Source of the DNA: Vicinamibacteraceae bacterium | GTDB lineage: Bacteria; Planctomycetota; Phycisphaerae; Phycisphaerales; UBA5793 | Direction: 5' to 3' | Length of the DNA: 43,923 nucleotides | NCBI GenBank assembly: GCA_011525805.1 | Contig: WYBR01000128.1 | Span: 1-43,923, forward strand | Part shown: positions 1 through 43,923 of the stretch, in pieces | Layout: each line of letters begins with the position of its first letter | Numbering within the stretch: the first letter of the stretch is position 1 | Notes under the pieces: generated by a model | The model's database searches: none | What the model saw: the letters and a program-made list of their open reading frames with translations, nothing else | Told to the model about the DNA's origin: nothing | Translations under genes and position numbers: made by a program

Positions 1-1
1 C

Positions 2-913
2 GGCGGCTCGACCATCCACGGCCCCGACAACCCCATCGCCTGGGATGGGTATGTCTTCAATGCGGAGACCAGCCAATACCTCGTCCGCTTCCGCTGGTAT
101 GACCCCGTGCTGGGGAGGTGGCTGGAGAGGGATCCGCTTGGATACATCGACGGACTTGGCCTCTATCAATACGCCGGAGGCCATCCGATATTGTACACGG
201 ATCCCCTCGGGCTCTCACCTCCCGACTCCTGGACCTGGCACCACATGGTGCCGCAGTCCTGCCGTGGTACGCTTGGAGAGTTGGTGGACGACGCCGAGTT
301 CGGCCGACTTATGCAAGCCAAGGATCACTGGACGCTCAATGGGCGATGGGAGCCTGAGTTCAAGAGTTGGCTCAAGGATTTCATCGATGCAAACGGCCGG
401 AAGCCTGGACGCGATGAATTGTTGACGCAGTGCAACAAGATGCTCGAGTCTGACAACTACAAGGCGGTGATGAAGAGATCGTACAAGACGACTATGAAGT
501 ATGGGATATGGAAGAACAGGACCAAGATCGCCAAGGCGACCCATGCGGCCGCGATGGTGGCGGTTGAGAAGGCGCTCCGCAAGAAGGTGCGGGGAGCCGT
601 TGTCCGAGGGGTGCCTCTGCTCGGTCTGGTGATCTCGCTCTGGGATCGCAGCGCGCGAGCTGAAGAGTACGGAGAAGGCGTATCATGGTGCTTGACCGTG
701 CTAGACAACGTCCCCATTGTGGACACCGCGGTCGCCGTATCAGAGATGATAGACCAATACAAAGAAGCCGCGCGCCAGGCCGACCTCGACTATCAACGAG
801 AGATGAACAGTCTGTTCAATGAGGCCAAGTGCGACGACCCGTGCGCCGCCGACGGTGCAGATGCAGTTGAACCTGGATCGCCCGAAGATGCAGGCACGTC
901 GAATGATGGATAG
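2..913 (+). CDS. RHS repeat protein, C-terminal end with HNH-like toxin tip (5' partial)
   Basis: The reading frame is open from base 2, so the gene starts before the window. The first ~75 codons are the RHS-associated core: YDPVLGRWLERDPLGY, a LYQYAGGHP-type stretch and a closing DPLGL. These form the end of the RHS shell, after which the variable toxin domain begins. Here the tip opens with WTWHHMVPQS, an HH-x-P-Q motif seen in HNH/Endonuclease VII-type nuclease toxins, followed by W/K-rich helices and a hydrophobic stretch (VPLLGLVISLW). RHS proteins deliver such tips to neighbouring cells. The nuclease assignment is an inference from the motif; no metal ligands beyond the HH pair could be confirmed. 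The stop at 911-913 is followed by AAGGAGG before the next ORF, so a transcriptional unit with the downstream ORFs (possible immunity) is likely. A GTG at 107 is an internal codon, not the start. Confidence 0.85.
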   Translation, partial: GGSTIHGPDNPIAWDGYVFNAETSQYLVRFRWYDPVLGRWLERDPLGYIDGLGLYQYAGGHPILYTDPLGLSPPDSWTWHHMVPQSCRGTLGELVDDAEFGRLMQAKDHWTLNGRWEPEFKSWLKDFIDANGRKPGRDELLTQCNKMLESDNYKAVMKRSYKTTMKYGIWKNRTKIAKATHAAAMVAVEKALRKKVRGAVVRGVPLLGLVISLWDRSARAEEYGEGVSWCLTVLDNVPIVDTAVAVSEMIDQYKEAARQADLDYQREMNSLFNEAKCDDPCAADGADAVEPGSPEDAGTSNDG

Positions 914-930
914 AAGGAGGCGCCTCTCCC

Positions 931-1716
931 GTGGAAGTCGAATACGCATGGCTTACGAGCGCGGCCAGATCGAGGAACTTTTTCGGCCCCGGCGATGGAC
1001 TGCACACGGCCTTCCTGCTTCGTCACGGAGTCTGCACCTGGCGAGGCGTGTTCGAGGGCGTAACGCTTGATGAGTGGGGAAAGCACGTCCGGGACGGGAA
1101 TTGTTGCTTCTATCTCGCAGCAGTCGAGGCGGGCGGCAAACATCTTGAGCTCGGGAATACGTTTTTCATGGTTGATGCCACCTTATTCGACGCGATCGTT
1201 TTGGGTGATGGACTTTTTCATCGGCTTCGACAACAGTGCAGTTTCAGCGGCGGACATGTGGCTTCGCTTGATTCCGGGCACGTTTTTGCCCATGTTTGGC
1301 CCTATGCATTGCCCCCCGTGGATGAGGATCATGTGCTCTACAGGCAGGTCCACGACGTTCTCGGGCTTGACGAGCCGCCCGGCTCAGACGAATTGATGAG
1401 AAGACTGTGCTCATGCTGGCCCGCGCCGTTTGAGCTGCCGCCAATGCACTTAATCCTTGCGCCGGCGTTGCTTAAGCACACAGGCGTGCGCATGGAGCGG
1501 CGAGGCGGCAGGATCGTCTTGTCTATGAGTCGAGATTCGAGGGTGAGAACGGCGCAAGGAGAGGTAGCCGCAACCCCGGAGTATTTTCGTTCCGACCCCA
1601 TCGTTAAGTATGATGGCTTCCTTGTTCCTCATCCGGCGGCTGCGCTTTTCGCAACTGGACGTGAATGTGCGTGGCCTGCAATCGATTGCATCACAGACGT
1701 GGTGCTTGAGTGGTGA
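931..1716 (+). CDS. Hypothetical protein, possible immunity to the RHS toxin
   Basis: A 261-residue ORF starting with GTG, with a good AAGGAGG ribosome site about 10 bases upstream and only 17 bases after the RHS stop. I do not recognise the family. It has no signal peptide or membrane segment, is rich in His and Cys, and ends in an aromatic/acidic tail (ITDVVLEW). Position directly behind a toxin tip is where immunity genes sit in RHS and other polymorphic toxin systems, and that is the only basis for the functional guess. Its end overlaps the next ORF by 107 bases in another frame, which may mean a frameshift or a mis-set start downstream. Confidence 0.6.
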   Translation: MEVEYAWLTSAARSRNFFGPGDGLHTAFLLRHGVCTWRGVFEGVTLDEWGKHVRDGNCCFYLAAVEAGGKHLELGNTFFMVDATLFDAIVLGDGLFHRLRQQCSFSGGHVASLDSGHVFAHVWPYALPPVDEDHVLYRQVHDVLGLDEPPGSDELMRRLCSCWPAPFELPPMHLILAPALLKHTGVRMERRGGRIVLSMSRDSRVRTAQGEVAATPEYFRSDPIVKYDGFLVPHPAAALFATGRECAWPAIDCITDVVLEW

Positions 1717-2134
1717 GTTCGCATCTGCGTTGAGGCTTGCAGTTGATCCAGTGTTCGGAGGCATGTTCGTGAGACGGCCATTTCACCCCAAATGTCAGAT
1801 TCTGGCGACGCCGGAGATCATCGACGGGGCGCCCGTCCTCGGCATCATGTTTAGCGACGAATGCAAGGGTGAGAAGTTCGACGGCTCGGAGCCCGGGTTG
1901 TACTGCGGTTTCGGGTTCCTTCACAGGATCGATGAGCCACCTAGTTCCTGGAACTTCTATGACTTTGACCGGCTCAAGTGCATCGACATCCATGTCGAGG
2001 ACGTCATTGAGAACGCCATCCCGGGTCTTTACACTCGCGAGTCTGAACTGGCTCCGTTCACATGGGAAGAATTTGATTTCGGCGAAGACGATGATGCGGT
2101 CGAGGATGGCGCCGGTCAGGATGAGGAAGAGTAG
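1610..2134 (+). CDS. Hypothetical acidic protein (second ORF behind the RHS toxin)
   Basis: Codes for up to 174 residues, ending in a very acidic tail (GEDDDAVEDGAGQDEEE). From about residue 35 onward (RLAVDPVFGGMFVRR, then LATPEIIDGAPVLGIMF) it reads like a compact cytosolic protein; the first 35 codons overlap the previous gene and are probably not translated as shown. There is no convincing ribosome site before the first ATG. The real start may lie near 1710-1740 at a non-ATG codon, or the two ORFs may be one gene broken by a frameshift. The family is not recognised. An immunity or immunity-like role is inferred from position only. Confidence 0.45.
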   Translation: MMASLFLIRRLRFSQLDVNVRGLQSIASQTWCLSGEFASALRLAVDPVFGGMFVRRPFHPKCQILATPEIIDGAPVLGIMFSDECKGEKFDGSEPGLYCGFGFLHRIDEPPSSWNFYDFDRLKCIDIHVEDVIENAIPGLYTRESELAPFTWEEFDFGEDDDAVEDGAGQDEEE

Positions 2135-2214
2135 CGTCATCCGCGTGCGGTGCAGTGAGGCAGTCTCGCCACGGTCGGATTGTGCGAATCGGCTGCCAGG
2201 ACATGCCCCTCGCG

Positions 2215-2338
2215 GCCGGCAACATGACCGAGCAGGATCTGCCGGCGGCCGCCACGAAGAAGTACACCCACGACGCCTGGAACCGCCTCACTTCCGTGAG
2301 CATCGACGCGGCCGTGCGCGGCGAGTATGAGTGGATCC
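2215..2338 (+). pseudogene. RHS/YD-repeat remnant, plus strand
   Basis: In frame 2155, translation gives MTEQDLPAAATKKYTHDAWN followed by RLTSVSIDAAVRGEYEW. This is the classic YD-repeat pattern (YxYDAWNRL...) of RHS proteins, with H in place of the usual second Tyr. There is no start codon context and the similarity stops at about 2338, so it is a fragment and not a gene. Confidence 0.6.
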
Positions 2339-2339
2339 G

Positions 2340-2880
2340 CCGACCTGGTCAATCCGCTTCCCGGCTTTCAGGTCAGGAGAATCGTCGCCTCACACGCCCA
2401 TCGGCACGATCCGAAGGCGGAGAATCGGCGCAGCGCCCGAGAGGCTCGGCTCACCAGGACGCGCCGCTGCCGACGGTCGCGCTGTCGCACGACGAGACGA
2501 GGTCAGCACGAGCGTGGGTGTCGCAGGTCGCAGTGAGGCGCTGGACGGCGGTGTCGAAGCCGCCGTCGGCCGTGACTCACCGGGGTGGCCTGCGGCCGGA
2601 GTCGTCGCGGTCATACTGCACGACCCGGGCTTTCTGGTCCTTGGCCCAGATCGCCTCGCCTTGGGCACTGTGTACGCAATGGTCACGACATCAGCCGCGG
2701 TGAGCGAGTCGCGATGCTCCACCCTGCGGAACAGGTGGTCGGCGTCGATCTTCGAATCGCCCGGGCTGGTCACTCTTGTGGCGCCGTCGGTGGCGTTGGT
2801 CGTCGGGTCGTTGCCGGTTTCCGTCAGGCGCTGGGTGATCGAAGTCTGAAGGGCGTGGGTGCACCAGGCCCCTTGAGTAA
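2340..2880 (-). pseudogene. Decayed RHS fragment, minus strand
   Basis: On the reverse strand the pieces RRVEHRDSLTAADVVTIAYT, QGEAIWAKDQKARVVQYDRD and DTAVQRLTATCDTHARADL lie in order but in different frames and are separated by stops. They resemble successive RHS/YD repeats of the type found in planctomycete RHS proteins, where they read as ...VVTIEYTYD, AxDQxGTVxxYxYD and VQRxxxTYDxxGR. The frame changes show decay. It is inverted relative to the fragment just before it, so at least one rearrangement took place here. Confidence 0.4.
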
Positions 2881-2989
2881 CCGGGAATCTCCGCCGTCCC
2901 GACCTCTGGGTTGCGGCAGCGGGGTTCAGTTTCCTCGAGCGAGGAGGCTGAGCACCTGCGCCACCATACGATCAGGCGCTGACGAGAGG

Positions 2990-3490
2990 ATGGCCACCAT
3001 GTCGGCTGCTGCGCTCCTGACGATCGGCGTCTACGGATTCTCGCAGGAGGCGTTCTTCCAGGCGCTTCAGGACGCGGGCATCGACTGCTTCTGCGACGTG
3101 CGGGCGCGGCGCGGGGTTCGCGGGTCGGAGTATGCGTTCGCGAACGCGGGGCGGCTGGAGGCGCGGCTGGCGGCGCTGGGCATCCGATACGTGCATCTCA
3201 AGCACCTTGCCCCCTCCGACGCGATCCGCAAGGCGCAGGAAGCGGAGGATGCACGGCGCGGCGTGCCGCGGCGCCGCCGCAGCAGACTCGGCGAGACGTT
3301 CAAGACTCGCTACCGCAAGGAGAACCTCGCCCGGCTCAAGGCGGCGGCGCTCTTCGACGGCGAGTTGAAGGGCGCCCGCCGACCCGTGTTCTTCTGCGTC
3401 GAGGGTGAGCCGGCGGCATGCCATCGCTCGCTGCTGGTCGAGGAACTGGCGCGCCAGACGGGCCTGCCGGTCGAGCACCTGATGCCGTGA
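2990..3490 (+). CDS. DUF488 family protein
   Basis: A 166-residue protein starting at ATG 2990 (GAGAGG directly upstream; a second in-frame ATG is at 2999). The frame is open further upstream, but that part is RHS debris. It begins with LTIGVYGFSQEAF, continues through DVRARRGVRGSEYAF, and ends with FFCVEGEPAACHRSLLVEEL. The Cys-x-Glu-x-x-Pro-x-x-Cys-His-Arg signature is characteristic of DUF488 (PF04343). These are small cytosolic proteins of unknown biochemistry; the paired Cys and CHR motif suggests a conserved active or metal site. It stands alone, convergent with the next gene. Confidence 0.85.
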   Translation: MATMSAAALLTIGVYGFSQEAFFQALQDAGIDCFCDVRARRGVRGSEYAFANAGRLEARLAALGIRYVHLKHLAPSDAIRKAQEAEDARRGVPRRRRSRLGETFKTRYRKENLARLKAAALFDGELKGARRPVFFCVEGEPAACHRSLLVEELARQTGLPVEHLMP

Positions 3491-3562
3491 ATTCTGCCTG
3501 CACGAGCCATTCGAATCCCGGCAGCGCCAGCCGGACCGCGGCGTCCGTTCGGCAGCGCGTAG

Positions 3563-5545
3563 TCACTCGATGAAGGTCACGCTCGATAGGATTCGCTCGA
3601 ACGCCTGGCCGAATTTCTCGTGGTTCTCGATGGTCGAGATCAGGTTGATGAGCACGGCCGACTCGTTGTGTGTGAGCAGCACTTCGGTGACGCGCATCGG
3701 GACGCCGCGCTCGGATTTCGGCGTTCCGCCGAACCGCAGTCGGTGTCCGGCGACTCCGTTGATCTCGACGGCTTGGTCGAGGAGCACTTCAACTTCGTGC
3801 AGTGCTGTCCGCTGCTGTCTGAGGCGTGCGTCGAGGACGACCTTCGGCGCCACGCCTTTGGGCAGGCTGAAGGCGGTAACGTGGAACATCGCCGAGTCGC
3901 CCAGGTCGGCATCGGGCGGGCGCACGCGCAACACCTGGGCGCCGGCGGACTTCGTGTCCTCCACGGTCCACGCCTCGTCGGGAATGCTGAATCGGAAGCG
4001 ATGCTCGGCACTGGTGTAGGTTGTGCCGCGCAGGCCGGGTTCGATCGCTTCGCCCGGCGGTTCGGGAATGAGTTCAACGTCGGCGATCGAGACGCCCAGG
4101 CTTTGCGTGAGTTTCCAGCGCAGCGGCTGGGTGCCCATGACGGTGTCGCTGTGGATGAACTTGAGGAGGTCGAGCGAGCCGCCGACTTCGTTGACGCTGG
4201 CGTCGACGGGGATCCACTGGCCGACGTAGACCTCGTTCCACATGTGCCCGGCCCAGGTATCGCCCTCGGCGCCGACGAAGCGCCGCTGACCGAGGGCGAG
4301 GCGCGTGGGGAGGCCGGCCGCGCGAGCGAGCGAGGCGAAGAGCGTGGAGTATTCGGTGCACTTGCCGGTGCGGCGCTTGAGCACCTGCGGGCCGCTGAGC
4401 GTTTCGGCGATCATCGCCGGCTCGATGTACTCACTCACCCACTGGCAGATCGCCGTGGCCGCGGCGCGGGCGGAGGTCGTCTCACCGACGATCTCGGCCG
4501 CGATCCTGGCGACGGCTTCATCCTCGGGAAGAATGAAGTCCGTCGAGCCGAGCGCACCGGCGAACTGCTGGCGCGAGACGGGAAGGACGATGTCGGGCCC
4601 GTCGTCTGCGGGCCGCGCAAGGCGGACGAGCGCCGTGTATTCTCCGCCTTCCTGTTCCAGGGAGATGAGACTTTGCCGCGAGTCTTCGAGTTGGAACTCA
4701 TCGCGCGGAATGTCCTTCCACGTGAGTTTGACGTCAAGGCGCTTCAGTCGCCGCGTGGGCGGCAACTCGCGATCGAAGGGAAACACGAGCAGTTCGCGAT
4801 CGGGGATTCTGCGGTGCGCAATCTGCTCTGCCTCTTCCTGCGTGGCTCTGACGATGTGCGTGCGAGGCGTGGCGACGGTCTGGTCGATCATGACGCCGCA
4901 GTCGTCGAGACGGATCATGGTCTTGAGCCACTCCTTCTCGAACTCGATGGACCACTCGGAGCCGGCCGCGCCGCGCGAAACGAGGCGAACGGTGGCGGGT
5001 TCCGCTTCGCCGCTCTCGGCTGCGATGATGCGCACCGGCCGCGCATGGTCGATGACCGCGTCGGGCGCCGCTTCGGAGACGATTGAGTGCAGCCAGTCGC
5101 CCAGCGCGAGGTCCGAGATGGAGGGGATGCCGTCGTTGAACGTGCGGGTGGTCTCCTCGACGCCGTCTTCCGTTTCGCGCGCGATGACGTAGCCGTTTTC
5201 AATGCCTCGGCCGTGAAGGGTTCCGCCTCCCGAGAGGCGCGATGATGTCGCTTGCATGCTGATCAGGGAGAACTTCGAATCGACGATTGCGGAAGAAGTG
5301 GACTGCAACTCCTGCGGCGCACCGAAAAACTCGATTCGGACGAGGGACTCGACGGCGTACTCGACCTGCCCGTGCTCGCGCTGCCGCACGACGACGTGAA
5401 TGGAGCCGTAGCGCTGCTCTCCGTCGCTGATGACGTACCAGAGGTCGCGCTCAGGCGGCCCAGCGCTCGCTCGGCGAGCCTGCAGCAGGCTGGTGGTCGC
5501 GAACGCCAGCAGCAGGAGGACGAGGCAGCGGCGCCAACGGGACAT
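3563..5545 (-). CDS. Secreted transglutaminase-like (cysteine protease fold) protein
   Basis: 660 residues with a clear signal peptide (hydrophobic LVLLLLAFATTSLLQA, cleavage near residue 28). The transglutaminase core lies at about 345-455, with the triad C396 (RRTGKCTEYS), H434 (WAGHMWNEVY) and D448 (IPVDAS). The ~300-residue N-terminal part is beta-rich and unassigned. The C-terminal ~140 residues (FRFSIPDEAWTVEDTKS onwards) resemble the PsbP/DcrB-type fold that often follows such domains in planctomycetes. The start is fixed by AAAGGAGAG six bases before the ATG. It probably acts in the periplasm as a hydrolase or cross-linking enzyme; the substrate is unknown. It is monocistronic, with ~165 bases before the next minus-strand gene's end. 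Confidence 0.85.
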   Translation of the reverse strand: MSRWRRCLVLLLLAFATTSLLQARRASAGPPERDLWYVISDGEQRYGSIHVVVRQREHGQVEYAVESLVRIEFFGAPQELQSTSSAIVDSKFSLISMQATSSRLSGGGTLHGRGIENGYVIARETEDGVEETTRTFNDGIPSISDLALGDWLHSIVSEAAPDAVIDHARPVRIIAAESGEAEPATVRLVSRGAAGSEWSIEFEKEWLKTMIRLDDCGVMIDQTVATPRTHIVRATQEEAEQIAHRRIPDRELLVFPFDRELPPTRRLKRLDVKLTWKDIPRDEFQLEDSRQSLISLEQEGGEYTALVRLARPADDGPDIVLPVSRQQFAGALGSTDFILPEDEAVARIAAEIVGETTSARAAATAICQWVSEYIEPAMIAETLSGPQVLKRRTGKCTEYSTLFASLARAAGLPTRLALGQRRFVGAEGDTWAGHMWNEVYVGQWIPVDASVNEVGGSLDLLKFIHSDTVMGTQPLRWKLTQSLGVSIADVELIPEPPGEAIEPGLRGTTYTSAEHRFRFSIPDEAWTVEDTKSAGAQVLRVRPPDADLGDSAMFHVTAFSLPKGVAPKVVLDARLRQQRTALHEVEVLLDQAVEINGVAGHRLRFGGTPKSERGVPMRVTEVLLTHNESAVLINLISTIENHEKFGQAFERILSSVTFIE

Positions 5546-5710
5546 GGTGCTCTCCTTTCACGATGAGCGCATGATCATACGATGCTCCACGGCTGGTGCA
5601 GCATTGGTTCGGCGCAAGACGCGGCACAATCGGGCGGCGACTCGCGGCACTTGCAGGGAGAGCCAGTCCTCCGCCGCCGGCGTGGAGGGCCTCTGTCTGT
5701 CCATCGCCGA

Positions 5711-6835
5711 TCACTTGCGAACGGCCTCGCGGAGTTTCTCCAGTTCGGCCTCGAGGATTTCTTCGCCGCGGCCGCGGACGACGCGGCCCTGCGGGTCGAT
5801 GAGGATGGCCGTGCCCAGCGAGGTGATCGCGAAGTTGCGGTAGGTGCGGCCGGTCGAGTCGAGCAGGATCGGGAAGGGCAGTTCGCGTCCCTTCCACTGC
5901 TTCTCGATAACGTCCTTCATCTTCTCATCGAGCACCTCGAAGGTCGGGGCGCTGCGGTCGTGGAAGGCGACGATCGCGAAACGGTCTCGGAGATCGGCGT
6001 ACTTGTCGCGGAGGTCCATGAGGGCCGGCAACCTGCGGCCGATGCACGGCGGTCACCAGTACGACCACGTCTCAATGAGCAGCCACTTGCCCTTGAAGTC
6101 GGCGATCTGCACGTCGGCGTCAATACCCCGCGCCTCGGTGATCGTCCATGGCGGCGGCTCCTGGCCGTAGAGTTTCGCCAGCGCCGTCGGCCGGAGCATC
6201 ACCGGGTCGGTGTTCACGTGCTCGGCCGCGAGGTCGAGTTCGATTTCCGCCCGTTCGAGTTCGGCCGCGACGAGAGAGAGTTTCGCGCGCCCGGGCGGAA
6301 GGAACAACTCCCACTCCCCTTCACCTTCGATCACCGCCGAGGCGACCGCGATCGGCGCGCGGGGATCGAAGACGAAGGCGCGGACGGTGTTGTCCGTAAG
6401 CAGCGGCAGGGCGATGCGGACTTCGCCGGTGAGGCGCACGAGCGGGGCGATGGTAAGGGTGAATTCATCTTCGAGGACGTCGGGGTTGAGGATGGCGGTT
6501 CCGCCGCGGCGCGTTTTGAGGTCGAGTGCGAGAAGCGCCAGCGGCCGGCCATCGAAGTAGAGCGGCCCGTTGAAGCGGCCCTGATCGTCGCTGCGAACGG
6601 TGAGTCGCTCCTGCATGTAGGCGTCGGACTTCCACTGCGGCGTCATGGCGCCGCCGGTGGTGGTCCAGTGCGTGCCGACCTCGATGCCCGCGACGGGCCG
6701 GCCGTTTTCATCGACGACGCGGCCGTGAACGTGGCGCACGTCGCGCGTCTCGCCGGCGAGCGCTGACGCAGCGCAGGCGGCGAGCAAGGCCGCGATGAAC
6801 GCCATCCCAGCCGAACGACGTGCAGATTGATTCAT
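5711..6835 (-). CDS. TlpA-type redoxin with in-frame TGA at the CPPC motif; probable selenoprotein
   Basis: Read straight through a TGA at 6053-6055, the frame gives 374 residues. The start ATG has GGAGG eight bases upstream. Residues 1-28 form a signal peptide. Residues ~32-60 look like a carboxypeptidase-regulatory-like beta domain (VHGRVVDENGRPVAGIEV). A beta-rich middle follows, then from ~245 a thioredoxin-fold redoxin: FKGKWLLIETWSYW, the TGA, then PPCIGRRLPALMDLRDKY and FPILLDSTGRTYRNF with its cis-Pro region, ending with AILIDPQGRVVRGRG. The TGA stands where the first Cys of WCxxC belongs, giving U261-P-P-C264. The downstream half has no start or ribosome site of its own and keeps the coding pattern. 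A SECIS-like hairpin lies just after the TGA. The role would be periplasmic thiol/disulfide exchange. The alternative is a one-base nonsense change (TGC or TGT to TGA) or a sequencing error. Confidence 0.75.
6023..6040 (-). promoter_or_regulatory. Candidate bacterial SECIS hairpin
   Basis: On the coding strand the bases GGCCGCAGGTTGCCGGCC begin 12 bases after the TGA. They fold as GGCC-GC / GC-CGGCC, six pairs with one bulged C on the 3' side, around an AGGTT loop. The loop starts 18 bases after the TGA and has G as its second base, which fits the published description of bacterial SECIS elements (apical loop with G in its first two bases, short distance from UGA). From memory, the E. coli fdhF SECIS has the same AUCGG lead-in, GCAGGU loop entry and a 17-base spacing. 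No folding program was run. Confidence 0.65.
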
Positions 6836-7062
6836 CGATGATCCTCCGGACGGCGAAATGGGGCGACTCGACCGCGATTGGCTCGGCGTCGACTCCCTGT
6901 GAGCATAGAGCGCTGCGGGGTCCGGGGGGGCGCGGCGCCGGGTGGTGTCCCGGCAGGTTTGATCCTACACTCGCCGTTGCCGCCATCCCGAATCCGTTGA
7001 CATTGCCGCCCGCCATGCGAGGCACGAGGCCTGACCGGTCGGGCGGCGGTTGGTATGCCGTC

Positions 7063-8628
7063 ATGAGTTCCCCGAGCACTCCTGCCATCCGTGAGTCCGC
7101 CCCGGTCGAGGCGTCCCCGCCGTCGCCGCTGCGGGAGTTGTTCGCGCTCGCCTGGCCGACGGTTCTGACGATGACGAGTTACACGGCGATGCAGTTCGTC
7201 GATGCGCTGATGGTGAGCCGGGTGGGTTCGCTGGAACTGGCAGCGCAGGGCAACGGCGGTCTGGCGACGTTCACGCCGCTGTCGTTCCTGATGGGCGTGC
7301 TGACGATGGTGAACACGTACGTGAGCCAGAACCTCGGCGCGGGCCGGCCGCGCCAGGCGCCGCGCTTCGCATGGGCGGCGCTGTGGATGAGCGCATTCGG
7401 CTGGGTGTTGCTGCTGCCTTACGCGGCCTCGCTCGGGCTTATCTTCGCCCAACTCGGGCACTCGGATGAACTCGTCGCGCTCGAAACGCGCTACGGGCAG
7501 ATTCTCATGTACGGGTGCTTCGTGATGCTCATGACGCGCGGGCTGAGCCACTACTTTTACGGCCTGCACCGGCCCAAAGTCGTCTTCGTGGCCACGGTCG
7601 CGGGAAACGTGACGAACATCTTCGGCAACTGGGTGCTGATTTTCGGCCACCTCGGCGCGCCGGCGCTGGGCGTGGAGGGGGCGGCGATTGCGACGGTGAT
7701 CGGCACGGCGGTGGAACTGCTGATCCCCCTGTCGGTCTTCCTCGGGCCGAAGATGCACGCCGAACTCGGCACGCGCGACGCCTGGCGGCCGGACTGGCGC
7801 GCCATGCGCCTGCTGTGGCGCGTGGGCTGGCCGCGGGCTCTGACCTTCGGCAACGAGATGGTCTGCTGGTCGGTGTTCATGATCTACCTCATCGGGACCT
7901 TCGGCGAGGCGCACAACAGCGCGGGGTGGATCGCGCTGCGCTACATGCACCTGAGTTTCATGCCCGCGGTGGGAATCTCGGTCGCGGTGACGGCGCTGGT
8001 GGGGCGCTACATCGGCGCCGGGCAACCCGACACGGCCAACCATCGCGCCTGGCTCGGGGTGCGCCTGGCCATGGCGTACATGGGCACGTGCGCCCTGATG
8101 TTCGTCCTCTTCCGCGAGCCGCTCGCCGCCGTGCTCATCAAGCGGGACGATCCGAACGCGGACCTCATCCTGGGCATTGCCATGAAGCTGCTCGTCTGCG
8201 CCGCGGTCTTCCAGTTGTTCGACGCGCTGGCGATCACGCTCTCGGGCGCGCTGAGCGGCGCCGGCGACACGGTCTGGCCCGGCGTGGTCACGATGATCAC
8301 GTCGTGGACGTTCATCGTGGGCGGCGGCTTCGCCTTCGTCACCTGGTGGTCCGAACTCGAATCGCTCGGCCCGTGGATCGGCGCTTCCGCCTTCATCATC
8401 TCGCTGGGCATCGCTTTTCTGTGGCGGTGGACGAGCGGGCATTGGCGGTCGATCCGCCTGCTCGAACCGACGGAGGGCGAGTTGCGCGCCGCGGCGGAGG
8501 GAGCGGTCGTCGCTGACGTCGATCCCGCGAGCGGGCCGCTGGCGGACCGCGTCCTCACCTCGCGCCAACCCGGCCTCGACGAGGACGACGAGATCGAGCA
8601 GGAAACGACGGTCGCGGGCGCGCCATGA
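7063..8628 (+). CDS. MATE family efflux transporter
   Basis: 521 residues from ATG 7063; the open frame before it is non-coding in character. The N-terminal region LRELFALAWPTVLTMTSYTA and MQFVDALMVSRVG is the typical first helix of MATE (NorM/DinF-like) carriers, and about twelve hydrophobic segments follow. The second half repeats the pattern (GWPRALTFGNEMVCWSVFMI). MATE proteins export cationic drugs or metabolites using an H+ or Na+ gradient; the substrate here cannot be read. An acidic, charged tail of ~50 residues follows the last helix. The stop overlaps the next gene by four bases (ATGA), indicating translational coupling with mutY, a functionally unrelated gene. Confidence 0.9.
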   Translation: MSSPSTPAIRESAPVEASPPSPLRELFALAWPTVLTMTSYTAMQFVDALMVSRVGSLELAAQGNGGLATFTPLSFLMGVLTMVNTYVSQNLGAGRPRQAPRFAWAALWMSAFGWVLLLPYAASLGLIFAQLGHSDELVALETRYGQILMYGCFVMLMTRGLSHYFYGLHRPKVVFVATVAGNVTNIFGNWVLIFGHLGAPALGVEGAAIATVIGTAVELLIPLSVFLGPKMHAELGTRDAWRPDWRAMRLLWRVGWPRALTFGNEMVCWSVFMIYLIGTFGEAHNSAGWIALRYMHLSFMPAVGISVAVTALVGRYIGAGQPDTANHRAWLGVRLAMAYMGTCALMFVLFREPLAAVLIKRDDPNADLILGIAMKLLVCAAVFQLFDALAITLSGALSGAGDTVWPGVVTMITSWTFIVGGGFAFVTWWSELESLGPWIGASAFIISLGIAFLWRWTSGHWRSIRLLEPTEGELRAAAEGAVVADVDPASGPLADRVLTSRQPGLDEDDEIEQETTVAGAP

Positions 8629-9755
8629 GCCGGCGGCCGTCCTTCCGACGAAGCGGTTCGGCGCCAGTGGCGCGGCGTCTTGGGGTTCCTCGGGCGCGGC
8701 GCATTGCTGCGGCGCTTGAGACGTGGTTCGCGGCGCAGCAGCGAGACCTGCCGTGGCGGCGCAGGACGCGAAGCGCGGCGCAGCAGGCGTACCGCTGCCT
8801 CGTCGCCGAGTACATGCTCCACCAGACGCAGGTGAAGCGCGTCCTCGAGTATTTCGACCGCTTCGTGTCGCGGTTTCCCGATGTGCGCTCGCTGGCGGCG
8901 GCGCCGGAGCAGGAAGTGCTGGTGCTGTGGCAGGGTCTGGGCTACTACCGGCGCGCCCGCCACCTTCACGCCGCGGCGAAGGCGATCGTGCGCGACCACG
9001 GCGGCCGCGTCCCGAGCGACGTCGGCGAACTGATCAACCTCCCCGGCGTCGGCCGCTACACCGCCGGGGCGATCGCGTCCATCGCCTTCGGCGTCAAAGC
9101 GCCGATCGTGGATGGCAACGTGCAGCGCGTCCTGTGCCGGTGGTTCGAACTCGGGCCACCGCTGAAGGAGCGCGAGATCGAGCGTGAGGTGTGGCGCCTC
9201 GCGGAGGCGCTGGTCGGCGCCGGCGCTGATGCAGGCGCGTTCAACCAGGCGCTGATGGAACTTGGATCGACGATCTGCCTGCCGCGCGGCGCCAAGTGCG
9301 AGCGCTGTCCCGCGGCCGCGTGGTGCCGGGCGAGGATCGGCGGCACGGTCGATCGGTATCCGCAGGCGCGGCGGCGCGGCGAGACTGCGGTGATCCACGC
9401 GGCATCCCTCGTCATCGAACGGCGCGGGCGGGTGCTGCTTGTGCAGCGCCCGGCCAAGGGCCTCTGGGCGGGGATGTGGCAATGCCCGACGCTTGAATCG
9501 CCCGGCGTCATTGAGAGCGCAGCGCTCGCGGAGTTCGTCGAGCGGGAGTTCGGCGTCGCGGCCGACCTCAAAGCACCGGCGGCGCAGTTCACTCACCAGA
9601 CGAGCCACCGCCGGATTGAGTTCCGCGTCTGGCGGCCCGGCGCCTTCCGCGGGCGGGTGCGGGGGGCGCGGTGGGTGTGCCGCGAGGATCTCGGCCGCTT
9701 CCCGCTTTCGAGCGCCCAGAAGCGCGTGCTGACCTCGGCGGACGGGTCCGCGTGA
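8625..9755 (+). CDS. mutY: A/G-specific adenine glycosylase MutY
   Basis: 376 residues, the usual length for MutY. It removes adenine mispaired with 8-oxoguanine. Seen in order: the catalytic Glu region AEYMLHQTQVKRV (most family members have MLQQTQ), the helix-hairpin-helix LPGVGRYTAGAI, the catalytic Asp in PIVDGNVQRVLCRWF, and the 4Fe-4S loop CLPRGAKCERCPAAAWC with spacing C-x6-C-x2-C-x5-C. After that comes a NUDIX-like C-terminal domain (VLLVQRPAKGLWAGMWQCP) that recognises 8-oxoG. A ~30-residue basic N-terminal extension precedes the core. The start ATG overlaps the MATE stop. Confidence 0.95.
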   Translation: MSRRPSFRRSGSAPVARRLGVPRARRIAAALETWFAAQQRDLPWRRRTRSAAQQAYRCLVAEYMLHQTQVKRVLEYFDRFVSRFPDVRSLAAAPEQEVLVLWQGLGYYRRARHLHAAAKAIVRDHGGRVPSDVGELINLPGVGRYTAGAIASIAFGVKAPIVDGNVQRVLCRWFELGPPLKEREIEREVWRLAEALVGAGADAGAFNQALMELGSTICLPRGAKCERCPAAAWCRARIGGTVDRYPQARRRGETAVIHAASLVIERRGRVLLVQRPAKGLWAGMWQCPTLESPGVIESAALAEFVEREFGVAADLKAPAAQFTHQTSHRRIEFRVWRPGAFRGRVRGARWVCREDLGRFPLSSAQKRVLTSADGSA

Positions 9756-9916
9756 ATCGAGCCGGAGGTCGGCGGGCGCGGTCGCGGCGAAGCGGACTGC
9801 ACGTGACGCGGCGGAATTGAGTCCTTCACCCTACCCGCCGCGCTTCGCCCCGTTCGGGGACGTTCTGTACACTTCCTTGCGGGCGATGATGCCCGCCGTG
9901 AAACAGAAGGTGAGCC

Positions 9917-11335
9917 ATGACCGCAACGCGCGTTGAGAAGGACTCGATGGGCGAGATGACCGTGCCGGCCGAGGCGCTCTACGGCGCCACGACGCAGCGG
10001 GCCGTCGAGAACTTTCCCATCTCCGGGCGACCCGTTCCCGCGGAGATCATTCACGCCTTCGGCCTGCTGAAGAAGGCGTGCGCCGAGACGAACCTGTCGC
10101 TGAAGAAACTCGACGAGCCGCGGGCGAAGGCGATCATCAAGGCCGCCGAGGCGATCGCACAAGGAAAGCACGACCGCGAGTTTCCCATCGACATCTTCCA
10201 GACCGGGTCGGGCACGAGCACGAACATGAACGTCAACGAGGTGATTGCGAACCTCACCTGCCTGGCGGCGAAGAAGTCCATCGGCTCGCGCGACCACAAG
10301 AACGCGGTCCATCCCAATGACCACGTGAACATGGGCCAGTCGAGCAACGACACGTTTCCGACGGCGATGCAGGTTGCCGCGGCCGTCGCCATCGACAAGG
10401 ACCTCATCCCCGCGCTGACGCGCCTCGCGAAGGAACTCAACAAGAAGGCCAGGCAGTGGGACAAGATCGTCAAGGTGGGGCGGACGCACCTCATGGACGC
10501 GACGCCGATCCGCCTCGGACAGCAGTTCTCGGGTTATGCGGCGGCGGCGGAGTATGGCGTGATGCGCGCCAAGCGGGCCATGCAGCGCCTCGCCGAGAAC
10601 CTGCCCATCGGCGGCACGGCCGTCGGCACCGGGATCAACACGCATCCGAAGTTCGGCCGCATGGTCTGCGAAGCGCTGAGCAAGGCCACGGGCGTCAAGT
10701 TCGCCGAAGCGCCGAACCACTTCGAGGCCCAGGCGACGCGCGACTGCGTCGTCGAGGCCTCGGGCGAACTCAAGACCATCGCCGTCGCGCTGAGCAAGAT
10801 CGCCAACGACATCCGCTGGCTCGGCTCGGGCCCGCGCTGCGGCCTCTTTGAACTCTCGCTGCCGGCGACGCAGCCCGGCTCATCGATCATGCCGGGCAAG
10901 GTCAATCCCGTCATGTGCGAGTCGATGATGCAGGTCGCCTGCCAGGTCATCGGTAATGACGCGGCGATCACGCTCGGCGGCCTGGGCGGCATCGGCTCGC
11001 TCTTCGAACTCAACGTCGCCATGCCCATGATGGCCGACAACATGCAGACGAGCATCCGCCTGCTCGCCAACGCGAGCAACGCTTTCGTGGACAAACTGGT
11101 CGTCGGGCTCGAAGTGAACGAGAAGATCGCGACGGGCTTCGTCGAGCGCTCGCTGATGTTGTGCACCAAACTGGCGCCGGTGATCGGGTACGACGCGGCG
11201 GCCAAAGCCGCCAAGGCCGCGTTCAACGAAGGCGTGACGATCCGCGAATACTGCCGGCGTCACAACCTCGTGGATGAGAAAACGCTGGACAAACTGCTGG
11301 ATGCGAAGTCGATGACCGAGCCGGACAAGACCTGA
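9917..11335 (+). CDS. fumC: Class II fumarate hydratase
   Basis: 472 residues, full length. It catalyses fumarate to L-malate in the TCA cycle in the cytosol. Visible signatures: DSMGEMTVPAEALYGATTQR at the N-terminus, GSGTSTNMNVNEV, SSNDTFPTAM, VGRTHLMDATPIRLGQQ and the fumarase/aspartase signature GSSIMPGKVNPVMCESM near residue 320. The start is the first ATG in frame, with AGAAGGTGAG just before it. Aspartate ammonia-lyase belongs to the same superfamily, but the TGSGTSTNMNVNEV and GGTAVGTGIN segments favour fumarase. The gene is monocistronic; a GCGGGC/GCCCGC hairpin lies shortly upstream. Confidence 0.93.
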   Translation: MTATRVEKDSMGEMTVPAEALYGATTQRAVENFPISGRPVPAEIIHAFGLLKKACAETNLSLKKLDEPRAKAIIKAAEAIAQGKHDREFPIDIFQTGSGTSTNMNVNEVIANLTCLAAKKSIGSRDHKNAVHPNDHVNMGQSSNDTFPTAMQVAAAVAIDKDLIPALTRLAKELNKKARQWDKIVKVGRTHLMDATPIRLGQQFSGYAAAAEYGVMRAKRAMQRLAENLPIGGTAVGTGINTHPKFGRMVCEALSKATGVKFAEAPNHFEAQATRDCVVEASGELKTIAVALSKIANDIRWLGSGPRCGLFELSLPATQPGSSIMPGKVNPVMCESMMQVACQVIGNDAAITLGGLGGIGSLFELNVAMPMMADNMQTSIRLLANASNAFVDKLVVGLEVNEKIATGFVERSLMLCTKLAPVIGYDAAAKAAKAAFNEGVTIREYCRRHNLVDEKTLDKLLDAKSMTEPDKT

Positions 11336-11383
11336 CCACGGGTTGCGCTCGCCAGGCTGCGGTTTGGCTCGCTGCACCCGTGG
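11336..11383. repeat. REP-like palindrome directly after fumC
   Basis: CCACGGGT (11336-11343) pairs with ACCCGTGG (11376-11383) around a 32-base loop of mostly GC-rich sequence. It begins on the base after the fumC stop. No T-run follows, so it is not a standard rho-independent terminator. Similar palindromes with other arms occur at 14332, 28739, 28852, 31453 and 34282. Confidence 0.5.
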
Positions 11384-11532
11384 CTACACTCGCGCGCCCC
11401 TTTGGGGCGAAAGGCGCCGCGCGCGACGTGGGGCGTGCCACTGATCCGCCCCATCTGCGCCTGGGGCGCCATAAACTTGGACTACACCCGAGAGCAGGCT
11501 GCGCCAAGTCTGCCGCTTCGTGGCCGATTATC

Positions 11533-13107
11533 ATGGCAGGTATGACCGACCTCATTCCCGTCCGCCGCGCGTTGCTCTCGGTGAGCGACAAGACCGATCT
11601 GATTCCCTTCGCCCGCGCGCTGAGCCGGCGCGGCGTGGTGCTCATCTCGACGGGGGGCACGGCCAGGGCGCTCGAAGAGGCCGGCCTGCCGGTGAGGCGC
11701 GTCGCCGAGATCACCGGCTTTCCCGAGATTCTCGACGGCCGCGTCAAGACGCTGCATCCGGCGGTGCACGCGGGCCTGCTCGCCCGCCGCGATCTTCCCG
11801 ACCACCTCGCCGCGCTGCACGAGCACGGCATCGAGCCGATCGACCTTGTCTGCATCAACCTCTATCCCTTTGCGCACACGATCCGGCGCGAGGGAGTGAC
11901 GGCGGCGGAGGCGATCGAGAACATCGACATCGGCGGGCCGGCGATGATCCGTTCGGCGGCGAAGAACCACGAGTTCACGGTCGTGGTCACCGCCCCGAAC
12001 CAGTACGACCGGGTGGTGAACGAACTGGAGCGTCACAACGGCTCGACGTCGCGGCAGATGCGATCCGACCTCGCCGCCGCCGCCTTCAGCCGCACCGCCG
12101 AGTACGACGCGATGATCGCGGCGTGGATGAACCGGCGGCAGACGACGACCTTCCCTGACCAATTGCGCCTCTCGTTCACCAAGTCCCTTGACCTGCGCTA
12201 CGGGGAGAATCCCCACCAGCAGGCGGCGCTGTACCGCGATCCGGCGTCGCGCGGCCCGTCGATCGTGAACGCGGAGGTTCTGCACGGCAAGCCGCTGAGT
12301 TACAACAACGTCGCGGACGCGGCGGCGGCGCTGCTGCTGGTGCGGGAGTTTGACGAGCCGGCCGCAGCGGTCATCAAGCACGCGAATCCGTGCGGCGCGG
12401 CCGTCGCGGAACTCCTTGCCGACGCCTTCGCCGCGGCGTACGAGGGCGACAGCCTCGCGGCCTACGGCGGGATCGTCGCGCTCAACCGGCCGGTCGATCC
12501 GGCGACCGCGCAACTCATCACCGCGGGGTCGAAGTTCTTCGAGGTGATCGTCGCGCCCGCGTTCGATCCCGCGGCGCTCGCCCTGCTCGCGGGGCGGTGG
12601 GCCAACGTCCGCCTCCTCGCCGTGGGCGATCACGCGCCCTCGACCGATCGCAAGATCGAGATGCGCTCGATCCCGGGCGGCCTGCTCGTACAGGATCAGG
12701 ATCGCGGCCGGGCGCAACCGCACCTCTGGCAGCACGCGGCGGGTCCGGCGCCGACGCCGGCGCTGCTCGCCGACGCCGCGGTCATCTGGACCATCGCCAA
12801 GCACCTCAAGAGCAACGCGATCGCGATCGGCTCGCAGCGCCGCCTGCATGGGGCGGGGGCGGGCCAGATGGACCGCGTGACCTCCTGCCGCCTCGCGGTC
12901 GAGAAGGCGGGCGCGCGGGCGCAAGGCGCGATCGCCGCTTCGGACGCGTTCTTTCCCTTCGCTGACGGACCGCAGGTGCTCATCGACGCCGGCATCAAGA
13001 CCATCGTGCAACCGGGCGGCTCAAAGCGCGACGACGAGACGATCAGTCTCTGCCAGGCGCTCCACGTCACCTGCCTGCTCACGGGCGTGCGGCACTTCCG
13101 GCACTGA
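11533..13107 (+). CDS. purH: Bifunctional AICAR transformylase / IMP cyclohydrolase
   Basis: 524 residues from ATG 11533 (a second ATG is at 11542; the open frame upstream is not coding-like). It catalyses the last two steps of IMP synthesis. The N-terminal MGS-like cyclohydrolase domain shows RRALLSVSDKTDLIPFARAL, LISTGGTARALEEAGLPV and LDGRVKTLHPAVHAGLLARR. The transformylase domain shows LRYGENPHQQAALYRDP, the catalytic Lys-His pair in AAAVIKHANPCGAA, and the closing TGVRHFRH. It is convergent with the cytochrome b gene, with only ~30 bases between the stops. Confidence 0.95.
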   Translation: MAGMTDLIPVRRALLSVSDKTDLIPFARALSRRGVVLISTGGTARALEEAGLPVRRVAEITGFPEILDGRVKTLHPAVHAGLLARRDLPDHLAALHEHGIEPIDLVCINLYPFAHTIRREGVTAAEAIENIDIGGPAMIRSAAKNHEFTVVVTAPNQYDRVVNELERHNGSTSRQMRSDLAAAAFSRTAEYDAMIAAWMNRRQTTTFPDQLRLSFTKSLDLRYGENPHQQAALYRDPASRGPSIVNAEVLHGKPLSYNNVADAAAALLLVREFDEPAAAVIKHANPCGAAVAELLADAFAAAYEGDSLAAYGGIVALNRPVDPATAQLITAGSKFFEVIVAPAFDPAALALLAGRWANVRLLAVGDHAPSTDRKIEMRSIPGGLLVQDQDRGRAQPHLWQHAAGPAPTPALLADAAVIWTIAKHLKSNAIAIGSQRRLHGAGAGQMDRVTSCRLAVEKAGARAQGAIAASDAFFPFADGPQVLIDAGIKTIVQPGGSKRDDETISLCQALHVTCLLTGVRHFRH

Positions 13108-13137
13108 GTTGCTGCGGCGGGACGGATCGCCAGGACG

Positions 13138-14283
13138 TCAGAGATTGAAGTTGATCTCCGGCATGGCGATGATGTACTTGAGGTTGAAGGTCCAGCGTCC
13201 GACCATCTTCACCGGCACGAGCAGCATGATCACGAACAGCACCGCCATCAGGTAGTAGCGCGAGAAGCCCATCTGCGACCGCAGCCGACCGAAGAACCCG
13301 ATCCGCGTCATGAGCACCGGCAGCGCGCCGAGCCAGAAGACGGTCAGCACCATGCCCGGCCACTCGCGCACGAGGATGTTCTCGGGCAGTTTGCCGCCGA
13401 GAAGCACCACGTACCACACGTCGCTGATGTTGATGTTGGTGAGGGGATCGACGCGGTGCGGATCCCAGACCTGGAAGGGGCCGAAGAAGTTCCAGTTCGG
13501 CCCGCGGAGGAAGGTGCCGAAGACGATGAGCACGCACCAGAGGATGAGGTAACCGAACATCCACGTGAGGATGGCGAACTTGCGTTCCTTGAAGGTGTAG
13601 TACCCGTTGCCCTTGGGGTTGGTGTCGATGTAGGGCATGGCGGCGAGTCCGAGAATGATCAGCCCCGGCAGCACCACGCCCGCCATCCACGGGTCGAAGT
13701 AGACGAGCAGTTCCTGGAGGCCGAGGAAGTACCACGGCGCCTTGGAGGGGTTGGGCGGGCCGGCGGGGTTGGCCGGCGACTCCAGCGGGGCCTTGAGCAG
13801 CACGGACCACACGATGAGCACGACGGTGCACAGCACCATCGCGAGGAGTTCGGAGTAGACGAGGTCGGGCCAGCAGAGGACCTTGTCCTCGCGGTCCTCC
13901 TCGATGAGCGGCTTGCCGATCTCCATGTTCTGGTCGTTGATCGCCGCCTGCCGCAGCCCGAGCCAGAGGAAGTAGAGCGTCAGGAAGACCATCATCGAGA
14001 TGGGCACGTTGTCGGGCTTCTTGAGAATCGAGGCGTAACTGTCATCGAGGGGGATGAAGGCGAAGTAGACGATGGTGAAGCCGATCATCAGCGGCCAGAA
14101 GATCGCGGGCTTCGTCCACTTGCGATACCAGAAGAAGGCCGCGAACATGAGGATGCAGAACAGCGGCAGGCTGTACTGCGGCACGCTCCAGCGGTTGACG
14201 AAGTCCTTGAACTTGTCGAGGGCGGTGATGTCCGGCGCGCCGGAGGCGAGAAGGAGGGTCGAATTGGGGAGGAGGCTGATCAT
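13138..14283 (-). CDS. Cytochrome b C-terminal-type subunit (subunit IV-like), extended
   Basis: 381 residues with about nine hydrophobic segments. The central part carries the Qo-site motif in variant form, NPSKAPWYFLGLQELL (normally PEWY or PDWY), followed by two or three helices as in subunit IV of cytochrome b6f or the C-terminal half of cytochrome b. It is more than twice the length of subunit IV: ~150 residues with about three helices precede the motif, and further helices follow (MVLTVFWLGALPVLMTRIGF). No CxxCH haem c motif is present. It would form the quinol-oxidising membrane core together with the gene just upstream. The neighbouring start lies 160 bases away. Rieske and cytochrome c subunits are not in the window. 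Confidence 0.85.
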   Translation of the reverse strand: MISLLPNSTLLLASGAPDITALDKFKDFVNRWSVPQYSLPLFCILMFAAFFWYRKWTKPAIFWPLMIGFTIVYFAFIPLDDSYASILKKPDNVPISMMVFLTLYFLWLGLRQAAINDQNMEIGKPLIEEDREDKVLCWPDLVYSELLAMVLCTVVLIVWSVLLKAPLESPANPAGPPNPSKAPWYFLGLQELLVYFDPWMAGVVLPGLIILGLAAMPYIDTNPKGNGYYTFKERKFAILTWMFGYLILWCVLIVFGTFLRGPNWNFFGPFQVWDPHRVDPLTNINISDVWYVVLLGGKLPENILVREWPGMVLTVFWLGALPVLMTRIGFFGRLRSQMGFSRYYLMAVLFVIMLLVPVKMVGRWTFNLKYIIAMPEINFNL

Positions 14284-14331
14284 TCGTGATTCCGGCGGTT
14301 CATTGAATCGTCATTCCGGTCTTCATCCACG

Positions 14332-14418
14332 CCCACGATGAGGCTCTGCGAATCGTGGGGTGATTTCATTCGGCGCCTTTCTGTTCCAGCACACCCCGTG
14401 CTCCCCTTCGCAGAGCCT
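14332..14418. repeat. Nested palindromes between the two cytochrome b genes
   Basis: CCCACGAT (14332-14339) pairs with ATCGTGGG (14352-14359). AGGCTCTGCGAA (14341-14352), which overlaps its loop, is perfectly inverted as TTCGCAGAGCCT at 14407-14418. The two structures are mutually exclusive because they share bases. Arms and core resemble the other REP-like palindromes of this window. It could act in the cytochrome b mRNA or simply be a dispersed repeat. Confidence 0.55.
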
Positions 14419-14444
14419 TCGGGTTGCCGCGAAACGGACCCCTC

Positions 14445-15227
14445 TCACATCGGCCCTGAGATGCCCCCGTCCTTTCGGATGCGCCAGAAGTGGACGGCGA
14501 TGAGCGTCGCCGCGCCCAGCGGGATGGCGATGCAGTGCAGGACGTAGAAGCGCAGCAGGGCGGCCTCGCCGACGGACTCGCCGCCGAGCAGGAGGAACTT
14601 GGCGTCGGAGTAGGGTGTGACGATGGGAATGCCGCCGGGCAACTGGAGGAGGTTGCTGCCGGGTCCGGCCATGCCGGCGAAGGGGGTCGCCTCCGCCATC
14701 TTGCTTCCCACCGTGATCGCCCAGATCGCCAACTGGTCCCACGGCAGGAGATAGCCCGTGAACGAGAGGAGCATCGTCAGCACGAGGAGAATCACGCCGA
14801 CCACCCAGTTGAACTCGCGCGGCGGCTTGTAGGAGCCGGTCAGGAACACGCGCATCATGTGCAGCCACACCGAGATGATCATCGCGTGTGCGCCCCAGCG
14901 GTGAATCTCGCGCATGATGCCAAGCGTCAGGTGCGCCCGCATGCCGATGATGTCGCTATAGGCGTACTCGACGACGGGGCGGTAGTAGAACATGAGCAGC
15001 ACGCCGCTGATCGTCTCGGCGATGAAGAGGAAGAACGTCAACCCGCCCATGCACCAGGTGAAGGAGAGGCGGATGCCGCTCTTGCGCACCGCGACGGGGT
15101 GGAGGTGGAGGAAGACATTGGACATGATCGCCATGACGCGGGTCCGGCGATCGCGCGGGATGCCGTGGCGGAAGATGGAACTCCACACCTGGCTCTCGCG
15201 GATTGAATTGATGACGCCCTGAAGCAT
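14445..15227 (-). CDS. Cytochrome b N-terminal subunit (b6-like)
   Basis: 260 residues, four-helix b-haem protein of a quinol:cytochrome c oxidoreductase. Four His ligands are visible: IHRWGAHAMIISVWLHMMRV (two His 14 apart on helix B) and FYVLHCIAIPLGAATLIAVH (two His 15 apart on helix D, the spacing of b6 and not of mitochondrial-type cytochrome b). The closing FWRIRKDGGISGP also matches the b6 family. The Qo-side region GYLLPWDQLAIWAITVGS is conserved. The ~35-residue amphipathic N-terminus is typical. It is first in the pair with the downstream C-terminal subunit; no Rieske gene lies upstream. Confidence 0.93.
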   Translation of the reverse strand: MLQGVINSIRESQVWSSIFRHGIPRDRRTRVMAIMSNVFLHLHPVAVRKSGIRLSFTWCMGGLTFFLFIAETISGVLLMFYYRPVVEYAYSDIIGMRAHLTLGIMREIHRWGAHAMIISVWLHMMRVFLTGSYKPPREFNWVVGVILLVLTMLLSFTGYLLPWDQLAIWAITVGSKMAEATPFAGMAGPGSNLLQLPGGIPIVTPYSDAKFLLLGGESVGEAALLRFYVLHCIAIPLGAATLIAVHFWRIRKDGGISGPM

Positions 15228-15377
15228 GAAACGCCCTTTCGCGGGCTGAATTGTTGGACCGCGATTCCGAGGCGTCCACGCCGCCCCGGACCCGCCGCGC
15301 CGCCCGATGGGGTCACTCCCCTCGTGTGAGCGGCCTGCAGCGCCGTTCGGGCGGCTCTGATCGCCCGCCGCGCCCTC

Positions 15378-16280
15378 TCACGACCGGACTTCGAGCACCG
15401 CCGCCTCGCGTTTGGCCAGCGGCTTGCCCTTCTTGTCCACCTTGAGGCGCATCCACTCGTGCAGCGTCTGCCGCGCCCTGGGCAGCGTCTCCTCCGGCTC
15501 GGCGAGGGCCGGAAGCCAGAGTTTGTCCCACTCGAAGCAGATCCACCCTTCGTAGCCGATCCCGCGCATCAGTTCGACGAACCGCTCCACCTCGACGGTC
15601 CCCTCGCCCAGCGCGCAGTACCCGGTGCCCTGTCCGACCTCGGTGTCCTTCACTTTCGCGTATCGGATGCGGCTGTTGAGCGTGGTCACGCTCAGCCCCG
15701 GCCGCTCGCCCACGGTCGCCGCGTACGCGACGTTCCAGCACACGCCGACGAGCGGATGATCGACATAATTCGTCAGGTTCCAGAGTTCGCGCGACCGCGC
15801 GAAGGAGCCGGCGTTTTCGATGACGATCTCGACCCCGCTCTCCTCGGCGTACTCGGCGAGTTCGAGGTATCGGCCGGCGATGCGGCGCAGCGCGGCGGGC
15901 GGCATCTCGCCGGGGTAGATCATGTACCCGAAAGTGCGGATGCGCGGGCAGCCCAGCGCCGCCGCCATCTCAACGAAGGACTTGGCGCTCGAAAGAGCCG
16001 CGGCCGCCTCTTTGCGGCTCCGGTAGTGCAGCGCCGCGCTCGTCGCCAGACAGGACATCTTCACCCCCGCTCTCTCGAACTGGTGGCGGATCTTGTCCGG
16101 GTCGCTCAGGGCCGGGTCGCTGGCCAGTTGCGTCGAGCCGGCCCCGAAGGTGCGCAGTTCCACGCCCTGGTAGCCGTATTCCCCGGCCGCCGCGATCACG
16201 CGCTCGATGCTCCAGCCGGGACACGCCACCGTGCTGAACGACAGCGGGTTCATCGGACGCTCGTGGGACGCTTCGCTCAT
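15378..16280 (-). CDS. Sugar phosphate isomerase/epimerase family (TIM barrel)
   Basis: 300 residues from ATG 16280, which has CAGGAG five to six bases upstream; the longer open frame is not supported by a ribosome site. It belongs to the xylose isomerase-like / AP endonuclease 2 TIM-barrel family: FSTVACPGWSIERVIAAAGE, YGYQGVELRTFG, a VEIVIENAGSF strand with the metal-ligand Glu, HPLVGVCWNV, IRYAKVKDTEVG, and a closing YEGWICFEWDK. Members isomerise or epimerise keto-sugars or inositol derivatives and need a divalent metal. The true substrate cannot be told. No sugar-use genes flank it. Confidence 0.85.
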   Translation of the reverse strand: MSEASHERPMNPLSFSTVACPGWSIERVIAAAGEYGYQGVELRTFGAGSTQLASDPALSDPDKIRHQFERAGVKMSCLATSAALHYRSRKEAAAALSSAKSFVEMAAALGCPRIRTFGYMIYPGEMPPAALRRIAGRYLELAEYAEESGVEIVIENAGSFARSRELWNLTNYVDHPLVGVCWNVAYAATVGERPGLSVTTLNSRIRYAKVKDTEVGQGTGYCALGEGTVEVERFVELMRGIGYEGWICFEWDKLWLPALAEPEETLPRARQTLHEWMRLKVDKKGKPLAKREAAVLEVRS

Positions 16281-16450
16281 GACGCTCCTGACCGGCCCGA
16301 CCGGGCGCGGGGGGAGCAATGGTAGTGACCCCTCCCCGATGGTCAAACACCTCCCGGCGCGTCGCAAGTCGAGTGCCGAACGCCCGTTCGAAGCAAAGCC
16401 GGGCGGCCCCGCGGCGGCGCTGCGCCGTGGGCGCCAGCGCCTCACGCCGC

Positions 16451-16972
16451 TCACAGGCAGGTGCGCAGCAGGTAATCAGCGGCGTCGCGCGGCGCGAGGT
16501 TTGAGACGTCGAGGACGACATCCGCCGCCTGCCGGTAATGCGGATCGCGCGCCGCTGCCACGTCATCGATCTCCGCGAGCGGATCGAGCCCGGTGAGGGA
16601 GGGTCGATCGCCGGGCTCGGCTTCGAGGCGGCGGCGAAGCGCCGCGGGATCGCAGCGGAGGTAGATGACCTTGGCCCGCCGCGACTGCCGCGCCTCGCTC
16701 AGCAGCGCCTGGATCTCCGTCAGCACCGGCGCCCCCCCGCCGGCGGCGATGACCTGATCCTCGCCCTGGAGCAGGTCGCGCATCACTTCAATCTCCGCGG
16801 CCCGCCAGGCGCTTTCTCCGTGCTCGCGCCAGACGTCCGAGACTCGTGGGAGCCCGAAGCGGGCGAGGACCAGATCGTCCATGTCCACCGCCTTGCGCCA
16901 AAGCGCCGCGGCGATGAGCCGGGCGAGCGTGGTTTTCCCGCAGCCTCGAGCACCGATGAGGATGATGTTCAT
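16451..16972 (-). CDS. aroK: Shikimate kinase
   Basis: 173 residues, the usual size. It phosphorylates shikimate in chorismate synthesis (cytosol). P-loop GARGCGKTTLA at residues 7-17, the shikimate-binding Asp pair in VDMDDLV, and the conserved AAGGGAP loop. A closing LID-type segment RRRLEAEPGDRPSLTG is followed by RDPHYRQAADVVLDVS. The start ATG overlaps the previous gene's stop (ATGA), so it is coupled to the upstream squalene/phytoene-synthase-like gene. Walker-A residues are intact. Confidence 0.88.
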   Translation of the reverse strand: MNIILIGARGCGKTTLARLIAAALWRKAVDMDDLVLARFGLPRVSDVWREHGESAWRAAEIEVMRDLLQGEDQVIAAGGGAPVLTEIQALLSEARQSRRAKVIYLRCDPAALRRRLEAEPGDRPSLTGLDPLAEIDDVAAARDPHYRQAADVVLDVSNLAPRDAADYLLRTCL

Positions 16973-18087
16973 GCCGAACCTCCGGCGGCCGGGCCGATCG
17001 TCTCGGCCAGCGCCTCGGCGGGGCGGCGTGCGCCGGCCGCTTCCCGCCGCGCCGCGCCGGCCGCGCCGCGCAGTTGCGGGCTGAGGCGGCGCCAAAGGGC
17101 GTAGCGCCACGCGCGAAAGCGGATGGCCCGCGTGAAGGGCGATGCGGAGGATTGATCGAACGCCGGCGCGGCAAGCAGCGCTTCACCCCAGCAGCCGAGA
17201 TAGGCCGCCAGCGCCCGCGATTCGCGGGCCGGCAGCGCCTCGAGCAGAGCCGCGCCGCCTGCCAGCAGCGCCAGCGCCTCGTTCCGCTCGTCGTCGAAGA
17301 GAAGCCGGCAGCGCTCATCCGTTGCCTCCTCGACGCCCCGCGGGGAGCGCAGCCACGCCGCCAGGTCGCGGTCGCGCAGCCCGCGACGCGACAGGTCTTC
17401 GAGCGAGACGAGGCAGCGGTCCTCCTGCGCAACGGCGCGCGGCAGGTCGAGCAGTTGCCGAGCCCGGAGCAGAAAGCGCGCGAGGGCGGCGGCCTGTTCG
17501 CCGATCCCGTCGCCGGACGCCGCGCCCGGCATCGCGGCGAGGATGGCCCGCGCCGCGGGAGATGCGGCGCGTGCGACCAGCCGGTGCAGCGCCGTCCGCG
17601 CCGCCACGCGCCGGACTCGCTGAAGCGCCGCCGCGCCGTCGACGAACTCGTCGAACGCCTCGCGCGACAGGCGCTGCTGCTCGCGCAGCACGACAAACGC
17701 CTCCATGTCCGCGCGCCCGATGCCGCCTGGCTTTGCCTCCTCGAACAGGTACGCCACGATGTTGTGCGCGACTTCCGCCCGCGAGTCGATCGACCCGGAA
17801 GCGCACGCGCACCCGCATCCGCCGACGGTCTGCGACGGCTTCGTTGGATCGGCGTCCGAGCCTTCTGAGTGATCCGGAGCAGATCGCGCGGCCCGGGACG
17901 ATTCGGTTTCACGCCCGGCGATCACGTCGGACAGCAGGTCGAGCAGCGCCGCGACGGCCAGCACCCCCTGCCGCTCCGGTGACCCCAGGAACCGGACGGC
18001 GAGCCAAAGGTCAGGCGCCCGCCGCCGGGCCGCCCGATGCACTCCCGCGAGGAAGCGCCGATCGAGTTTGCGGGGTGCTTCATGCAC
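16969..18087 (-). CDS. Squalene/phytoene synthase-like protein, divergent
   Basis: 372 residues if GTG 18087 is the start; no ATG lies nearby in frame and no ribosome site is clear, so the start is uncertain. APDLWLAVRFLGSPERQGVL and AALLDLLSDVIAG match the first helices and first Asp motif (DxxxD) of trans-isoprenyl head-to-head synthases such as HpnC/HpnD. The second motif region is QLLDLPRAVAQEDRCLVSLED, followed by LSRRGL, as in ILRDVxED...YLPxEDLxxxG, but with the Asp residues partly lost. An unusual Cys/Ser-rich insertion (GGCGCACASG) occurs near residue 85. The stop overlaps aroK. Function could be squalene-type synthesis or a non-catalytic relative. Confidence 0.55.
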   Translation of the reverse strand: MHEAPRKLDRRFLAGVHRAARRRAPDLWLAVRFLGSPERQGVLAVAALLDLLSDVIAGRETESSRAARSAPDHSEGSDADPTKPSQTVGGCGCACASGSIDSRAEVAHNIVAYLFEEAKPGGIGRADMEAFVVLREQQRLSREAFDEFVDGAAALQRVRRVAARTALHRLVARAASPAARAILAAMPGAASGDGIGEQAAALARFLLRARQLLDLPRAVAQEDRCLVSLEDLSRRGLRDRDLAAWLRSPRGVEEATDERCRLLFDDERNEALALLAGGAALLEALPARESRALAAYLGCWGEALLAAPAFDQSSASPFTRAIRFRAWRYALWRRLSPQLRGAAGAARREAAGARRPAEALAETIGPAAGGSA

Positions 18088-18163
18088 AAGATCGGGACCG
18101 GAGGGAGGGAGGAGGGAGGCGAGAATCGACCGATAACCGCCTGAATGAGCGGCCTGCAGGCCG

Positions 18164-18182
18164 AAAAAAAGCCGATATCGGC
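18164..18182 (-). terminator. Rho-independent terminator, minus strand
   Basis: On the minus strand GCCGATATCGGC (18182-18171) is a self-complementary hairpin followed directly by seven T (18170-18164). It probably ends the transcript of the protease gene whose stop is at 18395. The palindrome GGCCTGCAGGCC lies next to it at 18151-18162. Confidence 0.55.
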
Positions 18183-18264
18183 GAGAATCCACGGGCCGAG
18201 ACAATAATTTGCAGAAAAAGCCGGTTTTCCCTTTGCATTTCGTCCGTCGGGATGCCATAGTATA

Positions 18265-18365
18265 TGAGTTGGCCTGCCAAGCGCAGGTCCGACCTGACGA
18301 AGGACTTACGAGCCCGCCATCCACCCGCCGCCGATTTGGAGTTTCTCCAATCGGCGGTTTTCTTT
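18265..18365 (+). ncRNA. Candidate small RNA ending in a strong terminator
   Basis: No gene lies on the plus strand here, yet a textbook rho-independent terminator does: CCGCCGATTTGGAG (18328-18341), TTT loop, CTCCAATCGGCGG (18345-18357), then TTTTCTTT. Upstream, TTGCAT (18233-18238) and TAGTAT (18258-18263) could serve as a weak promoter with a 19-base spacer. A transcript from about 18265 would be ~100 bases and contains small inverted repeats (CCTGC/GCAGG, AGGT/ACCT). I could not match it to a known RNA family. It lies antiparallel to the gene 3' end on the other strand. Confidence 0.4.
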
Positions 18366-18394
18366 CCTCCGGATCGCCGCGCGGCGCCGCTCGA

Positions 18395-19858
18395 TCACTG
18401 AAACTCAATGGCGGTGAAGGCCCGACCATAGCCCGCGAACCGACCCGCCGCATCGAACACCCGGCGTTGGAGCGTCAGTCGCAGAATCGTCCCCGGCGTC
18501 GCCTGCTCAATGAAGTCGAAGAGCCACTTCGCGCTGCTGACGCGGTTGTAGGAGGCGCGCGTGGCGCGCAGCGGCTCGCCGTTCACCTCCACGATGATGT
18601 CGCCTTCATTCAGGCCGTTGAGTTGGCCCGGCCGTCCGGGCGCCAGCTGCGCGACGAGCACGCCCGTCATCTCGCCGAGGCTGCGCAGATCCGCCTCGTT
18701 GAGATCTTCAAGGCGCACGCCCAATCGTCCGCCCCACGACGGGTCGATCACGGGGCGGCTGAGCGTCGAGGGGCTGCTCATCTCCGCGAGGACGACTTCC
18801 GCGGTCCGCCGCCGCCCGTCGCGGTACAACTCGACGAGCACCTTGCGGCCGGGCTGCATCATCGCCACCTGGTTGCGCAGGTCCTCGACGTTGAGGACCG
18901 GCTGATCGTCGATCGAGACGAGAATGTCTTCGGGCAGAAGTCCGGCGCGGCCGGCGGGTTCGTCGGGATTGACCGACGTGAGCAGCGCGCCGTGCTGGAC
19001 GCGGTCAAGGCCATAACTCGCCGCGAGCGCCGGAGTGAGGTCCTGAAGGCCGATTCCCAGCCAGGCGCGGATCACGCGCCCCTTATCGATCAGTTCGCCG
19101 GCGATGTAACTGGCGAGGTTCGTCGGGATGGCGAAGCCCAGGCCGTCCGACCCGCCCGTCTGCGTGACGATCGCGGCGTTGACGCCGACTACCTCGCCCC
19201 GCAGATTGAGCAGCGGTCCGCCTGAGTTGCCGCGGTTGATCGCCGCATCCGTCTGGATGAAGTCCTCGTAGCCCTTGCGTCCGACCGAAGTGCCGACGAT
19301 GTTCAGTTGCCGGTTCGTCGCGCTGATCACGCCGATCGTCACCGTCTGATCGAGCCCAAGAGGAAAGCCGATTGCCACGACCCATTCGCCGACCTCCACC
19401 CGGCTCGACTCGGCGAAGCGAAGCGCGGGGACGTCCTGTGCCGCGATGCGAATGACGGCGAGATCGGTGAGGGGATCGGTCCCGACGAGCGTGGCGGGGA
19501 TGATGCGGCCGCCGCTGAACTCGGCGACGAGGCTGACGGCCGACTCGACGACGTGGTTGTTGGTGAGCAGGTAGCCGCGCGGGTCGATGACGAATCCGGA
19601 ACCGGTGACCTTCGCCCCGCCGCCGGTGTAGCCGCTGATGCGGGCGACGCTCGGGCTGGCCGCGGCCGCGACCGCCTTGAAGGCCTCGCTGACCTCCGCC
19701 GCGCGCGCGAAGGGGGAGTCTTCCGGGGGCGAATCGGGCGCCGCCGCCGCCGCGACTTCCGTCGCAGCAAGGATCGCGGCAAGGACCAGGGTGATCGGCC
19801 GCCAGGCCTCGTGCCAGGGACCGCGCGGGTTCGGGTGTCGCTTCGACGTTCGATTCAT
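18395..19858 (-). CDS. HtrA/DegP-family serine protease with PDZ domains
   Basis: 487 residues from ATG 19858; a GTG four codons earlier overlaps the GAGGTG that serves as ribosome site. N-terminal signal peptide or anchor (PITLVLAAILAATEVAAAAA). Trypsin-like domain with triad H102 (LLTNNHVVES), D132 (DPLTDLAVI) and S212 (RGNSGGPLL). PDZ1 at ~280-370 (LPEDILVSIDDQPVLNVEDL), then a second PDZ-like domain at ~385-485 (LNEGDIIVEVNGEPL). It would act in the periplasm on misfolded envelope proteins. Architecture (one protease, two PDZ) matches DegP/DegQ. Followed by the terminator at 18164. Confidence 0.93.
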   Translation of the reverse strand: MNRTSKRHPNPRGPWHEAWRPITLVLAAILAATEVAAAAAPDSPPEDSPFARAAEVSEAFKAVAAAASPSVARISGYTGGGAKVTGSGFVIDPRGYLLTNNHVVESAVSLVAEFSGGRIIPATLVGTDPLTDLAVIRIAAQDVPALRFAESSRVEVGEWVVAIGFPLGLDQTVTIGVISATNRQLNIVGTSVGRKGYEDFIQTDAAINRGNSGGPLLNLRGEVVGVNAAIVTQTGGSDGLGFAIPTNLASYIAGELIDKGRVIRAWLGIGLQDLTPALAASYGLDRVQHGALLTSVNPDEPAGRAGLLPEDILVSIDDQPVLNVEDLRNQVAMMQPGRKVLVELYRDGRRRTAEVVLAEMSSPSTLSRPVIDPSWGGRLGVRLEDLNEADLRSLGEMTGVLVAQLAPGRPGQLNGLNEGDIIVEVNGEPLRATRASYNRVSSAKWLFDFIEQATPGTILRLTLQRRVFDAAGRFAGYGRAFTAIEFQ

Positions 19859-19948
19859 CACTTCATTCACCTCGATGCAGAAGGTTCAACAGGGGTCAGG
19901 ACCGGATGTTTCTCTACCGCCGACGGGCGTTCGCGGTTCGCTGCGCTC

Positions 19949-20890
19949 TCAACCAAGCCGATTCTCGCGCCGGCCGGCGAGGGCGTCGTTTGTGGCCTCG
20001 TCGAGCGTCACCGCCAGCGCCGGCGCGCCGAGGCGCTCGCTCACGGCCCGGGCCAGTGCTTCGGCCTCCATGGCGCTGTCGCAGGCAACAAAGAGCGCCG
20101 CGCCGCTGCCCGTGAGATGGACCGGCCGCTCGGCGAGGTCGGCCACCGCCGCGGCGAGTTCGCGCAGTTCCGGGCGCAGCGCGAACGCCGGCGCCGCGAG
20201 GTCGTTGAACCCCGCCTCGGCCTCGAAGCGGCCGCTCTGCGCCGCCAGGCGCACGCGCGCGGCGCCCTGCTCGAAGGCGCCGGCGCCCTGCTCGTCGAAG
20301 CGGCGGTAGACCTCGGCGGTCGCGCAGCCATAGGACGGCAGGCAGAGGACGAGGTTGAGGTCGCGCGGCTCGCGCGCCGCGGTGAGGCGCTCGCCGAAGC
20401 CTTCGATCACCGCGCTGCGATGGCGGATGAAGAAGGGCACGTCGCTGCCCAGCCGCGCCGCCAGCGCCGTCAGTCTCTCCTCGCCGAGGCGGAGATTGAA
20501 GAGGTCGTTGCAGGCCAGGAGCATCGCCGCCGCGTCGCTCGAGCCGCCGCCGAGGCCCGCCCCGAGCGGGATGCGCTTCTCGATCTTCATCTGCACCGGC
20601 AGGTCCCGCCCGACCGCCTCGCACAAGAGCAGGTGCGCTCGGACGGCGAGGTCGGTGCGGATCGGCCAGTCGATGTCGGGCTTGTGCGCCGCATCCGCCG
20701 CCCAGATCAAGGCGTACCGCGAGAGCGAACCCAGCGGCAGCTGCGTCAGGTACAGGTCGTCGCAGAGCGAAACGCGGACCATCCACGAGCAGATCGGATG
20801 GCGCGGATCGCTTCCATTCGGATCGACCTGACCGACGGCGAGCGCCAGATTCACCTTCGCCGGCGCACGACGAAACAGCGATTCGGACAT
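19949..20890 (-). CDS. ispE: 4-diphosphocytidyl-2-C-methyl-D-erythritol kinase
   Basis: 313 residues, typical for IspE (GHMP kinase family), which phosphorylates CDP-methylerythritol in the MEP route to isoprenoids. Visible: RRAPAKVNLALAVGQVD at the N-terminus (substrate-binding Lys), the ATP-binding glycine loop PLGAGLGGGSSDAAAMLLA, LGSDVPFFI, and the third GHMP motif VHLTGSGAALFVACD. The start ATG at 20890 is chosen because the family begins with this motif ~8 residues in. A longer open frame upstream is repeat DNA. The squalene-synthase-like gene of the same window would use the product of this pathway. Confidence 0.93.
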   Translation of the reverse strand: MSESLFRRAPAKVNLALAVGQVDPNGSDPRHPICSWMVRVSLCDDLYLTQLPLGSLSRYALIWAADAAHKPDIDWPIRTDLAVRAHLLLCEAVGRDLPVQMKIEKRIPLGAGLGGGSSDAAAMLLACNDLFNLRLGEERLTALAARLGSDVPFFIRHRSAVIEGFGERLTAAREPRDLNLVLCLPSYGCATAEVYRRFDEQGAGAFEQGAARVRLAAQSGRFEAEAGFNDLAAPAFALRPELRELAAAVADLAERPVHLTGSGAALFVACDSAMEAEALARAVSERLGAPALAVTLDEATNDALAGRRENRLG

Positions 20891-20961
20891 ACTGCAAGAG
20901 GGTAGCGCGATTGGCGATTGCCCGTCGTCCCGCAGGTCGGGCCAGCGGGCCGCGACCGCGC

Positions 20962-21014
20962 CATTGATGCCTCGATGCGCCAAGGCCTCGATCCCTTGAT
21001 GCCTCGGTGCCTTC
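20962..21014. repeat. Short direct-repeat cluster (TGATGCCTCG type)
   Basis: Between ispE and the next gene, the motif TGATGCCTCGATGC, CCTCGATCCC, TTGATGCCTCGGTGCC is repeated in degenerate form. It is non-coding and looks like a small dispersed repeat. The rest of this ~130-base gap shows nothing else. Confidence 0.45.
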
Positions 21015-21018
21015 TCCC

Positions 21019-22056
21019 CTACGGCGTCGCGACCACGTTGCTGGTCTCGCACGGCCCGGTGGACTCGCGGATGAGCGCCTGGAAGTAGCCGGGGCAGGCG
21101 GCGGCGGGGAGGAAACGCTCGACCGTGCCCAAGCCTTCGCCGGTCTCGACGCTGAACGCGACCTGGAGGCGCTGCCAGCCGAGGCCGAGTTGCGTTCCGC
21201 CGCAGGGGAGGTTCGGCGGGATGCGCACGCTGCCCGTCTGCTTCGCGTAGAGGAATGTCAGTGTGCTCTGCGGCGGGGCGTTGCTCCATGAGAATCGCGC
21301 CTGCCCGCCGCAGTCGCCTTCGACGGCGATGGTCACGGGGTCGAAGCAGCCGATGATCTTGATGAACGAGTCGGCCGCGCGCTGGCCTTGGCTCTCCGCC
21401 GAGCGCCAGTCCGTGAAGCCCCAACCCCCCTCGCCATTGGGGCCGTCCTTGACATGAGCATCCGCGCCTTGGAGCGGTTGGTTGAAGTTCCGATTGATGG
21501 ACCAGTAACTCCCCTGTGGCGATTCGTCGCGCGGTTGAACCGTGATCCAGGTCCGCCCCGCTCCGAATGGAATGTCCAGATCGGGGACGTGAATCTCCAC
21601 ATGCAAGCGGAAGGCGGGGTCAGACATCTGGCGAACGCGGATCGCGCTCAAGGGGATTTCCAGCACTGCGGTTGGATCCTCTGAAGGCACTTCTTCCGTT
21701 CCCCACACATAGACGCGCACACCATCTGAGGGTATGCCATCCCCCCTATAAACAAAGCTGTAGGTGAACACATCAGTGATACGACCAGCCCGAGTCGCAA
21801 CGAAGTCATCGGCGACGAGCAAATCGAACAGGTGGTTGGTGCCAAGGGTCGAGTTGAGATTGTCCAGAATTGCGTTGACTCTGAAAGGATCCATCTGGCC
21901 AAGCTCCGCATCAAAAATCATCGAACAACTCGCCGGCTGTTGGAGCGGCGACGCGACCAATGGACGATCCTGAGTCCAGTACGTTGAGGGTGCGAGTTGT
22001 GCAAGCGAGGCCATCGCGTGCAACAGCAGCGATGATGCCGGGGCGTACGGCGACAT
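21019..22056 (-). CDS. Hypothetical secreted protein with Cys-rich C-terminal domain
   Basis: 345 residues. GGAGG lies six bases before the ATG. The N-terminus is moderately hydrophobic (SLLLHAMASLAQLA) and could be a signal peptide. The last ~110 residues start at about GCFDPVTIAVEGDCGGQARF and contain SVRIPPNLPCGGTQLGLG and ACPGYFQALI, ending with CETSNVVATP. I recognise this as a domain that recurs at the C-terminus of secreted planctomycete proteins, with no known role. The upstream subtilisin gene ends in a related way (CRKSNVVTYVFP), and 30 bases separate the two genes. They probably form one secreted system. Confidence 0.7.
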   Translation of the reverse strand: MSPYAPASSLLLHAMASLAQLAPSTYWTQDRPLVASPLQQPASCSMIFDAELGQMDPFRVNAILDNLNSTLGTNHLFDLLVADDFVATRAGRITDVFTYSFVYRGDGIPSDGVRVYVWGTEEVPSEDPTAVLEIPLSAIRVRQMSDPAFRLHVEIHVPDLDIPFGAGRTWITVQPRDESPQGSYWSINRNFNQPLQGADAHVKDGPNGEGGWGFTDWRSAESQGQRAADSFIKIIGCFDPVTIAVEGDCGGQARFSWSNAPPQSTLTFLYAKQTGSVRIPPNLPCGGTQLGLGWQRLQVAFSVETGEGLGTVERFLPAAACPGYFQALIRESTGPCETSNVVATP

Positions 22057-22086
22057 GATGAGCCTCCAGTTGCGAACGCATCGAGG

Positions 22087-23850
22087 TTAAGGGAAGACAT
22101 AGGTGACGACATTTGACTTGCGACATGGATTGCCGTATTCAACGGCCTGAATCAACATGGTCCCGGTTGACCAGTTGGAAGGAATGAACACGGTCTTGAC
22201 GGCGGCGCCATTCGCGCCCGCCGTCGCGGTTCCAAACGATGCCGCGTCCGCGATATCGACGCTGAGGGAACATCCTTGGACCGATGTCGAACCGTCATCT
22301 GTTCCGTAGAAGAACTCGACGGTGGCGCTGTTTGTCGCCCCGGTCGCTTTCAGGTCGTTGTCGTCGTCAGCGACACCCGGATTAGGAGTGCGCGTCCACA
22401 ACTGGCCTGAGGCGAGCGCCAGCGAATTGAACACGTTGACTCGCCCTCGCCCATGATCGCCGGCGCTGTAGGCGACAAATGTCTCGCACCCATCGAGAAT
22501 GAAATCCTCGACCTCCGCCGCGGTGAAGTCGGGATCGAGAGACCAGATGAGATTCGCGAGCGCGGCAGCTTGGGGTGCCGCAAAAGACGTTCCAGTTTCA
22601 GGCTGATACAGCCCTTCGTATGACCAATGCTCCGGAACTGTGGTCCAGATTCCCTTGGCACCTGCCATCAGTGAAATGAAGTCGCCCGTCGCGCTCCCGC
22701 CGCTGGGGCCGTTGTTGTCGAACCAGACCCTCTCGACTGCATTCGCGTCGAGCATCGTACCACCAACCATGATTACGGCGGAGTAGGGATCGCAATATTC
22801 GTACCTCGGGTCATTCCCAGCGGCAAAGAAGATCAGCAAGTCTGGGTATTCCTCCTTCAACTCGACGGTATTGTCCTCCCAAGCCTGCCAGGTCTGCTGG
22901 ATCGCCTGGTCGCAGGTATCTGGAGGGATATAGCTGCTCGTCGAGTAGGAGAATGAGAAAACACGATCTCCCTCTGCCGCCATCACCTCCATTCCGTGGA
23001 ACACTGACTGCATGATTGGGAGGTTGGTGGTATCCCTGATTTTCACCATGCGGTGGCGGAGAGACCAACCGATACCGGATACTCCCTTGTTGTTATCTCC
23101 GGTTGCAGCGCCCGCACCGGTGACTCGAATGCCATGCCCAAGCAATCCTGGGAAGTCACGCATATCAACAGCCTCGGGATCATTCGGATTCTCCCAGCCA
23201 TAGGGCGGTCCCGTTCCACCGCTCGTGAAGACCGCGTTGTAGCCGAGTTGGCGGTACTCGGTGAGATCGCTCAGGTCAGGATGATGTGCATAGTCATCCA
23301 AGCGAATCCCGCTGTCGAAGAAGGTCACGACAACGTCATCATGCCCCTCTTTGCGAATCTGCCAGCCGGCGCGCGATTCGATTCGCTCGTGATGCCACTG
23401 ATCGCCGAACAGCGGATCATCGGGGCAGAGCGGGTCGGTCGGCTGCGGGCAGTCGAAGGGATACAGCCGCCAGTTGGGGCAGACGTAGCGGAAGTTGCCG
23501 GTCTGGAGCAGCCTGATGCCCACGGCGTCCTCCGTCTCCATCGGCCGCAGCGGAAACCAGAACTCATCCATCGACTCGCGGTGCCAGAAGGGCCGGCCAT
23601 CGAGGAACTCGAGCAGCCAGCCGATGGTGAAGTCGTGCTGCCGGCGCGCCTGCTCCTCAGTGAAGCCGCGCTCCATCCAGTGCCGGACCTGGAGGGGCCG
23701 GGCGACCATCGAGCCGGAGAAGAGCCTCTGCCCCGGCGCCTCCCGGTAGAACTCCTGCCCCAAGACCATCCGCCCCGGCAAGACGAGCAGCAACCCCATC
23801 AGGACGACGCGGAACGCGACGCTGGTGACGCGGCGGGGGGGGGCGAACAT
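22087..23850 (-). CDS. Secreted subtilisin-like (S8) serine peptidase
   Basis: 587 residues; AAGGAG lies eight bases before the ATG, and the open frame continues upstream without one. Signal peptide to about residue 31 (VLMGLLLVLPGRMVLG). An N-terminal ~110 residues precede the catalytic domain, which opens with QWHHERIESRAGWQIRKEG. Catalytic residues: D179 (TFFDSGIR), H239 (LLGHGIRVTG; the second His of the usual HGTHVAG is Arg), oxyanion N346 (FFAAGNDPRY) and S422 (TGTSFAAPQAA). A beta domain of ~130 residues follows (from VADDDNDLKATGATNSATVE) and ends in NVVTYVFP. Active, exported peptidase is likely. Its C-terminal domain resembles the neighbour downstream. Confidence 0.9.
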   Translation of the reverse strand: MFAPPRRVTSVAFRVVLMGLLLVLPGRMVLGQEFYREAPGQRLFSGSMVARPLQVRHWMERGFTEEQARRQHDFTIGWLLEFLDGRPFWHRESMDEFWFPLRPMETEDAVGIRLLQTGNFRYVCPNWRLYPFDCPQPTDPLCPDDPLFGDQWHHERIESRAGWQIRKEGHDDVVVTFFDSGIRLDDYAHHPDLSDLTEYRQLGYNAVFTSGGTGPPYGWENPNDPEAVDMRDFPGLLGHGIRVTGAGAATGDNNKGVSGIGWSLRHRMVKIRDTTNLPIMQSVFHGMEVMAAEGDRVFSFSYSTSSYIPPDTCDQAIQQTWQAWEDNTVELKEEYPDLLIFFAAGNDPRYEYCDPYSAVIMVGGTMLDANAVERVWFDNNGPSGGSATGDFISLMAGAKGIWTTVPEHWSYEGLYQPETGTSFAAPQAAALANLIWSLDPDFTAAEVEDFILDGCETFVAYSAGDHGRGRVNVFNSLALASGQLWTRTPNPGVADDDNDLKATGATNSATVEFFYGTDDGSTSVQGCSLSVDIADAASFGTATAGANGAAVKTVFIPSNWSTGTMLIQAVEYGNPCRKSNVVTYVFP

Positions 23851-24049
23851 GGCGGATTCTCCTTGCCTTGTGTCAGTATAACAGACGAAGAGGCTTGAGG
23901 TCGCCGAAACCAGGGAAATCCCGTGACAAGCGGTACAAACAGGGCGGACTGCTCGACGCCGGCCAATGCAAAGCGGGACGGGCCGTGCGACCCGTCCCGC
24001 CCGCGATGATTGACTCCCGGCGGCTGGTGCGGCCGCGGGTTGGAAGGAC

Positions 24050-25300
24050 TCAGTCCTGGTGGGTTCGCTTGGGTTCCTGGACGGTGACGACCATGACGAG
24101 GACGACGCAGAGCAAGCCGAGGAGGTAGCCCAGCCACGGGCGCGTCTCGCCGCGGGCGCCGGCGGTCGGGGGGCGCTCCGCGGTCTCGAGGTCGGTGAGG
24201 TTCTTCTCCGTCCAGGCGATCGGAGCGGTTCGCGGGATGGGCGCGCGCATCGCTCGGACCTCGAGGTGGCTGGGCTGCCAGTCAAGGGGGACGATGAACT
24301 CAAACTTCATGGCGATGCCCGAGGTCGCCCCGCCGACGGAGGTCGCCGCGAGGTCGCCGCCGTCGTAAAGGAAGCGCCCCTCGTCGGCGGAATCCGATTT
24401 GTACTGCTGAATGAACGCATTGGGGAAGAGGCGGATGTATTCGTCTTCGCCGGCGCGCGGCGCGCGGCAGATGAGGTGGATCTGGCCCTTGGTGAGCCGG
24501 AGGCGGTCGCCCTTGTCGGCGGCGCCGTTGTCGATCTCGGTGTCAATGATGACGATCTTGAAGCGGTCGCCCGGGGCCTGGACGCGGCGGTCGATGCCCT
24601 TGGCCTGCTCGTCGAGGAACTTGCGCGGGTCGCGGAGCGTGTCGCCGTTGATCTCGTAGACGTTGCGGATCTTGACCTGGTCGGGGGCCATGCCCTGGCG
24701 GCTCTCGCCGCCGTTGATGCTCTCGGAGTAGAGGCTGGCGGCCTGGGCGAGGTCGGGGTGGAGTCTGGCGAGGTTGTTGGGGGCGTACATCGAGCCGCGG
24801 CTGGCGAGTTCGTAAAACTGCGCGGTCCACTCATCGACGGGGAGCCAGAGGCGGCCGCTGGCGCCGGAGGGACGGTTGACTTCGCCGCGCTCATCGACCT
24901 TCCAGCCGCGGTAGCCGAGCAGTTCGGAGGGCATCTGGAGGAACTGGATGCTCAGGAGGACGATGCCGATGGTGAGCACGCCGGAGGCGGCGCCGAGAAC
25001 GGCTCCGCCGATGAAGTTCGTCGTCGTCGAGAAGTGAACCTGCGCCGGACACGCCTTGACCGAGATCAGCCGCAGAATGAACAAGGTAACGGCGAAGACG
25101 ACGGCAAGCGTCAGGCCCCAGGCATGGTCGGGCATCCTGGCGCCGAGGAAGAGCAGGACGATGGGCTCCCAGGCGGCGAAGGCGACGGCTCCGGCCACGA
25201 CGACACAGGCGAAGTGCAGCAGCGCCGAGAAGAACCCGTGGGCCGCGAGAATCCACGCCGTGATCCCCACCAACAGGATGACGAGAATGTTCATGATCAT
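24050..25300 (-). CDS. CvpA-like membrane protein
   Basis: 416 residues. The first ~125 residues hold about four hydrophobic segments with the CvpA (PF02674) style, including FIGGAVLGAASGVLTIGIVL. A soluble region of ~240 residues follows, rich in polar residues and unassigned, then a last helix (YLLGLLCVVLVMVVTV) near the C-terminus. ATG 25300 has GGAG upstream; a second ATG is two codons on. E. coli CvpA is needed for colicin V production and envelope function. It is third in a unit with the GspE-like and PilT genes (73 and 119 base gaps), so a link to type IV pilus or secretion function is inferred. Confidence 0.7.
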   Translation of the reverse strand: MIMNILVILLVGITAWILAAHGFFSALLHFACVVVAGAVAFAAWEPIVLLFLGARMPDHAWGLTLAVVFAVTLFILRLISVKACPAQVHFSTTTNFIGGAVLGAASGVLTIGIVLLSIQFLQMPSELLGYRGWKVDERGEVNRPSGASGRLWLPVDEWTAQFYELASRGSMYAPNNLARLHPDLAQAASLYSESINGGESRQGMAPDQVKIRNVYEINGDTLRDPRKFLDEQAKGIDRRVQAPGDRFKIVIIDTEIDNGAADKGDRLRLTKGQIHLICRAPRAGEDEYIRLFPNAFIQQYKSDSADEGRFLYDGGDLAATSVGGATSGIAMKFEFIVPLDWQPSHLEVRAMRAPIPRTAPIAWTEKNLTDLETAERPPTAGARGETRPWLGYLLGLLCVVLVMVVTVQEPKRTHQD

Positions 25301-25372
25301 GGGAGACGCTCCTGCGTGTGAGCGCGCCGCCCGCGGGCGGCGCGCGGTGAATCGACGTCGACGCGGCGCCGG

Positions 25373-27055
25373 TCAGGCGGCGGGCTGAACTTCGGCCTGG
25401 CCCCCGCCGCCGGAGGCCGACCCGCCGCGCGTGATGCGGATGACCTCTTCGATGCTGGTGATGCCTTCGATGGCCTTGCGCAGCGCCGCTTCCTGCGTGC
25501 TGATGGTCTTGAGGCGGCGCATGTGGGTCTTGAGGCCGTTGAGATCGCCGGCCGCGATGAGTTTGCGGGCGTCGGAGTCGAAGACCATGACCTCGAACGC
25601 GCCGGTCTGCCCGCGATAGCCCAGCCCGCCGCACGCCGGGCACGTCTCCTCGCGGTTGCGCTCGATGACCTTGCCCGAGTGCTTGAAGAGTTGCTTGATC
25701 TGGTCGGGCGGCAGGCCAAGTTTGCGCAACTGGTTCGGATCGGGCTGGTAGGGGACCTTGCAATTGTCGCAGAGTTTGCGAAGGAGGCGGCAGGAGATGA
25801 CGGCCTTCATCGGCTCGGCGGCGAGTTTGAGGTCGCCGACCGCCTTGGCCCACTTGGCCAGCGCTTCGAGTCCGCTTTCGGCCCGGATGCCAAGATACTG
25901 CAGCGGGCCGCGGACGCCGGGGGTGGCCGCTTCCTGGGCCGTCCGCACATCGACGAGGTCCTCCACCATGAGGATGGTCGGGTCGCGGCGGAGGATCGAG
26001 CGCAGTTCCGTGGCGAAGTCGGTACCCTTCTCGGCCTTGAACTCGCTGTGGCCGACGCCGTCGATCGTGACGAGTTGCTCAAGTTCGAGGGTGCGGATGT
26101 TGGCGGTGTAGGCGTCATGCCGCCGCAAGAGCGAATAGAGCATCGTCGTGCGCCCGTTGCCGACAGGGGCGGAGACGAGGATGATGCCGTGGAGGTCGGC
26201 GGTGGCCTTGTCGAGGGCCTCCATCTGCCGCGGAAGCAGGCCGAGATCGGCGGGCTTGATGTCCACGCGCTTGCGGATGTCGATGTCGACGGTCAAGGTC
26301 TGGCCGGCCGTGGAGCCGGCGGACCGGACGCGCAATTCGTGGCTCTGGGTTCCGAAGCGGGCGTTGAAGGACCCGGTCTGGCGCCGGCGCTTGTCGGCGA
26401 CGTCGAGAGCGGCAGCGCTCTTGAAGTAGTCGATGAGGGCGTTGGCGACGCCCGGCTCGAGCGGATCGCGCCGGTAGCGCATGCCGTCGACGGTCTGGCT
26501 GACCTGGTACTGACCGTTGCGTCCCGGGAGGAGTTCGATCGCGGCGGCGCGCTGGATCAGGGCGGGGGTGAGAATGTCCTCCATCGTCATGTGGACGACG
26601 AAGAGGGGGTCATCCTTGCCCGGCAAGCCGCGGACCACGCCCTTGGCGTCGATGACGGAGATGGCCGCGGACTTCTGCTGGCGAGCCGCCGCCCGCGCCG
26701 CCATGCGCTGACGCAGCCCCTCGGTCGAGACGCGGAAGGCGGAGTCGGCGGGGACATTGCGATTGTGGAAGATCCAGTAGGCGATGCTCGAGGCCCACAT
26801 GACCAGCAGTCCGGCCGGGAAGCCGACGGCCGGCCACCAGACGGCGGGGACCGGGGCGATCATGATGGCGAAGCCAAGCGTTCCGCAGACGAGGTGGGCG
26901 ACATTCCACGCCTCGCGGTTGAAGTGCCAGTAGACGGAGTCTTTGTCCCAGATGGAAGAGGTGACCCATCCCCAGAGGAACAGGAAGCCCATCGCCACGA
27001 GGGGCGCCCACGGGCCGACGAGGATGTACCACTCAACTGCGAGTGAGAGCGTCAT
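25373..27055 (-). CDS. GspE/PilB-like ATPase with N-terminal membrane helices and degenerate active site
   Basis: 560 residues. Unusually, residues 1-95 form about three membrane helices (LVAMGFLFLWGWV, AIMIAPVPAVWWPAVGFPAG). The rest is a secretion-ATPase: an N2-like domain at ~150-260, the P-loop region SAPVGNGRTTMLYSLL at 295-310, and a Walker B-like ILMVEDLVDVR at ~361. The two Zn-binding Cys pairs are C429/C432 (CDNCK) and C472/C475 (CPACGGLGYRG), as in PilB/GspE. The Walker A Lys is Arg302, and the Asp-box and His-box (ALTGHxV...H) motifs are not recognisable. It may bind but not hydrolyse ATP efficiently. It lies between the CvpA-like and PilT genes. Confidence 0.8.
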   Translation of the reverse strand: MTLSLAVEWYILVGPWAPLVAMGFLFLWGWVTSSIWDKDSVYWHFNREAWNVAHLVCGTLGFAIMIAPVPAVWWPAVGFPAGLLVMWASSIAYWIFHNRNVPADSAFRVSTEGLRQRMAARAAARQQKSAAISVIDAKGVVRGLPGKDDPLFVVHMTMEDILTPALIQRAAAIELLPGRNGQYQVSQTVDGMRYRRDPLEPGVANALIDYFKSAAALDVADKRRRQTGSFNARFGTQSHELRVRSAGSTAGQTLTVDIDIRKRVDIKPADLGLLPRQMEALDKATADLHGIILVSAPVGNGRTTMLYSLLRRHDAYTANIRTLELEQLVTIDGVGHSEFKAEKGTDFATELRSILRRDPTILMVEDLVDVRTAQEAATPGVRGPLQYLGIRAESGLEALAKWAKAVGDLKLAAEPMKAVISCRLLRKLCDNCKVPYQPDPNQLRKLGLPPDQIKQLFKHSGKVIERNREETCPACGGLGYRGQTGAFEVMVFDSDARKLIAAGDLNGLKTHMRRLKTISTQEAALRKAIEGITSIEEVIRITRGGSASGGGGQAEVQPAA

Positions 27056-27174
27056 GGCGGTCCTTTCACGCGGTCCTCAGCGCCTGGAGGCGCCGACCGA
27101 GCCGACCGAAAAGCCTAGGCGAAAGGAGGCGGGCAAGAGCGGCCGCCGACGCCCCCGGCGACGCGGGCGGCCGA

Positions 27175-28314
27175 TCAACTGATGCCCTTGAGGCGCATCG
27201 ACAGTTCTTCCGGATTGGGCGTGGCCTCCATCGCCACCTTGTAGTGAATGTACTCCTGCTCGACCAGTTGCACGAGCGAACTGGTGAAGTCGATCATCCC
27301 CGCGTCGCGATTCGAGCGGATGATGTCGAGCAGTTCGCCCTCGCGCCCTTCGAGGATGTACTTGCGGGCCGGGGCGTTGTTGAGCAGAATCTCGATCGCC
27401 GGGATGCGCGCGATGTTCTCGTGCAGCGTCGGCAGGAGTTTCTGGTAGACGATCGCCCGCAGGTTGTAGGCGAGCAGTTTGCGGATCTGCTCGCGCTCCT
27501 CGGGGTTGAAGAGGTCGTAGATGCGGCCGAAGGATTGCCACGCCGAAGACGCGTGAATGGTTCCGAAGACGAGGTGGCCCGTCTCTGCGGCGCGGATCGC
27601 CGCCTCGAACGTCTCCTTGTCGCGCATCTCGCCGATGAGCACCACGTCCGGGTTCTCGCGCACCAGCGCGCGAAGGGCGTCGTTGAAGTCCAGACAGTCG
27701 ATCCCCACCTCGCGCTGGTTCACGAACGCCTTGGAGTCCTTGAAGATGTACTCGATCGGGTCTTCGATCGTCACGATGTGCACGGGCTTGCGCTCGTTGA
27801 TGTACTGGAGCATCGCCGCGATCGTCGTGCTCTTGCCCGAGCCGGTCACGCCGGAGAGGAGCACCAGCCCCTGCGCGTTCATGGCGATCTCGGACATGAC
27901 GGGCGGAAGGTAGAGGTCCTCGAACCTGCGGATCTTGCTCGTAACGAGGCGGGCCGCGATGGCCGGCTTGCCCCGGGCCATGAAGAGGTTCACGCGGAAG
28001 CGGTTGTTCTCGTCGTAGTCGTGCGCGAAGTCGATCGACCCGCGCGTCTTGAAACTCTGGTACTGGTTCTCGTCCAGAACGTCCTTGGCGATCTGGAACA
28101 TCTGCTGTTCCGTCACCGGGTCGATCTTGAGGGGCTTGAGCGCGCCGCGGAGGCGGATCTTGGGCGACGCGCCCGACTTGACGATGAGGTCGCTTGCGTC
28201 GAAGCGGATCGTGGCGTCGAGGAACTTGTCAATCAGGGCCTGCCCTTCGCCGGCCACGGTCCCGATGTCGTGGTGGACGGCGTTGATGGACATCCCGGCG
28301 GTGTGAACGCTCAC
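27175..28314 (-). CDS. pilT: Twitching motility ATPase PilT
   Basis: 379 residues. GTG 28314 is chosen as start because AAGGAG lies seven bases before it; the ATG at 28293 (MSINAVHHDIG) would sit 28 bases from any such site. It hydrolyses ATP to drive pilus retraction as a cytosolic hexamer. Visible: SDLIVKSGASPKIRLRG, Walker A GVTGSGKSTTIAA, the Asp box IEDPIEYIF, Walker B DVVLIGEMRD and the His box GHLVFGTIHASSAWQSFGRI. All residues of a working motor are present, unlike its neighbour. No pilin or PilC is in the window. Confidence 0.9.
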   Translation of the reverse strand: MSVHTAGMSINAVHHDIGTVAGEGQALIDKFLDATIRFDASDLIVKSGASPKIRLRGALKPLKIDPVTEQQMFQIAKDVLDENQYQSFKTRGSIDFAHDYDENNRFRVNLFMARGKPAIAARLVTSKIRRFEDLYLPPVMSEIAMNAQGLVLLSGVTGSGKSTTIAAMLQYINERKPVHIVTIEDPIEYIFKDSKAFVNQREVGIDCLDFNDALRALVRENPDVVLIGEMRDKETFEAAIRAAETGHLVFGTIHASSAWQSFGRIYDLFNPEEREQIRKLLAYNLRAIVYQKLLPTLHENIARIPAIEILLNNAPARKYILEGREGELLDIIRSNRDAGMIDFTSSLVQLVEQEYIHYKVAMEATPNPEELSMRLKGIS

Positions 28315-28738
28315 AATGAAACTCCTTGTGTCGCCGTCGCCCGGCCGACGACGCCTCCCGCACCCATGAGTGTGTGGTGGTGGCGACCATCCGAGGCGCG
28401 GCCGCTCGAACCCGGTCAGCGCCGAACCCGGAGGGAGGAAGGCCCTCCATGCCGTTTCCGGGCGGCAATGGGGATTATAACCCGCTCCACCCACCGCCGC
28501 ATTCCCGAACCCGTCGCGTTTTCCGCCGCCGACGGCTCCCTCGACGACGGTCGCGCCCCGAACGGCCGCCCGCCGGGAGGCGGCGCCTTGCTTCGAGCCG
28601 CTCCGGGGTCGAAGCAGGCCGGGCGCGCGGGGGCTCCGCCGTTTCAGAGACAATGTTCGCCGTGGCCGTTCGCACACGGCACGCAGGCGCGATGCCGTGT
28701 GGCGACCGCATCGGCGACGTGGGATACGAAGAGGGTGC

Positions 28739-28774
28739 CACTGCACGCTTGCGGCTCTGAGCGAGAGTGCAGTG
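28739..28774. repeat. REP-like palindrome, CACTGCAC arms
   Basis: CACTGCAC (28739-28746) pairs with GTGCAGTG (28767-28774). The loop contains GCGGCTCTGAGCGA, whose complement TCGCTCAGAGCCGC is the core of the palindrome at 28852. Core shared, arms different. Confidence 0.6.
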
Positions 28775-28851
28775 CCGGCGGGCAGGGGTGATCGTCCGCG
28801 CTGGCGCGCGGGGCCGGTCGCGAAACGCGATGATCGAGCCCCTGCACGTCC

Positions 28852-28883
28852 GCCATGCTTCGCTCAGAGCCGCGAAGCATGGC
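28852..28883. repeat. REP-like palindrome, perfect 12-base arms
   Basis: GCCATGCTTCGC (28852-28863) and GCGAAGCATGGC (28872-28883) are perfect complements around the loop TCAGAGCC. It lies 40 bases after the asnB stop (minus strand) and may help end or protect that transcript. No T-run follows. Confidence 0.65.
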
Positions 28884-28925
28884 GCCGCACGACGATGCGC
28901 TTGAAGTGAGGAGGCTCGTCGCCGC

Positions 28926-30815
28926 TCACTCGGCGACGAGATGGCCCGCGGCCGCGGCCACCGGCCTGCGCCCGCCTGCCGCGCGCCGGCGGGCCGCCGA
29001 CTCGCGCAGCCAGAGTTCGAGGATGAGCATCGGCCAGAGGCGGTAGATCGAGAAGCACTGCGGATTCTCCTGCTCGACGAGCCAGCCCTTGAGTTGGCGG
29101 TGGTCGAGCCAGTCGGCGAGAACCGTGTCCGGTCCCGCGAGCAGGTCGTGCGCGAAGGAGCGCAGGGCCGGTCCATCCCAGAACCCCGCCGGCAGGCCGA
29201 ATCCGCGCTTGCGCCGATGAACCCATTCGTGCGGCAGTTCGCGCGCAAGGAGGTCCTTGAGGATCCGCTTGCCGGTGAACGTGGGCCGGCCGTTTGCGCC
29301 GCGGCTGTGCGCGATGAGGTCATCGGCGCCCAGCGCGGCCGCGAACCGCGCCACATCAAGATCGAGCAGCGGGCAGCGCACCTCAAGCGAATGCTGCATG
29401 GACATGCGGTCCACCTTCGCCAGCACCGCGCCGGGCAGGTAACTTTCGACATCCACGCGGCGCATGTTGTGGATCAGCGGCCGGTCGGCGCGGTCGAGCA
29501 TGGCCGACCAGCGCGCGATGCCCGCCTGCGTCGCCGCGGGGACTTCGCCGAGGAAGCGCGCGAGGTCGGGCGGCTGGAAGATGGTCAGTCGCGGGCCGAG
29601 ATAGAGGGATGAGGCGACGGCGCCAGCGCCGGCATCCACCGCAACGTCCGCCAGTGTGTCGAAGTAGCGCCCGTAGCCGCCGAACATCTCATCGCCGCCG
29701 TCGCCGGAGAGGGCGACCGTAACATGACGCCGGGTGAATTCGGCGAGGAGGTACGTCGGCAGGCAACTCGAGTCGCCGTTGGGTTCGTCAAGTCTCGCCG
29801 CGATCAGCGGCGCCAGTTCGATCGCATCGGGGCGGAGGACGATGTCGTGGTGCTCGCAGCCGAGATGAGCGGCGATCTCGCGCGCCTGCACGTGCTCGGA
29901 CTCGGGCGAATCGGCGAAGCCGACTGAATAGGTCTTCGTGTGAACGCCCAGGCGCCTCATGCGGCTGACCACCAGGGCGGAGTCGATTCCGCCCGAGAGA
30001 AACGCGCCGAGCGGGACGTCGGAGATGAGCCGCCTCTCCACGGCTTGCGTGAGGAGCGCGTCGAGTTGCGCCACGCGGCCTTCGCGCGTGCTCGCGAGTT
30101 GCACCTCCTCCTCGGCGTCGCCGGCGGTGAAGGTGAAGTGCCGGCCGCGGCGCTCGCGTCCCTGGGCGTCGAGCGTCAGCCAGCAACCCGGCTCGAGTTT
30201 CTCCACGCCCTGATAGATCGACCGCGGCGCGTGAACGTACTGGAGCAGCAGGTAGTCTGCGAGCGACTCGGCGGCGATGGTGCGATCGAGTTCGTCGATG
30301 ACTTCGAGGGCGCGCAACTCGGAGGCGAAGGCGAACCACCCCCGGCCGCGCGCGAGGTAGAGCGGCTTCTTGCCGAAGGGGTCGCGTGCCAGCAGCAGCG
30401 ACCGCTGCCGCGCACTCCACAGCGCGAAGGCGTACATGCCCCGCAGCGAATCGAGCCGATCGACGTGCTGCCCGGCCATGAGGTGCAGCAGCACCTCGGC
30501 GTCGCAGCGGCTGCGAAAGCGATGCCCCTGCGATTCGAGGCGCCGGCGGATCTCCATGAAGTTGTAGATCTCGCCGTTGAAGGTAAGCGCAGCCTCGCCG
30601 CCGTCGAGAACCATCGGCTGATGGCCCAGCGGCGAGAGATCGACGATCGAAAGGCGCCGCTGCGCCAGCGCGCAGCGGCCGGCTGCGTCCACCCACACGC
30701 CCGCATCATCCGGCCCGCGGTGGACCATCGTCGCGTTCATCGCGGCCGCGAGTTCGCGCAGGCGCTCCGGGCCGAGGCGTCCGTCCAGATCAACGATTCC
30801 CGCGATGCCACACAT
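28926..30815 (-). CDS. asnB: Asparagine synthase (glutamine-hydrolysing) family amidotransferase
   Basis: 629 residues from the ATG that leaves Cys at position 2 (MCGIAGIVDLDG), as required of class II glutamine amidotransferases; an upstream in-frame start would bury it. Glutaminase motifs RRLSIVDLSPLGHQPM and TFNGEIYNFMEIR. The synthetase domain has PP-loop LSGGIDSALVVSRM, DGGDEMFGGYGRYF and RVDVESYLPGAVLAKVDRMS. It transfers ammonia to an Asp-type or other carboxylate. At this length, and next to a radical SAM gene, polysaccharide-associated genes and secreted enzymes, it may modify a sugar or peptide and not serve asparagine synthesis. Symbol reflects family, not proven substrate. Confidence 0.88.
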   Translation of the reverse strand: MCGIAGIVDLDGRLGPERLRELAAAMNATMVHRGPDDAGVWVDAAGRCALAQRRLSIVDLSPLGHQPMVLDGGEAALTFNGEIYNFMEIRRRLESQGHRFRSRCDAEVLLHLMAGQHVDRLDSLRGMYAFALWSARQRSLLLARDPFGKKPLYLARGRGWFAFASELRALEVIDELDRTIAAESLADYLLLQYVHAPRSIYQGVEKLEPGCWLTLDAQGRERRGRHFTFTAGDAEEEVQLASTREGRVAQLDALLTQAVERRLISDVPLGAFLSGGIDSALVVSRMRRLGVHTKTYSVGFADSPESEHVQAREIAAHLGCEHHDIVLRPDAIELAPLIAARLDEPNGDSSCLPTYLLAEFTRRHVTVALSGDGGDEMFGGYGRYFDTLADVAVDAGAGAVASSLYLGPRLTIFQPPDLARFLGEVPAATQAGIARWSAMLDRADRPLIHNMRRVDVESYLPGAVLAKVDRMSMQHSLEVRCPLLDLDVARFAAALGADDLIAHSRGANGRPTFTGKRILKDLLARELPHEWVHRRKRGFGLPAGFWDGPALRSFAHDLLAGPDTVLADWLDHRQLKGWLVEQENPQCFSIYRLWPMLILELWLRESAARRRAAGGRRPVAAAAGHLVAE

Positions 30816-30870
30816 CGATTCGCTTTCAATACGACCAATCGGGTCATGCAAAGGCGATGTACGTCAGAGC

Positions 30871-30949
30871 ATTGCCGCAAAGAGGCTCAAAAGTCACAAA
30901 AGCGAACTCGTGCTTTCCTCTTGTGCATTCTGTGCCTCTTTGCGGCCAT
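30871..30949. repeat. MITE-like imperfect palindrome with GCCGCAAAGAGGC arms
   Basis: The arm at 30871-30902 (ATTGCCGCAAAGAGGC then TCAAAAGTCACAAAAG) is mirrored at 30917-30949, whose complement reads ATGGCCGCAAAGAGGC then ACAGAATGCACAAGAG. GCCGCAAAGAGGC is perfect in both arms. The element occupies the asnB leader on one side and borders the next gene's stop on the other. It is related in style (AGAGGCACA triplets) but not sequence to the element in trpE. Confidence 0.65.
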
Positions 30950-30966
30950 TCTGTTGTACACCACCT

Positions 30967-31518
30967 TCAGTCGCGGTAGGTGTACACGCGCCCGTTCGTG
31001 CGCGGGTCGGTGTTGTCGGGGGTGGAGAAGTAGAGCCAGCCGGACCAGTGCGAGTAGCGCCCGCCTCCGAGCGCGCGGATGTCGCTGTGGCTGGCGTGAG
31101 CCGGGCCGATCGCAACGCCGTCCTCGCACAGGACCAGGCGCGAGACGGCCTCGGCGTCCGAGAGCAGCCCTTTGGGCACGCGGCAGGTGTAGCAGTGCCC
31201 CGACTCGTGGTGGATCCCGTCCAGCGCGCCGTCGATGTGCCGCGTGAACAGGCCGCGGATCATCCGGCCGGCGTTGACCTGCGGATCGGCGCGCCCGGCC
31301 GCGAGTTGCGCCATCGACACCAGCGTGTACCACGCGCCGGCGGCGAGGAAGTAGAGGTTGCCGGGGCGGACATCGGCGGAAGGCGCCGCATGACTCGAAG
31401 ACTCATCGTGGGCGGGGGCCGCGGGAATCGAAGACTCATCGGTGCAGAGCATCCCACGATTCGAAAGATCATCGTGGGCGTGGAGCGCGGGCTGCGCTGT
31501 TGAAGTTGCCGCGCTCAT
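30967..31518 (-). CDS. Small protein with SDNTDPRTNGR domain, coupled to a radical SAM gene
   Basis: 183 residues. The ATG overlaps the stop of the radical SAM gene (ATGA), so it is translationally coupled. Residues ~1-50 are a low-complexity, His/Asp/Ser-rich segment with an 11-residue imperfect tandem repeat. A middle part follows (YFLAAGAWYTLVSMAQLA, NAGRMIRGLFTRHIDG). Residues ~105-183 carry the unnamed domain: GHCYTCRVPKG, LCEDGVAIGPAHASHSDIR, GGGRYSHWSGWLYFSTP, DNTDPRTNGRVYTY. The same domain opens the radical SAM protein and occurs in the secreted proteins at 36-39 kb. No signal peptide. Function is unknown; a substrate or partner of the radical SAM enzyme is possible. Confidence 0.75.
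   Translation of the reverse strand: MSAATSTAQPALHAHDDLSNRGMLCTDESSIPAAPAHDESSSHAAPSADVRPGNLYFLAAGAWYTLVSMAQLAAGRADPQVNAGRMIRGLFTRHIDGALDGIHHESGHCYTCRVPKGLLSDAEAVSRLVLCEDGVAIGPAHASHSDIRALGGGRYSHWSGWLYFSTPDNTDPRTNGRVYTYRD
31395..31480. repeat. 33-base imperfect tandem repeat within a coding region
   Basis: TCGAAGACTCATCGTGGGCG starts at 31395 and recurs with changes at 31428 and 31461, exactly 33 bases apart. It encodes 11-residue units (AHDDLSNRGML, CTDESSIPAAP, AHDESSSHAAP). The last unit forms the palindrome CCCACGAT (31453-31460) / ATCGTGGG (31471-31478), the same arms as at 14332. Confidence 0.7.
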
Positions 31519-33026
31519 GAGGCGAACTCCACAATGCCGCTCCCCGCCGTGTAATGCTTCACGCAGCCGCGGCAGGTCTCGATGAGCGGCGCGACTGTGC
31601 TGTCGCGGCGCAGCGAAGCCCGGATCGCTTCATACTCCGCTCCGAACCAGCAGTCTGCGAACGCCTCCACGCTCATCGCGTTGCCGAGTTTGCGATCCTG
31701 CGTGCGGCAGCAGACGCACACGCAGCCGTCGAGGTCGATCTCGACGTTCTGCACCGGCGCCATGCAGGTGTATTCCGGATGGGCTGAAGGCGAATCGACC
31801 GGCCGCGGAATGTTCGCGTAGCGCATCTGCGCGGGGCGGTCGACGGGCGGCAGCGTCCCCGCCTTGACGATCTCGAACTCGACCGAAATCTGGATCGGAT
31901 GCCGGCGATCCACCTTCGACGCGCCGCGCTTGAGGTCGTCCAGTTGCCGCTGGCTCGGCGCGGCTTCGACGCCCGCTTCAATAGGCTCGTAGACGTGAAA
32001 GTCGATGCGATCGACGCCGACGTCCACCGCCCAGTCGATCAGTTTCGCCGCCCCCTCGATCGTCTTCGCGGTCAGCGTCGGGTAGAGCCCCACGCCGAGG
32101 CGCTGCGGGTCGCGAACTTTCATGAGGTTCCGAGTGCCCTGATCCACCTGCTCCCACTTGGCGCCGGTCCGGGCGTACTCGAAGAGATCGCCGGTCGCGT
32201 CGATGGAGATCGAGACGTCGCCGCGCGTCTTGGCGAGCAGCGCCAGTTTGCGCGACACGAACTGGGTGCCGTTCGTCTGGTAGCGCGTGAAGATGTCGTA
32301 GTCGAGCATGATCTCCTGCATCTCGGTGAAGTGCGGGTGGATCATCGGCTCGCCGCGGCTGTTGAGTTCGACGGTGATGAGGAGTGGAAAGAGCGTGTCG
32401 GCGACGCGGCGGAAGACGCCGATGTCCATGTGACGCCGATTCACCGGCGTGAGCATGTTCTGCGAGCCGCAGATGCCGCACTTGAGATTGCAGATGTCGG
32501 TGATGCCGAGGCTGGCGTAGAGCGGCGGAGCAACCGCGTGCCCGCCGCGCCGCAGGAAATACGCCCCGCGCGAGTGGTTCTTCCACGAGCGCTGCAGCCA
32601 GTGGTTCCAGTCGTCGGCGAACTGCAGCGACTGGTTGATCACGCCGTACGTCCGCCCGTTGGTGCGCGGATCGGTGTTGTCGCTGCTCGAGAAGAAGAGG
32701 GTGACGCGATTGAGTTTCGGATCGGCCCAGAGGCTGTAGCCGCCGTGGCCGCGCAGCCGGATGAGGTCGTGCAACTGTGCCGGCGGACCGAGGATGCGGC
32801 CGCTCTCGATGACGCAGCCGACGGCTTCGCCCGCCGTCGCCGGGGCCGGGCCGAACATGCTCAGCGGCAGATCGACGTTGTAGCAGCAGCCCCCGGCGTG
32901 GCGGATCATCCCCGCCTCGATCGCCATCGACTGCACGCGCGCGCCCGCGGGTCGCTCTGGCGCCGATACACCAAAGACCCGTCGCGCCGCAGCGCCAAGC
33001 ACAGGCAGGGAGACTCCGAGGGACAT
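31515..33026 (-). CDS. Radical SAM/SPASM protein with N-terminal SDNTDPRTNGR domain
   Basis: 503 residues; GGAG seven bases before the ATG. Residues ~35-130 are the unnamed domain (GGCCYNVDLPLSMFG, then TLFFSSSDNTDPRTNGRTYG). The radical SAM core follows with the 4Fe-4S motif C180-x3-C184-x2-C187 (ITDICNLKCGICG), ELNSRGEPMIHP and VSISIDATGDLFEYARTG. A C-terminal SPASM-type cluster domain has CMAPVQNVEIDLDGCVCVCC and ETCRGCVKHY. SPASM enzymes usually modify peptides or, in a subset, sugars and other small molecules. It shares a unit with the downstream 183-residue protein. Cytosolic. Confidence 0.88.
   Translation of the reverse strand: MSLGVSLPVLGAAARRVFGVSAPERPAGARVQSMAIEAGMIRHAGGCCYNVDLPLSMFGPAPATAGEAVGCVIESGRILGPPAQLHDLIRLRGHGGYSLWADPKLNRVTLFFSSSDNTDPRTNGRTYGVINQSLQFADDWNHWLQRSWKNHSRGAYFLRRGGHAVAPPLYASLGITDICNLKCGICGSQNMLTPVNRRHMDIGVFRRVADTLFPLLITVELNSRGEPMIHPHFTEMQEIMLDYDIFTRYQTNGTQFVSRKLALLAKTRGDVSISIDATGDLFEYARTGAKWEQVDQGTRNLMKVRDPQRLGVGLYPTLTAKTIEGAAKLIDWAVDVGVDRIDFHVYEPIEAGVEAAPSQRQLDDLKRGASKVDRRHPIQISVEFEIVKAGTLPPVDRPAQMRYANIPRPVDSPSAHPEYTCMAPVQNVEIDLDGCVCVCCRTQDRKLGNAMSVEAFADCWFGAEYEAIRASLRRDSTVAPLIETCRGCVKHYTAGSGIVEFAS
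32637..32924 (-). other. SDNTDPRTNGR domain, copy in the radical SAM protein
   Basis: Residues ~35-130 of the radical SAM protein. The motif order is as elsewhere: CYNVDLPLS, VIESGRILGPPAQLHDLIRL, GHGGYSLWADPKLNRVTLFF, SSSDNTDPRTNGRTYG. It differs from the others by YSLW where the rest have SHW. Confidence 0.75.
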
Positions 33027-33127
33027 CCGATCACTCCATTATGACGCTCTCGCGGCCGGCCGCCGGCATGGCTCGCAACGACCGCCACAGCCCACGAGGC
33101 AGAGTTGCGGGAATGGTAGCGCCACGG

Positions 33128-33334
33128 GCGGTCGAGCGGACCGCGTCGGTGCTCGGCGCCTACGGCTCCGACAGCCCCATCCACGAGTACTACACCGAGT
33201 CCTGGCAGCGCATCGAATCCTGCCCCAGCGGCGAAGGCTCGACGACCGGCGTGAGCCTCTTCGTCTTCGGCGTCCGCGACATCGACGACTTCGTCATGCG
33301 GCAGCGCGACGCCAACGCCTCCGGCCCGCCCGTC
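33128..33334 (+). pseudogene. RHS fragment, plus strand
   Basis: The frame gives EYYTESWQRIESCPSGEGST, then SLFVFGVRDIDDFVMRQRDA. This matches the RHS stretch that usually reads YYT(D)xWQ(V)xE... FVWGxRYIDDxVxRxRD. It is upstream of the DUF6883 gene and has no start. The remainder of 33027-33603 holds nothing else I can support. Confidence 0.55.
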
Positions 33335-33603
33335 CTTCTCGCGCAGGCCGGAAGCCAGACTCCTTCCCTCGGCTCTGCTTGCCGTGAGCCAAGTCGAACG
33401 GCGGGGGAAGGCCGGGATGGGGGCGCCATTCTCTCCTCTCTCCTTTCTCCTCTTCACTCTCGGCGCTTCGCCGCCCCTCACCGATGTGAACTACAATGCG
33501 TCCATGATCGTCACCGACGCGGCCCGCGGAGGCGTCGGGGTCGCAGGTTTTTCCCATGTGAATGCTCCGGCCGACATCTGCTGATCAGCGAGGATCCGAT
33601 GCG

Positions 33604-33939
33604 ATGAGAATGCCGGACGTCGATCGCGCTGTGGTTGAGGAGCGGAAGATCACGCAGTACCTGCTCAACGCCGCGCATCCCGACAACGGGGGCAAGGCGG
33701 GGTTCTTCAACTCCCTCGGATTCACTGTGGCCGGTTGGCCGGTGCTGGCCGAGGCGTTGCAACAGCACGCACGCGACGCCGAAGTGCTGCGGTGCGTAGA
33801 ATCGCAGCACGGGTGCAAGTACGTGCTCGACGGGCCGATTCAGACTCCGCGCGGCATCACGGCGACCATCCGTTCGATCTGGATTGTCGATCTGACGAAG
33901 CAGGTTCCCCGTCTGGTGACAGCGTACCCAAGGGCGTGA
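33604..33939 (+). CDS. DUF6883-like protein
   Basis: 111 residues from ATG 33604. The pattern VDRAVVEERKITQYLLNAAH, PDNGGKAGFFNSLGF, then CKYVLDGPIQTPRG and IWIVDLTKQVPRLVTAYP is that of DUF6883, which I recall as a small stand-alone or toxin-tip domain of unknown function. Gap of 11 bases to the next gene, with which it commonly pairs. RHS debris on both sides suggests it is a left-over toxin-tip cassette. The activity is unknown. Confidence 0.7.
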   Translation: MRMPDVDRAVVEERKITQYLLNAAHPDNGGKAGFFNSLGFTVAGWPVLAEALQQHARDAEVLRCVESQHGCKYVLDGPIQTPRGITATIRSIWIVDLTKQVPRLVTAYPRA

Positions 33940-33950
33940 CTGGAGCAGCC

Positions 33951-34178
33951 ATGATCAAGGAACACGATCGAGTCGTGCTGACGACGGCGGTGCCGGGCGA
34001 AGGGCTGACGACGGGCGACGTCGGCACGGTCGTGCATGTCTATGGCGACGGCCATGCCTACGAGGTCGAGTTCATCACACTCGACGGGCAGACGGCGGCG
34101 GTGGTGACGCTCGAGGCATCGCAGGTCCGCTGCGTCGCCCCGCGCGAGATCACTCACGCTCGGCTGATGGCCGGGTGA
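33951..34178 (+). CDS. DUF4926-like small protein, likely partner of DUF6883
   Basis: 75 residues; TGGAGC six bases before the ATG. KEHDRVVLTTAVPGEGLTTG then DVGTVVHVYGDGHAYEVEF matches DUF4926, a small beta-barrel-like family (KOW/SH3-like pattern, DxVxL...GDxGTVVxVY). It is adjacent to DUF6883, which in my recollection is a frequent pairing resembling a toxin and immunity or a toxin-antitoxin arrangement. That role is not proven. Confidence 0.75.
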   Translation: MIKEHDRVVLTTAVPGEGLTTGDVGTVVHVYGDGHAYEVEFITLDGQTAAVVTLEASQVRCVAPREITHARLMAG

Positions 34179-34189
34179 GTCGGGGATTC

Positions 34190-34280
34190 TCAAGGAGACA
34201 CCGCTTACGGCGAGCCGGAGGTCTTCTCCTTCGGCGACTCCCCCTGGCCCGCAACCGCGTTGGTCAATCCAGCAAAGCCG
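34190..34280 (+). pseudogene. Possible RHS fragment, plus strand
   Basis: After the DUF4926 stop, the frame from 34190 gives DTAYGEPEVFSFGDSPWPAT. The AYGEPxV pattern is the start of an RHS core region (YDAYGExTV...). It is very short and weak. Confidence 0.35.
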
Positions 34281-34281
34281 C

Positions 34282-34308
34282 CGGGCCCCGCTCAGAGCAG
34301 CGGGCCCG
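34282..34308. repeat. REP-like palindrome, CGGGCCC arms
   Basis: CGGGCCC (34282-34288) and GGGCCCG (34302-34308) flank CGCTCAGAGCAG. The core GCTCAGAGC is shared with the palindromes at 28739 and 28852. Confidence 0.55.
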
Positions 34309-34321
34309 ACCTACCAGGCTG

Positions 34322-34933
34322 CTATTGCCAGTCTTTGAGGACAAAATCTGCGCCAATTCTCCGGGCCAGATCGACACCCACCCTCTCGACCAGGCGTCTT
34401 GCGCCACTCCGTGTTCCGCTGAGCATGATGGGATTAATGAGATCTACATTCCGTCGGCACTCTCCCCGCAGGCAGAATTTCGTGCCCCAGTTGCCTCTCA
34501 AGTAGACGGGCGTAGCCGCGAGTATGAGCGGGCGAGCCAGTCTGCACCACCAGATCGTGATGCCCCCTGCTGTCTGAAAGCGCACTGATACAGTCTCCTC
34601 ATCAGGAGTGTTGACTATCACCCTCAGGACCACTGCTCTACCGATTATCTGCCTTATGCCCCACCGCAATAGCATCACGCCCACCAGAAGGAACACAATC
34701 GCAACGAGTAAACCAACAACGCGGGAGTCATTCTCTTCCGAAAAAACACTCTGAACGGCAAGGAAAGCACCGGTGCCGATCATCGCCGCGCAGACGGTAG
34801 ATGCAAGCGTAGTTACTATCGCGAATACGAGCCGCACAGCGAGCGGCACATGCCATTCTATCGTTACGGCATCATCGTCGCACAGTACGCCGATCGCTAG
34901 GTGATTCCAATCACTTTCGAGTTGCGAAATCAT
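34322..34933 (-). CDS. Hypothetical membrane protein
   Basis: 203 residues with three hydrophobic segments: LVFAIVTTLASTVCAAMIG followed by AFLAVQSV, then VVGLLVAIVFLLVGVMLLRW, and a short IWWCRLARPLILAATPVYL. The rest is polar with a basic C-terminal half (LVERVGVDLARRIGADF). No family recognised. Upstream on the same strand is RHS debris with a dockerin-like segment, so an immunity gene or orphan cassette partner is possible. It is visibly AT-richer than its neighbours, which fits an accessory gene. Confidence 0.5.
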   Translation of the reverse strand: MISQLESDWNHLAIGVLCDDDAVTIEWHVPLAVRLVFAIVTTLASTVCAAMIGTGAFLAVQSVFSEENDSRVVGLLVAIVFLLVGVMLLRWGIRQIIGRAVVLRVIVNTPDEETVSVRFQTAGGITIWWCRLARPLILAATPVYLRGNWGTKFCLRGECRRNVDLINPIMLSGTRSGARRLVERVGVDLARRIGADFVLKDWQ

Positions 34934-34996
34934 ATACGTTCTTGTTGTCTCAGAAGCATGATGGCAATCGTTGTTGGGGGCAACAGGTATTGGAAT

Positions 34997-35281
34997 TCAG
35001 CGCCGGCGAATAGGAGCCGGCGAGGAAAACGGAACGGGTACGTTTGGCGGGCTGCTCACGTCGGTCGCGTCGCAGTCACCGTCGGAGTCGGCGGCTGGGA
35101 TGCCGAAGAGGACGGCAACCCCAATCCCAGAGAACCGGGACCGGGAACCTCTGCCGCAGGCGGCGTGCTTAACCCAATCGACCGTGACACAGGCGGGGGA
35201 GAGGGCGGCACAGGCCGATGAGAAGTTGGACGTTGGTCCGGTCATGTCGGCGCCAGAGGACGATAGGCTGATCTTGCTCAC
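34997..35281 (-). pseudogene. RHS-type fragment with Asp/Gly-rich dockerin-like segment
   Basis: An open frame of 94 codons on the minus strand includes FGIPAADSDGDCDATDVSSP. The pattern YGIPxAxDxDGDxDATD is one I recall from RHS proteins of planctomycetes, where calcium-loop repeats precede the core. The frame begins and ends without partners. No gene is supported in 34934-35376 otherwise. Confidence 0.4.
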
Positions 35282-35376
35282 GAGGGCTCGGCAATCGATG
35301 GCCGAAATCGATGTCCAACACCGCGGAGGCCGTCACGAGGCGGCACACGTTCGACCCTCGACTTCAGAGTCTGCCC

Positions 35377-36285
35377 CTACAGCGCATTGCCGAAGTAGGG
35401 TTTGAGTTTGCGGAAGACGCGGTAGCCGAACGCGAGCGTGAGCACTGAGATCACCGCCAGCAGCGCCCAGGCCCAGGGGTAGCGGATCTCGCCGAAATAG
35501 CAGGCGTCGCGGAAGGGCCGCACGAGCACGCTGACCGGGTTGAACGTGAGCAGGCCGTCGATGATGCGCTGCACGTTCGGATTGCCGTGATGGAGCGTGT
35601 TCTCAGTGTAGAGGATCGGCGTGGCGTAGAAGAGGATCATGAAGAGGACCTGGAGCACATCGCGCAGGTCGCGGAGGTAGACGCCGATCGCCGAGACCGC
35701 CATCACCACCCCGCCCAGCAGCATCACCTCGAAGAGCAGCAGCAGCGGCCAGAGCGTCCACGTCCAGGGCACGGCCCCGAAGCGGATCAGGCTGTAGAAG
35801 AAGACGAACGCCGTCCCGACCACCTGCGGCAGCAGGCACGCCAGCACCGTCTTGAGCGGGAGCACCTCGAGCGGAAAGACGACCTGCTTGACAAGGTTTG
35901 CCTTGTTCCGCACCACCGAGCAGCCGCTGAGCACACCATGCGAGAAGGCCATCCACGGCAGGTAGGCGCTCATCATCTGCACGGTAAAATCAAAGCCGTG
36001 GATGTTCTCCTCCGACTGGCCGCGGAAGATGATCGAGAACACCGCGGCGTAGACGGCCATCATGAGCAGCGGATGGAGCACCGACCACGTCACGCCGAGC
36101 ATCGAGCCGGCGAAGGGATCGGCCAGTTCGCGCCAGGTCATCTCGACGAGCAGTTGCCGGTAGCGCACCACGTCGCGCCACAGGTCGCGCAGCACGTGGG
36201 CGGTGGCGAGCGGCTGCCGCGCGAGCGTGCGCCACAGCGCCGCGGGCGGGGGCGCGGGCGTCGAATTGTCTCGAGTGGTTTCCAT
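35377..36285 (-). CDS. ABC-2 type polysaccharide/lipid exporter permease
   Basis: 302 residues with six membrane helices. It begins METTRDN... and has LLVEMTWRELADPFAGSMLG, YRQLLVEM-type entry helices, VFPLEVLPLKTVLACLLPQV and GVVMAVSAIGVYLRDLRDVL followed by FATPILYTENTLHH-like helix pairs, ending with FGYRVFRKLKPYF. This is the Wzm/TagG/KpsM pattern of exporters for O-antigen, teichoic acid or capsule. The partner ATPase (Wzt/TagH) normally lies next to it, but here the next sequence is RHS debris and the preceding gene is a secreted enzyme. It is third in a unit after the two secreted proteins. Confidence 0.85.
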   Translation of the reverse strand: METTRDNSTPAPPPAALWRTLARQPLATAHVLRDLWRDVVRYRQLLVEMTWRELADPFAGSMLGVTWSVLHPLLMMAVYAAVFSIIFRGQSEENIHGFDFTVQMMSAYLPWMAFSHGVLSGCSVVRNKANLVKQVVFPLEVLPLKTVLACLLPQVVGTAFVFFYSLIRFGAVPWTWTLWPLLLLFEVMLLGGVVMAVSAIGVYLRDLRDVLQVLFMILFYATPILYTENTLHHGNPNVQRIIDGLLTFNPVSVLVRPFRDACYFGEIRYPWAWALLAVISVLTLAFGYRVFRKLKPYFGNAL

Positions 36286-36343
36286 GATCGGGGAACGCGG
36301 AGGGGTTCCTTTCCCACCCCGCAGCGGGGCCGGACCGCGTCCA

Positions 36344-37678
36344 TCAGCGCTGCGGCCCTTCTCCGGCGTCGGCGAGCGCGGGGCGGTAGAACATCGCGCG
36401 GAAGCGCCCGAGGTCGCGCGAGGCGGAGAGGAACTCGACTTCGTCGTAGAGGGCCGATTCGAGCGTCGGCGGAATCGTATCGCGCAGCAGCAGCACCGCC
36501 GAAGTCGTCCGCCCGCGGTCGCGCCACAGTTGCAGCGCCTCGCGGAAGGAGCGGAACTGCGTCGCCACGTCCTGCGGCGCGATCTTCTCAACCAGCACGG
36601 TGAACGCGCGATCCTCCCGGCCCGCGTAGGCTCCCTGAAGGCTCAGCGCCAGCGTCGCGGCGTCGAGGCGGTCACGGGCGGCCAGGCCGAAGTGCGGGTC
36701 GAAGTATTCCCACGAGCCGTTGCGGGGATTGAAGATCTCGACGGCGACGTGCGAGGGATACACCGGATCATCGCCGATCCACCGGCAGTAGCGCCACTCC
36801 AGCGCCGCCGCCGCCGCCATCACTTCCGCAAGCAGCGCCGCCGGCCCGCACTCGACGTCGATCGGCCGATCGGTGTGGAACAGGAGATCGCAATAGAGGC
36901 CCAGCGCGACGGCGCTCTCGATCGCCCGGCCCTGCTTCTCGGGCATGTCGCGATTGTCGCCGGTCGTGTTGGCCGCGATGAAGGAGACGATCTGCCGCGC
37001 GTGGTGCGCGGGATCGTCATCGAGCACGAGCAGGCGCAGCGCCCGGCCGCCGGTCCGCAAGCCGTACTCGCCCGGCGCGTCGAAGACGATGGTCGACCCG
37101 TCGAGGCGCGGCAGGGCGGGATTGACCTCCGGCCGCCGCGGGCCGAAGCGCGGCACAAACGGCTCAAAGCCCTCGCCTCTGGGCCACCACATCTTCTCAC
37201 CCCTTCGCAAGACCATCACCGAGCCGGGGCTGTCAAAGTGAATCCGCTTGCCCGCGTCATCGACGCCGCGCACCAGCGTGTAGGCCCGCCCATTGGTGCG
37301 CGGATCGCTGTTGTCGGAGGTGGAGAAGATGATCGAGTCGTTCCAGTGCGAGTAGCGCCCGCGTCCGAGTTTTTCGATGTCGGCGTGCCGGGCGTGCGCC
37401 GGGCCGAGGGGGAGGTCGTTTTCGAGGAGGATCCAGGTGGAGCGGCGGGGATGGGCGCTTTCATCGCCCTGCGCCGCGTCGAGCGTGAGGCGTGCGGTCC
37501 AGGCCAGTCCCTTGCGAGGCTGGACCGCGGCAGCGGCGAGTTCGACGCGGTCGGGCAACGCCGACGAGGGCGGCGCATGGATGCGGCCCGCGTCTGCCGG
37601 GGCCGACGAGAGCACGAGAGCACAGGCCAGCACGGCGCCGGCCGGCCCAAAGCCGCGCTGAGCGACAGGACGCCTCAT
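36344..37678 (-). CDS. Secreted transglutaminase-like protein with one SDNSDPRTNGR domain
   Basis: 444 residues; ATG 37678 overlaps the stop of the upstream gene (ATGA). Signal peptide to ~30 (GAVLACALVLSSAPADA). Residues ~40-135 are the unnamed domain (LENDLPLGPAHARHADIEKL, GRGRYSHWNDSIIFSTSD, NSDPRTNGRAYTLV). A beta-rich part follows, then a transglutaminase-like core with C277 (IDVECGPAALLA), H310 (YPSHVAVEIF) and D327 (WEYFDPHFG). It seems catalytic, exported, and sibling to the next protein upstream. Confidence 0.8.
   Translation of the reverse strand: MRRPVAQRGFGPAGAVLACALVLSSAPADAGRIHAPPSSALPDRVELAAAAVQPRKGLAWTARLTLDAAQGDESAHPRRSTWILLENDLPLGPAHARHADIEKLGRGRYSHWNDSIIFSTSDNSDPRTNGRAYTLVRGVDDAGKRIHFDSPGSVMVLRRGEKMWWPRGEGFEPFVPRFGPRRPEVNPALPRLDGSTIVFDAPGEYGLRTGGRALRLLVLDDDPAHHARQIVSFIAANTTGDNRDMPEKQGRAIESAVALGLYCDLLFHTDRPIDVECGPAALLAEVMAAAAALEWRYCRWIGDDPVYPSHVAVEIFNPRNGSWEYFDPHFGLAARDRLDAATLALSLQGAYAGREDRAFTVLVEKIAPQDVATQFRSFREALQLWRDRGRTTSAVLLLRDTIPPTLESALYDEVEFLSASRDLGRFRAMFYRPALADAGEGPQR
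37274..37561 (-). other. SDNSDPRTNGR domain, copy in the 444-residue protein
   Basis: Residues ~40-135 of the 444-residue secreted protein. Best-preserved copy: STWILLENDLPLGPAHARH, ADIEKLGRGRYSHW, FSTSDNSDPRTNGRAY. Confidence 0.75.
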
Positions 37679-39552
37679 CGGGTTTGATCGTAGACCGCGC
37701 GCAGGTCCACGGTAACTTTCATCATGGACCACGGCGTGGCTTCGACGGTCCTGGGCGTCGGCGCCGCGCGCTCGAACATCAGTTGCACCTCCTCGCGCGC
37801 CAGCCGCAGCCCGCGCACGCGCACGTAGACGTGGAGCGTGTCGTCGGGCCAGAGCATCTCGAAGGGCGGATCGGGGATGATGCGCGGCTCGCCGGAGAAG
37901 AGCGCCGCCTCCTGCTGAGCATTTTCGACGAGGATTCCGTACTGGTAGAAGCCGGAGTAGACGGTGCGCGGCCCTTCGGCGAAGTGGCGCAGGAGGACGG
38001 TGGTCGAGTCGGGAGGGGTGCCCAGCGCTTCGAGTTCCTCGGGCTTAACGGAATACGCATAGTGGGCGAACGCGTCGCCCGCGGGGTGCCCCTCCTGAAT
38101 GTCGCGCCACGAGACGCCGGGCAGGTGGAAGTCGAACCACGGATCGAAGATGCTCCAGCGCCCGTTGCAATAGACCTCGGCGGAGACGTGGCTGCCGACG
38201 CCGCGATTGATGAAGGGCATGAGCCGGGGATTCTGAACCCTGACGAGCCGAGACGAGAATCCGAGCGAATCGAGCATGGCGGTCGCCAGGGCGTTCGTGC
38301 TGCCGCACAGTCCGCGATCAGCGAGAAGCGTTCCCTGAGGCGCAACGGTGTGGCGAACTTCATCGTGCCGATACACTTGGCTTGCGATGTAGGCATACGC
38401 TTCGCGGATCGCCGCTTCGCCGCGAAGTCCATACACCAGACGCCGCGCCAGGTGTTCGACGCTCTTCATGTTCGGAGGCGGGCTTCCCAGCGGCGCCAGC
38501 GCGCCGACTCGGTAGGGCAGCGACATGGTCGGACTGAAATCGGGATCGCGCTCCATGATGGTGGTAGGGTTGACTCCCCCCACTCCGACGCCGACGAGCG
38601 GGCGGCGATGCACCGACGCGCTGTCGAATGTCGGCTCGACATCAACCTCCCAGTAATACAGCAGCGCGGGATCAGGATCAATCACCTCGAAGCGCCAGTA
38701 GCCGCCGGCCATGCCCGGTGAATCATCAAGCACGCGCAGTGTCGCCGGCGGCAGCGAATCATCGACGATGGGTCCGTGGGGCACGCGGGAGTCCACGAAG
38801 GAATGATCAGGCGGCGGCGCCAGCGCGATCTCGTAGCGCCGTCCGTTCTCGCGCGGATCGCTGTTGTCGCTGGTCGAGAAGTGCAAGGCCTTCCGCCAGT
38901 GTGAATACGCGCCAAAGCCGCGCTCCCGGATATGGCTGTGCAACGCGTGAGGCGTCGCCAGTGGACGCCCGTCTTCGAGGAGTATCAGCCGCGACATTCC
39001 GGGCATCGCTGCGTCATCAATCCACGGGTGGAACATCTCGGGCAGCGGAAAGCGCCAACTGTGCCCCGTGTCGAGCACCACCTGGGCAAGGTCAACGCGG
39101 TGCAGCACTGTGAGCGGCGGCGGCTCATCGCCGAAAACGAGCACATACCGTCGTCCATTCGTTCGCGGGTCGCTGCCGTCGCTGCTTGAAAAATACAAGG
39201 TCTCCCCCCAATGGGAGAACGCGCCTCTCCCTTCCGCCCTGATCTTCGCATGAGGCATGCCGCGCGGGCCGAGTTCGACATCGTCCTCGAAAAGCCGGGA
39301 GAGAGATCGTCCGCCGTCGTCGCGTTCATTGGGCCGCACCAGCGGAATGTTTGTCCGGTAAGCCAACCCCTCATCATGCACAATGGCTTCGGCGGCGAGG
39401 GTGATCTCCTCGACCCCGCCCGGTGCGGCTTCGGCCGTCTGCGCGCCCGAGGCGCGAGGAAAACCCGAAAGCATCGCGGCGGCGAAGGCGCACAGCGCCG
39501 GCAGGGCGCGCGGGCCAGTCAATCGGACGTCGCCGGGGAAAGCGCTGTGCAT
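37675..39552 (-). CDS. Secreted transglutaminase-like protein with two SDNSDPRTNGR domains
   Basis: 625 residues; AGGAG eight bases before the ATG. Signal peptide to ~37. Two tandem copies of the unnamed domain at ~47-141 and ~149-246 (SHWGETLYFSSSDGSDPRTN; SHWRKALHFSTSDNSDPREN). A ~110-residue beta domain follows, then a transglutaminase-like core with C416 (ADRGLCGSTNALA), H455 (GVGSHVSAEVY) and D470 (WSIFDPWFDF). A C-terminal beta domain (~510-625) closes it. It and the 444-residue protein look like paralogues that diverged in domain number. Probably first gene of a three-gene unit ending in the ABC permease. Confidence 0.82.
   Translation of the reverse strand: MHSAFPGDVRLTGPRALPALCAFAAAMLSGFPRASGAQTAEAAPGGVEEITLAAEAIVHDEGLAYRTNIPLVRPNERDDGGRSLSRLFEDDVELGPRGMPHAKIRAEGRGAFSHWGETLYFSSSDGSDPRTNGRRYVLVFGDEPPPLTVLHRVDLAQVVLDTGHSWRFPLPEMFHPWIDDAAMPGMSRLILLEDGRPLATPHALHSHIRERGFGAYSHWRKALHFSTSDNSDPRENGRRYEIALAPPPDHSFVDSRVPHGPIVDDSLPPATLRVLDDSPGMAGGYWRFEVIDPDPALLYYWEVDVEPTFDSASVHRRPLVGVGVGGVNPTTIMERDPDFSPTMSLPYRVGALAPLGSPPPNMKSVEHLARRLVYGLRGEAAIREAYAYIASQVYRHDEVRHTVAPQGTLLADRGLCGSTNALATAMLDSLGFSSRLVRVQNPRLMPFINRGVGSHVSAEVYCNGRWSIFDPWFDFHLPGVSWRDIQEGHPAGDAFAHYAYSVKPEELEALGTPPDSTTVLLRHFAEGPRTVYSGFYQYGILVENAQQEAALFSGEPRIIPDPPFEMLWPDDTLHVYVRVRGLRLAREEVQLMFERAAPTPRTVEATPWSMMKVTVDLRAVYDQTR
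38815..39414 (-). other. Two tandem SDNSDPRTNGR domains in the 625-residue protein
   Basis: Copy 1 covers 39130-39414 (ITLAAEAIVHDEGLAYR to DPRTNGRRYVLVFG) and copy 2 covers 38815-39108 (HRVDLAQVVLDTGHSWR to DPRENGRRYEIAL). Each has the order [G/E]xxYRxxxPL, LxEDxxxLGPxxxxH, I, G(R/F)GAxSHW, LxFSxSDxSDPRxNGRRY. Confidence 0.75.
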
Positions 39553-39881
39553 GGCTGATGCTCCTGACGGCTTTCATGCCGCGCCGCAGGGGCCGACGCT
39601 TCGACGCGCCGCATGACGGATGTTACGCCCGACCCGGCGCGGGGGGCGCGCCCCTCACGGCGAAAACGGTGGGTGGCGGATCTCCCGCCCCGTCCGGTGC
39701 CCCAAGACCAGATCCCGACGTCCGTGCCCGGCCAGAGATGCCGCAGTACCTCGGGATGGCGCACGGTGACCGGATGCGCCTTGCCGCGCGGTTCGGAGAG
39801 GTGCCGGGCTGTGAACGTAAAGAGCATGCGTAGTATCACGCAGAGCCGCATCGACTCGGGCATGTGCGCGGAAGGATCTGC
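39553..39881. other. Intergenic region, no supported gene
   Basis: 329 bases between the 625-residue gene's start and the beta-helix gene's stop. It should hold the promoter of the former; none is clear. An open frame on the minus strand here (39519-39863) has no ribosome site and overlaps the next gene, so I do not support it. Confidence 0.4.
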
Positions 39882-41723
39882 CTACGGCAACTGAATAGTG
39901 AGCGGGCCGAAGGGATCAGTTATGATTACCGGCGAAACGAAGCTCGAAGCGACCACCACATCCACACTGCCGCCCTGCCCGCCGGACAGCCCCACGGTGA
40001 ACTTCAGTATTCCGCTCGCATCCGTTCGAATCACGGCGGTCGCGGTGTTCGCGGGCGCACTTGCGGGATCGAGCAGCGACCCCTGCAATACGGACTTGAT
40101 TATGAACATGCTGCCATTCTCGGCCACCTTGCCCTGGGCAGCGAGTCTTATCTGGACGGGGACTTGTGCGGCAACGGCAGCGGTACCCGCCGGGTCGGTA
40201 CCCCATGAGGAACGGAATCGGTGCAGAACGCCTCGCAATTCAAGATCATTGCCGACTTGAACGGGATCATCCCACACGACAAAAAGGCTGTTGTTCGCGT
40301 ACATCTCTCCCGGCACGTCGAGGTGGCTCGGCAGCGTCAGATTCTCGTGATTGAAAAAGTGGAAATTTGAGACGTGGCCGAGGACGATCGAGAGTGCGCC
40401 TTGATCTCGCGATCCCTTTAACTCAATGATGCAGTCACGGGTACTGTCTTTGCACCAAAGGTCGGGCTGGCTCGGAACGAAGCCGTTCATGATTTTAGCG
40501 TTGGATACTCGAATCTTATTGCTGCTGTCGTCGATTCGTAGGGCCTGCGTACACGCTTCCAAATTGAGGTTCACGAAGAGTATCTCGCTGGTGTGTCTTG
40601 ATGCCGTTTCGTTGATCGCGGACTGGAGCCAGATCGCCTTACTAAAGTCCTCCCCCGACTCATCGCGATCAAGTACGCGCATATTGACATTTGAGACAAC
40701 CGAATCCGAGACCCCCCGCAGAATGATGCCGTTGAGCGGTGCGCTGGTAGTTCCTCCGAGTATCACGATATCAGATATCGAAAGGGCCACCGGTATTTCC
40801 CAGGCGCTGCCGTTCCAAAGGGCTTCGGCCAAGATTCCTTCATTGCACTGCCGAAGCGCAATGTTTGCAAAAGTGCAATGCACGCACGGCCCAACTATGT
40901 GTATGCCGCGAGATGCGACGAGCGCCGTCAGGCCAGACACGACAATGCGGCTGGCCGAATTGATTATGAGGCATTCGCGCGCGACTTGCGCGCTCTCATC
41001 AAACATGTCGTTGAAGATGATGTTCGAGAGCAGCGAGTGCGCGGCGGATTGAAAAGCGGTCGTGCTGGAAACGGAGAATCCATCGCCTTGAGTATTGTTG
41101 AAATGCAGGTTGGAGTAGGAGGCGAACTTGGAGTCGATGACGCGAAGCGCCAGATCATTACACGTCGTGAACACAATGTTGTCGACGGTCACATGGCTGC
41201 TGGTCGCGCCATGATCGCTTTGCCGTTCGTCGCCTCCAAGGTCAAGTCCGCGGGACTTGCTTGAGTGAATCCGAAGATGATCGATCTGAGCATAGCGCAG
41301 ATTCCAGAGCGAAAGGAGCGCGTAGCCCTCTGTCGGCGGTGTCGCAGCCGAGTTTCTACTGCCGTCAAATTGGAGAAATCTGACGCTTGCGTTGGTGATG
41401 GAGATCTCTGATCCCACTTCCGAGCCGACATGGAGGATCGGTCCGACACCCGGCGCCTGGCCGCCGGTTCGCAGTTTCAGGATGGACGAACCGGCGCTGT
41501 CGCCGAAGATGCTGAACGACTGGCCGCTTTCGCAGAGGGCCTCCAAGGCATCGACAAGGTACGTGCCGGAAGGCACGTACAGGGCTGTGTTCGGGGCAAT
41601 GACGGGGAGACTTGTGGACCTGCCGTTGATTGCAGCATCGATCGCGGCCACAAACGCGGCGGTATCGTCCGTCTGGCCGTCCCCGGTGGCTCCGAAACTC
41701 TTGACGTTGAGCGGTTCCGACAT
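39882..41723 (-). CDS. Right-handed beta-helix (pectate lyase superfamily) protein
   Basis: 613 residues; GGAG seven bases before the ATG. The N-terminus LNVKSFGATGDGQTDDTAAF is the hallmark of the Pectate_lyase_3/GH28-type fold, followed by many short beta-helix turns (VSGLTALVASRGIHIVGPCV and similar). The C-terminal ~110 residues (from VLHRFRSSWGTDPAG) form a separate beta domain. There is no signal peptide, as in phage tail spike or tail-associated proteins, although a cytosolic or non-classical export route is possible. It is visibly less GC-rich than its neighbours, and a consensus-like promoter precedes it; both suggest recent acquisition. Enzyme activity cannot be read. Confidence 0.7.
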   Translation of the reverse strand: MSEPLNVKSFGATGDGQTDDTAAFVAAIDAAINGRSTSLPVIAPNTALYVPSGTYLVDALEALCESGQSFSIFGDSAGSSILKLRTGGQAPGVGPILHVGSEVGSEISITNASVRFLQFDGSRNSAATPPTEGYALLSLWNLRYAQIDHLRIHSSKSRGLDLGGDERQSDHGATSSHVTVDNIVFTTCNDLALRVIDSKFASYSNLHFNNTQGDGFSVSSTTAFQSAAHSLLSNIIFNDMFDESAQVARECLIINSASRIVVSGLTALVASRGIHIVGPCVHCTFANIALRQCNEGILAEALWNGSAWEIPVALSISDIVILGGTTSAPLNGIILRGVSDSVVSNVNMRVLDRDESGEDFSKAIWLQSAINETASRHTSEILFVNLNLEACTQALRIDDSSNKIRVSNAKIMNGFVPSQPDLWCKDSTRDCIIELKGSRDQGALSIVLGHVSNFHFFNHENLTLPSHLDVPGEMYANNSLFVVWDDPVQVGNDLELRGVLHRFRSSWGTDPAGTAAVAAQVPVQIRLAAQGKVAENGSMFIIKSVLQGSLLDPASAPANTATAVIRTDASGILKFTVGLSGGQGGSVDVVVASSFVSPVIITDPFGPLTIQLP

Positions 41724-41768
41724 GTCGTCACTCCGATCGCCTGCTGGAAGCGCTTGCCACCGTGGAGT

Positions 41769-41797
41769 GGTATAGGTAAGTTGGATCGCCGAGTCAA
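41769..41797 (-). promoter_or_regulatory. Sigma-70-like promoter for the beta-helix gene
   Basis: On the minus strand TTGACT (41797-41792), a 17-base spacer and TATACC (41774-41769) form a near-consensus promoter. The start would fall near 41762, giving a leader of ~40 bases to the ATG at 41723. Confidence 0.65.
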
Positions 41798-41823
41798 GCG
41801 CCCATCACCAAGGTGGGGTTGCC

Positions 41824-43557
41824 TCACTGCCTTGTCTGCTCAGTGTCTTGACCCCCGCTTCCAAAAGCCGCCTCGGCCAGGTCGATTGCCCGCGCCAGGG
41901 CCGCGGCCTTGCTCACCGTCTCTTCATACTCCGCGGTCGGCTGCGAGTCGGCGACGATCCCCGCGCCGGCCTGGAGGTGGATGGTCCAGCGATCCTTCTG
42001 ATGCGCCTCGACCGGCACGACCATCGTCCGCAGCGCCAGCGCGATATCCATCTGATCATCAAACGACACGACGCCGATGCCGCCGCCATACGGCCCGCGG
42101 CGCGTCGGCTCCAACTCATCGATGATCTGCATCGCCCGCACCTTCGGCGCGCCGCTGACCGTCCCCACCGGCAACGCCGCGCGCAGCGCCGCCCACGAAT
42201 CCAGCCCAGCCGCCAGCACGCCCGTCACCGTCGAGGAAATGTGCATCACGTGGCTGTAGCGCTCGATCTCCATCATCCGGTCGATGCGCACGCTGCCGGG
42301 CTGCGCGACGCGGCCGATATCGTTGCGGCCGAGATCGACGAGCATGATGTGCTCGGCCCGCTCCTTCTCATCGGCGAGCAGTTCGCGCGCCAGGTTCGCA
42401 TCCTCCGCTTCCGTCGCCCCCCGCCGCCGCGTGCCCGCAAGGGGGCGGTTGACGACGCACCGATCGTGTACACGGCAGAGGATTTCGGGGCTCGACGCCA
42501 CGAGGATCGAGCCGCGCGCCTGCAGGTAGATCATGTATGGACTCGGATTGACAATCCGCAGCGCGCGATAGATTTCAAACGGGTCGGCCGTCGTCGTGCG
42601 CTCGAAGCGCTGGCTGAGCACGACCTGGAAGATGTCGCCGGCGAGGATGTACTCCCGGGCGCGGTTCACCGCCGCCTCGAACTGCGCCCGCGTCATGTTC
42701 GCGCGCATCGACTCGCGGCCGCGCGACGCGAGATCGAGATCGATCGACCCGGCCGGCAACGGCACGCTGTGCGTCTGCAACCGCTGCACAAACCGGTCCA
42801 GCGCCGCCGCGCCGCGCGCATACGCCGCGTCGATCCGATCCTCATTCACCACGGAGGGCACAGAGGGCACAGAGGGAGATTCAGGATTCGATTCAGAACC
42901 CTGTCCTGCACCTCTTTGAGTCCTGGAGCCTTGGGGGTTGGCCTTGTCTGCCCTCTCTGCGCTCTCTGTGTCTCTGTGATGAGTCAGGGCTTGCTCTTGT
43001 TCCACGCGCACCCAATGGACCGCGTAGACCATCTTGCGCGCATGGTCGAAGACCGCGACCGTCTCGTAAAGGCCCAGGTGGACATCCGGCAGGCCGCGAT
43101 CGTCGCGCGGGGCCGCGTCGAAGGGCAGTTTGCCCTCCTCGGCGTAGCGCACCGTGTCGTAGCCCGCATAGCCGACCCACCCGCCGCAGAACGCGCGCGG
43201 CAGGGACCGGCTCATCACCGGCCGCAGTTTCGCCGTGATGGCCCGCGGCACATCGAGCGGATCGTCGAGCCGCTCGACGCGCCGCTCGCCGCTTGCGTGA
43301 TCGTCGATCGTCACCTCGTGCTGGTGAGCGATGACCTCAACGCTCGGCTGGGCGCCGATGAAGGAGTACCGCCCCTGCTTGTCGCCGTTCTCGACCGATT
43401 CGAGCAGGAAACTCGGGGCCGCTCGCTCATCCGCGGCGACGAGGCGGCGATAGGCGAGCACGGGGGTGAGTTGATCCGAGAAGATCCGCCGCACCATCGG
43501 CACCAACCCGCCGCCCCCAGCCAGCGCCCGAAATGTCGCCCGATCAGTGTGGGACAT
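41824..43557 (-). CDS. trpE: Anthranilate synthase component I, with an in-frame palindromic insertion
   Basis: 577 residues. It makes anthranilate from chorismate with a glutaminase partner (TrpG), the first committed step to tryptophan. N-terminal Trp-binding motif SFLLESVENG at ~50-58; chorismate-binding core with ANMTRAQFEAAVNRAREYIL, NPSPYMIYLQ, AGTRRRGAT, GRNDIGRVAQPGSVRID, VGTVSGAPKVRAMQI and the closing QAGAGIVADS. Residues ~191-239 are an insertion absent from the family: it is translated from a palindromic DNA element and keeps the frame. The start is the first ATG before the family's N-terminus. No trpG is next to it. Confidence 0.93.
   Translation of the reverse strand: MSHTDRATFRALAGGGGLVPMVRRIFSDQLTPVLAYRRLVAADERAAPSFLLESVENGDKQGRYSFIGAQPSVEVIAHQHEVTIDDHASGERRVERLDDPLDVPRAITAKLRPVMSRSLPRAFCGGWVGYAGYDTVRYAEEGKLPFDAAPRDDRGLPDVHLGLYETVAVFDHARKMVYAVHWVRVEQEQALTHHRDTESAERADKANPQGSRTQRGAGQGSESNPESPSVPSVPSVVNEDRIDAAYARGAAALDRFVQRLQTHSVPLPAGSIDLDLASRGRESMRANMTRAQFEAAVNRAREYILAGDIFQVVLSQRFERTTTADPFEIYRALRIVNPSPYMIYLQARGSILVASSPEILCRVHDRCVVNRPLAGTRRRGATEAEDANLARELLADEKERAEHIMLVDLGRNDIGRVAQPGSVRIDRMMEIERYSHVMHISSTVTGVLAAGLDSWAALRAALPVGTVSGAPKVRAMQIIDELEPTRRGPYGGGIGVVSFDDQMDIALALRTMVVPVEAHQKDRWTIHLQAGAGIVADSQPTAEYEETVSKAAALARAIDLAEAAFGSGGQDTEQTRQ
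42845..42983. repeat. MITE-like palindromic element inserted in frame in trpE
   Basis: The left arm TTCACCACGGAGGGCACAGA followed by GGGCACAGAGGGA (42845-42877) matches the complement of the right arm at 42950-42983 (ACTCATCACAGAGACACAGA then GAGCGCAGAGAGG). The 72-base centre is not conserved. CACAGAGG-type triplet repeats like this occur in many environmental bacteria. It is 139 bases long, and together with flanking bases adds ~49 codons without a stop. Confidence 0.7.
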
Positions 43558-43599
43558 GGCGGGGGAGGATAGGCGGATGGGGAAGGGCCACGGCGCTAT

Positions 43600-43869
43600 T
43601 CAGTTGTGCTCGGGCGGCGGGGGCCAGTCGACGAGGGTGGGAGAATCGCCAGGTAGATCTTGTCGATGTTGTCTGAACTCATCATTATGGTCAAACCCCT
43701 CGGCGTATCCCCGCTCGTCCAGGGACAAGACAAAGGCAGCACCGTGGGGTCCGTTGTCGAGTGGCAATTGCAGCCGCTCTCCTCGAGTTGTTGACTTTAT
43801 TGATCTCTGCGCAGTTATAGATGATTGAGCGATTATGCCGATGTACTGGCATGCGAACCAAAGGATCAC
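43600..43869 (-). CDS. Doubtful small ORF upstream of trpE
   Basis: 89 codons, starting with GTG and overlapping the transposase start on the other strand. The C-terminal half (AAFVLSLDERGYAEGFDHND) reads like protein, but there is no ribosome site and the N-terminal half is not coding-like. It may be a truncated gene fragment. Apart from this, 43558-43850 holds the transposase promoter and nothing else I can support. Confidence 0.25.
   Translation of the reverse strand: MILWFACQYIGIIAQSSITAQRSIKSTTRGERLQLPLDNGPHGAAFVLSLDERGYAEGFDHNDEFRQHRQDLPGDSPTLVDWPPPPEHN
43791..43820 (+). promoter_or_regulatory. Putative promoter of the transposase-like gene
   Basis: TTGACT (43791-43796), an 18-base spacer and TTATAG (43815-43820) form a good sigma-70-like pair. 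The ATG of the next ORF is at 43851, ~25 bases from the expected start site. Confidence 0.5.
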
Positions 43870-43923
43870 CGGCGGAGCTGGAGGCGCGGCGACTGCGGGC
43901 GGCGGTTCTGTTGGGCCAGGGCA
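43851..43923 (+). CDS. Transposase/HTH N-terminus, IS630-like (3' partial)
   Basis: Only 24 codons fit in the window: MRTKGSPAELEARRLRAAVL LGQG. The AELEARRxxAVxLLxxG pattern is the first helix of the HTH domain of IS630-type and similar transposases. The end of the gene and any inverted repeats lie outside. No target duplication can be checked. Confidence 0.55.
   Translation, partial: MRTKGSPAELEARRLRAAVLLGQG

Follow-up and report, generated by a model that had tools for sequence, protein, structure and literature searches.

A predicted selenocysteine-containing TlpA/ResA-type redoxin and its relatives in Planctomycetota

We analyzed a 43,923-nucleotide stretch of a draft planctomycete genome (hereafter the window) and find that the product of one of its genes is very probably a TlpA/ResA-type thiol-disulfide oxidoreductase that is exported and has selenocysteine (Sec) as its nucleophile, the UGA codon being decoded by way of SelB, tRNA-Sec and a SECIS hairpin. 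The selenoprotein status of the gene is as firm as sequence allows. The features discussed below are as follows.

5711–6835, minus strand: predicted selenoprotein gene; the product is a TlpA/ResA-like redoxin of 374 residues, probably exported, whose Sec is residue 261 (UPPC)
6843–6847, minus strand: GGAGG ribosome-binding site, 7 bases upstream of the ATG
6749–6835, minus strand: likely signal peptide or lipoprotein leader, residues 1–29 (RR...AFIAALLAAC...ALA), read by eye; a low-confidence helix in the structure model
6230–6742, minus strand: N-terminal beta-sandwich region, residues 32–202, strand-rich in the model
6053–6055, minus strand: in-frame TGA read as Sec261, first position of UxxC
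6044–6055, minus strand: U-P-P-C redox motif; the codon of the resolving Cys264 is TGC at 6044–6046
6016–6052, minus strand: predicted SECIS hairpin of the bacterial type, immediately following the TGA
5813–5815, minus strand: Gly341 at the cis-proline position, which is Pro in the other three aligned domains
3563–5545, minus strand: transglutaminase-like protein gene, next downstream on the same strand

The reading frame runs from an ATG at 6835 to a TGA stop codon at 5711–5713 and contains a single in-frame TGA, at 6053–6055, which stands in place of the first Cys of the TlpA/ResA-type CxxC motif (KGKWLLIETWSYW-U-PPCIGRRLPALMDLRDKYADLRDRFAIVAFHD). There are 260 codons before this TGA and exactly 113 after it. 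GC content by codon position is 0.67/0.42/0.89 after the TGA compared with 0.70/0.49/0.84 before it, and codon preference is the same on both sides. In frame, the downstream part scores +73 bits; the two alternative frames of the strand score about −73 and −79. Both the codon-position GC and the codon score thus bear out the first-pass annotation, which had placed a TGA at the first Cys of a thioredoxin motif and described the 113 codons beyond it as coding-like. Because a frame would stay open for 113 codons by chance in about 6% of cases at 66% GC, openness after the TGA is weak evidence, and homology beyond it is what counts. When every TGA in the window was scanned, none but this one had strong codon-like sequence both before and after it. 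The same annotation held that the downstream half has no start of its own, which is true in part: a mechanically called TTG-start ORF does exist at 5711–6031, but its TTG is a loop codon of the predicted SECIS hairpin and lacks a properly spaced ribosome-binding site.

Homologous sequence beyond the TGA is found within the same genome: another four redoxin domains of the WUxPC type have TGA at this codon, and a single tandem chain accounts for two of them. A scan of the genome contigs with the single protein returned no relative, and alignment was needed. A read-through protein search yielded three more members of the family, each with a single TGA: a WUGPC domain on contig 127 and a pair of domains on contig 2. 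The contig 2 gene (C2:14539–16617, equivalent to L019:454–2532, minus strand) is a single frame of 693 residues in which a proline-rich linker joins two UGPC redoxin domains. Since both domains share this frame, they would form one chain with two Sec sites; each of its TGAs is followed by its own SECIS-like loop. The four family domains, from the window, contig 127 and contig 2, align over their full length and share many invariant residues downstream of the TGA. At the edge of contig 96 (C96:1–581; L025:3–581) lies a redoxin with W-TGA-GPC that is more distant, does not have the AG[GT]YTG loop of the family and is likely another selenoprotein. The WUxPC DNA pattern has 11 matches in the genome, six of which resemble chance matches in short frames.

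We estimated selection from an orthologous pair of the tandem gene. Upstream of the first TGA the dN/dS ratio is 0.18; in the stretch between the two TGAs it is 0.15, and beyond the second it is 0.10. The latter two values indicate that sequence past both TGAs is under purifying selection. For the window gene itself we found no close orthologue, and the evidence of purifying selection therefore concerns its paralogues and not this gene. By the paralogue alignment and the tandem dN/dS, the family does not decay after the TGA, decay among homologues being the outcome that the first-pass annotation had named as damaging to its claim. That annotation had also asked which codon the homologues carry at this site, and they have either TGA or TGC/TGT.

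The distribution of these codons was surveyed in a draw of 392 Planctomycetota genomes, our own included. The family is present in 22 of them, with TGA at the site in 18. All but one of these 18 carry selB (17/18), the exception being an 85% complete assembly, and selB is missing from two of the four family genomes that have no TGA. Within the genus, a gene of the contig 127 type occurs in one genome and the two-Sec tandem gene in a second, with TGA at every site; two other genus genomes have selB and no family match at the cut-off. The congener's tandem gene is represented by L074 and L037, and the genome that carries it matches the public record of the planctomycete isolate PLA5. Homologues with Cys (TGC or TGT) come mainly from other planctomycetes, and also from Verrucomicrobiota and Latescibacterota. 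Sec and Cys forms are intermixed in a tree of 62 redoxin domains, which shows at least seven changes between them; the window protein clusters with one Sec copy and one Cys copy (support 98/90).

Two further observations concern individual members. Three of them, L106 (G263), L115 (G335) and L109 (G077), have lost the redox motif (for example SADC or ADDA) and occur in the same genomes as Sec copies or in related ones; they are probably non-catalytic redoxin paralogues. Two Cys copies, L047:3785 and L034:298, keep AGT-YTG loop codons of the SECIS type, and possibly represent recent changes from Sec to Cys.

The genome encodes the machinery for Sec insertion. The assembly is a draft of 138 contigs (4.54 Mb, 97% complete), and a search for sel genes, proposed as a check on the original claim, found SelA, SelB, SelD and tRNA-Sec all encoded. 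Genes for three of these adjoin one another on contig 59: the tRNA-Sec with a UCA anticodon (C59:20976–21071, 68 bits), selA (C59:21149–22513, E 9e-159) and selB (C59:22684–24576). The selD gene, on contig 71 (L079, minus strand), has its own in-frame TGA (2392–2394) at the usual Sec position (CAG-U-AGK), in the context ...NYANCAG-TGA-AGKLSAQ..., and is itself a selenoprotein.

Directly downstream of the window TGA, the predicted SECIS hairpin has an upper stem of seven base pairs with one bulged C, a lower stem, and an apical A-GGU-U loop at 6030–6034, 18 nt after the TGA; its predicted free energy is −14.5 kcal/mol. The published bSECIS model calls for a hairpin 16–37 nt after the UGA, with a G within the first two positions of the loop and a minimum free energy of at most −7.5 (PMC13188914), and the predicted element agrees with it in spacing (18–19 nt), loop G and energy. 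In single-sequence folding, shuffled sequences are as stable as the hairpin (z 0.14), so the case for the element rests on loop sequence, spacing, rare codons and the comparison of Sec with Cys copies. RNAalifold on the alignment returned a trivial consensus of only three pairs. The loop codons of the window gene are rare: within the window, AGG accounts for 3.1% of the codons for Arg, and TTG for 5.6% of those for Leu. An AG[GT][TC]TG loop core is present in 24 of 25 distinct Sec copies and in 2 of 53 Cys copies (Fisher p 1e-16, uncorrected for relatedness); a tree-corrected test of the same association was not significant, with too few independent pairs. Where the loop position is Ser, all 24 such Sec copies use the codon AGT, whereas 2 of the 6 Cys copies that encode Ser-Leu-Pro do so (p 5e-4). 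A same-contig control is provided by L029, in which Gly-Ser-Leu-Pro is written GGC AGT TTG CCG in the Sec domain and GGC AGC CTG CCC in the Cys domain. A six-pair helix forms in 86% of cells, compared with 26–55% when it is slid by one to three columns.

The C-terminal domain of the window protein matches PF00578 (AhpC-TSA) and PF08534 (Redoxin) above cut-off, and a CarboxypepD_reg-like match at residues 36–89 falls below the Pfam cut-off. The structure model has a mean pLDDT of 87 and places Sec261 after a core strand, at the start of the first helix (residues 262–278) of the thioredoxin fold; the CxxC-type motif at the start of helix 1 is therefore present, in the form UxxC. The best PDB matches by both sequence and fold are ResA, StoA, TlpA-type proteins and pneumococcal exposed thioredoxins. 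By eye, the leader contains a hydrophobic stretch and LAAC. The window copy is divergent in two respects: its motif is UPPC where the paralogues have UGPC, and the cis-proline expected before the fourth core strand is replaced by Gly341. ResA, StoA, TlpA and CcmG carry Pro at this position. Because Gly is also found there in the Cys homologues L039 and L040, Gly341 is not by itself a sign of decay.

Oxidoreductase chemistry and a location outside the cytoplasm are the best-supported reading of the family and the leader sequence. In the mechanism we propose, the UGA would be decoded by SelB and tRNA-Sec, guided by the SECIS hairpin directly downstream; these elements are seen in the sequence, and insertion is inferred from them. 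Sec261 would then attack a substrate disulfide, or an oxidized thiol, outside the cytoplasm, and Cys264 would release it as the resolving residue. The N-terminal beta-sandwich region may dock or position the partner.

A recent nonsense mutation, leaving a pseudogene or only a 260-residue N-terminal product, is a very unlikely account of the TGA. The divergent UPPC motif and the absent cis-Pro would fit it, as would the want of an orthologue close enough to measure selection on the window copy; but TGA occupies the identical codon in four other domains of the genome and in 18 genomes of the phylum draw, codon usage is equally strong on either side, and SECIS features with rare codons in the loop are present. 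The recurrence of TGA also bears on an assembly or sequencing error, by which the true codon would be TGC or TGT and the protein an ordinary CPPC redoxin. One wrong base in a draft of 138 contigs would suffice for this, yet independent TGAs recur at this codon on different contigs and in different genomes, and the rare-codon hairpin loop of the Sec copies is mostly missing from Cys copies, which makes such an error highly improbable.

We reject genome-wide reassignment of TGA, for example to Trp, under which the residue here would not be selenocysteine. Nothing beyond the in-frame TGA itself speaks for it. TGA still serves as the stop codon of the window gene, just a single TGA of the window lies between two stretches of strong coding sequence, the genome has selAB and a true tRNA-Sec, and TGA here stands for Cys and not for Trp. 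A selenium-dependent switch, with the beta-sandwich functional alone when selenium is short and the full-length protein made otherwise, would add to Sec insertion without replacing it. The part before the TGA does comprise a complete leader and beta-sandwich region in the model, but we found no sequence sign of selection for a short form and no separate regulatory element, and we regard such a switch as unlikely. Sec insertion at residue 261 remains our preferred explanation.

The transglutaminase-like gene downstream was not found beside homologues of the window gene, and we saw no conserved neighborhood among their loci, many of which span only 1–5 kb. In the planctomycete P2, a transglutaminase-core gene is reported beside Sec-insertion genes (PMC4807772). 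Its adjacency in both P2 and the window may be coincidence.

Selenoproteins of this general kind are already known, since a 2026 catalogue of prokaryotic selenoproteins lists TlpA-like (cd02966) UxxC, Prx-like (PF00578) UxxC/UxxU and Redoxin (PF08534) UxxC families (PMC13188914). The thiol-disulfide isomerase-like or TlpA-like UxxC selenoproteins (cd02966; PMC1088965, PMC13188914) share with the window protein a thioredoxin-type domain with Sec first in UxxC; compared by description only, their catalogue entry mentions neither a beta-sandwich nor a family in planctomycetes nor a tandem form with two Sec sites. Both Pfam families of the Redoxin and the Prx-like thiol:disulfide oxidoreductase entries match the window protein, and these entries, again compared by description, state no N-terminal architecture (PMC13188914). 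ResA, StoA, TlpA and CcmG share its fold and motif position but have Cys and no beta-sandwich extension, whereas the window protein has Sec and a beta-sandwich. Among NCBIfam models, selenoprotein models included, none scores above cut-off for the window protein: ResA (NF002854) gives 44.5 against a cut-off of 170, TlpA (NF047696) 32.1 against 230, and the ResA-like WAxxUGC selenoprotein (NF041054) 17 against 300. The last has a ResA-like domain with Sec in common with the window protein, but its motif is UGC and not UxxC. The Porphyra isolates P1 and P2 are planctomycetes that use Sec, as the window genome does, and the selenoprotein discussion in the accessible part of that study concerns fdhA and fmdB, not a beta-sandwich/redoxin family (PMC4807772). 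Our literature search found no paper linking a beta-sandwich/redoxin selenoprotein family with Planctomycetota.

The first-pass annotation had regarded a TlpA-like UPPC protein as not yet described. UxxC selenoproteins of the TlpA-like and redoxin kinds are in fact catalogued (PMC13188914), and what stands of the claim is that no catalogue entry or NCBIfam model that we found names a family of beta-sandwich plus redoxin. This architecture looks undescribed, as do its distribution within the phylum and the fusion with two Sec sites; they are set apart by catalogue descriptions and may be listed under another name. On balance we lean toward an undescribed, Planctomycetota-centered family of exported beta-sandwich/redoxin selenoproteins with several copies per genome, including a two-UGPC chain in which each site has its SECIS. 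The window gene would be a divergent UPPC branch of this family without the cis-proline, and may differ in redox role.

Standard annotation would probably split the window gene or label it a pseudogene. The family adds to the selenoproteomes of a phylum in which they have been little described so far. Its natural Sec/Cys pairs offer a means to ask why Sec is kept, and the tandem chain with two Sec sites, which is conserved in a congener, lends itself to testing how frequently ribosomes get past two UGA codons in a single message.
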